A DNA stretch of 64,000 nucleotides from Rhodanobacter sp. (GTDB lineage: Bacteria > Pseudomonadota > Gammaproteobacteria > Xanthomonadales > Rhodanobacteraceae). Each line of letters opens with the position of its first letter. The stretch's first letter is position 1. The DNA is taken from NCBI GenBank assembly GCA_004298015.1, contig SCSE01000033.1, forward strand, positions 62,001 to 126,000, in the 5' to 3' direction. Below the pieces are notes generated by a model. The model saw only the letters and a list, made by a program, of their open reading frames with translations. It was not told where the DNA came from and did not search any database. Of the stretch, positions 1 through 64,000 are shown piece after piece. Both the position numbers and the translations under genes were made by a program.

Positions 1-1
1 A

Positions 2-1345
2 GGCCTGCTGGCCGACGGCGAAGCCAAACAGCAGCTGGATGCGTATCGCGAACGACTGGAGGCCGGTGCGCCGCTGGCCGAATTCAACGCCTCCCCGGTA
101 CGCGACCTGGAAATCGACTGGCAGCGTTTCTACAACAACAAGCTGTCGATGCCGACCGATACGACCGTGCCCAGCAAGAAGCTGGCCGCCCTGGCGCAGC
201 GTATCCTCGAACTGCCCGCGGACCTCACGCTGCAATCGCGAGTCAACAAGATCTACGACGATCGCCGCAAGATGGCAGCCGGCGAAGCCCCGGTCGACTG
301 GGGTTTCGCCGAAAATCTCGCCTACGCGACCCTGATCGACGAAGGCCATGACCTGCGACTGGTCGGCCAGGATTCGGGACGCGGCACATTTTTCCACCGA
401 CATGCCGTCCTGCATGACCAGAGCGATGGTCATACCTACCTGCCGCTGGCGACCATCCGTGACAATGCCAGCGTCGAAATCATCGACTCGCTGCTCAGCG
501 AGGAGGCGGTGATGGCCTTCGAGTACGGTCATTCCACCACCGACCCGGATACGCTGCACATCTGGGAAGGGCAGTTTGGCGACTTTGCCAACGGTGCGCA
601 GGTCGTGATCGACCAGTTCATCAGCTCCGGCGAATCAAAGTGGAACCGCCTGTGCGGTCTGGCGCTGTACCTGCCGCACGGCTATGAGGGCCAGGGGCCG
701 GAACACTCTTCGGCGCGTCTCGAGCGCTTCCTGCAGCTGTGTGCCAAGGACAACATGCAGGTTTGCGTGCCGACCACCCCAGCCCAGGATTTCCACATGA
801 TCCGCCGGCAGATGCGGCGACCGGTGCGCAAGCCGCTGATCGTGATGACACCCAAGTCACTGCTTCGCCACAAGCTGGCGGTCTCCACCCTGGACGAGTT
901 GGCCCACGGAAGTTTCCAACTGGTGCTGGGCGAACACCGTGAATTGCCGGCAAAAAAGGTCAAGCGCGTCGTGCTGTGTGCGGGCAAGGTTTACTACGAC
1001 TTGCTCGAAACGGCCGAAAAGCGCGATTTGAAGGATGTGGCGATCGTGCGTGTAGAGCAGCTGTACCCGTTCCCGCGCCCCGAAGTAGCCATCGAGCTGG
1101 GCAAATACCCCGCCGTCAGGGAAGTCATCTGGTGCCAGGAAGAGCCGATGAACCAGGGCGCGTGGTTCCAGATCCGTCATCATCTGCAGGCCTGCACCGA
1201 CAGCAAGCACAGCCTCTCCTATGCGGGGCGTGCACGCTCGGCGGCACCGGCAGCCGGCCATTTCAATACCCACGTCGCCGAACAGGCCGCCCTTGTCGAA
1301 CAGGCGCTGGTTGCGCCGGTCGGCACCGACCACTCCGCGGAATAG
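2..1345 (+). CDS. sucA: 2-oxoglutarate dehydrogenase E1 component, C-terminal part
   Basis: This is the thiamine-diphosphate-dependent E1 subunit of the 2-oxoglutarate dehydrogenase complex, which decarboxylates 2-oxoglutarate in the TCA cycle and passes the succinyl group to the lipoyl arm of SucB. Only the last 447 codons are present; the reading frame enters from the left edge at base 2, so roughly half of a protein of about 940 residues is missing. The visible part contains E1 signatures such as GYEGQGPEHSSARLERF and VCVPTTPAQDFHMIRRQ, followed by the SPKSLLRH-type segment (here TPKSLLRHKLAVS). The next genes are sucB and lpdA in the same direction, which fits one operon. An internal ATG at 149 is not the gene start. 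Identification is firm. Confidence 0.96.
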   Translation, partial: GLLADGEAKQQLDAYRERLEAGAPLAEFNASPVRDLEIDWQRFYNNKLSMPTDTTVPSKKLAALAQRILELPADLTLQSRVNKIYDDRRKMAAGEAPVDWGFAENLAYATLIDEGHDLRLVGQDSGRGTFFHRHAVLHDQSDGHTYLPLATIRDNASVEIIDSLLSEEAVMAFEYGHSTTDPDTLHIWEGQFGDFANGAQVVIDQFISSGESKWNRLCGLALYLPHGYEGQGPEHSSARLERFLQLCAKDNMQVCVPTTPAQDFHMIRRQMRRPVRKPLIVMTPKSLLRHKLAVSTLDELAHGSFQLVLGEHRELPAKKVKRVVLCAGKVYYDLLETAEKRDLKDVAIVRVEQLYPFPRPEVAIELGKYPAVREVIWCQEEPMNQGAWFQIRHHLQACTDSKHSLSYAGRARSAAPAAGHFNTHVAEQAALVEQALVAPVGTDHSAE

Positions 1346-1359
1346 ACTTTTTGAACAGT

Positions 1360-1377
1360 GCGGCCATGGATGGCCGC
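1360..1377 (+). other. intercistronic hairpin between sucA and sucB
   Basis: An 8-bp perfect stem (GCGGCCAT at 1360-1367, ATGGCCGC at 1370-1377) lies 15 nt after the sucA stop and is followed by a T-rich stretch without a clean T run. It could stabilise or partly terminate the sucA message ahead of sucB. The role is inferred from position only. Confidence 0.4.
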
Positions 1378-1427
1378 TATTTGATCTTTGCGCTCAGGGA
1401 TGAACGCACTCACTCAAGAGCCCTTCT

Positions 1428-2630
<1,203 letters not shown>

Positions 2631-2633
2631 TGA

Positions 2634-4139
<1,506 letters not shown>

Positions 4140-4200
4140 GACCGGACTGGAGACCTTTCCTACAGCTGATTGCCGGTGGGTGATGGGCCCGTTCACTTTC

Positions 4201-4265
4201 GTAGGGCGGGCACTGCCCGCCAGCGCCACGAGGATTCTGCGCCAGCATATACGGGCACTGCCCGT
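4201..4265. repeat. GTAG-type REP hairpin pair
   Basis: GTAG at 4201-4204 is followed by a hairpin (GGCGGGCA at 4205-4212, TGCCCGCC at 4214-4221). A second hairpin (ACGGGCA at 4251-4257, TGCCCGT at 4259-4265) is arranged in the opposite direction and is followed by AC instead of CTAC. A GTAG tetranucleotide plus short GC hairpin is the design of REP elements mobilised by REP-associated tyrosine transposases, including those of Stenotrophomonas. A related pair occurs at 62398-62469. Confidence 0.7.
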
Positions 4266-4297
4266 ACAACCCCTGGCGCCTACCGGAGAAGATCACC

Positions 4298-4894
4298 ATG
4301 CCCCAGCCCAAAGCCCTCTGTGTCTATTGCGGCTCCAGCAGCGGCAAGTATCCGGTCTATGCCGACAGCGCCCGGGCCTTCGGCACCGAGATGGCCCGCC
4401 GCGGCATCGCACTAGTCTACGGCGGTGGCAAGATCGGGCTGATGGGAACCGTGGCTGACGCCGTGCTGGCTGGTGACGGCAAGGTTATCGGTGTGATTCC
4501 GCGTCAGTTGGTCGAACTTGAAGTCGCCCACCCGGAACTGAGCGAGCTGGTCGTGGTGGATACCATGCACCAGCGCAAGACCCGCATGTACGAGCTGTCC
4601 GATGCTTTCGTCGCCCTGCCCGGCGGATTCGGTACCCTGGACGAGATGTTCGAGATGCTCACCTGGGCCCAGCTCGGGCTGCACCGCTATCCCTGCGCCT
4701 TCTTCGACGTACGCGGTTATTACGCCGAGTTGCGCGCCATGATGGATCACATGGTCGACGAAGGCTTCGTGCGAAGCGGTCAGCGCGACAGCGTCTGGTT
4801 CGGTGATTCGATGGCCGCGTTGTTCGACTGGATGGATGATTACGACGGTGGCCATGCGGCGCGTGTGATCGGCCCGTCCAGCGTCAAGGCTTGA
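4298..4894 (+). CDS. TIGR00730/LOG family nucleoside 5'-monophosphate phosphoribohydrolase
   Basis: A 198-residue Rossmann-fold protein of the LOG (Lonely Guy) family. Members cleave the N-glycosidic bond of nucleoside monophosphates; plant and some bacterial enzymes release free cytokinin from its riboside phosphate. The diagnostic PGGFGTLDE lies at about 108-116, preceded by the RKTRMYELSDAFVALP block with the conserved Arg. The N-terminal VYCGSSSG segment is the phosphate-binding loop typical of the family. The start has a GGAG 9 nt upstream. It stands behind a REP pair and 18 nt ahead of the YhdH-type gene, with which it may be cotranscribed. The substrate here cannot be read from sequence. 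Confidence 0.88.
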   Translation: MPQPKALCVYCGSSSGKYPVYADSARAFGTEMARRGIALVYGGGKIGLMGTVADAVLAGDGKVIGVIPRQLVELEVAHPELSELVVVDTMHQRKTRMYELSDAFVALPGGFGTLDEMFEMLTWAQLGLHRYPCAFFDVRGYYAELRAMMDHMVDEGFVRSGQRDSVWFGDSMAALFDWMDDYDGGHAARVIGPSSVKA

Positions 4895-4912
4895 ACCCAA
4901 TAAGGAATCCTG

Positions 4913-5911
4913 ATGAAACCATTCCGTGCCTTCCGTATCCACAACGACGCCAACGGCTATCGGGCCGGCCTCGAGCACATCACCGCCGAGGCGCTGTCCG
5001 CCGGCGAGGTGTTGGTCAAGACAGCCTGGTCTTCGGTCAACTTCAAGGACGCCCTGGCCGGCACCGGCAAGGGCAAGATCCTGCGTCAATTTCCGTTGAA
5101 TGGCGGCATCGACGTGGCAGGCCACGTGGCAGCATCCAGCGACCCGGCGTTCAAGGAAGGCGACGCGGTGCTGTGCACCGGCAGTGGCCTGTCAGAAACC
5201 CGTGATGGCGGCTACGGCGAGTACGCACGCCTCGATGCGCGTTGGGTCATTCCGCTGCCTGCAGGGATGAGCTTGCGCGAGAGCATGATTCTCGGCACCG
5301 CCGGTTTCACCGCCGCGCTGGGCCTGCTGCGCATGCAGGACAACCGACAGAACCCCGGCATGGGCCCGATTGCCGTCACCGGCGCCAGCGGTGGTGTCGG
5401 ACAACTGGCGATCGACATCTACAGCCGTGCTGGCTACGAGGTGCATGCGATCAGCGGCAAACCCGCCCATTTCGACTTGCTGCGCAGCCTCGGCGCAACC
5501 GAATGCATCGACCGCCACCAGCTCGCCTTCAGTGGCAAGCCGATGGATTCGGTACGCTTCGCTGGCGCACTGGACAACGTCGGCGGCAGCATGCTGAGCG
5601 GCCTGTTGCCGTTGATCAGCCCCTACGGCAACGTCGCCCTTTGCGGCAATGCCGGCGGCATGGCATTCGACGGCTCCGTGATGCCGTTCATCATTCGCGG
5701 TGCCAGCTTGCTCGGCATCGCCTCGGCCGGTACCGCCCGCGATATCCGCGACGAGATCTGGCAACGACTGGCCAACGACTGGAAACCCCGTCACCTGGAC
5801 CGCATTGCCACCCGGGAGGTCACGCTGGACGAATTGCCTTCGGTATTTCCTGCAATGCTCGCCGGCAACTCGTTTGGCCGCACCGTGATTCGCATCGGCG
5901 ACGCCGGCTGA
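4913..5911 (+). CDS. YhdH/AcuI family NADPH-dependent oxidoreductase (acrylyl-CoA reductase-like)
   Basis: A 332-residue zinc-independent medium-chain dehydrogenase/reductase. It has the N-terminal GroES-like fold with SWSSVNFKDALAGTGKG-type sequence and a Rossmann domain with the nucleotide motif TGASGGVGQLAID near 155-168. The YhdH/AcuI subfamily reduces acrylyl-CoA to propionyl-CoA with NADPH and protects against acrylate-type electrophiles. The zinc-ligand cysteines of true alcohol dehydrogenases are not seen. A good Shine-Dalgarno (AAGGAA) precedes the ATG. The physiological substrate is inferred from the family only. Confidence 0.88.
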   Translation: MKPFRAFRIHNDANGYRAGLEHITAEALSAGEVLVKTAWSSVNFKDALAGTGKGKILRQFPLNGGIDVAGHVAASSDPAFKEGDAVLCTGSGLSETRDGGYGEYARLDARWVIPLPAGMSLRESMILGTAGFTAALGLLRMQDNRQNPGMGPIAVTGASGGVGQLAIDIYSRAGYEVHAISGKPAHFDLLRSLGATECIDRHQLAFSGKPMDSVRFAGALDNVGGSMLSGLLPLISPYGNVALCGNAGGMAFDGSVMPFIIRGASLLGIASAGTARDIRDEIWQRLANDWKPRHLDRIATREVTLDELPSVFPAMLAGNSFGRTVIRIGDAG

Positions 5912-5922
5912 CACGACTGTGC

Positions 5923-5951
5923 TTGGAACTGCCCTCGCCACCGCTTAGAAT
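5923..5951 (+). promoter_or_regulatory. sigma70-like promoter for pilH
   Basis: TTGGAA at 5923-5928 and TAGAAT at 5946-5951 are separated by exactly 17 nt. The predicted start near 5958 leaves a 23-nt leader that carries AGGGAA as ribosome site. Confidence 0.6.
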
Positions 5952-5980
5952 CACTCAACCTCGCAGGGAACCATCACCTT

Positions 5981-6346
5981 ATGGCACGCATCCTGATCGT
6001 CGACGACTCGCCGTCGCAGTTACTCGGTATCAAACGCATCGTCGAAAAACTCGGGCATGAGACGCTCTCTGCCGAAGACGGCGCGGCCGGGGTGGAAGTC
6101 GCCAAGCAGGAAAAGCCTGACCTGATCCTGATGGACGTGGTGATGCCCAATCTCAACGGTTTCCAGGCCACTCGCACGATCAGCAAGAACGCCGACACCG
6201 CGCATATCCCGATCATCCTGGTAACCACCAAGGATCAGGAGACCGACAAGGTCTGGGGGATGCGCCAGGGTGCCAAGGCCTATGTGACAAAACCGATCAA
6301 GGAAGAGGACTTGGTCAAGACCCTGAACGAGTTCCTGCCAACCTGA
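5981..6346 (+). CDS. pilH: type IV pilus twitching response regulator PilH
   Basis: A stand-alone receiver domain of 121 residues. The acidic pocket D8/D9, the phospho-acceptor D52 in LILMDVVMP, the Thr82/Thr83 switch and K104 in VTKP are all present. The sequence resembles PilH of Pseudomonas over its length, including IIVTTKDQETDKVWG-type text, so it is assigned to the Pil-Chp chemosensory pathway controlling pilus extension and retraction. No pilG or other pil-chp genes lie beside it here; it appears to be a single-gene unit with its own promoter and a strong terminator. A PilG assignment is less likely. Confidence 0.85.
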   Translation: MARILIVDDSPSQLLGIKRIVEKLGHETLSAEDGAAGVEVAKQEKPDLILMDVVMPNLNGFQATRTISKNADTAHIPIILVTTKDQETDKVWGMRQGAKAYVTKPIKEEDLVKTLNEFLPT

Positions 6347-6360
6347 CGAGCAGTGGCAAC

Positions 6361-6406
6361 CCGGACAAGAAAAACGGCGCTCTCGAGCGCCGTTTTTCTT
6401 GTCCGG
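6361..6406. terminator. 22-bp perfect bidirectional terminator between pilH and cbpA
   Basis: Bases 6361-6382 are the exact reverse complement of 6385-6406. The stem contains ACGGCGCTC/GAGCGCCGT flanked by A5 on one side and T5 on the other, so it can stop the rightward pilH transcript and the leftward cbpA transcript. Confidence 0.9.
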
Positions 6407-6426
6407 CAACCTGCCGGCGAAAGCGG

Positions 6427-7338
6427 TCACTGACGCGGATCAAAGCTGCCGAATTGTGCCTGCAGCGCCTCGAACGCCGCACGCTGTGAGTCGTTCTCCA
6501 CCGCAGGCACGCGGATCGACAGCTCCACCATCTGATCGCCGGGATGTGGCCCCGGCATGCCTCGTCCCTTCAGTCGCAACTTGCGCCCCGACTGCGAACC
6601 CGCGGGAATCCGTAGCTCGACTGTGCCGGCCAGTGTCGGTACCGGCACAGTGGCACCGAGTGCCGCTTCCCAGGGCGCGATGCCCAGCACGTGCAAAACG
6701 TTGCGACCCTCCAGGCGAAAACGTGGATCGTCGCGAATACCGATCTCCAGCAACAGGTCTCCCGCCGGACCACCATTCATCCCCGCCTGTCCCTGACCGG
6801 ACAGACGAATCACCTGACCGGGCTGAATCCCCGCCGGGATCTTCACCTCCAGCACGCGTTCAGCCTGGCTCGGGTCTTGCATCGAAAGCCGGGTACGCCC
6901 GCCCTCGAACGCGGTGTGCAGGTCGATTTGCACCTGGGCCTGTACGTCCCGCCCGCGTCGCGGCCGAAGTTGGCCATGCTGACCGGCCGTCGCACCCCGA
7001 CCGAACAGACTTTCGAAAAAATCACTGAAATCGCCGTCGCCACCGTCACCAAATCCCTGGCTCTGCCTCTGCCCCTGCCAACCCGGTGGCGGACGAAACT
7101 GCTCGCCCTGCCGGTAACCGCCGGCGCGCACCTGGTCGTAAGCACGCCGCTTTTCGGCATCCATCAGCACCTCCTGTGCTTCATTGGCAGCCTTGAATTT
7201 TTCCTCGGCTCCGGCATCCTTGTTTTTGTCCGGGTGGTATTTGCGCGCCAGCTTGCGATACGCCGCCTTGACCTCGGCCTCGCTGGCGTCCGGCTTGACG
7301 CCCAGAATGTCGTAATAATCTTTGAATTCCACTGCCAC
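6427..7338 (-). CDS. cbpA: DnaJ-family co-chaperone, curved-DNA-binding type
   Basis: A 303-residue class II J-protein. The J domain (about 6-70) has the HPD tripeptide at 35-37 that stimulates the DnaK ATPase. A Gly/Phe-containing linker follows, and two beta-barrel client-binding domains (about 120-300) contain GDLLLEIGI and the [19 protein letters not shown] block. The zinc-finger repeats of DnaJ are absent, as in CbpA. The gene lies downstream of hsp20 on the same strand, which suggests a heat-inducible pair that holds clients and hands them to DnaK. No cbpM modulator gene follows; transcription ends at the 6361-6406 terminator. Confidence 0.9.
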
Positions 7339-7357
7339 TCCCCGACTGACGCACGAT

Positions 7358-7383
7358 CCCGGGTGAAGAAGGCTTCACCCGGG
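7358..7383 (-). other. strong hairpin between hsp20 and cbpA
   Basis: CCCGGGTGAAG (7358-7368) and CTTCACCCGGG (7373-7383) form an 11-bp perfect stem with a 4-nt loop. It lies 27 nt after the hsp20 stop and 19 nt before the cbpA start. No T run follows on the minus strand, so it may be an RNA-processing or partial-termination element that sets the hsp20:cbpA ratio. Confidence 0.6.
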
Positions 7384-7410
7384 GGAACACACTGCTGTAG
7401 GTACTCCGGC

Positions 7411-7863
7411 TCAGTGGCCGCGGTTGATGGTAATGCGTCGCGGCGTTGCCTGCGCCTTCTTCGGTATCACGATCTCCAGTACGCCGTGACTGCCGTTGGC
7501 GGTGATCTGTTCGGCATCGGCGCTGTCTGGTAGCGCGAAACGACGATGGAAGGCGCCCCGGGCACGCTCGATACGGGTGAACTTGCTTTCTTCGTCGCTC
7601 TTTTCGGGGTTGCGTTCACCCTTGAGGGTGAGGATACCCTTGTCCATGCTGACTTCGATCTGCTGCGGATCAACACCGGGAATATCAGCCTGGATCACGA
7701 AGCGTTTCGGCTCCTCGCGGATATCCACCCGAGGTGCCCACTGGCTGGTCACCACATTCGACGGATCGCTGTCCTGCGGTTGCAGGAAGCGGTCAAATGC
7801 CTGACGAATTTCCTCCGACAAACCCGGGTTGCCGCTCCAGACGGGATGACGATCTGTATGCAT
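7411..7863 (-). CDS. Hsp20-family small heat shock protein
   Basis: A 150-residue ATP-independent holdase. The alpha-crystallin domain spans about 43-140 (APRVDIREEPKRFVI to LEIVIPKK), and the C-terminal tail has the I-x-I type motif ITI that docks neighbouring subunits. The ATG at 7863 is chosen because GAGGAG lies 7 nt upstream and the alternative upstream extension (to 7977) has no homologous character. It precedes cbpA on the same strand. A sigma32-like promoter and a short leader hairpin lie upstream. Confidence 0.92.
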   Translation of the reverse strand: MHTDRHPVWSGNPGLSEEIRQAFDRFLQPQDSDPSNVVTSQWAPRVDIREEPKRFVIQADIPGVDPQQIEVSMDKGILTLKGERNPEKSDEESKFTRIERARGAFHRRFALPDSADAEQITANGSHGVLEIVIPKKAQATPRRITINRGH

Positions 7864-7884
7864 GCCTTTCTCCTCATGTAGTTT

Positions 7885-7900
7885 GCGGCTTATTTGCCGC
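7885..7900 (-). other. leader hairpin of hsp20
   Basis: GCGGC (7885-7889) and GCCGC (7896-7900) pair around TTATTT in the predicted hsp20 leader of about 41 nt. Any role as an RNA thermometer is speculative because the stem does not cover the Shine-Dalgarno directly. Confidence 0.35.
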
Positions 7901-7911
7901 CTGGCCACAAA

Positions 7912-7938
7912 AATAGGTGCAATAGCTGACGATTCAAG
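7912..7938 (-). promoter_or_regulatory. sigma32-like heat-shock promoter of hsp20
   Basis: On the minus strand CTTGAA (7938-7933) is followed after 13 nt by CACCTATT (7919-7912). This resembles the sigma32 pattern CTTGAA-N13-15-CCCCATNT, with a weaker -10 box. It sits about 50 nt upstream of the hsp20 start. Confidence 0.55.
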
Positions 7939-7997
7939 GCGACAGGGGCGCGCTCCGGCATTTAGCATGGTCGGCACTGCCTCGCCACGAGATCCCG

Positions 7998-8480
7998 ATG
8001 AGCTTGCAAACCGGCGACACCATTCCCGACACCTCGATCCAGGTTATCGATGGCGACGCCAGAGCCTGCCAGACCCGCGCGCTGTTTGCCGGACGCAAGG
8101 TGGTGCTGTTCGGCGTACCCGGGGCGTTCACCCCGACCTGCTCCAACAAGCACTTGCCCGGCTATACCCGGCATTTCAGTGAGTTCCGCCAACGCGGTAT
8201 CGCCGTCATGTGCCTTGCGGTCAATGATGTCCACGTGATGAAAGCCTGGGCGGCGTCCCAGCAGGTGCCCCCGGGCCTGCTGATGCTGGCCGACGGCAAC
8301 GCCAGCTTTACCCGTGCGCTGGAGCTGGAACTCGACGGCAGCGCCTTCGGCATGGGGCTGCGGACCCGGCGCTTCGCGCTGTATGCCGAAGACGGCCTGG
8401 TACGCCTGCTGCAGATCGAGGCCCCTGGCGAATTTCGCGTATCCAGTGCGGAGGCCATGCTGGCGGCGATCGGCCAATGA
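7998..8480 (+). CDS. peroxiredoxin, Prx5-type
   Basis: A 160-residue thiol peroxidase of the Prx5/AhpE-like redoxin group that reduces H2O2 and alkyl hydroperoxides. The peroxidatic cysteine is C48 in the family motif PGAFTPTCS, with Thr45 as its partner. A further cysteine, C73 in VMCLAVND, matches a position common in the Prx5 group. The segment RRFALYAEDG and the C-terminal location lack a glutaredoxin domain, so the reductant is presumably thioredoxin or glutaredoxin in trans. It is divergent from hsp20, and the two stress genes share a 134-nt regulatory gap. Confidence 0.9.
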   Translation: MSLQTGDTIPDTSIQVIDGDARACQTRALFAGRKVVLFGVPGAFTPTCSNKHLPGYTRHFSEFRQRGIAVMCLAVNDVHVMKAWAASQQVPPGLLMLADGNASFTRALELELDGSAFGMGLRTRRFALYAEDGLVRLLQIEAPGEFRVSSAEAMLAAIGQ

Positions 8481-8500
8481 CGCTCTTCCCGGAGCGCACA

Positions 8501-8529
8501 TTCATCGACCACACACAGCACGGTATAGT
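8501..8529 (+). promoter_or_regulatory. possible promoter of the GGDEF-EAL gene
   Basis: TTCATC (8501-8506) and TATAGT (8524-8529) are separated by 17 nt. The -10 box is good and the -35 weak. The predicted start near 8536 gives a leader of about 70 nt. Confidence 0.4.
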
Positions 8530-8605
8530 CGCGAAACGGACCGACATCATGGTCGAGGAAGCCAGAGGCCCCCTCGACCGCGCATAACGCACCAAGGCCC
8601 TGCAT

Positions 8606-11600
8606 ATGTTTGCTTCATGGAAAAGCAGCTGCCCAGCCTGGATTCCCGGCGCACTGAGTGTATTGCTTGGTAGCGTTGTATTGTTCGGCTGGCTGTTCAA
8701 TATTGCATCCTTGACGCGTCTCAATCCCGGCTGGCATCCCATGGTGCCAGGCACGGCACTGTGTTTCACGCTGGCTGGTTTGTTGCTGCTGAAATGCAGA
8801 AAATCGCCAGGCGACCCGTTTTCCATGGCCCAGACCGTGTCTGCGTGGCTGCTTCTCCTGCTGACTGGTGCTCGAGCCGTCGAACTTGCTTCAGGCTGGG
8901 ATTTCGGAGTCGAGTTTTGGGGCTTCACCGCCAAGATTGATGATCCAGCCGTTGGACACATGTCGGCCATGACCGTGGTCGGCTTCATGGCATTTGGTGT
9001 CGGAGTACTTGCCAGTCGACACGCGCGCAACCGACAAGTGAGGATGTTTACCCGCTCGATAGCTTGTTTGCTCATCCTGGTTGGCGTAATCGACATCGTC
9101 CAGCACTGGATCAATCTCCAGTATCTTTTCGAACCCGTATTTTTGACGAAATACTTGGCATGGATGTCGATTTCTTCGGCCCTCGGCATGATCTTGCTGG
9201 GCATTGGCCTATGGTTCATTTCATTGCGTCCCGGACAAGCTTCCGCGACTATCACGGCAGAACAAAGAGCCAAGCGGATCTACAGTACCGCCATATTGGT
9301 AGTGGCCCTGACGGCCATCACCGTGTCGCTTGCTGGCTTGCGCTTTATGGATCAAGCCGTCCGCGCACAGGCTTCCTCCAATCTCCGGCAACTTCTTGGC
9401 ACGAAAGAAGCATTTCTTGGCGCGACGATTGACCACTACACCCAGCGCGCGCTTGTAGCGGGAACCAACTTGGACGTCAGGAAGCTCGCCGCCACCGCAT
9501 TCAACGGAGGTGCCGGAGCCGAAACGGCCATCGCGAAACTGGCGGCTATTACCAAACTATTGCTGAAACACGGATTTTCCGGTGTCGCTCTGGAGCAGAA
9601 CAACCAGGACACGCGGATAGCAGGACACTTGATTCCAGATACCACCTACAGTGTTCGACTCTACGGGAAGAACACGTATTCTTTCGTCTGGGACAAGGGC
9701 TACTACGTTCGGGTGCGTATACCCATCGAAAACGCAACGCGTGACGCTCCTGGCAATTTCATCGTCTTCGACTTGGCGCTTCCCGAGGTCGACAAGCTGA
9801 TCAGCGAGACAAATAAATGGGGGGAGACCGGGACGTTGCCGATGTGCGCCCGCCTCGATCGACAGCGGCTTTTGTGTTTTCCGCAGCGTGAACAGGCTGG
9901 CATGTACGTGGTTCCGGACCACATCCATGGCGCCCCCATTCCGATGACCTATGCGTTGGCTCACGAAAGCGGTGTAGCCGAACTGACGGACTATCGGGGC
10001 CGACAAGTACTCTCTGCCTATGGCCCGGTGGGCGATACCGGCCTGGCCCTGGTCCTCAAAATGGACCTTGCCGAGCTCTATGCCCCGGCCAGGAAACAAG
10101 TACTACTTTCCGTCCCGTTGATCGGGATACTGATCATCCTTGGTCTGTGGATCATTCGCCTGAGAGTACGTCCTCTGGTCAAGGACATGGCCCTCGCTCA
10201 CCTCTCCGAAAGCACCGCAAGAGGTCGCTTCGAGGCGGCAACCCAGAGCAGTCCGGATGCGTTCGTCATCTACGAAAGCATGAAGGACCGGGAGGGAAAC
10301 ATCATCGACTTCCGCTTTGTCTACTTGAACAAGCAGGCAGAGGCGCTACTGGATTTATTGACCGATAAGTCGTTGGGGCATTCGTTGCTGGAGCTTTTTC
10401 CCCAGCAGACGGACCTGTTCGAAAAATACAGAATGGTCATGCTCAGCGGGGAAGCACTGAACGAAAAATTCACCCTCGCCATCGAGAAGAACGCCGAACA
10501 ATGGTTCATGCGCCAGGCAGTTTCCATGACCGGTGGCATTGCTGTCACGGTCAGAGATATCACTCATGAAGAGTTGCTGACCCGGGATCTCGAATTGTCC
10601 AATCAGTTACGCACGGCAATCGTGGAAAGCGCTGCGTACTCCATCATCTCCACCGATATCGAGGGAACCATCCTCAGCTTCAACCGGACTGCCGAGCGCA
10701 TGCTCTGGTATCGCGCAGACGAGGTGATCGGCAAGGTGACTCCGGGCATATTTCACGATGCCGAGGAGGTCAGGCAACGCGCAAAGACCCTCAGCGATGA
10801 ACTGGGCCACACGGTAGAACCCGGCTTCGAAGTATTTGTCGCCAAGGCAAAGATGCATGTTCCGGAAGAACGGGAGTGGACCTATATCCGCAAGGATGGT
10901 TCCCGCTTGCCTGTACAACTTTCGGTAACCGCATTGCACGACAAAGATGATGCGCCTCACGGGTATTTGGGCATTGCCCACGATATTTCCGAGCAAAAGC
11001 GTGCAGCGGAGTACATCCGCCATATCGCCCTGCATGATGTGCTGACCGGTCTGCCCAACCGTGCACTCCTTGATGACCGCGTCATGCAGGCCATTGAACA
11101 GCAGCGCAGAGGGAACACGTCGTTTGCGTTGGCCATGATTGATATCGATCATTTCAAGCATGTCAACGATTCAATGGGCCACCATATTGGCGATCGCTTG
11201 CTCAAGGAGTTCGTGGAGCGAGCGAAATCCTGCTTGCGACCTACCGACACGCTTGCCCGCATGGGTGGTGATGAGTTTGTCCTGCTGTTGCCTGATTGTG
11301 ATGAAACCCTCACCCTGGCGGTGATGGAACGCGTTCGAGATAGCCTGAAGCCTTCCATCGATATGGGGCTTCAGGAGCTGCATATTTCCGCAAGCATCGG
11401 GATCAGCATTTTTCCGCGTGATAGCCACAACTTTCATGAACTGTTGCGCTGCGCCGATGTGGCCATGTACTGGGTCAAGGAACATGGCCGCAACGGATAC
11501 AAAGTGTTTTCTCCGGACATGGACGACAGCGGCATCGACCGGCTGAACCTTGAAAATGACCTGCACAACGCCCTCCGGAACAATGCTTTCACACTGCTCT

Positions 11601-12361
11601 ATCAACCGAAGGTGGATTTGAAATCAAACACCATTATCGGGGTCGAAGCATTGTTGCGCATGCGCAAGGCCGACAACCAGCATGTTTCACCTGACGATTT
11701 CATTCCCCTGGCCGAGGAAACCGGCCTGATCGTGCCGATCGGGCAATGGGTGCTTGATACAGCTTGCAGCGACGCCGTCAGGATGCAGGCCTTGCTGGGC
11801 GTACCGCTCAAGGTCGCCGTCAATGTTTCACCACGGCAATTCATGAATGGCGACCTCGTCAATACGGTTCGAGATGTACTCAGCCAAACCCATCTCGACG
11901 CTGACCACCTGGAACTCGAGATAACCGAAAGCGTATTGATGGACGAACGCGGCGGCGTTACCGAGGCATTGGTCGACCTTCACCAGCTGGGTGTTGCGAT
12001 CTCCATCGATGATTTTGGTACAGGCTATTCAAGTCTGAGTTACCTCAAGCGCTATCCCATCAGTCAGCTCAAGATCGACAAGTCCTTCATTCGCGATGTC
12101 ACGATTGATTCGGGAGATGCCGCCCTGGTCCTGGCCATCATTGCCATGGGACACAGCCTCGACATCCCGGTAATCGCCGAGGGTATCGAAACCGAGGAGC
12201 AGCTCGCCTTCCTCGCACACAATCATTGCGATCATGGCCAGGGCTTTCATATAGGACGCCCCATGCCCTTTGATGCGCTGATGCAATGGTTTGGTGATGC
12301 TGATCACTGGCTGCTGAACAAGGATTCAGGGGAGACTCTTCCCCGGGAACTTGGGTCGTAG
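8606..12361 (+). CDS. membrane PAS-PAS-GGDEF-EAL c-di-GMP enzyme
   Basis: A 1251-residue c-di-GMP turnover protein. The N-terminal 200 residues contain about six hydrophobic helices, followed by another helix (about 222-242), a large predicted periplasmic sensor (about 243-505, dCache-like in appearance) and a last helix (about 508-527). Two PAS-like domains follow (about 538-660 and 665-800). The diguanylate cyclase domain has an intact GGDEF at 887-891 and an inhibitory RxxD site (RPTD, 878-881). The phosphodiesterase domain starts near 985 with E1014-A-L1016, and DDFGTGYSS and KIDKSFI are retained. Both activities therefore look possible. Codon use is visibly more A/T-rich than in neighbours. 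No partner gene is adjacent; the target process is unknown. Confidence 0.92.
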   Translation: MFASWKSSCPAWIPGALSVLLGSVVLFGWLFNIASLTRLNPGWHPMVPGTALCFTLAGLLLLKCRKSPGDPFSMAQTVSAWLLLLLTGARAVELASGWDFGVEFWGFTAKIDDPAVGHMSAMTVVGFMAFGVGVLASRHARNRQVRMFTRSIACLLILVGVIDIVQHWINLQYLFEPVFLTKYLAWMSISSALGMILLGIGLWFISLRPGQASATITAEQRAKRIYSTAILVVALTAITVSLAGLRFMDQAVRAQASSNLRQLLGTKEAFLGATIDHYTQRALVAGTNLDVRKLAATAFNGGAGAETAIAKLAAITKLLLKHGFSGVALEQNNQDTRIAGHLIPDTTYSVRLYGKNTYSFVWDKGYYVRVRIPIENATRDAPGNFIVFDLALPEVDKLISETNKWGETGTLPMCARLDRQRLLCFPQREQAGMYVVPDHIHGAPIPMTYALAHESGVAELTDYRGRQVLSAYGPVGDTGLALVLKMDLAELYAPARKQVLLSVPLIGILIILGLWIIRLRVRPLVKDMALAHLSESTARGRFEAATQSSPDAFVIYESMKDREGNIIDFRFVYLNKQAEALLDLLTDKSLGHSLLELFPQQTDLFEKYRMVMLSGEALNEKFTLAIEKNAEQWFMRQAVSMTGGIAVTVRDITHEELLTRDLELSNQLRTAIVESAAYSIISTDIEGTILSFNRTAERMLWYRADEVIGKVTPGIFHDAEEVRQRAKTLSDELGHTVEPGFEVFVAKAKMHVPEEREWTYIRKDGSRLPVQLSVTALHDKDDAPHGYLGIAHDISEQKRAAEYIRHIALHDVLTGLPNRALLDDRVMQAIEQQRRGNTSFALAMIDIDHFKHVNDSMGHHIGDRLLKEFVERAKSCLRPTDTLARMGGDEFVLLLPDCDETLTLAVMERVRDSLKPSIDMGLQELHISASIGISIFPRDSHNFHELLRCADVAMYWVKEHGRNGYKVFSPDMDDSGIDRLNLENDLHNALRNNAFTLLYQPKVDLKSNTIIGVEALLRMRKADNQHVSPDDFIPLAEETGLIVPIGQWVLDTACSDAVRMQALLGVPLKVAVNVSPRQFMNGDLVNTVRDVLSQTHLDADHLELEITESVLMDERGGVTEALVDLHQLGVAISIDDFGTGYSSLSYLKRYPISQLKIDKSFIRDVTIDSGDAALVLAIIAMGHSLDIPVIAEGIETEEQLAFLAHNHCDHGQGFHIGRPMPFDALMQWFGDADHWLLNKDSGETLPRELGS

Positions 12362-12602
12362 AAACGTTGGAGAGCGAGATGAGGCTGTCGCCATAGCGTG
12401 CGTCTATCGGAGGGCTTGCATCGTCATGCTATGCAAGCCCGACCAGCGGCTCAGCCTGTGGATGAGAGCATCATCACAGCCCGAAGATTTCTATGGCCCA
12501 CGCTCCCATGGCGACCACGCGCGTCGATCCTTCGATCAATACCCGGTCGTGATAGGAACACCGAGCGCGCGTGTCGCGACGCGAGCAACAGCGCAACATG
12601 AC

Positions 12603-12637
12603 AACAAAAAACCCCGGCAGGACCGGGGTTTTTTGTT
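12603..12637. terminator. bidirectional terminator between the GGDEF-EAL gene and gyrA
   Basis: A 15-bp perfect stem (12603-12617 with 12623-12637, loop CAGGA) has A6 on one flank and T6 on the other. It serves both converging genes. The rest of the 12362-12652 gap shows no gene or obvious signal. Confidence 0.9.
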
Positions 12638-12652
12638 CAGAACAACCTCAGC

Positions 12653-15271
12653 TCACTCTTCCGCAGGTGGTGGCGACACAGTGCCAGCAGCGTTGTCGCC
12701 ATCTGCCGGTACGGATCCCTCCACAACCTCGGCCTCGTCGTCGGCCTCGTCCTCCGCATCCAGTCGCATCACGCTGACCAGGGTCTCATCAGCCGGAAGA
12801 CGAATCAGCGTGACCCCCTGGGTGTTGCGGCCGAGTTGCGAGACCTCTGCCACCCGGGTACGCACCAGCGTGCCTTGATTGGAAATCAGCATCAGCTCGT
12901 GCGCTTCGGTGACTTGCACCGCACCGACCAGGCCACCGTTGCGCTCGGAGCACTGGATGCCGATCACACCCTGGGTGCCACGGCCCTTCTTGGTGAATTC
13001 CACCAGTTCGGTGCGCTTGCCGTAGCCGCGGGCAGTCGCCGTCAGGATGTCGCCCTCGGCCGCAACGATCAGCGAAACCACTTCCGCATTCTCGGCCAGT
13101 CGCATGCCGCGCACGCCTGCAGCCGTGCGACCCATCGAGCGTACGGTGTTTTCGTCGAACCGATTGACCTTGCCATTGGAGGCGAACATCAGGATATCGC
13201 TGTTGCCATCGGTCATCGCCACATTCACCAGCGCGTCGCCCTCATGCAACTTGATCGCGAGCTTGCCTTTCTGCAGCTGGAACGCGAACTCGGTCAACGG
13301 GGTCTTCTTGACCGTACCGTGCCGCGTGGCGAAAAACACGAAACGATCTTCAGCGTATTCGCGGGTCGGCAAAACCGCCTGCACCTTCTCGCCCTCACCC
13401 AGCGGCAGCAGGTTGATGATCGGCTTGCCACGAGCCCCGGGGCCTGCTTCGGGAATCTGGTACACCTTGAGCCAGTACACCCGGCCCGTGCTGGTGAAGG
13501 TGAGCAGCGTGTCGTGGGTATTGACCACCCACAACTGCTCGACCACATCCTCGTCCTTCAATGCCGAGGCCGAGCGTCCCTTGCCGCCGCGCCGCTGTGA
13601 GCGGTAGGTGCTGGCTGGCTGGCGCTTGATGTAGCCGGTATGCGACAGCGTGACCACCATGTCTTCCGGCGCGATCAGATCGAGTACGTTGAGATCCTCC
13701 TGCGAATGCTGGATCTCGGTACGACGGGCATCGCCGAATTCGTTCCTGATCGCTTCCAGCTCACCACGGATCACTTCCAGCAGGCGCTCGGGGTTCTCCA
13801 GAATCTCGATAAGGCCGCGGATCGTTTCCAGAATTTGCCGGTATTCGTCGGAGAGCTTTTCCTGCTCCAGCCCAGTCAGGCGATGCAGCCGCATCGCCAG
13901 GATTTCCAGCGCCTGGGCCTCGGACAACTGGTAACCATCGTGTTTCAGGCCATCGCGCGGATCCATCTCTTCCGGGCGCGATGACTCGGCGCCCGTCGCC
14001 GAGAGCAAGGCGCGGACCAGGCCGGCCTCCCAACGCCGCGAAACCATCCGCTCACGTGCTTCGGCCGGCGAGGTCGAGGTCTTGATCAGCTCGATCATCT
14101 CGTCGATGTTGGCCAGCGCGACGGTAAGGCCTTCGAGGATGTGCGCACGCGCACGTGCCTTGCGCAACTCGAAGATGGTGCGCCGGGTGACCACTTCGCG
14201 ACGATGCCGGATGAACGCCTCGAGGATGTCCTTGAGGTTCAGCAGCTTCGGCTGGCCATCCAGCAAGGCCACCATGTTGATGCCGAAGGTCACCTGCAAC
14301 TGGGTTTGCTGGAACAGGTTGTTCAGCACCACATCGCCCATCGAATCGCGGCGGATCTCGATCACGATGCGCATGCCGTCCTTGTCGGATTCGTCGCGCA
14401 GTTCGCTGATGCCCTCGAGCTTCTTTTCCTTGACCAGCTCGGCGATCTTCTCGATCAGCCGCGCCTTGTTCACCTGATACGGCAGCTCATGGACGATGAT
14501 CGTCTCGCGGCCGTTCGCCTCGGTTTCCACCTCGGCCCTGGCGCGCACCAGGATGCGGCCACGACCGGTACGATAGGCCTCGATGATGCCCGACGAACCG
14601 TTGATGATGCCGCTGGTCGGGAAGTCCGGACCCGGGATGTGGTGCATCAGCTCATCGATGCCCAGGGTCGGCTCGTCGATCAGCGCAATCACCGCCGTCA
14701 CCACCTCGGTGAGATTGTGCGGCGGAATGTTGGTGGCCATGCCGACGGCGATACCCGCCGAGCCGTTGACCAGCAAACTGGGAACACGTGCCGGCAAGAC
14801 CAGCGGTTCGCGCTCGCTTTCGTCATAGTTGAAACCGAAGTCGACGGTGTCCTTGTCGATGTCGGCCAGCAACTCATGGGTGAGCCGCGACATGCGCACT
14901 TCGGTGTAACGCATCGCGGCGGCGTTGTCGCCATCGACCGAACCGAAGTTGCCCTGGCCATCGACCAGCATGTAGCGCAGCGAGAACGGCTGCGCCATGC
15001 GCACGATCGCGTCGTAGACCGACTGATCGCCGTGCGGATGGTATTTACCGATCACGTCACCGACCACGCGGGCCGACTTCTTGTACGGCTTGTTCCAGAC
15101 ATTATCCAGTTCATTCATCGCGAACAGCACGCGGCGATGAACCGGTTTCAGACCATCGCGTACATCCGGCAGGGCGCGGCCCACGATCACGCTCATCGCG
15201 TAATCGAGGTAGCTCTGACGCATCTCGTCCTCGATGTTGACGCGAATGACTTCTTTGGCGAGTTCTGCCAT
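12653..15271 (-). CDS. gyrA: DNA gyrase subunit A
   Basis: The 872-residue breakage-reunion subunit of gyrase introduces negative supercoils with GyrB. The catalytic tyrosine is Y122 in AAMRYTE, and the N-terminal winged-helix text [21 protein letters not shown] is canonical. The C-terminal domain contains an intact GyrA box (QRRGGKG), required for wrapping DNA. The ATG at 15271 is chosen because GGAAG lies 7 nt upstream and numbering then matches E. coli; a TTG at 15274 also exists. At the quinolone-determining position 83 the residue is Gln ([10 protein letters not shown]), while D87 is kept. It is transcribed alone, with its own promoter, a leader with competing hairpins and a terminator. 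Confidence 0.98.
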
Positions 15272-15293
15272 CAATCAGCTTCCATGATATTGG

Positions 15294-15332
15294 AAAAAAG
15301 GCGCTGGCACCGCGCCTCCAGCGCAAGCGCTG
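15294..15332 (-). promoter_or_regulatory. candidate transcription attenuator in the gyrA leader
   Basis: On the minus strand GCGCTGG (15324-15318) pairs with CCAGCGC (15307-15301) and is followed by C and T6 (15299-15294), a terminator-like hairpin 22 nt before the ATG. Just upstream, CAGCGC (15332-15327) can instead pair with the same GCGCTG arm, closing on a CUUG tetraloop. The two structures exclude each other, as in an attenuator. Function is inferred. Confidence 0.55.
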
Positions 15333-15355
15333 AGCGGCCCGAAATCAACCCCGCG

Positions 15356-15385
15356 AGTGTAGCACGAAAGGTGCTGAAATGACAG
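15356..15385 (-). promoter_or_regulatory. sigma70-like promoter of gyrA with extended -10
   Basis: On the minus strand CTGTCA (15385-15380) and TACACT (15361-15356) are 18 nt apart. TG precedes the -10 by one base (TGCTACACT). The predicted start near 15349 gives a leader of about 78 nt. Confidence 0.6.
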
Positions 15386-15410
15386 GATTTAATCCTTGTT
15401 GATCAATGAC

Positions 15411-15824
15411 TTACAAGCTCGTCTTGGGGCGTTTGAAAAGCACCCCGCGCGCGGTTGAAAAATTGACCAGCGAGGCGACCGCCGAACCCGCCGCCGCCGC
15501 AATCGCCGGCAGCCGGTGCAAGGCGGCGAAATTCAGCAATAGCAGCGCATAGACACCGTAATTGATCACTGCACCGAAGCTCATCAAGGCCACCCAGTGC
15601 AGCCATTCGGTGTGCGCGGCACGATCGCTTCGGCGGCTCGCAAAGGTGTAGCGACGGTTCCACCACCAGGTAAAAGTGGCGGCCATGAAAAACGACAGCA
15701 CCCGCGCCAGATAAGGATTCCAGCCGGCCAGCCCGACCAGCGACTGCACCACGCTGGCGTCGATCAGGAGCCCGCCCAGGCCACCGACGGCAAACAGCGA
15801 GATTTCCCGCGACAGCTTCAGCAT
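15411..15824 (-). CDS. GtrA-family small membrane protein
   Basis: A 137-residue protein with four hydrophobic helices in the GtrA/PF04138 arrangement: [16 protein letters not shown] near the N-terminus, a WWWNRRYTF motif near 53-61 between helices two and three, and a basic C-terminus. GtrA proteins are thought to flip or help transfer lipid-linked sugars for cell-surface glycosylation. The start codon overlaps the end of mtnA by 7 nt, so it is translationally coupled to mtnA although no functional link is known. No glycosyltransferase gene is adjacent, so the substrate is not indicated. Confidence 0.85.
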
Positions 15825-16831
15825 CCGAACATCGCCTGCATCGCGATACTGTTCGGCCGCTCGATCAAGCCGCGTTCGGTGACGATCACGTCGATCAATT
15901 CAGCCGGGGCGACGTCGAATACCGGGTTCCACGCCTGCGCACCCTCGACTACGGTACGCACGCCTGCGGTGCCGAGCAACTCGGCGGGATCGCGCAGCTC
16001 GATGTCGATTTCCTCACCGGTACCCGTCGCCATGTCGACGCTTGACGACGGCGCCACCACCATGAACTTCACGCCATGATACTTGGCCGCGATCGCCAGC
16101 TGGTAGGTGCCGATCTTGTTGGCCGTATCACCATTGGCGGCGATGCGATCCGCGCCGACAACGACCCATTGCACCGCGCCGGATTTCATCAAATGGGCGG
16201 CCGCGGAATCGGCGATCAGCTGCGCCGGTATGCCATCGTGGACCAATTCCCACATGGTCAGGCGGGCTCCTTGTTGCCAGGGCCGGGTCTCGCCGGCGTA
16301 GACCCGATCGATCCGGCCGGCTGCCACACCGGCACGGATCACGCCCAGAGCCGTGCCGAAACCGGCGGTCGCCAGCGACCCGGTATTGCAATGGGTCAAT
16401 ACGCCCGAGCCAGGGGCAATCAATGAAGCGCCCAGCTCGCCCATGCGACGATTGGCCGCCAGATCCTCGTCCTGGATGGCCTGTGCTTCGCGCAGCAGCG
16501 TGGCGGCATTGGCATCGGCGTCAATGCGTCGCTGCATGCGGTCCAGTGCCCACATCAGGTTCACCGCGGTGGGGCGCGCCGCCCGCAGCCTGGCCAGCGC
16601 CGGTGCCAGGGGGATGTTCCGCAAGGCCGCCAGCACCACACCCCAGGCGGCGGCAATGCCAATCGCCGGTGCACCGCGTACCGCCAGATCGCGGATCGCC
16701 GCGGTCACCTGATCAACATCGCGGCAGTCGATCCATGATTCGACGGCAGGGAGCTGGCGCTGGTCGAGCAGGCGCAAGTGATCGCCCTGCCATTGCACCG
16801 CACGAATGCGGTCATAACGGTCATCGTCCAT
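15818..16831 (-). CDS. mtnA: methylthioribose-1-phosphate isomerase
   Basis: MtnA converts 5-methylthioribose-1-phosphate to methylthioribulose-1-phosphate in the methionine salvage pathway. The protein is 337 residues from the ATG at 16831. Catalytic C148 sits in [11 protein letters not shown] and D228 in [21 protein letters not shown], both hallmarks of the aIF2B-like isomerase family, together with [13 protein letters not shown] near 52-64. A longer in-frame extension to 16912 exists but carries no conserved text. The Shine-Dalgarno is poor. No other mtn genes are nearby, so the rest of the pathway must be elsewhere if present. Confidence 0.93.
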
Positions 16832-17003
16832 CAAAATGATTGTGCTCTCAACAAGTAGGTAACAGGCGCAAGTGGCGCTGTGCGCACTATCTGGAACGGG
16901 CTGCAACAGCACGGTGGTCTGTCGCCCGGCACGACAAAGGCATCCACCACGGACAAGGCGCGGCCCCGGACCGTACCTGGTCGCCGCTGCCCTCAGTGGC
17001 GCC

Positions 17004-17189
17004 TCACGGCGCTTCGGGCATGACCACCCACATGATCAAGTACAGCAGGATACCCGAGCCTCCCATCAAGGTAAGCAGTATCCAGCCCACCCGCACCAAC
17101 GTCGGGTCCCAGCCGAAATACGTGGCAATGCCGCCGCAAACCCCGGCCAGCGCGCGATCCTGGCGTGAACGATACAGGCGTTTTTCCAT
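17004..17189 (-). CDS. small PspC-domain membrane protein
   Basis: A 61-residue protein that is essentially a bare PspC domain. A basic N-terminus ([20 protein letters not shown]) is followed by [16 protein letters not shown] and a hydrophobic helix ending in MWVVMPEAP. PspC domains sense envelope stress in the phage-shock response, but no pspA, pspB or pspF lies here. The ATG at 17189 has AAGGAGG 9 nt upstream; a much longer open frame reaching 17831 is an antisense artefact over phaC. It follows phaC by 38 nt on the same strand and may share its transcript. Confidence 0.85.
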
Positions 17190-17227
17190 CCTCTCGTGCC
17201 TCCTTGGGTAGCTATGAAGACCGCCGA

Positions 17228-18295
17228 TCAGGATCGCGCGCGCAGCCACTGGTGGATCGCCGGTGGCACTTCGCGCTGAGCGCGGCCGGACACATAGATG
17301 CCGATATGGCCGCCCCTGAACGCCAGCTCGGTATAGTCGGTGGTACCGACACGCTTGCCCAGTGCGCGCGAGGCATCCGGCGGCACCAGATGATCCTGCT
17401 CGGCAAAGATGTTCAGCACCGGCTGGGTCACCATACCCAGATCCACCGGCCTGTCGCCGATCTGCAGCGTCCCCTTCAGCAGCTTGTTGCCCTGGTAGAA
17501 GTCCTTGATGAATTGACGGAACGCCTCGCCGGCCTGGTCCGGTGAATCGAAGATCCAGCGCTCCATCCGCAGGAAATTTTCCAGCTCCACCGGGTTGTCG
17601 AGGATCTCGACCATGCCGATGTATTTCTGCTGGTTCAGTCGAATCGGCTTGAGCGTGAGGTAGACATAGTTCATCAGCCCGGCCGGGATGTTGCCCATGG
17701 TGTCGACAAACAGGTCGACATCCATATGGCGGCACCACTGCGACAGCATGTTGTCCTTCGTGTGGAAGTCCACCGGGGTGACCATGGTGATCAGGTTCCT
17801 GACCTTGTCCGGCTGCAATGCTGTGTAGCACAGCGAGAACGCACCGCCCTGACAGATCCCCAGCAGGTTGATCGCTTCCAGATCGTGCCGCTGCCGCACT
17901 GCATCGACACAGCGATCGAGGTAACCGTTGATGTAATCGTCGAGCGTCAGCCAGCGGTCAGCGCCGTCCGGATAGCCCCAGTCGATCAGGTAGACATCCT
18001 CGCCCTGCTCCAGCAGATTGCGCACCATCGAACGGTCGGCCTGCAGGTCGGTCATCCAGACCGTGTTGACCAGTGCATAGACGATCAGCAGCGGGGTTTT
18101 CGAGGTCGGCGTGCCATGCCCCTTGAAATGCCATACCTTGAGCTTGTCTTCGCTGTATACCAGTTCGCGCGGCGTGTTGGCATATTCCGGCTCGCGCATG
18201 GTGCGCAGATAACCCATGCCGGTGGCCAGCTTGCGCTGGAAGGCGGCGATGTCGCCAACTGCCTTGTTCGGATCGATGCGCAATGGCGTATACAT
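17228..18295 (-). CDS. phaC: class III polyhydroxyalkanoate synthase catalytic subunit
   Basis: PhaC polymerises 3-hydroxyacyl-CoA into polyhydroxyalkanoate granules. The 355-residue length and the pairing with phaE mark class III (Allochromatium type). The alpha/beta-hydrolase lipase-like box is GICQGG with nucleophile C148, and the triad is completed by D301 (AEQDHLV) and H330 (RGGHIGIYV). WGYPDGADRW is also typical. phaE lies 13 nt upstream on the same strand, and the two subunits form the active complex. No phaA, phaB or phasin genes are in the window. Confidence 0.96.
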   Translation of the reverse strand: MYTPLRIDPNKAVGDIAAFQRKLATGMGYLRTMREPEYANTPRELVYSEDKLKVWHFKGHGTPTSKTPLLIVYALVNTVWMTDLQADRSMVRNLLEQGEDVYLIDWGYPDGADRWLTLDDYINGYLDRCVDAVRQRHDLEAINLLGICQGGAFSLCYTALQPDKVRNLITMVTPVDFHTKDNMLSQWCRHMDVDLFVDTMGNIPAGLMNYVYLTLKPIRLNQQKYIGMVEILDNPVELENFLRMERWIFDSPDQAGEAFRQFIKDFYQGNKLLKGTLQIGDRPVDLGMVTQPVLNIFAEQDHLVPPDASRALGKRVGTTDYTELAFRGGHIGIYVSGRAQREVPPAIHQWLRARS

Positions 18296-18308
18296 GGCTC
18301 AGGTCTCC

Positions 18309-19484
18309 TTACTTGCGCTTGCGCAGGCTGGGGCGTGGCGTGGCTATGGGGCCTGGCTTGGTCTTGCTGGCCCTCGTCTTGCGCACCACCTTGGTGGCAA
18401 CCTTTCCTGCGGCGGACTTCCTGACTGGCGCACGCGATGGTTTTGCAGCAGCCGTATTCTTCGGTACAGATGTCTTGCGTACCGCCTTGGTCGCAGCCTT
18501 CCGGGCAGCAGACGTCGACCGCGACGGTTTTGCGGGAGCCGAACTCTTCGCTGCTGGCGTTGCCGCCGGGCCAGCGGCCATCTGGCGTTTCAATGCCGCC
18601 AGTTCGTGCCGCAAGGCCATGACCTCGTCAGCGTGACTATCGGACGATGTGGTCCGGCCAGAGCGAAACTCCCGCCGCAAAGCTTGCAGCCGCTCGCCCA
18701 GGCTCGATACCTCCTTGCGGGTCGGCACACCCAGTTGCTGGCAGATCTGCTCGGTCTGCTGCTGCTGCAACTGGCGCACGCGCATCTGCGTGTTGACCAT
18801 TTCGCCATACGCCTCGCAGAATTCGTCGGACAACGCGATTTCAGCGTAGGCCTCCTCTGCTGAATCCACCCACAGGTCATACAGCGCCTTCAACGAATCG
18901 ACCTGGCGACCAGGTTCGGCATGCTCGGCCAGCTTGTCCTGCAAACGTTCCATGCCCTGTGCATTCGCGCGCTGGATCAGCGCCTGATAGCGTGCCGAGG
19001 CCTGCAGCGATTCGAACACCGCCACCGACATCGCCTGCTGCTGCATCTGCTGCTCACGATTCAGGCCGAATGCCGGCATCGGTCCTTGCGTAGCCGGAAC
19101 ATCACCAAGGCCACTGCGCTGGGCTGCCTGCATCCAGGATTGCCACTGCTGGGCGAATCCTTCGGCGCCCGCCGTGTCGATGCCGGCAAACGCCTGCGTG
19201 AATGACGGCGTCGCACCGGCAAACAGCTGTCGCAATTGCTGCTGCCAGTCAGCCGCCGGCGCAGGCGTGCCACTGCTGCCGGCAGCGACACCTTGCATCC
19301 AGTCGAAGTAGCCCTTCAGGCCGGACAAGGTGCGCTCCAGCGTATCGTTGCCGGAACCGGCAAAAGCCGGGGGTGCGAAGGGATTCGTCGCAGCCGGTGG
19401 CTGCAACTGGCGGGTGAAGGCTTCCCAGGATTGCCGGGCCAGCGTCTGATAGTCCTTCATGAAATCACTGCTCGGGTCGGACAC
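18309..19484 (-). CDS. phaE: class III PHA synthase subunit PhaE with a basic repeated tail
   Basis: PhaE is the non-catalytic partner that activates class III PhaC. The protein is 391 residues from a GTG at 19484, which has GAGGAG 6 nt upstream; a longer frame to 19625 lacks conserved sequence. Residues 1-290 resemble PhaE (YFDWMQGV, WVDSAEEAYAE). Residues 303-391 form a histone H1-like tail with 25 Lys/Arg and no Asp/Glu in 89 residues, built from two copies of an about 32-residue unit (AKPSR...ATKAVRKT and AKPSR...ATKVVRKT). The tail could bind polyphosphate, DNA or the granule surface; that is inference. Confidence 0.88.
   Translation of the reverse strand: MSDPSSDFMKDYQTLARQSWEAFTRQLQPPAATNPFAPPAFAGSGNDTLERTLSGLKGYFDWMQGVAAGSSGTPAPAADWQQQLRQLFAGATPSFTQAFAGIDTAGAEGFAQQWQSWMQAAQRSGLGDVPATQGPMPAFGLNREQQMQQQAMSVAVFESLQASARYQALIQRANAQGMERLQDKLAEHAEPGRQVDSLKALYDLWVDSAEEAYAEIALSDEFCEAYGEMVNTQMRVRQLQQQQTEQICQQLGVPTRKEVSSLGERLQALRREFRSGRTTSSDSHADEVMALRHELAALKRQMAAGPAATPAAKSSAPAKPSRSTSAARKAATKAVRKTSVPKNTAAAKPSRAPVRKSAAGKVATKVVRKTRASKTKPGPIATPRPSLRKRK
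18376..18541. repeat. 96-nt-period imperfect tandem repeat inside phaE
   Basis: Two copies start at 18376 and 18472 (both begin GTCTTGCG, then CACC or TACC). They carry ACCnCCTTGGT-CGCA..., and end in GGTTTTGC..AGCCG. Copy two is about 9 nt shorter. They encode the duplicated basic unit of the PhaE tail. Confidence 0.7.
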
Positions 19485-19623
19485 CGATAGCTCCTCGTGC
19501 AAGATTCCCTGCATCTTAGTGCAGTGCGCCGTCATTGGGCGAATGACCGATGCCGCACTTGCCTGTCGGTCGGCATTGCCACCTGGGACGATGCCGCCAC
19601 GGCGGATCACCGGCCCACAACGC

Positions 19624-19651
19624 ACAAGGCCCGACGTGTGCCGGGCCTTGT
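19624..19651 (-). terminator. weak hairpin downstream of pnp
   Basis: ACAAGGCCCG (19624-19633) and CGGGCCTTGT (19642-19651) form a 10-bp stem 21 nt after the pnp stop. No T run follows, so termination may be Rho-dependent or the stem may protect the 3' end. Confidence 0.4.
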
Positions 19652-19672
19652 GGTATCAGCATGACATGAAGA

Positions 19673-21787
19673 TCAGGCAGTAGCGCCGCTAGCGCGCTCT
19701 TCCTCGGTCACCGCCTTCATCGACAAGCGGATGCGACCCTGCTTGTCCACCTCGAGTACCTTGACCTTGACAATGTCGCCTTCCTTGAGCTTGTCGGAAA
19801 CCTTTTCGACCCGCTCGTCGGAAATCTGCGACACATGTACCAGGCCGTCCTTGCCCGGCATGATCGTGACGAAGGCACCGAAATCCATCAGCTTGGCAAC
19901 CTTGCCTTCGTAGATACGGCCAGGCTCGACATCGGAAACAATCTGCTCGATGCGCTTCTTGGCCGCTTCGGCAGCCTCGCGATTGACCGAACCGACGATG
20001 ATGGTGCCGTCGTCGCTGATGTCGATGGTGGTGCCGGTCTCCTCGGTGATCGAGCGGATGGTCGCGCCGCCCTTGCCGATCACTTCGCGGATCTTGTCCG
20101 GATGGATCTTGATGGTGATCAGGCGCGGTGCGAACTCGCTCATCTCGCTGCGTGCTTCGGTCAGCGCCTTGCTCATCTCGCCGAGGATATGCAGACGACC
20201 ACGCTTGGCCTGCTCCAGCGCCACCTTCATGATCTCCTCGGTGATGCCGTCGATCTTGATGTCCATCTGCAGCGCGGAAATGCCATCGGCACTGCCAGCC
20301 ACCTTGAAATCCATGTCGCCGAGGTGATCTTCATCGCCGAGGATGTCGGACAGCACCACGAAATCGCCGCCTTCCTTGACCAGGCCCATGGCGATACCGG
20401 CCACCGGCGCCTTCAGCGGCACGCCGGCATCCATCATCGCCAGCGAGGAACCGCATACCGAGGCCATCGACGAGGAACCGTTGGATTCGGTGATTTCCGA
20501 AACCACGCGGACCACGTACGGGAACTCCTCGATCGTCGGCTTGACCGCCTGCACACCGCGCTTGGCCAGACGGCCGTGGCCGATTTCGCGACGCTTCGGC
20601 GCACCGAAACGACCCGCTTCGCCGACCGAGAACGGAGGGAAGTTGTAGTGGAACAGGAACGGATCCTTCGACTCACCGGAAGGCGCGTCGATCATCTGTG
20701 CGTCACGCGTGGTACCCAGCGTGATGACGACCAGCGCCTGGGTCTCGCCACGGGTGAACAACGCCGAACCGTGAGTACGCGGCAGCACCCCGACGCGCGC
20801 GGTGATGGCACGAACGTCGTCGAGCTGACGACCGTCGATACGCACCTTGGTCTTCAACACGCTGTCGCGCATGGTGTGGTATTCGAGCTCGCCGAACTCC
20901 TTCGACAACTCACCCGACGCCCAGCCGTTGCTCTCGGCCTGATCCTTGAGCTCGGCCATGACGTCGGCCTTGATCGCGGAGATCGCGTCACGACGCTGCA
21001 GCTTGTCGCGCACCTGGAAGGCTTCGTCCAGCTTGTTGCCGACGGCACCCTTGAGCGCGGCAGCCAGCGACTCGTTGCGTACTGGCGCCTGCCAGTCCCA
21101 CGACGGCTTGGCGGCCTCGGAAGCCAGCTCGGCGATAGCGCGGATCGCAGCCTGCATCTGCTGGTGACCGAACATCACCGCGCCGAGCATCACGTCCTCG
21201 GACAACAGCTTGGCTTCGGACTCCACCATCAACACGGCACCCGCGGTACCGGCGACGACCAGATCCAGCTCGGAGGTCTTCAATTCGGTGGCGGACGGGT
21301 TCAGCACGTACTCGCCATTGGCATAGCCAACGCGGGCGGCACCGATCGGGCCCTTGAACGGGATACCGGCCAGGCTCAATGCAGCGGAGGCACCGAGCAA
21401 CGCGACGATGTCGCCGTCCACTTCCGGGTTCATCGAGACGACCTGGGCGATCACCTGCACTTCGTTCTTGAAATCTTCCGGGAACAGCGGGCGAATCGGG
21501 CGATCGATCAGACGCGAGGTCAGCGTCTCCTTCTCGGTCGGACGGCCTTCGCGCTTGAAGAACCCACCGGGAATACGACCGGCGGAGTAGAACTTCTCCA
21601 CGTAGTCGACGGTGAGCGGAAAGAAATCCTGCCCTTCACGTTGCTTGGTCGCAGCCACAGCGGTGACCAGCACCACGGTGCCGCCCATGCTGGCCATTAC
21701 CGCACCGGACGCCTGGCGGGCAATTTCGCCCGTCTCCAGAGTGACTTCGTGACTACCGTACTGGAATGACTTGGTTACTTTTGCCAC
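19673..21787 (-). CDS. pnp: polyribonucleotide nucleotidyltransferase
   Basis: PNPase is a phosphorolytic 3'-5' exoribonuclease of the degradosome. At 704 residues it is standard length. It has two RNase PH-like domains (about 10-230 and 310-540; the second contains [11 protein letters not shown]), a KH domain with [11 protein letters not shown] near 560, and an S1 domain starting near 620 ([13 protein letters not shown]). It lies 25 nt after rpsO on the same strand, as in E. coli, where the joint message is processed by RNase III. No long hairpin was found in the 25-nt gap. Confidence 0.98.
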
Positions 21788-21812
21788 TGGGATCTTCTCC
21801 TCGTCCGGTGAA

Positions 21813-22082
21813 TTAACGGCGCAGGCCGAGGCGTTCGATCAGGGTCTGATAGCGCGCAAGATCGCGATCTTTCAGATAGCTGAGCAGGCGTTTGCGCTGG
21901 TTGACCAACTTCAGCAGACCGCGGCGGGAATGGTGATCCTGCTTGTGATCCTTGAAATGGTCGGTGAGATGGGTAATGCGAGCCGACAGCAGTGCCACCT
22001 GGACTTCCGACGAACCGGTATCGTTGGGAACACGACCGAAATCAGCAATGATCTTGCCGGTTTGTTCTGCAGTGAGGGACAT
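21813..22082 (-). CDS. rpsO: 30S ribosomal protein S15
   Basis: An 89-residue primary-binding protein of the 16S rRNA central domain, also part of intersubunit bridge B4. The family text [36 protein letters not shown]-type core is present (residues about 21-56), with the C-terminal RLGLRR. It has its own promoter and a leader with a 16-bp hairpin, and is followed by pnp. Confidence 0.98.
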
Positions 22083-22108
22083 GGGTATGAGTTTCCTTGA
22101 AAGGCGAT

Positions 22109-22154
22109 GCGAAGCTTGCGCAACGTCACCGGAATGATGTTGCGCAAGCTTCGC
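22109..22154 (-). promoter_or_regulatory. 16-bp hairpin in the rpsO leader
   Basis: 22109-22124 is the exact complement of 22139-22154, with a 14-nt loop. It lies inside the predicted 99-nt rpsO leader and ends 26 nt before the ATG. S15 represses its own translation in several bacteria through leader structures, so this is a candidate autoregulatory element. The absence of a T run on either side argues against a simple terminator. Confidence 0.5.
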
Positions 22155-22187
22155 CTAGATGAATGAAAGCGTTGAAATAACTTGTCT

Positions 22188-22217
22188 ATTCTACTGACCG
22201 GAGCGGTGTCACAACAA
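22188..22217 (-). promoter_or_regulatory. sigma70-like promoter of rpsO-pnp
   Basis: On the minus strand TTGTTG (22217-22212) and TAGAAT (22193-22188) are 18 nt apart. The predicted start near 22181 lies between truB and rpsO. Confidence 0.5.
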
Positions 22218-22245
22218 GTGCACAACCGCGTATCAGGTCAAATTG

Positions 22246-23172
22246 TCAGCCCGGAGGCAGGTTGAAGCCACGCACGATCCGTGCCCGTCCCTCGGAATCG
22301 GGTTCCAGCAGTGCCAGCAGGGTTCCCTCATGGTCGAAAGCCGCGCAGCGCCCGGTATCCGCCGACATGTTCAACGGAATCTGCTGTCCACGCGCAATCG
22401 CCATGCTTTGCCCCTCGTCCAGTTGCAGCGTCGGCAAGTCGACCAGACCCGCCGATATCGGCAGCAAGCAACCCAACAGCGCCTCGTCACCCTGCGCTGC
22501 CGCCTGCTGGATTTCCTCGAGCGTCACCATCGCCGGGTCCCGGAATGGCTCCACCCAGGTCCGTCGCAGGCCAGTCAGGTGTGCCCCACACCCCAGGCGT
22601 TCACCCATATCCACCGCAAGGGAGCGGACATAGGTTCCCGAACCGCATTCCACGTAAAGACTCAAGGTGTCGCCGTCGCGCGCGATCAGGTCGAGACGAT
22701 GGACCTCTACCTCGCGCGGCGGCACATCGATCGTCTCGCCGCGACGTGCCTTGACATAGAGCCGTTCGCCATCCCGTTTGAGTGCTGAATACATCGGTGG
22801 AACCTGGGATATGCGGCCCCGAAGCGTAGCCAGCACCGACTCGATTTTCGCATCGTCGAGCACCGGCACGGCGCACTGCTGCAGCACATCACCTTCACGA
22901 TCGGCGGTGTCGGTGGTAATGCCCAGCCGGCATTCGGCGATATACGCCTTGCGAGCACCAAGCAGGCTTCCCGCCAACTTGGTCGCCTCGCCGAAACACA
23001 GCGGCAACAACCCACTCGCCAGCGGATCAAGTGCACCCGTATGGCCGCCCTTGGCCGCCCGCAACAGCCGCCGCACCGACTGCAACGCTTGATTCGAACT
23101 CAGACCGGTCGGTTTGTCGAGCAAGACGAGGCCGTGCAGATCACGGTATTGATGACGAGCGAGACGATTCAT
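22246..23172 (-). CDS. truB: tRNA pseudouridine(55) synthase
   Basis: TruB makes pseudouridine 55 in the T loop of elongator tRNAs. The protein is 308 residues from the ATG at 23172; the upstream extension to 23271 reads into rbfA and is not conserved. The catalytic aspartate is D49 in GGHTGALDPLASGLLP, preceded by LLDKPTGLSSNQAL. A PUA-like C-terminal region follows. It lies 28 nt after rbfA in the nusA-infB operon. Confidence 0.96.
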   Translation of the reverse strand: MNRLARHQYRDLHGLVLLDKPTGLSSNQALQSVRRLLRAAKGGHTGALDPLASGLLPLCFGEATKLAGSLLGARKAYIAECRLGITTDTADREGDVLQQCAVPVLDDAKIESVLATLRGRISQVPPMYSALKRDGERLYVKARRGETIDVPPREVEVHRLDLIARDGDTLSLYVECGSGTYVRSLAVDMGERLGCGAHLTGLRRTWVEPFRDPAMVTLEEIQQAAAQGDEALLGCLLPISAGLVDLPTLQLDEGQSMAIARGQQIPLNMSADTGRCAAFDHEGTLLALLEPDSEGRARIVRGFNLPPG

Positions 23173-23200
23173 CGGTTCAACGGCATCCGGCAACAGCGCC

Positions 23201-23581
23201 TCAATCGTGCGTGTCGTCGGCAGGCGGCAAATCGCGCCCCTGCTCGCGCAGCAGCGATTCGATGCGTTCACCTTTGTCGACGGAATCGTCGTACTTGAAT
23301 TTCAGCTCGGGCATCCGCCGCATCCGTATCCCGCTCTTGGCCAGAGAGTGGCGAATTTCATAGCTGATTTCGTTCAGCGCCTTCACTGCCGGCAGGCCCT
23401 GTTCGGGAATCAACGCGGTCACCCATACCGTCGCCCAATCCAGATCGCGCGTGATCTCGACATCGGAGACACTGACCGACGGCAAGCCGTGGTCACGTAC
23501 AGCCGCATGGACCAGCATGCCCAGTTCGCGGCGAAGCTCGGCACCGATACGATCCGTTCGTTTGAAGTCGCGAGAAGGCAT
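23201..23581 (-). CDS. rbfA: ribosome-binding factor A
   Basis: RbfA is a KH-type factor that binds late pre-30S particles and helps 16S 5'-end maturation. It is 126 residues, with the N-terminal RTDRIGAELRRELG and the VSDVEITRDLDWATVWV segment typical of the family, and the C-terminal ELKFKYDDSVDKGERIESLL. Unusually, no clear Shine-Dalgarno precedes the ATG; the upstream bases are CCCGGG and a T7 run. It lies 95 nt after infB, a gap filled by a purine-rich dyad. Confidence 0.94.
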   Translation of the reverse strand: MPSRDFKRTDRIGAELRRELGMLVHAAVRDHGLPSVSVSDVEITRDLDWATVWVTALIPEQGLPAVKALNEISYEIRHSLAKSGIRMRRMPELKFKYDDSVDKGERIESLLREQGRDLPPADDTHD

Positions 23582-23602
23582 TGAAAAAAACCCGGGTTGA
23601 GA

Positions 23603-23663
23603 GTGGAGAGAAGTGAGAATCGAGAGAGAGCATTTGCCCGCAACTCATTTCTCACTCCTCCAC
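23603..23663. repeat. purine-rich imperfect inverted repeat between infB and rbfA
   Basis: GTGGAGAGAAGTGAGAA (23603-23619) can pair, with two bulged bases, with TTTCTCACTCCTCCAC (23648-23663). On the minus strand a T7 run follows about 15 nt after the dyad, directly before the rbfA start. It may reduce expression of the distal operon genes. Confidence 0.65.
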
Positions 23664-23676
23664 ACGCGTTTCTGTT

Positions 23677-26499
<2,823 letters not shown>

Positions 26500-26646
26500 C
26501 GTGTTCCTGCTCCGCCATTCCGCGCTTGGGCCCTGTTTGGCCCTTATCGTCTGTGCAAACTCGATCTACACAGCTGCCTCCATCCTTGGGTGAAAGACTC
26601 TGCAAGCCCTTCTCGGCGCACCCATCCGGGGTGCTGCCGGTCGCGG

Positions 26647-28152
26647 CTAGCCGCCTCTCTCCAGCCGTTCGATCATGGGCGCTCGCGCGGTCATGATCAG
26701 TGCGGCAGCGCGCTCCTCGTCCATGCCTTCGATATCGATCAGGTCGTCTACCGCCAGATCCGCCAGATCATCGACCGTACTCACCTCACGAGCGGCCAGC
26801 GCGAAGGCCGTCGCTTCGTCCATACCCGCCAGTGCCAGCAATTCGTCGGACGGCTGATGCTCGTCAACGCCCTCCTCCACGGCCAGCGCCTCGGTCAGCA
26901 GAGCGTCGCGAGCGCGAGCGCGCAGCTCCTCGACAATCTCTTCGTCGAAACCCTCGACCGCCAACAACTCGGCACTCGGCACGTAAGCGATTTCTTCGAC
27001 ACTGGAAAAGCCTTCCTGCACTAGGATAACGGCAATTTCCTGATCCACCTCAAGCTTGTCCATGAACAGCTGGCGTGCCGCTTCCTGCTCGCCCTCACTC
27101 TTGGCGGTGACCTGATCCTGGGTCATCACGTTCAGCTGCCAGCCCGTCAGTTTACTGGCCAGGCGCACATTCTGGCCACCCCGACCGATCGCCTGGGACA
27201 GCTTGTCCTCGGCCACCGCGATGTCCATCGAATGCTTTTCCTCGTCCATGATGATCGACTGCACCTCTGCCGGCGCCATCGCGTTGATGACGAACTGCGC
27301 CTGGTTTTCGTGCCACAGGATGATATCGACGCGTTCGCCGTTGAGGTCGTTGGAAACCGCCTGCACCCGCGAACCACGCATCCCGATGCACGCACCGATC
27401 GGATCGGTGCGGCTGTCGTGCGCCAGTACGGCGATCTTTGCGCGGTCGCCCGGATCGCGGGCACAGCCCTTGATCTCGACCAGCCCCTGGCCGACTTCGG
27501 GCACTTCCAGCTTGAACAGTTCAATCATGAACTCCGGTGCGGCGCGCGACACGAACAGCTGCGGTCCGCGCACTTCCGATTTCACCTCGTACAGATAGCC
27601 GCGTACGCGATCGCCGACGCGGGCCGACTCCCGTGGAATCGTCTTGTCACGTGGAATGAAGGCTTCGGCATTGCTGCCAAGGTCGAGGTAGATGTTGCCG
27701 CGCTCGACGCGCTTGACGATACCGGTAACCAGCTCGCCAACCCGATCGGAAAATGCATCGACCACCTGCTGGCGCTCGGCCTCACGCACACGCTGCACGA
27801 TCACCTGTTTGGCAGCCTGCGCGGCAATGCGCCCGAACTCGGCATTCTCGACCTGCTGCTCGATGTACTCGCCAATCTGCGCATCCTCGCGCTCGTCCAG
27901 CGCATCCATCAGGCGCAACTGGTAAAAGGGCGACTCCATCTCGCCATCGTCGGCAATGATTTCCCAGCGGCGAAACGTCTCGTACTCGCCAGTATCCTGG
28001 TCGATGGCAACCCGGATATCGGGATCTTCCTCGGGATAGCGTTTCTTGGCCGCCGAGGCCAGCGCGGCCTCCATCGCCTCGAAAATCACTTCCAGCGGCA
28101 CGCCTTTTTCATTGGCAACCGCGTCGACGACCAGCAAAAGTTCTTTGCTCAT
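26647..28152 (-). CDS. nusA: transcription termination/antitermination factor NusA
   Basis: NusA binds RNA polymerase and modulates pausing, intrinsic termination and antitermination. The protein is 501 residues from the ATG at 28152, which has GGAG 8 nt upstream; the frame extending to 28353 overlaps rimP and is rejected. It has an N-terminal polymerase-binding domain (about 1-125), an S1 domain (about 135-200), KH1/KH2 (about 200-345, with [15 protein letters not shown] and [13 protein letters not shown]) and two C-terminal acidic repeats. In E. coli NusA represses this operon, relevant to the terminators upstream of rimP. Confidence 0.98.
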
Positions 28153-28213
28153 TGCAACAACTCCATAGGCGCCCACCGGCGTCCATCGCTCTTGATTGAT
28201 TGTTTCGTCTCGA

Positions 28214-28762
28214 TTACTTCGGCGCCCTGGAGGGCGCTGTCCCGCCACCGCGCTTGGGCTGCGGCGCATAACCCAGCGCCACCCAGTCGGGTACCACACG
28301 CGCACTTTCCACCATCGCGTGTTCGAATTCGAACACCTTACCATCGGCTTCAAGCTTGATCAGCTCGCCATCCACTGCGACCAGCCTGCCGCGCAGACGA
28401 CGACGTCCGTCCAACGGCACCCGCAACAGCAGCTTCACTTCCTGCTCGCCAACCTTGGCAAACTGCGCAGCCGTAAACAGCGGCCGATCCAGGCCTGGCG
28501 AAGACACTTCCAGCACGTAGTGACCGGGAATCGGATCTTCAACATCCAGCAGCGCCGACAACTCGCGGCTGGCGCTCTCGCAATCCTCGATGCCCACCTC
28601 GCGACGTGGCGCATCCTCCTGGTCGTCACCCTTGTCGAGCAAATCCAGGTACACGCGCAACGTGCTCTGCCCATGGGATGGGATGAATTCCACGCCCAGG
28701 CATTCCAGGCCCAGGTCGGAGAGTATCCCGTTGAAGCGTTGTGCCAGTGCCTGCGTATCCAT
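28214..28762 (-). CDS. rimP: ribosome maturation factor RimP
   Basis: RimP assists early 30S assembly. The protein is 182 residues from the ATG at 28762 (the frame to 28828 has no support). It has an N-terminal alpha/beta domain with [10 protein letters not shown] and LRVYLD, followed by SPGLDRPLF near 96 and a C-terminal SH3-like barrel. The last 15 residues are basic and Pro/Gly-rich. The Shine-Dalgarno is weak (GGA repeats). First protein gene of the nusA-infB operon, preceded by a terminator-like hairpin and the initiator tRNA. Confidence 0.95.
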
Positions 28763-28802
28763 GAATCCGTTTTCCGTGGCCACCCGGTGCCGAGCGGCAG
28801 AA

Positions 28803-28830
28803 ACAAAAAATGGGCTCCAACGGCCCATTT
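28803..28830 (-). terminator. intrinsic terminator or attenuator just upstream of rimP
   Basis: On the minus strand AAATGGGC and GCCCATTT (28830-28823 with 28815-28808) pair around 7 nt and run into a T-rich tract (TTTTGTTT). It lies 46 nt before the rimP start, and no promoter is visible between it and rimP, so transcripts must read through it. Confidence 0.75.
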
Positions 28831-28916
28831 CCCTATCACGCCAATGTACTCCAAAAGGCGCTCTCCAGAGCCGATTGCCGTACCGGACAATTCGGAGGAA
28901 GACGTCCTTGCGCCCA

Positions 28917-28942
28917 ACAAAAAAGCCTCACGAGGAGGCTTT
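28917..28942 (-). terminator. terminator of the initiator tRNA transcript
   Basis: On the minus strand an 8-bp stem (28942-28935 with 28929-28922) is followed by a T-rich tract (TTTTTTGTT counting the stem end). It lies 18 nt after the tRNA 3' end. Confidence 0.8.
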
Positions 28943-28960
28943 CTTGCGTCAAGAAAGATC

Positions 28961-29037
28961 TGGTAGCGGGGGCAGGATTCGAACCTGCGACCTTCGGGTT
29001 ATGAGCCCGACGAGCTGCCAGACTGCTCCACCCCGCA
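28961..29037 (-). tRNA. initiator tRNA-fMet (CAT)
   Basis: The 77-nt sequence folds fully, with encoded CCA (ACCA at 28964-28961). The acceptor is GCGGGG/CCCCGC, the D stem GAGC/GCTC with A11-T24, the anticodon loop CTCATAA, and the T stem GCAGG/CCTGC. Three consecutive G-C pairs at the base of the anticodon stem (GGG/CCC) and the lack of pairing at 1-72 mark it as initiator rather than elongator. Here the 1-72 mismatch is T-T, where E. coli has C-A. Its place ahead of rimP-nusA-infB matches E. coli metY. Confidence 0.97.
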
Positions 29038-29050
29038 TCAGAGTCCAAGG

Positions 29051-29079
29051 AGTTTAACGAGATGGCCGGATTCTTGCAA
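29051..29079 (-). promoter_or_regulatory. promoter of the initiator tRNA
   Basis: On the minus strand TTGCAA (29079-29074) and TAAACT (29056-29051) are 17 nt apart. The predicted start near 29044 is 7 nt before the mature tRNA 5' end. Confidence 0.6.
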
Positions 29080-29166
29080 GCGTTCCTGGGGAATAATTTG
29101 CTATTGATGATCTGCTGCCATGAACACCGACCCACGACACGAGCAGCAGCCTCGGCGCAACGCGGT

Positions 29167-30621
29167 TCACAGACCGAAAGCTGTCCGACACCAGCTCAAC
29201 AGCGGCCCCCAGTACAAGCCCAGGCCCAGCAGCGACAAGGCATTCAACGACAGCACCACGCGCAGCGGGACGTCAGGCTTGGCCTGCAGCAAGCTGCCTT
29301 CGGCCGGCTTGTCGAAGTACATCACCTTGATCACATGGAGGTAGTAGTACAAACCGATGATCGCGAACACGACGCCGACAATGGCCAGCCACAACATGCC
29401 TGCATGGATCGCCGCTTCCAGCACCAGTGCCTTGGCCCAGAACCCGAACAGCGGCGGCACCCCGGCCAGCGAAAACATCGCCAGCAGCATCAGGAACGCC
29501 ATCCACGGCGACTTCTGATTGAGGCCCTTCAAATCGGCAATCTCCTCACACTCGAAGCCCGAACGCGCCAACGCCAGGATCACCCCGAACGCAGCCACGC
29601 TCATCAGCGAGTAGCAGATCGCATAGAACATCGCCGCCGCATAGCCTTCCGGACTGGCAGCAGCCAGGCCCAACAGCAGGTAGCCCATGTGTGAAATGGT
29701 CGAATAGGCCAGCATGCGCTTGAGATTGGTCTGCACGATGGCGACCAAGTTGCCGATCGCCAGCGACGCCACTGCCAGCACCGCCAGCATCATCTGCCAA
29801 TGCGGTGACAGATCCCCCATGCCCCCCTCAAGCAAACGGTAAGCCATGCCAAAGGCGGCCAGTTTGGAGCCCGAGGCGATGAAGGTGGTCACCGGCGTCG
29901 ATGCGCCCTGGTAAACATCGGGAATCCACATGTGAAACGGGGCGGCACCGAGCTTGAAGCCGATACCGACGACCATGAAGATCAACCCGAACACCAATAA
30001 CTTGGGCGCCGTGGTATAGGACATCACATCGTGCAGGTGCGACAAGGCGAGGCTCGGTACACCACCCATCCCGGATGCGCCATAGACCATCGACATGCCA
30101 TACAGCAACATGCCTGACGCCAGCGCACCGAGCACGAAGTACTTGATCGCGGCCTCGGTGGACAACCCGGAATCACGATTCAGCGCCACCAGCGCATAGG
30201 ACGACAGCGAAAGCAGCTCCAGTCCCAGATACACCGTCACCAGGTTGCCGGCCGATACCAGCAGCATGATGCCGATGACCGCGAAGATCATCAGGGTGTA
30301 GAACTCGCCCTTCAGCAGTTGGCGGTCGATCAGGTATGGGCGGGCATAAACCATCACCATTGCCGTGGTACCGAGCGCAAAGACCTTGAGTATCTCGGCA
30401 ATCCGGTCGCGCACGAACATGCCGCCGAAGGCCGTCGCGGTGAAGTCCGGTTGGCCGGCGATCACCAGGTAGATCGCCACCAGCAACACGAGGATCGAAA
30501 GCCAGTGCAGGCTCGCGCGCTGCTCCGGTTTCATGAAGGCGTCCAGCAGCAACAGCAGGCACGCCGCCGCGACCAGGTAGAACTCGGGCAACAGGATCAG
30601 GATGTCATTGAAATTAGGCAT
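29167..30621 (-). CDS. nuoN: NADH-quinone oxidoreductase subunit N
   Basis: One of three antiporter-like membrane subunits of complex I that carry out proton translocation. It is 484 residues with about 14 hydrophobic helices. It carries LLSLSSYALVAL near 135-147, the GIGFKLGAAPFHMWIPDVYQGA-type block with the conserved Lys and His near 215-235, and HMGYLLLGL near 310. Last gene of the nuo operon; nuoM ends 12 nt upstream. No clear terminator is visible in the 129 nt before the tRNA. Confidence 0.97.
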   Translation of the reverse strand: MPNFNDILILLPEFYLVAAACLLLLLDAFMKPEQRASLHWLSILVLLVAIYLVIAGQPDFTATAFGGMFVRDRIAEILKVFALGTTAMVMVYARPYLIDRQLLKGEFYTLMIFAVIGIMLLVSAGNLVTVYLGLELLSLSSYALVALNRDSGLSTEAAIKYFVLGALASGMLLYGMSMVYGASGMGGVPSLALSHLHDVMSYTTAPKLLVFGLIFMVVGIGFKLGAAPFHMWIPDVYQGASTPVTTFIASGSKLAAFGMAYRLLEGGMGDLSPHWQMMLAVLAVASLAIGNLVAIVQTNLKRMLAYSTISHMGYLLLGLAAASPEGYAAAMFYAICYSLMSVAAFGVILALARSGFECEEIADLKGLNQKSPWMAFLMLLAMFSLAGVPPLFGFWAKALVLEAAIHAGMLWLAIVGVVFAIIGLYYYLHVIKVMYFDKPAEGSLLQAKPDVPLRVVLSLNALSLLGLGLYWGPLLSWCRTAFGL

Positions 30622-30633
30622 GTTCGGTCCCGA

Positions 30634-32142
30634 TCAAATCTTGTGAACGGCAAGCTGGCGTACCAGCTGCATCGCCGATGAGTCCATCAGGTGGACCAGC
30701 GGCTGGGGCCAGATGCCGATGGCCAGCACGGCGGCGGCAAAGGCGGTCAGCACGAACGTCTCGCGGCCGTTGATTTCCTTCATCTCGGCCACGTGCGGGT
30801 TGGTGATGTCGCCCCACAGCACCCGCTTGACCATCCACAGCGTGTACGCCGCGCCGATGATCAGGGTGAAGGCAGCAAACAAGGCGATCCACGGGTTTGC
30901 GGCGAAGCTGGCCATGATCACCATGAACTCGCCGACGAAGCCGCTGGTGCCGGGCAAACCGGAATTGGCCATCGCGAACAGCACGTAGAAGAAGCCGAAC
31001 CACGGCATCACGTTGATCACGCCACCGTAATCCTTGATCTGGCGCGTATGCAGGCGGTCGTACATCACGCCGATACAGGTAAACATCGCGCCGGATACGA
31101 AGCCGTGGGAAATCATCTGTACCAGCGCACCCTGCATACCGAGCTGGGCCATCTCGGTATTGCCCTGCTCACGTACCAGCATGAAGGCGATGAAGATACC
31201 CAGTGTGACGAACCCCATGTGTGCCACGGAGGAGTAAGCCACCAGCTTCTTCATATCCTCCTGCACCAGCGCCACGTAACCGATGTAGACGATCGCGACC
31301 AGGCTCAGTCCGATGATCAGCCAGGCGAAGTGTGCACCGGCATCCGGCGTGATCGGCAGGATAAAACGCAACATCCCGTAGGTACCGACCTTCAGCATCA
31401 CCGCGGCCAGCACCACCGAGCCGCCGGTCGGCGCCTCGACATGGGCATCGGGCAACCAGGTATGTACCGGCACCATCGGTACCTTGATCGCAAAGGCGAT
31501 CAGGAACGCGAAGAAGATCCAGGTCTGCTCTTTCATCGTCAGCGGCAGCGCCGCCAACGTGGCCATGTCGAAGGTGCCGGCCTTCTGGTACAGGTACAGC
31601 AGCGCGATCAACATGAAGACCGAGCCGAAGAACGTGTAGATGAAGAACTTCAGCGTCGCGTAGACGCGCCGCGGGCCACCCCAGATACCGATCAGGATGA
31701 ACATCGGAATCAGGATCGCCTCGAACAGCGCATAGAACAGCAAGGCGTCGGTCGCGCAGAACACGCCGATCAGCAGGCCTTCCAGCATCAGCATCGCGGC
31801 CATGTACTGATGTGGCTTGTCCTGGATGACCTCCCACGCGCCGACGATTACCAGAATGCCGACGAAGGTGGTCATCAGGATCAACGCCACCGAAATACCG
31901 TCGACCGCCAGGCCGTAATGGACACCCCAGGCGGGAATCCACATGTAGCTTTCGACCAGTTGCATGCCACCGGCATCCGGGTGGTACTGCAGCAGCAGCA
32001 ACAAACTGGCGGCAAAAGTCAGCACCGCTACCAGCAGCGCCAGCCAGCGCGCCATATTGGGTCGGGCGCTACCGGCGAGCAACACCGGAATGGCGCCGAC
32101 AACAGGTAGCCAGATCAGCAGGCTTAACAAGTGATTGAACAT
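30634..32142 (-). CDS. nuoM: NADH-quinone oxidoreductase subunit M
   Basis: Antiporter-like proton-pumping subunit of complex I. The protein is 502 residues from the ATG at 32142; an upstream frame to 32175 has no homologous sequence. About 14 hydrophobic helices are visible. The conserved glutamate lies in the FYALFEAILIPMF segment (near 135-150), and the KVPMVPVHTWLPDAHVEAPTGGS block (near 220-245) carries the central Lys/His. It is 14 nt downstream of nuoL. Confidence 0.97.
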   Translation of the reverse strand: MFNHLLSLLIWLPVVGAIPVLLAGSARPNMARWLALLVAVLTFAASLLLLLQYHPDAGGMQLVESYMWIPAWGVHYGLAVDGISVALILMTTFVGILVIVGAWEVIQDKPHQYMAAMLMLEGLLIGVFCATDALLFYALFEAILIPMFILIGIWGGPRRVYATLKFFIYTFFGSVFMLIALLYLYQKAGTFDMATLAALPLTMKEQTWIFFAFLIAFAIKVPMVPVHTWLPDAHVEAPTGGSVVLAAVMLKVGTYGMLRFILPITPDAGAHFAWLIIGLSLVAIVYIGYVALVQEDMKKLVAYSSVAHMGFVTLGIFIAFMLVREQGNTEMAQLGMQGALVQMISHGFVSGAMFTCIGVMYDRLHTRQIKDYGGVINVMPWFGFFYVLFAMANSGLPGTSGFVGEFMVIMASFAANPWIALFAAFTLIIGAAYTLWMVKRVLWGDITNPHVAEMKEINGRETFVLTAFAAAVLAIGIWPQPLVHLMDSSAMQLVRQLAVHKI

Positions 32143-32156
32143 TGATCCGGTTTCCC

Positions 32157-34181
32157 TTATTGCCCGACCAGCCAATACCCACCGAGCAGCAGGATCAGGC
32201 CGAGAATCATTGCGAACGCGTAGTGATAGAGGTAACCCGACTGCAGACGGCGTGTACTCGCAGCGACACGGTGAACCATGCCCACCGAGCCGTTGACCAT
32301 CGCGCCGTCGATCAGCGCGGCATCGCCAGCCCTCCAGAGCCCGCGACCGAGCTTCACGCCACCGCGGGCAAACACCGCAAAGTAGACCTCATCGAACCAG
32401 TACTTGCGATCGAGTGCCGTCCACAACGGCTTGAGCGCCGACTTGATCTTGCCGGCCATCGCCGGATTGAACAGGTAGATATAGGTCTGGATGGCAAACG
32501 CCAGCAAGACCAGCCCGAATGGGCCAAACGGGGTGAGTCCGTGCAACGCCATCGCCAGCGGACCGTGGAACTCCTTGCCCATCTCGGCCAACACGTTGTC
32601 TGCCGGGTTGACGTGGATCGCGCTGCCGAACCAGTTGCCGAACAATAGTGGCCCAACCGTCAGGTAGCCGATCAACAGCGAAGGGATCGCCAGCAGCACC
32701 AGCGGCACCGTGACCACCCACGGCGACTCTTTGGGTGCATGCGCCAGCACGCCGGGCTCATGGTGGCCGTGGTCGTCATGACCGTCATGGCCGTGCGATG
32801 CGACCACCTTGAAGCGCTCCTTGCCATGGAAGGTCAGATACATCAGGCGGAAGGTGTACAGTCCGGTCACCAACGCACCAGCCAACACGCAGAAATACGC
32901 GTAACCCGCGCCCCAGCGATGCGCCAGCCCGGCCGCCTCGATGATTGCGTCCTTGGAATAGAAGCCGGAGAAAAAGGGCACGCCGCACAACGCCAGCGAA
33001 CCGATCCACATGGTGATCCACGTAATCGGCATGTATTTGCGCAATCCCCCCATGTAGCGCATGTCCTGCTCGTGATGCATCGCGATAATCACCGAACCGG
33101 CACCGAGGAACAGCAAGGCCTTGAAGAATGCATGGGTCATCAGGTGAAAGACCGCGCCGCTGTAGTCCGACACACCCAGCGCCACCACCATGTAGCCTAG
33201 CTGGGACAGGGTGGAATAGGCGATCACGCGCTTGATGTCGTGCTGCACGATACCGACCAGGCCGGTGAACAGCGCGGTGGTGCCGCCGATCACCATGATG
33301 AAGCTGAGCGCACTTTGCGACAGCTCGAACAGTGGCGACATCCGCGCCACCATGAAGATGCCCGCAGTGACCATCGTGGCGGCGTGGATCAGTGCCGAAA
33401 TCGGCGTTGGGCCCTCCATCGAATCGGGCAGCCATACGTGCAGCGGTACCTGCGCCGACTTGCCCATGGCACCGATGAACAGCAGCACGCAAATCACCGT
33501 GGCGGCGTCCCAATGGGTGCCTGCGGTGATCTGCAGCGTCTTGCCGACCAGGCTCGGGGCTGCACTGAACGCGGTGGCATAGTCCAGCGTGCCGAGGAAA
33601 TAAACCACCGCCGCAATGCCCAGCAGAAAGCCGAAGTCACCCACGCGGTTGACCAGGAACGCCTTGAGGTTGGCAAAAATCGCGCTGGGTTTCTTGTACC
33701 AGAAACCGATCAGCAGGTAAGACACCAAGCCGACCGCTTCCCAGCCAAAGAACAGTTGCAGGAAGTTGTTGCTCATCACCAGCATGAACATCGAGAAGGT
33801 GAACAGCGAGATGTAGCTGAAAAAACGCGTGTAACCGGGGTCGTCGTGCATGTAGCCAATGGTGTACAGATGCACCAGCAACGACACGAAACTCACCACT
33901 ACCAGCATCATCGCAGTCAGCCGATCGACCATGAAGCCGACGCTGGCGTGGAAATGTCCGATCTGGAACCAGGTGTAGAGATTGTGGTTATAGGCTACCG
34001 CGCCGCCCAGCGTGAGCTGATACAGCACATAGAACGAAAGCGCGCAGGAAATCGCCACCCCGAGAAGGGTGACGGTATGGGACCCGGCGCGGCCGAGAAA
34101 ACGACCGAGAAACCCTGCCAGCACACAACCGACCAGGGGGGCCAGTGCGATGGTCAACAGGATCGACGTGGAAAGCTCCAT
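32157..34181 (-). CDS. nuoL: NADH-quinone oxidoreductase subunit L
   Basis: The largest antiporter-like subunit of complex I, carrying the long lateral helix along the membrane arm. It is 674 residues, normal length, with about 16 hydrophobic helices. FFGWEAVGLVSYLLIGFWY (near 141-160) contains the key glutamate, and KSAQVPLHVWLPDSMEGPTP (near 220-240) the key lysine. A His/Asp-rich loop (HGHDGHDDHGHHEP, near 470) is typical of proteobacterial NuoL. Between nuoK and nuoM. Confidence 0.98.
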   Translation of the reverse strand: MELSTSILLTIALAPLVGCVLAGFLGRFLGRAGSHTVTLLGVAISCALSFYVLYQLTLGGAVAYNHNLYTWFQIGHFHASVGFMVDRLTAMMLVVVSFVSLLVHLYTIGYMHDDPGYTRFFSYISLFTFSMFMLVMSNNFLQLFFGWEAVGLVSYLLIGFWYKKPSAIFANLKAFLVNRVGDFGFLLGIAAVVYFLGTLDYATAFSAAPSLVGKTLQITAGTHWDAATVICVLLFIGAMGKSAQVPLHVWLPDSMEGPTPISALIHAATMVTAGIFMVARMSPLFELSQSALSFIMVIGGTTALFTGLVGIVQHDIKRVIAYSTLSQLGYMVVALGVSDYSGAVFHLMTHAFFKALLFLGAGSVIIAMHHEQDMRYMGGLRKYMPITWITMWIGSLALCGVPFFSGFYSKDAIIEAAGLAHRWGAGYAYFCVLAGALVTGLYTFRLMYLTFHGKERFKVVASHGHDGHDDHGHHEPGVLAHAPKESPWVVTVPLVLLAIPSLLIGYLTVGPLLFGNWFGSAIHVNPADNVLAEMGKEFHGPLAMALHGLTPFGPFGLVLLAFAIQTYIYLFNPAMAGKIKSALKPLWTALDRKYWFDEVYFAVFARGGVKLGRGLWRAGDAALIDGAMVNGSVGMVHRVAASTRRLQSGYLYHYAFAMILGLILLLGGYWLVGQ

Positions 34182-34185
34182 GGAT

Positions 34186-34491
34186 TCAGCCCTTCATGCT
34201 GTCGATGTCGGCGATATTGATCGTGCTGCGATTGCGGAACAGCAACACCAGGATCGCCAGGCCAATGGCAGCTTCCGCCGCGGCCACGGTAAGGATGAAG
34301 AACACGAACACCTGCCCCGACACATCGCCGAGAAAGCGCGAAAACGCCACGAAATTGGTGTTCACCGCCAACAGCATCAGCTCGATCGACATCAGCAGCA
34401 CGATCACATTCTTGCGGTTGATGAACAGTCCGGCGACGGCGATGCAGAACAGCACGGCACCCAGCACGATGTAATGCGAAAGCGAGATCAT
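34186..34491 (-). CDS. nuoK: NADH-quinone oxidoreductase subunit K
   Basis: A 101-residue membrane subunit with three helices. The two conserved glutamates are in [13 protein letters not shown] (E37) and [12 protein letters not shown] (E73), both part of the proton path. The ATG at 34491 overlaps the nuoJ stop by 4 nt (ATGA), which fixes the start; the longer frame to 35214 is spurious. Confidence 0.97.
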
Positions 34492-35138
34492 GATTTGGAC
34501 TCCTGCAGCGGGACCGGCGATTCCTCGGCGGGAAGCGTAGCGGCCATCTTCACGATACGGATGCGGTCGCCGGACTTGACCTTTACCTGCTCGCTTGCCG
34601 ACGCATACCGCTGCGCGCTGCGTTGGCGAAGGGTCAATGCCACCGCTGCCACCACGCCCACGGTAAGAATCAATGCAGCCACTTCGAACGGCAGCAGATA
34701 TTTCGTATACAGCGCCATGCCGAGCCAGGCCGTGTTGGACAGGCCGGCAGCGGCAGCCGGATCGGCACCCATCAGTTGGGCATGCATCGCACGCACGCCG
34801 ATCAGACCGAGCATTTCCACCAGCATCACTACGGCGACCACAAGGCCCACCGGCAGAAACTTCACGAAGCCCTCGCGCATCTTTTCCTGGTCGATGTCGA
34901 GCATCATCACGACGAACAGGAACAACACCATCACCGCGCCGACATAGACCACGATCAGCGCCAGGGCCAGAAACTCGGCATCGGCCAGCATCCACAGGCA
35001 AGCAGTGCTGAAGAACGTGAGTACCAACGCCAGTACGGCGTGCACCGTGTTGCGCAAGGTGATCACCGCCAACGCCGCTGCCACGGTGACAAAACCGAAG
35101 GCGTAGAAACAGATGAGTTGAAACAGTTGGGGATTCAT
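34488..35138 (-). CDS. nuoJ: NADH-quinone oxidoreductase subunit J
   Basis: A 216-residue membrane subunit with five helices. The [24 protein letters not shown] text (near 55-78) includes the glycine/tyrosine region of the TM3 pi-bulge that links quinone reduction to pumping. The ATG at 35138 is the first start giving conserved sequence; nuoI ends 8 nt upstream. A charged C-terminal tail (about 170-216) is less conserved. Confidence 0.96.
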
Positions 35139-35146
35139 CGTGGGCC

Positions 35147-35638
35147 TCAGCGGTACGCCGCGTCTTGCGCGCGGTCGGCGGCAATCTGCTGTTCGAAGCG
35201 ATCGCCGATGGCAAGCAGCTGTGTCTTGTTCACCACGTTCTCGCCACGCTGTTCGAAGTGATATTCGTGGATGCTGGTTTCGACAATCGAGTCGACCGGA
35301 CAGCTTTCCTCGCAGAAACCGCAGTAGATGCACTTGAACAGGTCGATGTCGTACCGTGTGGTACGACGCTGGCCATCGGACTCGCGCGGTGCCGAATCGA
35401 TAGTGATCGCCAGTGCCGGGCACACTGCCTCGCACAACTTGCAGGCGATGCACCGCTCCTCGCCGTTCGCGTAACGGCGCAACGCATGCAGACCACGAAA
35501 ACGATTCGACTTGGGAATGTGCTCCATCGGATAGCGCACGGTGTACTTCGGCTTGAACATGTAGCGCATGGTCAACCCCATGCCCTGGAACAGCTCGATC
35601 AGGAGCAAGCTCTTGAAATAGCGGATCATCGAATTCAT
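35147..35638 (-). CDS. nuoI: NADH-quinone oxidoreductase subunit I
   Basis: A 163-residue ferredoxin-like subunit holding the two [4Fe-4S] clusters N6a and N6b, which pass electrons toward N2 in NuoB. Two complete motifs are visible, [12 protein letters not shown] and [12 protein letters not shown]. The start at 35638 lies 3 nt after the nuoH stop. Confidence 0.98.
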
Positions 35639-35641
35639 TGC

Positions 35642-36694
35642 TTATACCCCTGTGCCGATGGTGACCACACCGAAATACTTCATGCAGCCGGCAACCAGCA
35701 CCCAGACAATGGCGATCGGGATAAGCACCTTCCAGCCCAGTCGCATGATCTGGTCATAGCGATAACGGGGAAAGGTGGCGCGAAACCACAGGAACAGGAA
35801 GCTCATCACGAACGCCTTGATGAACAGCCAGATGAAGCCGCCGGTCCAGATCCAGTTGATCCAGCCCGGCGCATCGGCATGCACCCAACCCTGCAACGGA
35901 CTGAGCCAGCCGCCCAGAAACAGGATCGAGGCCAGAAAGCTGACCAGGATCATGTTGGCGTATTCGGCCAGGAAGAACAGCGCAAACGCCGAACCGGAAT
36001 ACTCGACGTGAAAGCCGGCGACGATCTCCGACTCACCTTCGGCGACGTCGAACGGCGCGCGATTGGTTTCGGCGACGCCCGCGATGAAATAGATCACGAA
36101 CACCGGCAGCAGCGGTAGCCAGAACCAGTCGAACAAGCCCTTGCCGCCGGCCTGCGCATTGACGATGTCGGTCAGGTTGAGGCTGCCGGCCAGCACCAGC
36201 ACACAGACCAGACACAAGCCCATCGCCAGTTCATAGGAGATCACCTGAGCGGCTGAACGCATCGCTCCCAATAAGGCATAACGTGAGTTCGAGGCCCAGC
36301 CGGCGATGATGATGCCGTAGACACCCATTGAGGTCATCGCCAGCAGGTAAAGCACACCCGCATTCGCATTGGACAACACCAGCTTGCTACTGAACGGCAC
36401 CACCGCCCATGCCGCGAGTGCCGGAACCAGCGCGATCATGGGTGCCATGTAGTACAGGAATCGATTCGCCTTGGTCGGCAGGATCACTTCCTTGATCAGC
36501 AGCTTCACCACATCCGCGAAGGCCTGCAGCATGCCAAACGGGCCGATCTTGTTCGGCCCCATGCGCACATGCATCCAGCCAATGACCTTGCGCTCCCAGT
36601 AAACGAACATCGCCACCGCGATAACCAGCGGAAGCACGATCGCCATGATGTAGGCAAGCGGAATCAGAAGCTGATGGATAAGTAGATCCGCCAT
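35642..36694 (-). CDS. nuoH: NADH-quinone oxidoreductase subunit H
   Basis: A 350-residue membrane subunit with about eight helices that forms most of the quinone-entry chamber with NuoB and Nuo[26 protein letters not shown]-type loop text (near 43-70) and [21 protein letters not shown] (near 210-230) with the conserved acidic residues are present. ATG 36694 is 5 nt after the nuoG stop. Confidence 0.97.
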
Positions 36695-36699
36695 GGTGC

Positions 36700-39045
36700 T
36701 TATGCCTTGCTCAAGGTGATGGCTGCGCCGTACGGCGGCAGCGTAGCGGTAAGGTCCTGGGCAGCCTCGATCCACGCGGCACCCTCAGGCACGGCGGCAT
36801 CGACCCGCAGCGGCAACACCGCATCATCGACCGATACCGTATCGCCATCGACCAACCCCAGGCGTTGCGCGTCGACAGCATTCACGCGCACTGCCGGCGC
36901 GCGGTTTAGCGGGTGGGCGTTCAGTGCCGAGGCACGCCGCAATACTGCATCGCTGCGGTAGATCGGCCAGGTAGCCAGCCGGCTCAAGCCATCGACGGGT
37001 TGACGGCTCGACAGGCCACCGTCAGAAACAGCCGGACCCGGCGCGGCGATACCCGCACGAAGACCGGCGAGATCCTCGAAGTCGAAACCGGCGCATTGCA
37101 ACATGGCGCCCAACGCACGCAACACTTTCCAGCCCGCCCGCGTCTGGCCGGGCGCCTTCGCGCCAGCTGCCACATCCTGCGTCAAGCCGTCCACATTGAC
37201 CAGGCTGGCGTCGATTTCCGGCAACAACGCGATCGGCAGCATCACATCGGCCACATCACGCAATGCCGCACTACCGTAGGCAGTGAACGCCACCACGTGT
37301 TCAGCGCCATGCAGAGCCTTCAAGGCCAGATGGCCGTCGGCGAAATCGTGCGGTGGCTCCACGCCGTACAACAAGTAATTGTGACGCGGCTGCACCAGCA
37401 TCGCCCGGGTATCCAGCCCACCATTGCCCGGCATCACGCCCAACCGTGACAGACCGATGGCGTTGGCGCCCACCGGCAATTCGTCATAGCCGGCACCGGT
37501 GGCATCGGCAATAAAGCGTGCGACAGCCCGCAACCACGAGGCCTGCGGATGGGTGACGGCGGCCTCACCGAGGATCACCACGGCCCGACCCTGTTCGGCC
37601 GCGGCCTGTTTCATGGCCGCAATGGCGGCGCGATCGCCGTCGTCGCAAGTCGCCCCGGACAATGCCTGTGCCAGCTCAACCGGCGCCGTCGCCCCGGCAT
37701 CCTGCGCCGCCCTGGCCAGCGCCAGCAGCGCATCGACCAGCGCCGGCGGAGCTACCACCGACTCGCCGGCAAGCGCGTAATTGAAATCGAAACGCGCCGG
37801 ATTGACGACATGAACTTTTGCGCCCTTCTTCACCGCCTGATGCAGGCGATGGTTCAGCAGCGGCATCTCGTGACGCAGATCGGAGCCGACCACCAGCGCG
37901 GCGTGAACCTGATCGACCTCGGCCACCGGCAATGCGAAAGGCTGCGCCACGGCGGCATCCGCAAAGTCCAGCTGGCGCAGACGATGATCGACGTGCGCGC
38001 AGCCGAGGCCACGGGCCAGCCGCATCAGCAGGTCGCCCTCCTCGTTCGAGGTCGCCGGATGGGCCAGCATGCCAAGCTCGCTACCCGGCGAGGACTTCAG
38101 CGCCTCGGCAGCAAACTGCAGCGCGTCCTCCCAGGTGGTGGCCTGCCACTGGCCGTTGCGCTTCACTTCCGGCGCGCTGAGTCGATCCTCGGCATACAGT
38201 CCCTGGTGGCTGTAGCGATCACGGTCCGAAAGCCAGCACTCGTTGATCGCCTCGTTGTCACGCGGCACCGTACGCAACACCTCACCGCGGCGTGTATGCA
38301 GCCAGAGGTTGGAGCCGAGCGCGTCGTGGTATCCGATCGATGCCCTGGCGATCAGTTCCCAGGCGCGGGCCTTGAACTGGAACGGCTTGTTGGTCAGCGC
38401 GCCGACCGGGCAGACATCGATGATGTTGCCGGACAATTCGGTTTCCACCGTTTTGCCAATGTAGGTCCCGATCTGCAGGTTCTCGCCGCGATTCATGCCG
38501 CCGAGCTCGTACGTACCGGCAATTTCGCTGGTAAAGCGCACGCAGCGCGTGCACTGGATGCAGCGGGTCATCTCGGTGGCGACCAGCGGCCCGATATTCT
38601 CGTCGGCCACGGTGCGCTTGCGCTCGGTATAACGCGACACGCTGCGACCGTAGCCGAGCGCGACATCCTGCAACTCGCATTCGCCGCCCTGGTCACAGAT
38701 CGGGCAGTCCAGCGGGTGGTTGATCAGCAGGAATTCCATCACGTCGCGCTGGAACTTCAGCGCCTTTTCGGAGCGGGTGGTGACCTTCATGCCTTCTGCC
38801 ACCGGGGTCGCGCACGCCGGCTGCGGCTTGGGCATCATCCGACCACCCATTTCCACATCGACGAGGCACATCCGGCAATTGGCCGCGATCGGCAACTTGC
38901 GGTGGTAGCAGAAACGCGGAATCGCCACACCGATGGCATCGGCGGCCTCGATGATCATGGCGCCCTTGCGAATCTGTGTGGGCTTGCCATCGACCTCGAT
39001 GTTAAGCAGGTCCGGAGCGGGGTTGCTGGTCGGCTGCGCACTCAT
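36700..39045 (-). CDS. nuoG: NADH-quinone oxidoreductase subunit G
   Basis: The large peripheral-arm subunit, 781 residues. N-terminal [2Fe-2S] domain ([15 protein letters not shown] and the later cysteine in PACATP), the His-liganded N5 cluster ([14 protein letters not shown]), and an N4-type [4Fe-4S] motif (CIQCTRC ... CPVGAL) are all intact in residues 40-230. The remainder is a molybdopterin-oxidoreductase-like fold without cofactor in this family. Its ATG overlaps the nuoF stop by 4 nt. Confidence 0.97.
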
Positions 39046-40367
39046 GCGGCAACTCCCCGCGTCGATTCAGCCATAGGGTCTTCAGTCATCGAGCGACCGT
39101 GTTCCACGAAATATTCGAACTCATTCCAGAAGTGGTGCAGGAAACCCTGCACCGGCCATGCGGCAGCTTCGCCGAAGGCGCAGATGGTATGGCCTTCGAT
39201 CTGGCCCGCGATCGCCTTCAGGCGATGCAGGTCCTCGGCGGTACCCTTCCCGTCGACGATCCGGCTCAACACCCGGTACATCCAGCCGGTGCCTTCCCGG
39301 CAAGGGGTGCATTGGCCGCAGGACTCGGCGAAATAAAAGCGCGCAATGCGATGGCATGCCTTAACCATGCAGGTGGTCTCGTCCATCACGATGACCGCAC
39401 CCGAACCCAGACCCGAACCGGCCTTTTGCAGGCAGTCGTAGTCCATCGTGCTTTCCATCATGGTGGCGGCCGGCAGCACCTTCATCGAAGATCCGCCCGG
39501 GATCACCGCCTTCAACTGATGGCCGTCGCGCATTCCACCGGCCAGCTCCAGCAGCTCGCTGAACGGGGTACCGAGGCGAACCTCGAAATTGCCCGGCCTG
39601 GCCACGTGACCGGATACCGAGAAGATTTTCGGGCCGCCATTGTTCGGTTTGCCGAGATTGAGAAACCACTCTGCACCGTTGCGCACGATCGCCGGCACCG
39701 AGGCATAGGTTTCGGTGTTGTTGATCGTGGTCGGCTTGCCGTACAGGCCGAAGTTGGCCGGAAACGGTGGCTTGAAACGAGGCATGCCCTTCTTGCCTTC
39801 GAGCGATTCCATCATCGCGGTTTCTTCGCCGCAGATGTAGGCGCCAGCACCGAGCGCAGCATGGATATCGACATCGATACCGGTGCCCTGCACGTTCTTG
39901 CCCAGCAGACCCGCCGCGTAGGCTTCCTTCAGCGCTTCCTCGAAATGCTCGTACGGCTCGTGATGGAACTCGCCACGCAGGTAGTTGTAAGCCACCGTGG
40001 AACCGGTGCAGTAGCAGGCGATCGCAAGACCTTCGATCACGGCATGCGGGTTGTAGCGCAGGATGTCCCGATCCTTGGCGGTGCCGGGCTCGGATTCATC
40101 CGAATTGCACAGGATGTACTTCTGCATGTCGCCCTTGGGCATGAACGACCATTTCAGCCCGGTCGGGAAGCCTGCGCCGCCACGACCGCGCAGGCTGCTT
40201 TTCTTGATCTCATCGATCAGACCTGCCGGGTCGGGCTTTTCGGCAAGGATTTTTCGCCATGCCTTGTAGCCATCGACCTGGATATAACTGTCCATCGACC
40301 ACGGCTTGTCAAAATGCAGCGTGGTGTAGACAACCTGGTGTTCTTGCGGTGCGGCTCCGACTGCCAT
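39042..40367 (-). CDS. nuoF: NADH-quinone oxidoreductase subunit F
   Basis: The NADH-oxidising subunit of 441 residues, binding FMN and cluster N3. The NADH/FMN glycine-rich segment is [13 protein letters not shown] (near 61-73) with [12 protein letters not shown] (near 175), and the [4Fe-4S] ligands lie in [10 protein letters not shown] (near 345) with a further cysteine in HTICAFGEA. It passes electrons to NuoE/NuoG. nuoE ends 11 nt upstream. Confidence 0.98.
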
Positions 40368-40378
40368 TGCCCTGCCCT

Positions 40379-40906
40379 TTATTCCAGACCGTCAAGGATC
40401 TCGTCGACCTTGTCGGCCGTGAGATGCTCGTGGTAATGCCCGTTGACGGTCATTGCCGGCGCATAGACGCAGGCAGCGATACATTCTTCCTCGCGCTTGA
40501 GATACACGCGACCATCCGGCGTGCTCTCGCCCAGCTTGACGCCGAGCTTCTTCTCGCAGTGATGCACCAGACCCTCCGCGCCGTTCAACCAGCACGAGAT
40601 ATTGGTGCAGATGGCCACGTTGTTGCGCCCGACCGGCCTGGTCTCCAGCATCGAGTAGAAACTGGCGACCTCGTAGGCCCATATCGCAGGCACATCGAGG
40701 TACTTCGCCACGGCAGTGATCAGTTCGTCGGTGAGGAATCCAGCGTGCTGTTCCTGCGCGGCAAACAACGCCTGGATCAGTGCCGAACGCTTGCGATCCG
40801 GCGGAAACTTCGCCACCCATTCATCGATGTGATGGCGGGTGTGCTCGTTGAGTACGGCGAGCGGATCGACATCCCTGACCTGCTCGAATTGTCCAGTGGC
40901 TTTCAT
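40379..40906 (-). CDS. nuoE: NADH-quinone oxidoreductase subunit E
   Basis: A 175-residue thioredoxin-like [2Fe-2S] protein (cluster N1a). Ligand cysteines lie in CTNISCW and, about 40 residues on, in [13 protein letters not shown]-terminal helices include [20 protein letters not shown]. It sits between nuoD (18 nt upstream) and nuoF. Confidence 0.97.
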
Positions 40907-40924
40907 GAATGTTTTCCTCCGTAC

Positions 40925-42190
40925 TCAGCGGTCGACTTCGCCGAACACGAGATCGTAGGTTCCGATCATGGCCACCACATCGGCCAGCATGTGACCCCGC
41001 ACGATGGTGTCCATGGACGACAGATGGGCGAAACCCGGTGCGCGCAGATGCACGCGGAACGGCTTGTTGGCGCCGTCGGAAACCAGATAGCAGCCGAACT
41101 CACCCTTCGGCGCCTCGACCGCGGCATACGTCTCGCCGGCAGGCACGCAATAGCCTTCGGTGAACAGCTTGAAGTGATGGATCAGCGCTTCCATGTCCTC
41201 CTTCATGTCGACCCGGCTTGGCGGAGCGACCTTGAAGTTCTTCAGCATCACCGGTCCCGGGTTGGCACGCAGCCAGGCGACACACTGCCTGATGATCCGG
41301 TTCGATTGCCGCATCTCTTCCACGCGACACAAGTAACGGTCGTAGCAATCACCGCCGACGCCGACCGGGATGTCGAAATCCATCTCGGCGTATTTTGCAT
41401 ACGGCTGTTTCTTGCGCAGATCCCACTCGACGCCAGAGCCGCGCAACATCACCCCGGTCATGCCCCACTGCTGGGCCAGTTCCGGGCTGATCACGCCAAT
41501 GCCGACGGTGCGCTGCTTCCAGATGCGGTTGCTGGTGAGCAGCTCTTCGTATTCGTCGACCTTCGACGGAAAATCGGCAGTGAACGCATCGAGAAAGTCC
41601 AGCATCGACCCTTCGCGCCAGCTGTTGATGCGCTTGAGATCCTGTCCCTTGTGCCAGGGCGACTCACGATATTGCGGCATGCGATCGGGCAGGTCGCGAT
41701 ACACGCCGCCGGGCCGGTAGTAGGTCGCGTGCATGCGCGCGCCCGATACGGCCTCATAGACGTCCATCAACTCTTCACGTTCGCGGAATGCGTACAGGAA
41801 GACGGCCATCGCACCCAGATCGAGCGCGTTCGAGCCGATCCACATCAGATGGTTCAGGATCCGGGTGATCTCGTCGAACATGGTGCGGATGTACTGCGCG
41901 CGCTCGGGCGCCTCGATCCCGAGCAGGGTCTCGATCGCTTTCACATACGCGTGTTCGTTGCACATCATCGAGACATAATCGAGCCGGTCCATGTAACCGA
42001 TCGACTGATTGAACGGCTTGGACTCGGCCAGTTTCTCGGTACCCCGGTGCAGCAGACCCACATGCGGATCGGCACGGACGATGGTCTCGCCGTCCATCTC
42101 CATCACCAGGCGCAGCACGCCATGGGCGGCCGGATGCTGCGGGCCGAAATTCATCGTGTAATTGCGGATTTCCGTAGAGCCAGCCTTCAT
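40925..42190 (-). CDS. nuoD: NADH-quinone oxidoreductase subunit D
   Basis: The 49-kDa-type subunit that forms the quinone-binding site with NuoB. It is 421 residues. The N-terminal [16 protein letters not shown] block carries the quinone-contact histidine region, followed by HRGTEKLAE and the [12 protein letters not shown] segment. Hydrogenase-type metal ligands are absent, as expected. Its start is 1 nt after the nuoC stop. Separate nuoC and nuoD (not fused as in E. coli) is the usual xanthomonad state. Confidence 0.98.
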
Positions 42191-42191
42191 C

Positions 42192-42920
42192 TCAATTCTC
42201 CCGCCAATGGTCGGCGGCTTCGGCCCTGGCCTGCATCAAATCAGCGTCGTCCCGAATCGTGCGCGGCACCAGCACCCGCGGTTCGATCGACACCGGCTCG
42301 TAAATCACCCGCTTTTGCTCGGGGTCGTAACGTACTTCGACATTGCCGATCAGCGGGAAGTCCTTGCGGAACGGGTGGCCGACGAAACCGTAGTCGGTGA
42401 GGATGCGCCGCAGATCCGGATGTCCGTCGAACAAGATGCCATACAGGTCGAACGCCTCGCGCTCGAACCAGTTCACGCCGGGCCATACCGAGGTCAGCGA
42501 CGGCACCACCGGCAGACTGTCGTCGTCGCAGAACACCCGCAGGCGCAGGCGGCAGTTGCCTTCGATCGACAACAGGTGGACCACCGAGGCAAACCGGCGA
42601 GGCTGATCTGCCTCGCGCGGGCGCCCCGCCCAATCGAAACGACCCATCGCCTGGCCTTCCACGCCGCGCGAAAAGCCGGTGCTGGAAATCGTCTGGGTAT
42701 CCCATTCGGTCTGGCCGTAACCGAGATAGTCGATACCGCACAGGTCAACCAGTTCGGTGAAGCGGAATGCCGGCTCGTCGCGCAATGCAGTGGCTACGGC
42801 TAGCAGATCGGAGGCGGCCAGCTCGGCCGTCGTCTCCTGGCGAACCGTGCTGATATCCAGCGTGTCGCCAAAACGCGCAGCAAGGCGCTCGGCCAGCGAG
42901 GTCGGATGTGTATCGGACAT
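42192..42920 (-). CDS. nuoC: NADH-quinone oxidoreductase subunit C
   Basis: The 30-kDa-type structural subunit, 242 residues. The diagnostic [24 protein letters not shown] block lies near 130-154, followed by [10 protein letters not shown]. It contacts NuoD and NuoI in the hydrophilic arm. nuoB ends 9 nt upstream. Confidence 0.97.
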
Positions 42921-42929
42921 GTCAGGACC

Positions 42930-43487
42930 TCACGAACGTGCGATGGTGCTGGTGCGACGGATTTTCTTCTGCAACTGCAAGATGCCGTGAATCAACGCCT
43001 CGGCCGTCGGCGGACAACCTGGCACGTAGATGTCCACCGGCACGATACGGTCGCAACCGCGCACCACCGAATAGGAATAGTGGTAATAACCGCCACCATT
43101 GGCACAGCTGCCCATCGAAATAACCCACTTCGGCTCGGGCATCTGGTCATAGACCTTGCGCAGCGCGGGTGCCATCTTGTTGACCAGCGTGCCGGCCACG
43201 ATCATCACGTCCGACTGACGCGGGCTGGGGCGGAAGATCACGCCGTAGCGGTCCAGATCCAGTCGCGCCGCGCCGGCATGCATCATCTCTACCGCGCAGC
43301 AGGCCAGGCCAAACGTCATCGGCCACATCGAGCCGGTACGCGCCCAGTTCATCAGCGCATCGACGCTGGTGGTGGCAAAGCCGCGCTGAACCACCGGATT
43401 GTCGCCGCCCGGCCGCAGGATGTCGTCGACCAGGTTCAGCGGCTGCGGGTTGTGCATCACCCGGTCGATCGAGGAAATCACTCCCAT
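42930..43487 (-). CDS. nuoB: NADH-quinone oxidoreductase subunit B
   Basis: A 185-residue subunit carrying cluster N2, the last iron-sulfur centre before quinone. The ligands include the tandem cysteines in [10 protein letters not shown], one in MGSCANGGG and one in VPGCPPTAE. The ATG at 43487 has GGGAG 7 nt upstream and overlaps the nuoA end by 10 nt; the extension to 43508 is not needed. Confidence 0.98.
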
Positions 43488-43834
43488 TCCAGTGCTCCCT
43501 TCTTCCACACATAGGCGAAACCGATCACCAGCAGCAGCAGGAACAACGCCATCTCGATCAACGCAACGATGCCGATCTTCTCGAACACCACTGCCCAGGG
43601 AAACAGGAAGGCGATCTCCAGATCGAAAATGATGAACAGGATCGCAAGCAGGTAATAGCGCACATCGAAGCGCATGCGGGCATCTTCAAATGCTTCGAAG
43701 CCACACTCGTAAGGCGCCAGTTTTTCCGCGTCGGGCCGACGCGGTCCAGCCAGCAAACCGAGAATCAACAACACCAGACCGAGTCCGGTGGCAACACCGA
43801 TGAACAACAGAACAGGCCAATATTCGGCAAGCAC
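43478..43834 (-). CDS. nuoA: NADH-quinone oxidoreductase subunit A
   Basis: First gene of the nuo operon, 118 residues with three membrane helices. The conserved [35 protein letters not shown] stretch (about 42-76) includes the loop that gates the quinone site. The start is a GTG at 43834; GGAGG lies 11 nt upstream, a rather long spacing. Confidence 0.96.
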
Positions 43835-44000
43835 GATGCAACGTACCTCCGCGCCATCCGGCGCATCAGTGACCGCGGGGAAACGGTCCGGCGACTTCGA
43901 TTCGGCAAGGTCGATACGACCGCGGGCTGTTCAGCCGCACCCGCCGGTTACGCACCGGGAGTGCCCTTGATTCCGCGAGGTGGGGTTCGCGAATCCGGCT

Positions 44001-44031
44001 ATTGTATCAGCGCGCAAGGGTGTAACGACAA
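44001..44031 (-). promoter_or_regulatory. promoter of the nuo operon (extended -10)
   Basis: On the minus strand TGATACAAT (44009-44001) is an extended -10 element. TTGTCG (44031-44026) lies 19 nt upstream of TACAAT, longer than ideal, which the extended -10 may compensate. Start near 43994, leader about 160 nt. Confidence 0.6.
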
Positions 44032-44052
44032 GTCTGGACCCTCCAAATTCAC

Positions 44053-44070
44053 GATCAAATCGCATTGATC
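44053..44070. promoter_or_regulatory. GATCAA-N6-TTGATC inverted repeat upstream of the nuo promoter
   Basis: GATCAA (44053-44058) and TTGATC (44065-44070) are perfect inverted half-sites centred about 67 nt upstream of the predicted nuo start. The half-sites recall CRP/FNR-type TTGAT/ATCAA words but in reversed order. The cognate regulator is unknown. Confidence 0.4.
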
Positions 44071-44094
44071 ACGAATCCAGGAGCTTCAAAGCTG

Positions 44095-44448
44095 TCACAT
44101 CGTCTGCGTGGGGCGTTCAGAAGTCAGTGTTCCGGCAAGGATATTCTCGATCCGGTTACGGGCGACCTCGGCGTCGCCCGATTCGTTGAAATGGATACCG
44201 ACGCCGGCCGTGCGGTTGCCCTGGGCACCCAATGGACTGATCCAGGCCACTTTGCCCACAACCGACAGTCGCTCGGCCTCGTCGGCCAGACTGACCAGCA
44301 GCACCACCTCATCGCCGAGCGAATAATTTTGTGCCGTAGGCACAAACAACCCCCCGTATTTCAGGAACGGCATGTAGGCGTTATAGAGCGACGCAGCGTC
44401 CTTGATCTTCAGCGAGATAATGCCCTGTCGGGCGTCAACCGGTTTCAT
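44095..44448 (-). CDS. pilZ: type IV pilus assembly protein PilZ
   Basis: A 117-residue PilZ-domain protein of the pilus-biogenesis class. It begins with an ARQGIISLKIKDAASLYNAYMPFLKYGG-type segment, and the canonical c-di-GMP-binding RxxxR and D/NxSxxG motifs are not evident, as in xanthomonad PilZ proteins that act by protein contact (with the PilB/FimX system). The C-terminus (ERPTQTM) matches that subfamily. In Pseudomonas pilZ directly follows holB; here a PIG-L gene and 358 nt intervene. AGGAG precedes the ATG. Confidence 0.9.
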   Translation of the reverse strand: MKPVDARQGIISLKIKDAASLYNAYMPFLKYGGLFVPTAQNYSLGDEVVLLVSLADEAERLSVVGKVAWISPLGAQGNRTAGVGIHFNESGDAEVARNRIENILAGTLTSERPTQTM

Positions 44449-44806
44449 GCTCTGCTCCTGCCGGACGGTTGCGCCATCCGAATAATGGCCATGATCTTAA
44501 AGGCTGCAACCCTTCCACACCACATCCCGTTGCCGCCGCCAGGGAACAACGGCTGTTTCACGTCGTGCCTGGATACCTCGACGCCGGCCCTCTTCAAGGG
44601 GCGAAACCGTATAGTGCTCGACCGGACTGTGTTTCGCTTTCTGCGTTCGCATGACCACACCGGCAAATGGAGTCGGCAGCAAGCGGCTCCAAGCGGGGCC
44701 GACAACGAAGCCCGACAGGCGGGCCTGCCAGTGAAGCGCAGCTACGCGAGTCTCCGCGCGAAAGCCCCTACCCCCGAACGATCGATCAGCCAACACCCCG
44801 CGACGA
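44449..44806. other. 358-nt gap between PIG-L gene and pilZ
   Basis: No convincing gene is seen. On the minus strand TTGCAG and ATTATT 17 nt apart (44513 to 44485 region) could be a promoter for pilZ. Several antisense or overlapping open frames here lack ribosome sites and conserved sequence. Confidence 0.4.
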
Positions 44807-45742
44807 TCACAACTCGCACCAGCCCCAATGGTCGAATATCCACAGCGCGGGCAAGTCCCATGCCAATTTCGCGAAATGTGGGCCGCCACCGAGAAGCATG
44901 GACTCTTCGACATACAGGGCGCCGCACCTGGCGCGCCTTATCGGCGCATCCAGCCAGCGCCAGCTTTGAGCGCCAGCTGGACCAATCACGCTCAAGCGCA
45001 ACCATGGCTGCAACGCCAATGGCGGACTCCACGGCAAGCTCCGGTCGCCACGGACCTCTTGCGTCGAGAGCGGCTCGTAGGCCTCCGGCCGGCCGGCCAT
45101 CCGCCGCATGCGCTCCGCACTCAAGGTCATCTGACTCAGGTGAGCTGCCAACGCCTCGAGCTTGACCCTTTGCTGCCCGGGTGAGGGGGCTATTTGCGGA
45201 TAATTGATTTTTTTTATCTGGCCATGGACAAGATACGCCAGCGTCGAAATCGGTTGATCCAGCCGGGCCAGCGCAAGGCGCATCAGCACATGGGCTGCGC
45301 CATGATCCGGATGGCGATCACCGAGCGCCGGTATCGCGATCAAGGTCGGGGCGAGCTGCCCGATGACCGTTGCCAGCGCATCGACGGCTTGGTCTCCGGA
45401 ACGCAGCAGTAGATCGCTCAAGCCCATGTCCGGCCAGCCCATGGCATGCAGCGCCTGCGGTGGAAGACCCAGCCGCCGCATCGCCTGGCCAAGCTCGGCC
45501 ATTCGGCGTTGACCCCAGCGTCGCTTGTCTTCCGGACGGATTCGTATCCGCCGTTCGATCCAGCGTTGTGGCCATGGATTGTTATCCCCGGGCGTGAGCA
45601 ACAGCACGGATACTTCGCCACCCGCTGCGAGCACCTGCTGGATCAGCAACCCGGCAGCAAGGGTTTCATCATCCGGATGAGGGGCTACGACCAGCAGCCG
45701 GGTCTGCGCGCAAAGCACGGGTATGCCGTTGGCGACAGCCAT
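44807..45742 (-). CDS. PIG-L family deacetylase
   Basis: A 311-residue member of the PIG-L/LmbE zinc hydrolases, which remove N-acetyl groups from amino sugars or similar substrates. Metal and catalytic motifs are clear: APHPDDE (H22, D24, D25) and RHPDH (H144, D146, H147). Residues after about 215 form a C-terminal extension rich in Trp and Arg that is not part of the core fold. The ATG shares one base with the holB stop (TGATG), so it is translationally coupled to holB. It has no cysteine-ligase or mycothiol-type partner nearby. The substrate is unknown; a cell-surface glycan is only a guess. Confidence 0.88.
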   Translation of the reverse strand: MAVANGIPVLCAQTRLLVVAPHPDDETLAAGLLIQQVLAAGGEVSVLLLTPGDNNPWPQRWIERRIRIRPEDKRRWGQRRMAELGQAMRRLGLPPQALHAMGWPDMGLSDLLLRSGDQAVDALATVIGQLAPTLIAIPALGDRHPDHGAAHVLMRLALARLDQPISTLAYLVHGQIKKINYPQIAPSPGQQRVKLEALAAHLSQMTLSAERMRRMAGRPEAYEPLSTQEVRGDRSLPWSPPLALQPWLRLSVIGPAGAQSWRWLDAPIRRARCGALYVEESMLLGGGPHFAKLAWDLPALWIFDHWGWCEL

Positions 45743-46677
45743 CAATGCCAGACGGCCAGCAGTTCGAGCAACAACAGGTCCGCCCGCAAAGGGCCGCGCA
45801 GATGTTCGCGCGTCCGGTTTGCTGCCATGTACCATCGATCCAGTGCCTCGACATCCAGCGCACTGGCCAGCGGTGCCCCAGCGCCCGTCGCCCTCGCTTT
45901 CGCCTCGTCGGCCACCGCCTGGGCGGCAAACCACAGCCGCTGCGCCGGCTCGCCGTCGAGCCAGCGTTTGGCGATTTCCTGTGGCTCGCCGCGTCCTGCG
46001 GCCAGGGCGGCGAGATCGCGCCTCACCTCCTGCCGGACATCGAGTACGCCCGCTTGCGCCCACTGTTGCGCAAGACCGGGGTTTCCACCGGCAGCTGCCA
46101 GGGCTGTCGGTGGATCGCCAACACCCTGCTGCTTCAACCATGCCAACGCCAGATCGGCATCCGGCAAATGAAATTCGATGCGCTGACAACGACTGCGGAT
46201 GGTTTGCGGCAACCGCCACGGCATATCGGCCAGCAGGATCAACAGGGTCTGCGCGGCAGGTTCTTCGAGGGTTTTCAGCAAGGCGTTGGCCGCCGCCGGA
46301 TTCATCGCGTCGGCGGGATCGATAACGACGACCTGCCAGCCACCAAACTGGCTGCTCATCGCCAGTCGCGCTGACAGCTCACGAATCTGGTCGACCACGA
46401 TCTCGCTGCGTTGCACCCCGTCCTTGCGCAGGCCGTAGCTCATCGCCGAGCTATCCGGATGGCTGCCTGCAAGCAGCAACTGGCAACTGCGGCAGTGCCC
46501 GCAGGCATCGCCATCGACGGATTGCTCGCACAGCAGCCCGCGCACGAATCGGAGCGCGAACCCGCGTTTGCCCAGACCCGGAGCCCCGCACAACAGCAGT
46601 GCGTGCGGCAGGGCATCGCGCTCGCGCCGCGCCTGCAAGCGGGCCCAGTGCGCGGCATGCCATGGCAAGCTGTTCAT
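45742..46677 (-). CDS. holB: DNA polymerase III subunit delta'
   Basis: Clamp-loader subunit, 311 residues. The AAA+ fold has GAPGLGKRG near 31-39, a zinc module with C50, C59, C62 and C65, the NALLKTLEEP block near 131-140 and a C-terminal collar domain. The P-loop looks more complete than in E. coli delta', whose version does not bind ATP. The start overlaps the tmk stop by 4 nt. Confidence 0.95.
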   Translation of the reverse strand: MNSLPWHAAHWARLQARRERDALPHALLLCGAPGLGKRGFALRFVRGLLCEQSVDGDACGHCRSCQLLLAGSHPDSSAMSYGLRKDGVQRSEIVVDQIRELSARLAMSSQFGGWQVVVIDPADAMNPAAANALLKTLEEPAAQTLLILLADMPWRLPQTIRSRCQRIEFHLPDADLALAWLKQQGVGDPPTALAAAGGNPGLAQQWAQAGVLDVRQEVRRDLAALAAGRGEPQEIAKRWLDGEPAQRLWFAAQAVADEAKARATGAGAPLASALDVEALDRWYMAANRTREHLRGPLRADLLLLELLAVWH

Positions 46678-47315
46678 GCCGTCCGGTCTCCCGCCAAAAC
46701 CGTGATCGCGTCGACGGCGGCGCTCAATACCGCTGCCGCCGGCTGGCCGGCATCGATCACCCGATATCGCTGCGGCTCGGCGCGCGCGCGCGCGCGGTAA
46801 GTCTGCCGTACCCGCTCGAAGAAGCTGTCTGCCTCGACTTCAATCCGGTCGGCATCACCGCGCCCGGCGGCGCGCGCGCGCCCGGTGGCCACTGGCAGAT
46901 CGAGCAGCAAGGTGAGATCGGGCTTGATGCCGGCGCAAGCCCAGTCTTCCAGCGCGGCAATCCGCTGAGTCGGCTGACCGCGGCCACCGCCCTGATAGGC
47001 ATAGCTGGCATCGACGAAGCGGTCGCACAATACCCATTGCCCCCTGCGCAGAGCCGGCTCGATGACCTCACGAACCAGTTGCGCACGCGAGGCAAACATC
47101 AGCAACAGCTCGGTCTCGGCAGCCAGTCCTCGCTGCGCGGGATCCAGCACGATCTCACGCACCGCCTCGCCCAGCGCGGTGCCCCCTGGCTCCCGTGCCT
47201 GCACCAGGGCGATGCCGCGCTGTCCGATGTAGTCGCGCAGACCGGCAAGCAGGGTGCTTTTGCCGGCACCTTCGCCACCTTCCAGGCTGATGAATTTTCC
47301 CCGTGCCTGACTCAT
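46674..47315 (-). CDS. tmk: thymidylate kinase
   Basis: Phosphorylates dTMP to dTDP. The protein is 213 residues from the ATG at 47315, which overlaps the mltG stop by 4 nt. The P-loop GGEGAGKST lies at 13-21, the DRF motif with the AYQGGGR segment near 95-110, and a lid region rich in Arg (RARAAGRGDADR) near 150. Two alternating CG tracts lie in the coding sequence at 46780-46796 and 46870-46881. Confidence 0.97.
   Translation of the reverse strand: MSQARGKFISLEGGEGAGKSTLLAGLRDYIGQRGIALVQAREPGGTALGEAVREIVLDPAQRGLAAETELLLMFASRAQLVREVIEPALRRGQWVLCDRFVDASYAYQGGGRGQPTQRIAALEDWACAGIKPDLTLLLDLPVATGRARAAGRGDADRIEVEADSFFERVRQTYRARARAEPQRYRVIDAGQPAAAVLSAAVDAITVLAGDRTA
46780..46796. repeat. 17-nt alternating GC tract in tmk
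   Basis: G(CG)8 without interruption, coding for part of RARARAE. A second 12-nt tract of the same kind lies at 46870-46881. Such runs can slip during replication or adopt Z-form DNA. Confidence 0.8.
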
Positions 47316-48349
47316 CCGCAATGCTTCCGCTGGTAGCAATTGACATTGCGATTCTGCTCTTCGAGGGTATCGGCAAAAATATGGCGTCCGTTGCCCATGG
47401 ACACAAAATAGAGCGCCTTGCCCGGTGCCGGGTGAAGTGCAGCCTCCAGCGCGGGCTTGCCCGGCAAGGCGATCGGCGTCGGTGGCAAGCCCGGACGGGT
47501 ATACGTGTTATAGGGCGTATCGGTGGTGAGGTCACGCTTGGTGATATTGCCGGTGTAGCGCGCGCCCATGCCGTAAATCACGCTGGGGTCGGTCTGCAGC
47601 AACATGTGCATCTGCAGTCGGCGGATGAAGACTCCGGCGATTCGCGCCCGTTCGTCGGCGCGGCCGGTTTCCTTTTCCACGATCGATGCCAGAATCAGCG
47701 CGTCGTAGGGCGTCGCCAACGGCAGGTTCTTGTCGCGGCCGGGCCACATGGCATCAAGCGTCTTCACCATCGCCCGATGGGCACGCTTGAGGATATCCAG
47801 GTCACTGTCGCCCTTCACGTAAGCGTAGGTCTCGGGCAGGAACCATCCTTCAGGCATCACGCCGGGCGCACCGATCTTCTGCATGATGGTCGCGGCATCG
47901 AGGCCGACGCTGTCATGCTTCAGCTTGGTGGCCTTGGCCAGGGCCTGGCGCAATTCGGCAAAGGTCCAGCCATCGACGATGGTGAAATCGTGCTGCAGCA
48001 CCTTGCCGTTCGCCATGTTGAGCAACAGCTGGCGGGGCGTGATGCCGACACTGAGCGCGTATTCACCGGCGTGCAACCTGCCCGCGACCCGCATACGCTC
48101 GGCCAGCAACCGCCAGTACCAGGGGTTGGCATCGCTGACACCACGCTGACGCAGATCATCGATGATGCGCTTGAAACTGGTGCCGGGCGGGATCTCGATC
48201 GTCTCGGCCTTGGTCGTGACATGCAACGGCGAACGGCTGAAGAGATTCAGCGCGTGCCAGCCATACATGGCCGCGGCCACCGTTGCCAGCAGTCCGGCAA
48301 GCACCAGCAACCCGACCAGTGCCCGACCGCGTGTCGACCCGTGATTCAT
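47312..48349 (-). CDS. mltG: endolytic murein transglycosylase MltG
   Basis: Inner-membrane enzyme that cleaves nascent peptidoglycan strands and sets their length. The protein is 345 residues from the ATG at 48349 (4-nt overlap with the pabC stop). A basic N-terminus precedes one membrane helix (about 11-30), a LysM-like domain follows, and the YceG catalytic domain contains LILASIVEKETG with the catalytic glutamate E225, then DPSVIYGMG and NTYTRPGLPPTPI. Confidence 0.96.
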   Translation of the reverse strand: MNHGSTRGRALVGLLVLAGLLATVAAAMYGWHALNLFSRSPLHVTTKAETIEIPPGTSFKRIIDDLRQRGVSDANPWYWRLLAERMRVAGRLHAGEYALSVGITPRQLLLNMANGKVLQHDFTIVDGWTFAELRQALAKATKLKHDSVGLDAATIMQKIGAPGVMPEGWFLPETYAYVKGDSDLDILKRAHRAMVKTLDAMWPGRDKNLPLATPYDALILASIVEKETGRADERARIAGVFIRRLQMHMLLQTDPSVIYGMGARYTGNITKRDLTTDTPYNTYTRPGLPPTPIALPGKPALEAALHPAPGKALYFVSMGNGRHIFADTLEEQNRNVNCYQRKHCG

Positions 48350-49170
48350 CCAGCCTGCTCCCTCGAAAATCCCAGATTGCGCCAATGCTGCTGCAGCTCG
48401 CGAGTTGACGGTCCGGGTTGAAAAGTTCGCTCGCCCACGGAGCGTACCGGCAGGATGCCACGGACGCTCGAGCTGAGGAAAATTTCACTGGCGCGCAGCA
48501 ATGCTTCCAGCGTCATCTCGCCGATCCGCGCCTGCGGACAGATTGCCAGCAGCTCGGCCCGTGCAACACCGGCCACACCGCAGCGATCCACCGCAGGGGT
48601 CAGCAGCTCGCCATCGATCCGAGCGAACAAATTGGCCATGGTCGCCGAAATGACAAGCCCACGGGTGTCGCGCAGGATCCCCTCGGCGATCGCCGGATCG
48701 CACCACTCCGCGCGCGCCAGCACTTGCTCAAGCCGGTTGAGGTGCTTGATACCGGCCAATTGCGGCTGCTCGGCCAGACGGAGGTCACAAATGCGCAGAT
48801 CGAGCCCTCGATCGAGATTTTCATCCACCAGCGCGGGGGGCGCAAAAGCGGCTAGCACACGACTGGGCTGCGGCCGCGAGGGCAACGCATAGCCGCGCTC
48901 GCCCTGGCCCCGGGTCACGGTGATGCGAACCACCGAATGCGCAAGGTGCCGGCTGACCTCGAGCGCCTCTGCCCACAGCTGCGATGCATCCGGCAACGGT
49001 ATCTGCAGGCGTCGACATCCCTCGGCGAGTCGTTGCATGTGACGTGACCACAACGGTGCCACGGCGCCGACGAAACGGATGCTTTCGAACAACCCGTCGC
49101 CATAGGCCAGTCCGCGATCCATCACGGACACCTGCTCCACCGGAATACCATTGACCAGAACCCTGCCCAT
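48346..49170 (-). CDS. pabC: aminodeoxychorismate lyase
   Basis: PLP enzyme of fold type IV that releases pyruvate from aminodeoxychorismate to give p-aminobenzoate for folate synthesis. The protein is 274 residues from ATG 49170, 1 nt after pabB. The PLP lysine is K142 in AGIKHLNRLEQVLAR; DRGLAYGDGLFESIR is the N-terminal signature. Its position after pabB supports PabC over branched-chain aminotransferase. Confidence 0.94.
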   Translation of the reverse strand: MGRVLVNGIPVEQVSVMDRGLAYGDGLFESIRFVGAVAPLWSRHMQRLAEGCRRLQIPLPDASQLWAEALEVSRHLAHSVVRITVTRGQGERGYALPSRPQPSRVLAAFAPPALVDENLDRGLDLRICDLRLAEQPQLAGIKHLNRLEQVLARAEWCDPAIAEGILRDTRGLVISATMANLFARIDGELLTPAVDRCGVAGVARAELLAICPQARIGEMTLEALLRASEIFLSSSVRGILPVRSVGERTFQPGPSTRELQQHWRNLGFSREQAG

Positions 49171-49171
49171 A

Positions 49172-50518
49172 TCAGCCTGGCACTCCCAGCGCGTGCAGCA
49201 AGCCGCGCGCCTTGGCGCGGGTCTCCTGCAACTCATGCTCCGCCACCGAATCGGCGACGATCCCGCCCCCGGCGCGCAGGGTGACTTCGTCCCCGACCAG
49301 GGACAGCGTGCGAATGAGGATGTTCAAATCCAGGTCGCCGTTGCGATCGAGATAGCCCAGGGCACCGGTATACGCACCGCGCGGTGCGTCCTCCAGCGAG
49401 GCGATGATTTCCATGCAACGCACCTTGGGACAGCCTGTGATGGTGCCTCCGGGGAACGTCGCGGCGATCACCGCACCGGGCGTTACCTCAGCGCGCAGTC
49501 TTCCCCGCACGTTGGACACGATATGGTGTACGTGCGCGTAACTCTCCACTGCCATTAGCTCGTCGACCTCGACTGTCCCCGGCACGCACACGCGCCCCAG
49601 ATCGTTGCGCTCCAGATCGATCAGCATCACATGCTCGGCACGCTCCTTCGGATGCGCACGCAATTCGCGGATGCGCGCCTGTTCGTCATCGCCGGGAAGC
49701 CGGGGCCGGGTGCCCGCGATCGGCCGGGTCTGCGCCACCCCTGCGCGCACCTCCACCAGCCGTTCCGGGGAAGAGCTTGCCAGCGCCCAACCGGGTTGCT
49801 GCAACAGGCCCGCAAAAGGCGCCGGATTGGCCCGCCGAAGCGCGGCATAGAGCGCTGCAGGCGTGGGTGACGTCACATAGCGCGCGTGCCAGGCCCGGGA
49901 CAGGTTCACTTGAAAGATATCGCCAGCCTGCAGATGCTCATGGATACGGGCAACGCCGTCGACAAAGCCTTGCGGGGCATCCTCTCCCCACGCGCTGGGG
50001 GTGGGCAGCGCGGGTATCGGCATGTTGACGGCCAGATCGCTTTCCAGTGTGTCGAGCAGGCGCTCCTGGCCGCTCTCGGCGATCAGGATCGTACGCTCGT
50101 GCTGGTGGTCGACAATGATCGCCGCCGGACAACGCAAGGCCAATGCCAGCGGCAGATCCGACGGTGGCGCCAGGCGCAGCGTCGGCTCGATTTCACCGGC
50201 CAGCTCGTAGGCCAGTTGCAGGACCCAGCCGCCATGGAAGGGCAGCTCGTCATCGTGTCGCGGCAGCCGCTCCGCAAGCCATGCAGCATCCAGCGCATCG
50301 AGGAAACGACCCAGCAGGATTTTCCCGTCGGCATTTCGCAGCACACCATCGGCGTGCAGCGTCAATTGATCCTGCGGAAACGCGAACAGCATGTCATAAC
50401 GTGACTGCGCCGTACCACGCACCACGCTCTCGAGCAGACAGGGGTAGCGTTGCGGAAACGCCGCGGCTGGCGCGAGCAGATCGCGCCGACCGGAAAGCTC
50501 ACGCCGATGGCAATCCAC
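49172..50518 (-). CDS. pabB: aminodeoxychorismate synthase component I, PIAGT type
   Basis: Chorismate-binding subunit that, with a PabA glutaminase elsewhere, makes 4-amino-4-deoxychorismate. It is 448 residues from a GTG at 50518, 2 nt after the fabF stop; the N-terminal REL..RRDLLA text supports this start. Core motifs include QVNLSRAW, SSSPERL, IDLERNDLGRV and FPGGTITGCPKVR. The active-site motif is PIAGT, not the PIKGT that supplies the covalent lysine in E. coli PabB. The adjacent pabC argues for PabB rather than anthranilate synthase TrpE. Confidence 0.92.
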   Translation of the reverse strand: MDCHRRELSGRRDLLAPAAAFPQRYPCLLESVVRGTAQSRYDMLFAFPQDQLTLHADGVLRNADGKILLGRFLDALDAAWLAERLPRHDDELPFHGGWVLQLAYELAGEIEPTLRLAPPSDLPLALALRCPAAIIVDHQHERTILIAESGQERLLDTLESDLAVNMPIPALPTPSAWGEDAPQGFVDGVARIHEHLQAGDIFQVNLSRAWHARYVTSPTPAALYAALRRANPAPFAGLLQQPGWALASSSPERLVEVRAGVAQTRPIAGTRPRLPGDDEQARIRELRAHPKERAEHVMLIDLERNDLGRVCVPGTVEVDELMAVESYAHVHHIVSNVRGRLRAEVTPGAVIAATFPGGTITGCPKVRCMEIIASLEDAPRGAYTGALGYLDRNGDLDLNILIRTLSLVGDEVTLRAGGGIVADSVAEHELQETRAKARGLLHALGVPG

Positions 50519-50520
50519 GC

Positions 50521-51759
50521 TCAGAGGCGTCGAAATGCCAGGGTGCCGTTGGTGCCGCCAAACCCGAACGAATTCGAAATCGCCACATCGAGCTTCGCCT
50601 CGCGCGCCACGTGCGGCACGAAATCAAGATCGCAACCCTCACCTGGCTCATCGAGATTGGTGGTGGGCGGCAGCACCTGGTCGCGCAGCGCGAGGATCGT
50701 GAAGATCGCCTCGACACCGCCGGCAGCACCCAACAGGTGGCCGGTGGTCGACTTGGTCGAACTCATCGCCAGGCTGCGGGCATGCTCACCGAAAATCGCC
50801 TTTGCCGCCATCACTTCGCCCAAATCGCCCAATGGCGTCGAGGTCCCGTGTGCATTGATGTACTGCACCTCGGCCGGGTTCAGCGCCGCATCATTCAGCG
50901 CATTCTGCATGCAGCGCGCAGCACCTTCGCCACCTTCGCTGGGCGCGGTCATGTGGAATGCATCGCCGCTCATGCCGAAGCCGACCAGCTCGGCGTAGAT
51001 ACGCGCTCCACGCGCCTTGGCATGCTCGTACTCTTCCAGCATCAGCACACCGGCACCGTCGGACAGCACGAAGCCATCGCGGTCCTTGTCCCACGGGCGG
51101 CTCGCCTTGGTCGGTTCGTCATTGCGGGTAGACATGGCCTTGGCGGAGCAGAACCCCGCCATCGCCGTGCCGGTGGTAGCGAATTCGGTGCCCCCGGCAA
51201 TCATCGCATCGGCATCGCCGTACTGGATCATCCGCGCGGCAAGCCCGATGTTGTGGGTGGCCGTGGTGCAGGCCGTAACACAGGCGATGTTCGGCCCCTT
51301 CAAGCCGAACATGATCGACAACTGGCCCGAGACCATGTTGATGATCGAGCTGGGCACGTAGAACGGCGATACCCGTCGCGGTCCCTTCGCCGCCAGATCG
51401 AGCGTGGTCGCTTCAATGGTGTAGAGGCCGCCGATACCGGCACCGACGGCCACACCGACACGCGGTGCGTTGGCCTCGGTCACTTCGAGCCCGGAATCAC
51501 GCAGCGCCTGGGTGCCAGCCGCCACCCCGTAATGGATGAAGGGATCCATCTTCTTGACGTCCTTGACCGGCATCCACTGCACCGGGTCAAAGTCACTCAC
51601 CTGACCGGCAATGCGCGTGGCGTAGGCGGTCGTATCGAAATGGGTTACCGGGCCGATACCGCTGACACCCTTGAGAACCCGCTCCCACGCACTCTCGATG
51701 TCGTTGCCGACCGGCGAAATAATGCCCATGCCAGTCACTACCACACGTCGTTTGCTCAT
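50521..51759 (-). CDS. fabF: 3-oxoacyl-ACP synthase II
   Basis: Condensing enzyme of fatty acid elongation (KAS II). The protein is 412 residues from ATG 51759, with AAGGAAG upstream; the frame to 51987 is spurious. The Cys-His-His triad is C164 ([12 protein letters not shown]), H304 ([11 protein letters not shown]) and H341 ([11 protein letters not shown]). It starts a run of tightly packed genes down to PIG-L. A 252-nt gap with a terminator and a palindrome separates it from acpP. Confidence 0.97.
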
Positions 51760-51843
51760 GCTGGTCTTCCTTCGTGATTCCGTGAACTGCCGTCGCCGGC
51801 AGGCGTTCCACGGCACGAGCCGCGAACACATCATCCGCTCTGC

Positions 51844-51859
51844 CGAGGCGCGCGCCTCG
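51844..51859. promoter_or_regulatory. 16-bp palindrome in the fabF upstream region
   Basis: CGAGGCGC followed by GCGCCTCG is a perfect dyad 85 nt before the fabF start and after the acpP terminator. It could be an operator or an RNA hairpin; no clear promoter boxes were identified around it. Confidence 0.35.
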
Positions 51860-51891
51860 CGCACCATACGGGATCGGACGTTACAAATTGC

Positions 51892-51921
51892 AGAAACGAA
51901 AACTGCGCCATTTCGGCGCAG
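51892..51921 (-). terminator. intrinsic terminator downstream of acpP
   Basis: On the minus strand CTGCGCC (51921-51915) pairs with GGCGCAG (51909-51903) around GAAAT, followed by TTTTCGTTT. It lies 90 nt after the acpP stop and should give a short, abundant acpP message. Confidence 0.75.
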
Positions 51922-52011
51922 CATTCGATATAACCAGGTGCATGGAGCGGCGACGTGAAACCCGCCGATCCACCACCAACCGGTCATCCAGACCAGCCAG
52001 TTCCGTACCGA

Positions 52012-52251
52012 TCAATCCTTGGAATGGGCCTTGATGTAATCGACAGCCTGCTGCACGGTGGTGATCTTCTCGGCGTCTTCGTCGGGAATCTCGGTCTCGA
52101 ACTCTTCCTCGAGTGCCATGACCAGTTCCACCGTATCCAGCGAATCGGCGCCCAGATCGTCCACGAACGAAGCGTTCGCCGTGACCTCATCCTCTTTCAC
52201 GCCCAACTGCTCGATGACGATTTTCTTGACGCGCTCTTCGATGGTGCTCAT
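52012..52251 (-). CDS. acpP: acyl carrier protein
   Basis: A 79-residue acidic carrier of growing acyl chains. The phosphopantetheine attachment site is S37 in [12 protein letters not shown], and the helix-2 text [17 protein letters not shown] is nearly invariant. The ATG at 52251 matches the family N-terminus ([10 protein letters not shown]); an in-frame ATG lies four codons upstream. It lies between fabG and fabF, with its own -10 element and terminator. Confidence 0.98.
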
Positions 52252-52319
52252 GTTGCCCATACCTCTCAAGAAGTAGTTGTTTGTTTGCGCCGGCACGGTG
52301 CCAGCAAAAGACCGGCGGC

Positions 52320-52325
52320 ATTGTA
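52320..52325 (-). promoter_or_regulatory. -10 element of a possible acpP promoter
   Basis: TACAAT (52325-52320) would start transcription near 52313, leaving a 62-nt leader. No good -35 box is seen at 16-18 nt spacing. Confidence 0.35.
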
Positions 52326-52403
52326 GTGGTTAAGCCGAGCTACCGCCACGTTCACCGGTCGAAAATCGCACACAGACCTGAATGAGCCCGCGCGTAAGAC
52401 GCC

Positions 52404-52436
52404 ATTGTCGCCTAAAACGCAGCCGCTGGCGACAAT
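52404..52436. promoter_or_regulatory. 9-bp inverted repeat between fabG and acpP
   Basis: ATTGTCGCC (52404-52412) and GGCGACAAT (52428-52436) are perfect inverted arms around 15 nt, 14 nt after the fabG stop. No T run follows, so an operator or processing hairpin is as likely as a terminator. Confidence 0.45.
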
Positions 52437-52450
52437 TCCTCGCGCCGGCC

Positions 52451-53194
52451 TTACGGCATGTACATTCCACCGTTGACATGCAAGGTCTCGCCGGTGATGT
52501 AGGCTGCTGCCGGCGAAGCGAGAAATCCCACTGCCTTGGCGATGTCCGCCACCGTGCCGAGTCGCCCCAGGGCGATCTGGCCCAGCAGCGCCTGCCTTGA
52601 TGTCTCCGGCAGGGCGCGGGTCATGTCGGTATCGATGAAACCCGGTGCCACCACATTGACGGTGATCCCGCGCGTACCGATCTCGCGCGCCAGCGACTTG
52701 GAGAACGCGATGATGCCAGCCTTGGCCGCCGCGTAGTTGGCCTGCCCCGGGTTGCCGGTAAGCCCGATCACCGAAGCAATCGAGACGATGCGGCCCTTGC
52801 GTGCCTTCATCATGCCACGCATGACCGCCTTGGAGGTGCGGTAAACCGAGCTCAGGTTGGTGTCGAGGACGGCATTCCACTCTTCCTCGCGCATCCGCAT
52901 CAGCAACTGGTCGCGAGTGATTCCGGCATTGTTGACCAGGATCGAGATCGCCCCGAACTCCTTGCCGACCGCCTCGACCAGCCCATCGACTGCCGCCGTC
53001 TCGGTGACATTCAATACACGACCATGACCGCCATGCGCGGCCAGCCGCTCGGAAATCGCCATCGCACCCGCCTCGCTGGTGGCGGTGCCGACCACGGTGG
53101 CTCCCATCGCTGCCAATTCGTCGGCGATGGCGGCACCGATCCCGCGGCTGGCGCCGGTGACCAGCGCAATCTCACCTTGCAATACATTGCTCAT
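52451..53194 (-). CDS. fabG: 3-oxoacyl-ACP reductase
   Basis: NADPH-dependent short-chain dehydrogenase for the first reduction in fatty acid elongation. It is 247 residues. The cofactor motif TGASRGIG (13-20), NNAG (88-91), and the catalytic S141, Y154 and K158 (YAAAK) are intact. It lies 47 nt downstream of fabD. Confidence 0.97.
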   Translation of the reverse strand: MSNVLQGEIALVTGASRGIGAAIADELAAMGATVVGTATSEAGAMAISERLAAHGGHGRVLNVTETAAVDGLVEAVGKEFGAISILVNNAGITRDQLLMRMREEEWNAVLDTNLSSVYRTSKAVMRGMMKARKGRIVSIASVIGLTGNPGQANYAAAKAGIIAFSKSLAREIGTRGITVNVVAPGFIDTDMTRALPETSRQALLGQIALGRLGTVADIAKAVGFLASPAAAYITGETLHVNGGMYMP

Positions 53195-53241
53195 CTGGAT
53201 AAGTCCTGAGATTCAGTAGGAAAAGTCAGCTCCGCGGGGAC

Positions 53242-54189
53242 TCACGACCATTCAGTACGCGTCGCCGCGATCTCGTCCGGCGCCCCGATCGCTCGTGCCT
53301 CGACGGTCTTGTCGATCCGCCGGATCAGCCCGGTCAATACCTTGCCGGGTCCACACTCGGCCACGCGCGTAGCGCCGGCAGCCACCAGCGCCTGCACGCA
53401 CTCACTCCAGCGCACCGGCAGATAGAGCTGGCGTTGCAGCGCGCCACGAATGTCATCGAGCTCTCGATGCTCACGGGCATCGGCATTCTGCACCACCGGG
53501 ATCGATGGCCGTTGCCACGCGATCGAGGTCATCCGCTCACCCAGTTGCTCAGCCGCCTCGCTCATCAGCGCGCAATGGGACGGTACCGACACTGCCAGCC
53601 TGATGGCCTTTTTCACGCCCAGTTCGGCGAGCCTCGTCAGTGCACGATCCACTGCCTCGGCATGCCCGGCGATGACCAGTTGCCCGGGCGAATTGAAATT
53701 GGCCGGGGCTACCACTTGTCCTTGCGCAACCTCTTTGCAGACAGCGGCGATCTGTGCGTCATCGCCACCGAGGATCGCCGCCATCGCACCCACGCCGGCC
53801 GGAACAGCGGCTTGCATCAACCTGCCCCGCTCCGCCACCAGGGCGGCCGCATCATGCAGGGATATGGCACCGGCACAGACCAGCGCGCTGTATTCGCCCA
53901 GGCTGTGGCCGGCCAATCGAGCCGGACGCGCGCCTCCGAGCTGCTGCCAGACACGCCATACCGCAACGCTGGCCGCCAACAGCGCCGGCTGGGTGTTTTC
54001 GGTGCGGTTGAGCGCGGCTTCGGACCCTTCTGACGTCAGACTCCACAAGTCGATCGCCGCCCCCTCAGAGGCTTCGGCAAACGTCGCCTGCACTTCCGCG
54101 TGCGCAGCGGCCAGCTCTTTGAGCATACCGATCGACTGCGAGCCCTGACCCGGGAACACGAAAGCAAGCGAAGTGGATGGTGAACTCAT
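53242..54189 (-). CDS. fabD: malonyl-CoA:ACP transacylase
   Basis: Loads malonyl groups onto AcpP. The protein is 315 residues from the ATG at 54189, where family sequence (LAFVFPGQGSQ) begins; an upstream ATG at 54222 exists and ribosome sites are weak for both. The nucleophile is S96 in GHSLGEYSALV, and the partner histidine lies in SVPSHCALM near 205. Confidence 0.95.
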   Translation of the reverse strand: MSSPSTSLAFVFPGQGSQSIGMLKELAAAHAEVQATFAEASEGAAIDLWSLTSEGSEAALNRTENTQPALLAASVAVWRVWQQLGGARPARLAGHSLGEYSALVCAGAISLHDAAALVAERGRLMQAAVPAGVGAMAAILGGDDAQIAAVCKEVAQGQVVAPANFNSPGQLVIAGHAEAVDRALTRLAELGVKKAIRLAVSVPSHCALMSEAAEQLGERMTSIAWQRPSIPVVQNADAREHRELDDIRGALQRQLYLPVRWSECVQALVAAGATRVAECGPGKVLTGLIRRIDKTVEARAIGAPDEIAATRTEWS

Positions 54190-54278
54190 GGATGCACAGG
54201 CCCTGTGGACGAAAACCGCCATGGTGCCAGCATCGACCACCATACGCAGCTGTATTCAAGCTGACCCCATCGCAAACG

Positions 54279-54306
54279 CCGATGCCGCCGGATCAGGCGG
54301 CATCGG
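54279..54306 (-). terminator. hairpin between fabH and fabD
   Basis: CCGATGCCGCC (54279-54289) and GGCGGCATCGG (54296-54306) form an 11-bp stem with a 6-nt loop, 24 nt after the fabH stop. Only a short GTTTG follows, so termination would be partial. Confidence 0.45.
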
Positions 54307-54330
54307 CGGCAATCATCTGGCAGCAAGGAT

Positions 54331-55305
54331 TCAGTAGCGCAACATCGCCGACGCCCAGGTAAAACCACCTCCGAAAGCTTCCAGCAACAGGTTTTGTCCA
54401 CGCTGCACCTTGCCCGAACGCACCGCGTAGTCCAGGGCCAGCGGCACCGAGCCGGAGGAGGTGTTGGCGTGCTTGTCGACGGTTACGATGACCCGCTCCA
54501 TCGGCATGTTCAGTCGCTTTGCCGTCGCCTCGATGATACGCAAGTTCGCCTGATGCGGAATCAGCCAGTCAATCTGCGACGCCTCCATGCCAGCCGCCTG
54601 CAAGGTTTCCTCGACCAGTGAATCGAGCGTCTTCACCGCCACCTTGAACACCTCGCGGCCCGACATGCGGATACGCACGCCATGGTTGGGCTCGTCCTTG
54701 AAGCCGACCGACACGCCGACCGGGTTGTACAGCAAATCCTTGTGGCCACCGTCCGCATGCAGGCAGGTGGCATAGATGCCCGGCTCAGTGGACGCTTCCA
54801 GTACCACCGCGCCCGCACCGTCGCCGAACAACACGCACGTTTCACGCTCGGTCCAGTCGACCATCCGGGTCAGGGTTTCCGCCCCGATTACCAATACCTT
54901 CTTCGACTGCCCGCTGCGGATGAACTTGTCCGCAATACCCAGGGCATAGACAAAACCCGAGCACGCCGCGTTGACGTCGAAAGCCGCGCACCCGTTCGCA
55001 CCCAACCGATGCTGGACGAGGCAGGCGGTGGAAGGAAAGATGATATCGGGCGTGGTCGTGCCCAGGATGATCAGGTCGAGTTCGGATGCCTTGACGCCAG
55101 CCTCCGCCAGGACGGTCTCGGCAGCCCGGAAAGCCAGGTCGCCGGTGGTCTCGCCGTCGGCCGCGATATGACGTTGACGAATGCCGGTGCGGCTGTGGAT
55201 CCACTCATCGCTGGTATCGACGATCTTTTCGAGGTCTGCATTGGTGACCACGCGTTCGGGCAGCGCGCTGCCGGTGGCGATGATGCGGGAGTAGATCTGG
55301 GCCAT
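54331..55305 (-). CDS. fabH: 3-oxoacyl-ACP synthase III
   Basis: Initiates fatty acid synthesis by condensing acetyl-CoA (or another acyl-CoA) with malonyl-ACP. It is 324 residues. C115 lies in VNAACSGFVYAL, the histidine in WLIPHQANLRII (near 250) and the asparagine in KHANTSSGSVP (near 280). GGGFTWASA at the C-terminus is typical. It follows rpmF across a terminator and a palindrome; plsX, which lies between rpmF and fabH in E. coli, is absent here. Confidence 0.97.
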   Translation of the reverse strand: MAQIYSRIIATGSALPERVVTNADLEKIVDTSDEWIHSRTGIRQRHIAADGETTGDLAFRAAETVLAEAGVKASELDLIILGTTTPDIIFPSTACLVQHRLGANGCAAFDVNAACSGFVYALGIADKFIRSGQSKKVLVIGAETLTRMVDWTERETCVLFGDGAGAVVLEASTEPGIYATCLHADGGHKDLLYNPVGVSVGFKDEPNHGVRIRMSGREVFKVAVKTLDSLVEETLQAAGMEASQIDWLIPHQANLRIIEATAKRLNMPMERVIVTVDKHANTSSGSVPLALDYAVRSGKVQRGQNLLLEAFGGGFTWASAMLRY

Positions 55306-55364
55306 TCAGCTATCCATCGGCGGAAAACGGGGCACAAACGCCTTTGCGGCGCCCTGCGCGAAAC

Positions 55365-55376
55365 CGTAACGTTACG
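55365..55376. promoter_or_regulatory. 12-bp palindrome upstream of fabH
   Basis: CGTAAC followed by GTTACG is a perfect dyad 60 nt before the fabH ATG and 13 nt beyond the T tract of the rpmF terminator. A weak TTGCGT/TAACGT pair 17 nt apart would place the dyad over the -10 box, suiting a repressor site. The regulator is unknown. Confidence 0.5.
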
Positions 55377-55388
55377 TTCCGGCGCAGC

Positions 55389-55418
55389 AAAACGCAAAAC
55401 GGCGCGTCACCGCGCCGT
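55389..55418 (-). terminator. intrinsic terminator downstream of rpmF
   Basis: On the minus strand ACGGCGCG (55418-55411) pairs with CGCGCCGT (55406-55399) around GTGA and runs into TTTTGCGTTTT. It separates yceD-rpmF from the fab genes. Confidence 0.8.
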
Positions 55419-55462
55419 CAAGCCGATCATTCCGCGGGCATCGTGCAATCCCGCGATACCGA

Positions 55463-55657
55463 TCAATCGTCGACTGACACGGCACCCTTGGTTTCAATGA
55501 CTTTCTTGCCACGATAGTAGCCGTCCTTAGTCACGTGGTGACGCAGATGCACCTCGCCACTGGTCGGATCGGTGGACAACTGCACGGTCTTCAACGCGTC
55601 GTGCGAACGACGCATGCCGCGGGTGGACGGGGTACGGCGGCTCTTGGCAACTGCCAT
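55463..55657 (-). CDS. rpmF: 50S ribosomal protein L32
   Basis: A 64-residue basic protein of the large subunit. The N-terminus [21 protein letters not shown] is standard, and it lacks the zinc-binding cysteines of the other L32 form. The chain ends acidic (AVSVDD), slightly longer than E. coli L32. It follows yceD by 70 nt. Confidence 0.97.
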
Positions 55658-55727
55658 GGCATTTCTCCAGCTGAAACGTGTTGATCTTGAATTGGCATGA
55701 CCTGGATCGGACGATCCGGGCCGGTGG

Positions 55728-56246
55728 TTATTTTTTCAGTTCCCGCAACACCGCGAACGGGTTCCCGGGACCCTCCGCGGCGGCGGAATCCTCTTCCCCG
55801 TCACGGCCTGTCGACTGAGCCGGCAACTCGCTGTCCGGGTTCACCGGAACCAGTGGCAGCACCAGCAACAGTTCATCTTCAATCATCTCGACCGGTTTCA
55901 AGCGGCCATCCTCGGCGACCAGCAACGGTTCGTAATCCGGCGGCAAGCCCGCCTCATCACGCTCCTGCCTGATCAGGCCGAGCCTTGTGTTCACCGCAAC
56001 CGGCAGCACAAACGGCTCCAGTGTGCGCTGACAGGTCAGTGACAACGAGACTTCGGCGCGAACATCGACGTAATCCGTATCCAGGCTGTCGCGACCAAAG
56101 TCCAGCCAGTACCTGAGCTCGCCGTCGGTACTCGCCAGTTCCTCGCACAAGCGTGTCATCGCTGCGATCGGCAACGTTCCCTCAAACGAACGCCGCGCCG
56201 AAACCATGCGCCAAGCGTCCACGGACTCTGGCAGCGTCAAGGACAT
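55728..56246 (-). CDS. yceD: YceD family protein (DUF177), 23S rRNA accumulation protein
   Basis: A 172-residue acidic DUF177 protein. In E. coli and plants the family is needed for normal 23S rRNA levels, which suits its coupling to rpmF. Visible family text includes [16 protein letters not shown] near 19-34 and [12 protein letters not shown] near 92-103. A promoter overlaps its start so closely that the message would be almost leaderless. Upstream, divergently, lies a small membrane-protein gene and maf. Confidence 0.9.
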
Positions 56247-56255
56247 AATCGACGG

Positions 56256-56284
56256 ATTTTAGGTTTCAGACCCGATGAAGTCAA
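56256..56284 (-). promoter_or_regulatory. strong sigma70-like promoter directly at yceD
   Basis: On the minus strand TTGACT (56284-56279) and TAAAAT (56261-56256) are exactly 17 nt apart. The predicted start near 56249 is only 3 nt before the yceD ATG. Confidence 0.7.
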
Positions 56285-56393
56285 CAAGTTAGTGGCTGGC
56301 ACCGTGGGCGTCGAATGCCTGCACGCACCTGTTTTGCCTGATTCCGGCTCGATGCGGCAGACTCGATGCTACTACCACCTGAGCCAGATCTCC

Positions 56394-56849
56394 GTGAATG
56401 CCTATTTGATACCTGGTCTCGCCGGGTTGCTCTTGTTGCTGGCGGCGCTGGTAGCCGGGTCTGTGCTGCTGCGCCGGCAGCAGTCACGGCGGAACCGCCG
56501 TCTCCAGGAATTGCTGGATCTGGCTGATCGACTGGAAGCAGACCTGAAAACCTGCCGACGCGGCCTGCAGCAGGCGCACGCCGTGATGTCGCTCAACCCT
56601 GACCTGCCTGCCGCCAGTGAACAGGATGCACGCCACGCCATCGATGGCGGCCTGCGTGCCCTTTTGCGGCAACGTCTGTGGATACGCGACCAGTCCGGAA
56701 ACGCGAGTCCTCGTGCACTCGACGAGGCCGCGCACTCCATGCAGCGCGCGCGACAGCGCCTGCAACCCCTGCTGCAGGCACTGTCGCAGGCACAGCACGA
56801 CCTGGACAGTGCCATGCGCGAACACATCAACCGCGAAACCGACGCATGA
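56394..56849 (+). CDS. hypothetical single-pass membrane protein with coiled coil
   Basis: Not recognised as a named family. From a GTG at 56394 it is 151 residues: a short start (NAYLIPG), one hydrophobic helix (about 6-26), an Arg-rich stop-transfer segment (RRQQSRRNRRLQ) and a long helical, probably coiled-coil cytoplasmic part with alternating Leu and charged residues to the end. Alternative in-frame starts lie at 56352 (ATG) and 56292 (GTG); none has a good ribosome site. Its stop overlaps the maf start (ATGA), so the two are translationally coupled. Confidence 0.65.
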   Translation: MNAYLIPGLAGLLLLLAALVAGSVLLRRQQSRRNRRLQELLDLADRLEADLKTCRRGLQQAHAVMSLNPDLPAASEQDARHAIDGGLRALLRQRLWIRDQSGNASPRALDEAAHSMQRARQRLQPLLQALSQAQHDLDSAMREHINRETDA

Positions 56850-57460
56850 ACCGGACACGATCGACACCACCTCGCCCAATGCCACTTCGACTGGTGCTGG
56901 GCTCCACCTCACGCTACCGCGCTACGCTGCTGCGCCGACTGGTGAGCGATTTCGAACAACGGGCGCCCGGCACCGACGAAACAGCACGTCAGGATGAGCC
57001 AGCCCCGGCCCGCGCCTTGCGGCTGGCCATCAGCAAGGCCGTTGCCGCCGCCGGCAACCGGCGCGACGCGCTGGTGATCGGCTCGGACCAGGTGGCCGAG
57101 CTCGACGGCCAGGTGCTCGACAAGCCGCTCACGCCAGAACGCGCGCAGCAGCAGTTGACCGCCTGCTCGGGGCGGATCGTGCAATTTCATACCGCCCTGT
57201 GCCTTCTCGACACCCGACACGGGCAACAGCACACCCATCTCGACCGGACCCGAGTACATTTTCGCTCACTCGACAGCCGCGAAATCCAGCGTTACATCGA
57301 ACGCGAGCAGCCCCTGGATTGCGCGGGAAGCTTCAAGTGCGAGGGACTCGGTATCAGCTTGTTCGAACGCATCGACAGCAGCGATCCAACCGCGCTCGTG
57401 GGCTTGCCCCTGATCGCCCTGGCCAGCCTGCTGCGTTCATGCGGGATCGCCATTCCCTGA
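56846..57460 (+). CDS. Maf/YceF family nucleotide pyrophosphatase
   Basis: A 204-residue Maf-like protein. Family motifs are GSTSRYR (19-25), DETARQDE near 44-51, SDQVAELDG with D81, and CEGLGISLFERIDSSDPTALVGLPL near 170. The YceF branch hydrolyses modified GTP such as m7GTP, and E. coli yceF also lies divergent to yceD-rpmF, supporting the YceF branch. The ATG at 56846 overlaps the upstream gene by 4 nt; an alternative ATG at 56879 starts nearer the conserved region. Confidence 0.88.
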   Translation: MNRTRSTPPRPMPLRLVLGSTSRYRATLLRRLVSDFEQRAPGTDETARQDEPAPARALRLAISKAVAAAGNRRDALVIGSDQVAELDGQVLDKPLTPERAQQQLTACSGRIVQFHTALCLLDTRHGQQHTHLDRTRVHFRSLDSREIQRYIEREQPLDCAGSFKCEGLGISLFERIDSSDPTALVGLPLIALASLLRSCGIAIP

Positions 57461-57649
57461 ACCACGCGGGAAATGCCGGCCGACGCTGGCGACAGCCATC
57501 GCGTCTAACCTGCAGGCCGTGCTTGAACGAAGTCGCCGACGCCCGCTCCGATTTGCCAACTCGGTTCGCCACCACTTCAGAGGCCCCGCTACACTGACCC
57601 GACAAGGTCGCCAGCCGGCCTGCGTCACTCGCGACAATCACGAGAAGCC

Positions 57650-58591
57650 ATGTCAGCCACCATGCCGTTACGCGACGAACATCTTTCACAACGACTCGGC
57701 GCCGCCATCGCCCAGGTCAACCAGGTCGTGCTCGGCAAGCCACGGCAGGTGAAGCTCGCCTTCGCCTGCCTGATCGCCGGAGGGCACCTGCTGCTCGAAG
57801 ATGTACCCGGGGTCGGCAAGACCACCCTGGCGCACGCCCTGGCGGCCACCTTTGCGCTGGCATTCCAGCGGGTGCAGTTCACCAGCGACCTGCTGCCTTC
57901 GGACATCATCGGCGTGAGCGTCTACGAGCGCGAGACCAGCCAGTTCCGCTTTCATCCCGGACCGATCTTCACCGGCTTGCTGCTGGCCGACGAAATCAAC
58001 CGTGCCAGTCCGAAGACGCAAAGTGCCCTGCTTGAAGCGATGGCTGAGTACCAGGTCACCGTGGATGGACAAACCCACGCACTGACGCCGCCGTTCTTCG
58101 TCGTCGCCACGCAAAACCCGCTCGACGTCAACGGTACGTTTCCACTGCCCGACTCGCAACTGGACCGGTTCATGTTGCGGCTGTCGCTGGACTACCCGGA
58201 TGCTGCCGCCGAACGCGCCCTGCTGACCGGCAGCGACCGCCGCGACCTGCTGGCGCAACTGACGCCGCAGATCGATGCGCAGGCGCTGCTTGCGTTGCAT
58301 CGGCAGACCCATGCGATCACTGCCAGCAGCGCCCTGCTCGACTACCTGCAAGCGCTGCTCTCGGCCAGCCGGCGACACCGCGAGGTTCAGGTCGGGCTGT
58401 CGCCACGGGCCGGGCTCGCCCTGCTCGGTGCGGCGCGCGCCTGGGCCTTGCTCAGCGGTCGCGCGCATGTCCTGCCGGAGGACATCCAGACATTGTTCGT
58501 GCCGCTGGCGGCACATCGACTGTTGCCGGTTCGCGGGACCGACGGCGAGACGCTTGCGCGGCAATTGCTGGCCGAGGTCGCGGTCGATTGA
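57650..58591 (+). CDS. MoxR-family AAA+ ATPase
   Basis: A 313-residue MoxR chaperone-like ATPase. Walker A is GVGKTT near 62-67 (EDVPGVGKTTLAHAL), Walker B is LLLADEINRASPKTQSALLEAM near 110-130, and sensor 1 is VVATQNP near 155. The C-terminal lid has LSPRAGLALLGAARAWA. MoxR proteins are thought to remodel partners encoded beside them; here these are a DUF58 protein and a transglutaminase, linked by overlapping frames. The stop shares a base with the next ATG. Confidence 0.93.
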   Translation: MSATMPLRDEHLSQRLGAAIAQVNQVVLGKPRQVKLAFACLIAGGHLLLEDVPGVGKTTLAHALAATFALAFQRVQFTSDLLPSDIIGVSVYERETSQFRFHPGPIFTGLLLADEINRASPKTQSALLEAMAEYQVTVDGQTHALTPPFFVVATQNPLDVNGTFPLPDSQLDRFMLRLSLDYPDAAAERALLTGSDRRDLLAQLTPQIDAQALLALHRQTHAITASSALLDYLQALLSASRRHREVQVGLSPRAGLALLGAARAWALLSGRAHVLPEDIQTLFVPLAAHRLLPVRGTDGETLARQLLAEVAVD

Positions 58592-59544
58592 TGCAGGCTC
58601 AGCTGCAGCGCCTGTACCAATGGGCCGAGCGGAGGCTACCTGCCCTCACGCGTTACCGGCGTCCGGAGGGCCTCCCGATCGAGCTGCATCGCCGTCGCAT
58701 CTATATTGTGCCGACACGGTTCGGACTCGGCTTTTCCCTCCTGCTGATGGTGATGTTGGTCGGTGCGCTGAACTACGGCAACAACGCCGCCCTGTTGCTG
58801 ACCTGCCTGCTTGGTGCCGCCAGCGCGGCGAGCATGCTGGTCGCGTTCCGCAGCCTGAACGGTCTTCGGCTGACGCACATCGGTGCCGGCCACGCGGTGG
58901 CCGGCCATCCGCTGGAAATCAGCCTGACCTTCGAGGCCGACCGTGTGCGTCAGGCCATCCGCCTGGACCTCGGCGATGATTCGGTGGCATTCGCCCTGTC
59001 GGCAAGCGGCACCAGCCGCGTGCCGCTGATGCTGCCAACCGATCGGCGCGGCTGGCAGCCGCTGCCCCGGCTGCGACTTTGGAGCAGCTGGCCACTGGGG
59101 CTGTTCCGCGCCTGGAGTTGGCTGCATCCGGATCGAGCCGTACTGGTCTGGCCACGCGCTGAAGCCGGGGGGCCACCGCCAAAGGCACCGGCGCACGACG
59201 CCCGACAGCTGCGACTGCATCACGGCGACGAACTGGCCACGCTGCGCGACTACCGCGTCGGCGATCCGCAACGGCATATCGCATGGAAAGCCAGCGCACG
59301 CCATCCCGATCTGATGGTCAAGGACTTCGAGCAACCGCGAAGCCGCCCGCAATGGCTGCTGGACTGGCGCCAGATACACGGACTGGACAACGAAGCCCGA
59401 ATCTCCCGGCTGGCACGCTGGGTTGACGAAGCTCGATCGCAGCAGCGCAGCTACAGCCTGTGGCTTCCCGGAAACGAGATCCCGGCGGGTAGCGGTCCGC
59501 TGCACTACGCCTACTGCATGAGTGCGCTGGCACAATGCCCGTGA
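58591..59544 (+). CDS. DUF58 domain-containing membrane protein
   Basis: A 317-residue protein. Two hydrophobic helices (about 46-90, VPTRFGLGFSLLLMVMLVGALNYGNN and the next) precede a soluble part with the DUF58 core: GDELATLRDYRVGDPQRHIAWKASAR (near 212-237), then LMVKDFEQP. DUF58 is a VWA-like fold found next to MoxR; its biochemical role is unsettled. The ATG at 58591 overlaps the moxR stop by one base; a TTG directly before it is not needed. Confidence 0.9.
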   Translation: MQAQLQRLYQWAERRLPALTRYRRPEGLPIELHRRRIYIVPTRFGLGFSLLLMVMLVGALNYGNNAALLLTCLLGAASAASMLVAFRSLNGLRLTHIGAGHAVAGHPLEISLTFEADRVRQAIRLDLGDDSVAFALSASGTSRVPLMLPTDRRGWQPLPRLRLWSSWPLGLFRAWSWLHPDRAVLVWPRAEAGGPPPKAPAHDARQLRLHHGDELATLRDYRVGDPQRHIAWKASARHPDLMVKDFEQPRSRPQWLLDWRQIHGLDNEARISRLARWVDEARSQQRSYSLWLPGNEIPAGSGPLHYAYCMSALAQCP

Positions 59545-61520
59545 AGCTGCCGGCCCGACCCGGAAAGCCGCCGGCCCAAGCCGTCGATAATCGCGTATTC
59601 GACCTGCTCAGTCTTACCATGGCGATGGTACTTGCCCTGCATGCGTCGCACTTGCCCTGGTGGCTGACCACGGCGCTGGCGGTGACCCTGGGCTGGCGCT
59701 GGTGGCAACGACGCCAGCGCGCAGGTCGCGTCCCACGCTGGCTCAAGCTGCCCCTGCTGGCGTTGCTGACACTGGCGGTGGTCGTCAGCTACGGCAGCAT
59801 CTTCGGTCGCGCACCGGGCTCGGCACTGGCGGTGGGACTGCTGGTCCTGAAGCTGCTGGAAAGCGAGACCCCCAGGGATGTCCGCGTCGGTGTCAGCTTC
59901 GCCTGTTTCGCGCTGATGGCGGCCCTGCTGTTCGATCAGGGGTTGCTGCTTACCGTGATGGTGGCGGTCGGCCTGTTGCCGGCATTGGCAACCTTGCGTG
60001 CGCTGGAGCCGGCCGCCCCGGAAACCACCCTTCCGGTCGCACTGCGCAGCAATCTTGGCCTGCTGGCAGCGGCGATCCCGCTGGCCTTGCTCGGCTTTCT
60101 GCTGGTGCCACGGCTGAGTACCCCGCTGTGGGGTGCACCGGCTGCCGATCAGGCACGTACCGGACTGAGCGACACCATGTCGCCGGGCAACTTCACCGAG
60201 CTGCTGGTCGACGACCATCCCGCCATGCGGGTCAGTTTCGATGGCACGCCGCCGCCACCGGATCTACGTTATTTCCGCGCCTATGTGATGTGGGACTACG
60301 ACGGTCGCAGCTGGCATCACCTCGCCCCCGGACAACGTGACCGAAGAGCGGTGGCCGCGATCGACGTCGGCAGCTCGATCAGCTACCGGATCAGTCTTGA
60401 GCCAACCCATCAACGGGTACTGCCTGCGCTTGACGTACCGCTGCAGGCACCGCCGCAAGCGCAGCTGCAACCGGACCGCGAGGTGGTGGCTGACAAACCG
60501 GTCAATCACGCGCTGCACTACCAGTTACGTTCGGCACTGCGCTATCGGCTGCAGCCGACCCTGGACGCACGCTCGCGGCGCCTCGGCCTGCAACTGCCGG
60601 CGGGATTCAATCCACGCAGCCGTGCGTTGGCCGAACAATGGCGGCAACGTTATGGCAACGACGATGCCGCGATCGTGCGGGCCGCCTTGACACTGTTCCA
60701 CGACGGCGGCTTCCGTTACACCCTGACGCCGGCTCCGCTGGGCCGCAACGCTGTGGATGACTTCCTGTTCTCGACCCGTGAGGGTTTTTGTGAACACTAC
60801 GCATCGGCGTTTACCGTGCTGATGCGCGAGGCCGGCATCCCGGCGCGGGTAGTCACCGGTTTTCAGGGCGGCTACTGGAACACCATGGGCCACTACCTGC
60901 TGGTGCGCTACTCCGATGCCCACGCGTGGAGTGAGGTCTGGCTCAAAGGGCGCGGCTGGGTACGCGCCGACCCCACGGCAGCAGTACGACCGGAGCGGGT
61001 GACCCTGGGCGCCGCGGCTGCAGCCGGCGATCAGCTGCCATGGTATCGCCGCGACTGGCTGCAGGGAGCACGCAATCGCTGGGATATTGTCAACCGATGG
61101 TGGAACCAGGGCGTTACAGGCTTCAATGCGCTGCGCCAGCGCGGCCTGCTTACGCCGTTCGGGATCCGTGACACCGACACCACCACGCTGGGTGTGCTGC
61201 TGGCACTGGGCAGCGTGCTGTTCATTGCGATCGGGATGGCCTGGGCACTGCTGCAGCGGCGACCGCGCGACCCCTTGCGTGAGGCGTTGCACCAGTTGGA
61301 GCGCACGCTGGCACGGCAAGGGATCGTGCGCCGGGCGGGCGAAGGCCCGCAAAACTACCTGCTTCGCGCTGCCCGTGCCTTGCCGGCCTGCCGCGAGGAG
61401 CTTGCCCTGTTGATGAAGTCCTATCTGGAGCTACGCTACGCTCATGACGAACCACCCACTGAACCACTACGCGCCTTTCGACGCGCGGTACGGAATTTTC
61501 GGGTCGTCCGTGTGGTCTGA
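59535..61520 (+). CDS. TgpA-type membrane transglutaminase-like protein
   Basis: A 661-residue protein like Pseudomonas TgpA. About five or six N-terminal helices (residues 25-195) belong to the DUF3488 region, followed by a periplasmic transglutaminase-like core with the triad C419 (REGFCEHYASAF), H463 (DAHAWSEVWL) and D479 (VRADPTAAV). A further helix lies near 550-575, and a short cytoplasmic DUF4129-like C-terminus follows. The start overlaps DUF58 by 10 nt. The substrate is unknown; cell-envelope protein or peptidoglycan modification is a guess. Confidence 0.92.
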   Translation: MPVKLPARPGKPPAQAVDNRVFDLLSLTMAMVLALHASHLPWWLTTALAVTLGWRWWQRRQRAGRVPRWLKLPLLALLTLAVVVSYGSIFGRAPGSALAVGLLVLKLLESETPRDVRVGVSFACFALMAALLFDQGLLLTVMVAVGLLPALATLRALEPAAPETTLPVALRSNLGLLAAAIPLALLGFLLVPRLSTPLWGAPAADQARTGLSDTMSPGNFTELLVDDHPAMRVSFDGTPPPPDLRYFRAYVMWDYDGRSWHHLAPGQRDRRAVAAIDVGSSISYRISLEPTHQRVLPALDVPLQAPPQAQLQPDREVVADKPVNHALHYQLRSALRYRLQPTLDARSRRLGLQLPAGFNPRSRALAEQWRQRYGNDDAAIVRAALTLFHDGGFRYTLTPAPLGRNAVDDFLFSTREGFCEHYASAFTVLMREAGIPARVVTGFQGGYWNTMGHYLLVRYSDAHAWSEVWLKGRGWVRADPTAAVRPERVTLGAAAAAGDQLPWYRRDWLQGARNRWDIVNRWWNQGVTGFNALRQRGLLTPFGIRDTDTTTLGVLLALGSVLFIAIGMAWALLQRRPRDPLREALHQLERTLARQGIVRRAGEGPQNYLLRAARALPACREELALLMKSYLELRYAHDEPPTEPLRAFRRAVRNFRVVRVV

Positions 61521-61570
61521 TTAACGTTGACGCAACGGCTGGTGCCGTTGCCACTGATGGAGAAGCCGCC

Positions 61571-62164
61571 ATGTCCATGTACCGCCCGCTCGCCCTTGCC
61601 GCAGCCATCGCCCTGCTGGGCGGGTGCGCGACCATACCCCAGCCGCTGCAAGGCACCTACACCAATATTTCCACCGCCAGCGCGCAGCAAGGAGGCGCTG
61701 GTGGCACCCGGGTGCGCTGGGGCGGGGAGATCATCAAGACCGAACCGGGTCCCCAGCAGACATGCTTCTACCTCCTGTCGCGCCCGCTGGACAGTCAGGC
61801 ACGGCCGGAAAGAACTGCCTCGGGCCAGGATCAGGGCCGCTTCATCGCCTGTCGCAATGGCTTTTACGACCCGCAGGTCTTCACCCGTGGACGCTTGCTG
61901 ACCATCACCGGCACCTTGCACGGCACGGTGTCGGAAAAAGTAGGCAAATACGACTACGCCTATCCACGCGTCGAAGCCGACGTGGTGTATCTGTGGCCAA
62001 AGCGGCGGATCTACAACCGTTACCCGTCACCCTTCTATGACCCGTTCTGGGGCCCGAGCTACTACGGACCGTGGGCCGGCCCGTACTGGGGCAACCCCTA
62101 CTGGGGTGGCGTCTATGGCGGCGGCGTGATCCTGGTACCCGCCGGTGACGGCGACGGCGACTGA
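61571..62164 (+). CDS. Slp-family outer membrane lipoprotein
   Basis: A 197-residue lipoprotein. The signal peptide ends in the lipobox LLGGC, giving lipidated C19, and the residue after it (Ala) is compatible with sorting to the outer membrane. The body (ISTASAQQGGAGGTRVRWGGEII and FYDPQVFTRGRLLTITGTL) resembles the Slp/YeaY family of starvation-inducible lipoproteins. The C-terminal 55 residues are rich in Tyr, Trp, Pro and Gly, ending GDGDGD, and look disordered or adhesive. GGAG precedes the ATG. Function is not known beyond the family. Confidence 0.88.
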   Translation: MSMYRPLALAAAIALLGGCATIPQPLQGTYTNISTASAQQGGAGGTRVRWGGEIIKTEPGPQQTCFYLLSRPLDSQARPERTASGQDQGRFIACRNGFYDPQVFTRGRLLTITGTLHGTVSEKVGKYDYAYPRVEADVVYLWPKRRIYNRYPSPFYDPFWGPSYYGPWAGPYWGNPYWGGVYGGGVILVPAGDGDGD

Positions 62165-62183
62165 TCTGCCAGAACCCGCTACT

Positions 62184-62311
62184 GGCATGAAAACGGCGAA
62201 CCCTGGCAGCCGGTCGGACTTTGTTCGGCCGGTCTGCGACTCCGGGTGCCCGGCCTAACTCCAGCCTCGACCACCAAAACCCGATAGGCTGCCAGCCACC
62301 GTTTTCATGCC
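62184..62311. repeat. imperfect inverted repeat downstream of the Slp gene
   Basis: GGCATGAAAACGG (62184-62196) matches CCGTTTTCATGCC (62299-62311), and CTGGCAGCC (62203-62211) matches GGCTGCCAG (62287-62295), both perfectly. Arms of about 28 and 25 nt enclose 75 nt. It begins 19 nt after the Slp stop. Confidence 0.8.
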
Positions 62312-62376
62312 GCAGCCGCAAACAGCCACCTGATGCGGATTCGCGACATTGAAGATGCGCCATGTGGGGAATCGGG
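62311..62376. repeat. 66-nt direct repeat, copy 1
   Basis: Aligned without gaps to 62585-62650 it matches at 52 of 66 positions by eye. The first 10 bases (CGCAGCCGCA) are identical. The two copies flank a GTAG-REP pair. Confidence 0.8.
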
Positions 62377-62397
62377 AAGCACGTTTTGTTCCGCCGC

Positions 62398-62469
62398 GTA
62401 GGACGGACACCGTCCGCCGCTCGTCGTCATGACGCTCTGCGCAGGGCCCGCGGACCGTGCCCGCCCTAC
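62398..62469. repeat. GTAG-REP pair in opposite orientation
   Basis: GTAG (62398-62401) leads a hairpin GGACGG/CCGTCC (62401-62406 with 62410-62415). On the other strand CTAC (62466-62469) closes the opposite element with CGGACCGTGCCCGCC-like text. This is a head-to-head REP arrangement as at 4201-4265. Confidence 0.7.
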
Positions 62470-62584
62470 GCCGATGCACGGGGTTGCCGCGGAAGTCCTG
62501 ATTACCCATCGGCGGCATCCTCGTTTGGAGAATGGCTTGAAATGGTGATCCTCGATCGGTGACGTCGAGCGAAATTTTACTGAT

Positions 62585-62650
62585 CGCAGCCGCAGAGGGC
62601 CACCGGATGCGGAATCGCGGAAGTGAGGATGCAACATGGGCGGAATCAGG
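62585..62650. repeat. 66-nt direct repeat, copy 2
   Basis: Second copy of the repeat at 62311-62376. It ends 9 nt before the stop codon of the HIT gene. The stretch 62165-62658 otherwise has no convincing gene; open frames on the minus strand there read through the repeats. Confidence 0.8.
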
Positions 62651-62658
62651 TCACCTCA

Positions 62659-63003
62659 TCAACCCGGCGGCCAGTGCATGTGACGACCGGCCAGCAAGTG
62701 CACATGCAGGTGGAATACCGTCTGCCCGCCGTGCTCGTTGCAGTTGATCACCGTGCGGTACCCCGATTCGGCGAAGCCCTCCTGCCGCGCATACGCCGAC
62801 GCGGCCAGCAACAGCCGGCCGAGCAACCCGGCATCCGATTCGGCGGCATCGTTGAGCGTCGCCAACGGACGCTTGGGAATGAATAGCACGTGCACCGGCG
62901 CCTGCGGGTTGAGGTCGCGAAAAGCCAGCACCTCATCGTTCTCGTAGACGATATCGGCGGGGATTTCGCGGCGAATGATCTTGCCGAAAATAGTGTCGCT
63001 CAT
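62659..63003 (-). CDS. HIT-family (HinT-like) purine nucleoside phosphoramidase
   Basis: A 114-residue histidine-triad hydrolase of the Hint branch, which hydrolyses adenosine phosphoramidates such as AMP-lysine. The triad is HLHVHLL with H98, H100 and H102; N-terminal IFGKIIRREIPADIVYE and HVLFIPKRP are typical. It is 21 nt downstream of recR on the same strand. Confidence 0.95.
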   Translation of the reverse strand: MSDTIFGKIIRREIPADIVYENDEVLAFRDLNPQAPVHVLFIPKRPLATLNDAAESDAGLLGRLLLAASAYARQEGFAESGYRTVINCNEHGGQTVFHLHVHLLAGRHMHWPPG

Positions 63004-63024
63004 GACTGCCTCGCAGGTTGCGGA

Positions 63025-63624
63025 TCAATCCACCAATTGGCGGCTGCCAAAGGCGTGCGCCAGAGTACCGCGATCGACATATTCCAGCTCGCCGCCCAGC
63101 GGCACCCCGTGCGCGAGCCGGGTTGGCCGCACGCCACCGGCGCGTGCCAGCTGAACCAGATAGTGCGCGGTCGCCTCACCCTCCACCGTGGGGTTGGTGG
63201 CGATGATCAGCTCCTCGATCTCGCCGTCGCCAAGCCGCGCGGTCAGCTGGGGCAGTCCAAGCTCCTCCGGGCCCATGCCGTCCAGCGGCGAGAGTCGTCC
63301 CATCAGCACGAAATACTGGCCCCGATAGCCCGTAGCCTGCTCGATCGCGGCCAGCTCGGTCGGTGACTCCACCACGCAAAGCACGCGCCGATCGCGACTG
63401 CCGCTGGTGCACAACATGCACAACGGTTCCTCGCTGAAATTGCGGCATCGCTCGCAGCGACCGATGCGCTGCATCGCCTGCTCCAGCACCGCTGCCAGCT
63501 TCAGGCCACGATCGCGGTCGCGCTCCAGCAAATGGAACGCCATGCGCTGCGCACTCTTGCCGCCCACCCCCGGCAGGCAGTGCAAGGCTTCGATCAGTTC
63601 ACCGAGGAGAGCTGTACCGCTCAT
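63025..63624 (-). CDS. recR: recombination mediator protein RecR
   Basis: RecR works with RecO and RecF to load RecA at gaps. The protein is 199 residues from ATG 63624; a TTG one codon earlier is ignored. An N-terminal helix-hairpin-helix ([14 protein letters not shown]), the zinc finger C57, C60, C69, C72 and a Toprim domain ([13 protein letters not shown] ... [14 protein letters not shown]) are present. Its ATG shares one base with the ybaB stop. Confidence 0.97.
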
Positions 63625-63947
63625 CAAAACGGCATCTTGAAACCCGCCGGGAGATTCATGCCGGCCGTGACGCCACCAAGCCGATCCTTGCTCGCCTCGG
63701 CGACCTTGTTGACCGCATCATTGACTGCCGCGGCGACCAGATCCTCGGCCATCTCCGGGTCATCGGCAAAGGTCTGCCGGTCGATCTGCACGCGGCGCAC
63801 TTCATGGGCGCCGGTCATCACCACGTTGACCAAGCCGCCGCCGGCACTGCCGGTGACTTCCAGCCTGGCGATTTCCTCCTGCGCACGCTTCATGTCTTCC
63901 TGCATGCGCTGGGCCTGTTGCATCAACTGACCAATCTGTCCTTTCAT
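63624..63947 (-). CDS. ybaB: YbaB/EbfC family nucleoid-associated protein
   Basis: A 107-residue DNA-binding protein of the YbaB/EbfC fold, usually found between dnaX and recR as here. Matching text includes [40 protein letters not shown] and the C-terminal GFKMPF. ATG 63947 is preferred over the GTG at 63950 because GGAG lies 7 nt upstream of the ATG. Confidence 0.95.
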
Positions 63948-64000
63948 CACCTGACTCCGGGTTCATTCGCGAAGGGTTTGACGGATTGCGGCACCACCTG
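63947..64000 (-). CDS. dnaX: DNA polymerase III subunits gamma/tau, last 17 codons
   Basis: An open frame enters from the right edge and stops with a TGA that shares one base with the ybaB ATG. The 17 residues (ending PFANEPGVR) are too few for motif recognition; the call rests on the conserved dnaX-ybaB-recR order. Confidence 0.6.
   Translation of the reverse strand, partial: QVVPQSVKPFANEPGVR

Follow-up and report, generated by a model that had tools for sequence, protein, structure and literature searches.

A conserved terminator-like hairpin in the gyrA leader of Rhodanobacter and many other Rhodanobacteraceae

Is the gyrA gene of Rhodanobacter sp. controlled after its transcription has begun? 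Accounts of gyrase homeostasis usually focus on the promoter. In the DNA analyzed here, a window of 64,000 nt from this organism, a GC-rich palindromic stretch (about 15340–15300) lies between the predicted transcription start of gyrA and a T6 tract. By window we mean this entire stretch, while genus and family in the following refer to Rhodanobacter and Rhodanobacteraceae. A preliminary description of the same DNA had interpreted the palindromes as mutually exclusive hairpins of a leader attenuator.

Promoter, hairpins and T tract in the window

The features on which the argument depends are:

12653–15271, minus strand: gyrA (open reading frame and translation of the first 200 codons)
15294–15299, minus strand: T6 tract, read from the sequence; the predicted 3′ end of the RNA
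15298–15340, minus strand: long terminator-like hairpin of about 17 pairs (−21.9 kcal/mol), its 5′ arm beginning at 15340 and its foot on the T6 tract
15301–15324, minus strand: 7-bp hairpin of the preliminary description (−12.3 kcal/mol), an alternative pairing of the 3′ arm of the long hairpin
15310–15342, minus strand: early alternative fold, an extended CUUG hairpin (−18.0 kcal/mol in the growing transcript) that would hold the 5′ arm
15319–15332, minus strand: CUUG hairpin of the preliminary description (−7.0 kcal/mol), its two outer pairs not conserved
15349, minus strand: predicted gyrA transcription start, placed by promoter spacing about 7 nt after the −10
15356–15364, minus strand: extended −10 TGCTACACT of the gyrA promoter, conserved in family leaders
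15379–15384, minus strand: −35-like TGTCAT, read from the sequence 17 nt before the −10; a weak match to the consensus
15411–15824, minus strand: small upstream ORF of 137 aa on the same strand as gyrA, with its stop 139 nt before gyrA

The ATG of gyrA occupies positions 15271–15269 of the minus strand, and the gene is present in all 45 genus genomes. We take the product of the small upstream ORF to be GtrA-like. As had been described, the promoter places the hairpins inside the transcript: TGTCAT (15384–15379), a spacer of 17 nt and the extended −10 (15364–15356) were all found. Conservation of the −35-like sequence was judged by eye only; for the extended −10 (TGnTAnnnT), 148 of 153 family gyrA leaders carry one 55–110 nt upstream of the ATG, compared to 4.6 expected. 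The distance of 22 nt (15293–15272) from the T6 tract to the ATG is correct as well, and the ribosome site GGAAGC lies within it.

The short hairpins of the preliminary description can likewise be drawn in the sequence. These are the 7-bp stem GCGCTGG (15324–15318)/CCAGCGC (15307–15301), followed by C at 15300 and T6 at 15299–15294; the CUUG hairpin CAGCG (15332–15328)/CGCTG (15323–15319), which shares the GCGCTG arm; and a GGCGC/GCGCC stem as third alternative. What had been missed are the eight bases 15340–15333, which belong to the 5′ arm of the long hairpin. Both the GGCGC/GCGCC stem (−12.4 kcal/mol) and its combination with the CUUG hairpin, which is the only compatible combination (−19.4 kcal/mol), are weaker than the long hairpin, while the full form of the early alternative fold is near-isoenergetic with it in the source species. 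In sequence, the leader has the form of an intrinsic terminator, namely a GC-rich hairpin whose 3′ foot is immediately followed by a U run.

Judged from the window alone, nothing about the leader exceeds chance. Its 82-nt leader folds no better than its own shuffles (z −0.03). In the transcript from the predicted start, a fold that also uses the initial GUUG reaches −22.7 kcal/mol and is slightly better than the long hairpin; the terminator scan of the window picked this fold and not the long hairpin, and a simple terminator scan of positions 12000–18000 did not report the gyrA leader site. The two arms of the long hairpin pair with a mean probability of 0.47 in the window transcript and of 0.79 over the genus. 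Of the 33 leaders of long ORFs in the window, 3 score, that of gyrA included, and 30 of the 32 others are without the element. Many genomic copies, as of a REP-like dispersed repeat, were not found in the source genome, which gave one match at E 0.001 or better. It is the comparison with relatives that lifts the element far above chance.

Conservation and covariation in relatives

For this comparison, 153 family gyrA leaders were used, 45 from the genus and 108 from 25 other genera. The latter were drawn from 136 non-genus genomes, of which the other 28 gave no match, were located at contig ends or were not taken in. Further sets comprised 36 gyrA leaders from other families of the order and 80 named loci that were read by eye only. 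A terminator-like element was scored when a hairpin of −15 kcal/mol or better had its foot at most 2 nt from a stretch of 8 nt with at least 5 T, and expected counts were obtained from dinucleotide shuffles.

Such an element is present in 40 of the 45 genus leaders (5.9 expected) and in 91 of the 153 family leaders (14.2 expected), while the latter share probably overstates the family rate, because 22 of the 28 left-out genomes belong to genera without any scoring leader in the sample (g5, g9, g15, g25, and g26). At least one hit was obtained in 15 of the 26 genera. Full or nearly full sets were found in g4 (4/4), g6 (6/6), g19 (6/6), g24 (5/6), g14 (9/11), and g18 (10/11), and fewer hits in g22 (4/10) and g11 (1/11). 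No leader scored in g5 (0/4), g9 (0/5), g13 (0/5), g15 (0/5), g25 (0/8), and g26 (0/4), nor in g2, g7, g12, g17, and g20 (6 leaders together); altogether 62 of the 153 family leaders, including 5 of the 45 genus leaders, fall below the threshold. If at least 4 T in a row within 3 nt of the hairpin foot are demanded, 82 of the 153 family leaders remain and g18 drops to 2/11. All 91 hits lie wholly downstream of an extended −10, which is where an attenuator would sit relative to the predicted start. Outside the family, 2 of 36 leaders score: L240, a member of another family with its hairpin upstream of the gyrA −10, and L269, whose hairpin has an interrupted tail. In the genus itself, no terminator was detected in gyrB leaders (0/29; 29 of 30 loci were scored, L300 by inspection not being at its true start) or in parC leaders (0/20).

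Some individual leaders deserve mention. In L018, L136, and L140 of the genus the T run is broken and the region of the ribosome site is changed, and they offer a natural contrast. By eye, a gyrA leader hairpin without T run is visible in another family of the order, in L066 and L072 (Stenotrophomonas) as well as in L236 and L244 (family f2).

The pairing of the long hairpin is conserved as well. In the alignment of all 45 genus leaders 91.5% of its pair cells are paired, and both-sided changes affect 7 pairs and 11 cells, values that were matched by 4 and 0 of 500 shuffles, respectively. Broader measures are weaker, as 31 of 500 shuffles were as high in the number of pair types and 29 of 500 in the covariation score. 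In the nearest relative (L003) both arms have changed and still pair (AGGTGCT/AGCACCT). The long structure was derived from folds of genus members, a choice that gives it an advantage in the slid-partner control. In a further test, the −10 alone fixed the position of the 5′ arm and the T run that of the 3′ arm; here 74% of positions pair at the predicted register, compared to 28–49% at other offsets (76 leaders). With the register taken from the genus and applied unchanged to 13 other genera, the values are 71% compared to 28–52% (37 leaders), so that the complementarity of the anchored arms spans 14 genera. Pair types vary at a given position of this test, the eighth pair, for example, being T-A in 26, C-G in 13, and G-C in 11 cases. 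We also built a covariance model from 29 genus leaders, which remained of the 45 after outliers and duplicates had been dropped, and ran it against 51 of the 108 family leaders from outside the genus. At E 0.01 or better it found the leader in 16 of these 51 loci, representing 7 genera; this is not a rate, since most of the loci had been picked because a T run or hairpin could be seen in them.

The short hairpins fared differently. Of the pair cells of the CUUG hairpin 67.6% are paired in the 45 genus leaders, without covariation beyond shuffles; its three inner pairs are kept, the two outer ones occur in 15/45 and 10/45 rows. The 7-bp hairpin reaches 83.7% in the same alignment with weak signal, and its G-C pair at columns 36/50 is found in only 15/45 rows. 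Conservation in relatives had been set as a test beforehand. The terminator passes it, whereas the CUUG and 7-bp hairpins as drawn do not.

A probable plain terminator and the alternatives

From the arrangement of promoter, hairpin and T tract, from their conservation and covariation, and from the link to gyrA discussed below, we conclude with a probability of roughly 0.7 that the gyrA leader of the source and of many family members acts as a promoter-proximal intrinsic terminator, which would attenuate gyrA without a built-in RNA antiterminator. Thus, many gyrA transcripts of the family may end before the gene begins. Four other explanations have to be weighed.

One might think of a 5′ stabilizing hairpin combined with a U-rich enhancer of ribosome binding, without any termination. 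Some genera fit this idea, for example g5, whose leaders fold well (mean z −2.62) yet give no terminator hit, and by eye, hairpins that lack a T run are seen in leaders of other families. However, the T run adjoins the hairpin foot, with a gap of 0 in 31 of the 40 genus leaders in which it occurs, and moves with the hairpin and not with the ATG. Measured from the −10, it lies about 56 nt downstream in most of the genera that carry it (44–45 nt in g24). The ATG follows the T run at a distance of 24–28 nt in the genus, 35–38 nt in g6, and 31–33 nt in g24, with an overall range of 24 to 38 nt. That the T run tracks the hairpin foot fits a terminator rather than a U-rich ribosome enhancer, and we consider the latter unlikely. 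The greater distance in g6 is explained by a duplicated Shine-Dalgarno-like stretch (GGAAGCC...GGGAAGCC) before gyrA, which was observed in L044, L048, L160–L162, and L187.

The second alternative is the switchable attenuator of the preliminary description, in which the upstream hairpin serves as antiterminator and a signal chooses between this hairpin and the terminator. In the window, the early fold around the CUUG hairpin (15342–15310) would form first and hold the 5′ arm, and, as stated above, its energy is close to that of the long hairpin. RNAalifold also takes pairs of this fold: in the genus alignment it predicts five pairs, three outer and two core pairs of the early alternative fold, and in six such pairs 95.2% of the cells are paired. 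In the nearest relative and in g4, g11, g21, and g23 the 5′ arm is engaged beyond the level found with a shuffled middle. Nevertheless, none of the five RNAalifold pairs, and none of the six, shows a both-sided change; consequently, the structures were named and counted instead. Moreover, as long as the 3′ arm has not been transcribed, the mean pairing probability of the 5′ arm is 0.53 compared to 0.64 with shuffled middle (76 leaders), the corresponding values being 0.52 and 0.65 in the genus and 0.62 and 0.71 in the window. Even with the CUUG hairpin in place, a terminator can be made by the GGCGC stem. Since a shuffled middle engages the 5′ arm more than the natural one does, the leader on the whole looks built to terminate. 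A selected antiterminator fold was found neither by the 5′-arm test in 76 leaders nor by pair counts in the genus alignment, and a signal-operated switch is in our view improbable. Of the original proposal, the leader attenuator thus survives as a conserved terminator-like element, while the switch between mutually exclusive hairpins is not supported: the short hairpins are not conserved as drawn and the 5′ arm is freer than chance.

Other routes of control were considered as well. A leader peptide from the initial TTG was rejected, as no consistent reading frame exists among the 45 genus leaders: in 27 the frame is open into gyrA, in 8 it stops at the gyrA ATG, in 2 further inside and in 1 within the leader, and 7 have no TTG. 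No Rfam family was found in the leader of the window.

Third, the element could serve the upstream genes as their terminator and lie within the gyrA leader by coincidence. The upstream genes are co-directional, the gap amounts to only 139 nt, and the second upstream gene is still present in genus members that lost the adjacent one. Against this speaks the site itself, which is downstream of the gyrA −10, where a terminator would stop gyrA too; in L240 the terminator is found upstream of the gyrA −10, where one for an upstream gene belongs. Among the 30 genus genomes examined, 13 lack the adjacent upstream gene and 6 retain only a remnant of it, and the terminator is kept in 19/19 of these members. 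Thus, the terminator goes with gyrA and not with the adjacent gene. This conclusion is limited by the second upstream gene, which is still in place; relatives that have neither upstream gene in line and yet keep the terminator were not found among the loci for which 1500 upstream bases were covered. Taken together, we regard an upstream-gene terminator as very unlikely.

Finally, chance palindromes in GC-rich DNA would agree with the unremarkable folding of the window leader alone, yet comparative counts far above those of shuffles, and above those of gyrB and parC leaders, refute them for the genus and leave this explanation a negligible probability.

Possible mechanism, known systems and further leaders

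How would a plain terminator act on gyrA? RNA polymerase would start about 78 nt before the gyrA ATG, at the predicted start, make the long GC-rich hairpin and then at once U6. A fraction of the transcripts would end at the T tract, giving a leader RNA of about 56 nt, and the others would read through into gyrA, so that terminator strength might set or tune gyrA output. We infer termination, and its being partial, from the arrangement of the leader. Placed in front of an essential gene, a strong terminator without regulation would be a paradox if there were not substantial readthrough. Such readthrough would come from limited termination efficiency or from factors that act on the polymerase, and it poses a clean question, as no selected antiterminator is visible to explain it. 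Given that neither a selected antiterminator nor an Rfam family nor a consistent leader frame was found, regulation should act on the polymerase or via a binding factor. Candidate inputs on the polymerase are elongation speed, Nus factors and DNA supercoiling. If many genera of the family retain a terminator in their gyrA leaders, an essential drug-target gene would have gained a control point after initiation.

One might speculate that the leader serves as a gauge of supercoiling, if passage of the terminator, or cruciform extrusion of the 17-bp palindrome behind the promoter, depends on superhelicity. In that case, a gyrase gene would be tuned by its own product at termination instead of initiation and without an RNA switch. 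In Escherichia coli, novobiocin raises premature termination genome-wide, according to PMC12083536. This makes a supercoiling link at the gyrA leader thinkable, and we regard the gauge as a long shot.

Classical intrinsic-terminator attenuators carry a hairpin and a U run between promoter and gene and are controlled by a leader peptide or a riboswitch. The gyrA leader has the same layout of hairpin and U run; in contrast, its RNA of about 56 nt comes without Rfam family, selected antiterminator and consistent reading frame. The kind of element is therefore already known, while its instance at gyrA in this family is absent from the literature matches listed, among which there was no paper on a Rhodanobacteraceae gyrA leader.

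A structured RNA in the gyrA leader is known from another gammaproteobacterial group, namely the gyrA RNA motif RF01740 of Pseudomonas (Rfam; PMC2864571). Its model consists of two adjacent hairpins that end beside the ribosome site, unlike the hairpin plus T6 of the window. The window did not match RF01740 up to E 10, nor did 11 loci (9 of the family, 2 of another family of the order) up to E 0.5, while 4/4 Pseudomonas gyrA leaders used as controls matched at 72–76 bits; these matched leaders do not have four consecutive T at the foot of the hairpin. For the gyrA leader of Pseudomonas aeruginosa, premature 3′ ends were measured and alternative terminator and antiterminator folds were predicted with PASIFIC, as PMC8297930 describes. 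This species belongs to another order; RNA ends were measured there, whereas our evidence is drawn from DNA sequence, and an antiterminator was predicted there, whereas no selected one is seen here. Since its genus carries a different leader RNA, as judged from the RF01740 matches of the four Pseudomonas leaders, these premature gyrA ends are a hint that leader termination may have arisen more than once.

Two observations on other leaders of the genus were made along the way. Most gyrB leaders (L271–L299) have in common TGCTATAAT and an initial GGTTGCATC that resembles the GGTTGATTTC of gyrA, and show the palindrome CTGGCGCCAG just before the ribosome site, without T run. The initial GGTTG as a signal common to gyrA and gyrB was rejected, because the gyrB leader of the source itself lacks GGTTG; an extended −10 followed by GGTTG occurs at two places in its genome, gyrA and one that is not gyrB. 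The parC leaders L301, L302, L316, and L317 share a conserved block, GCTTTCTGGCACCATCGACCGG, about 40–61 nt before parC, which is perhaps a promoter.
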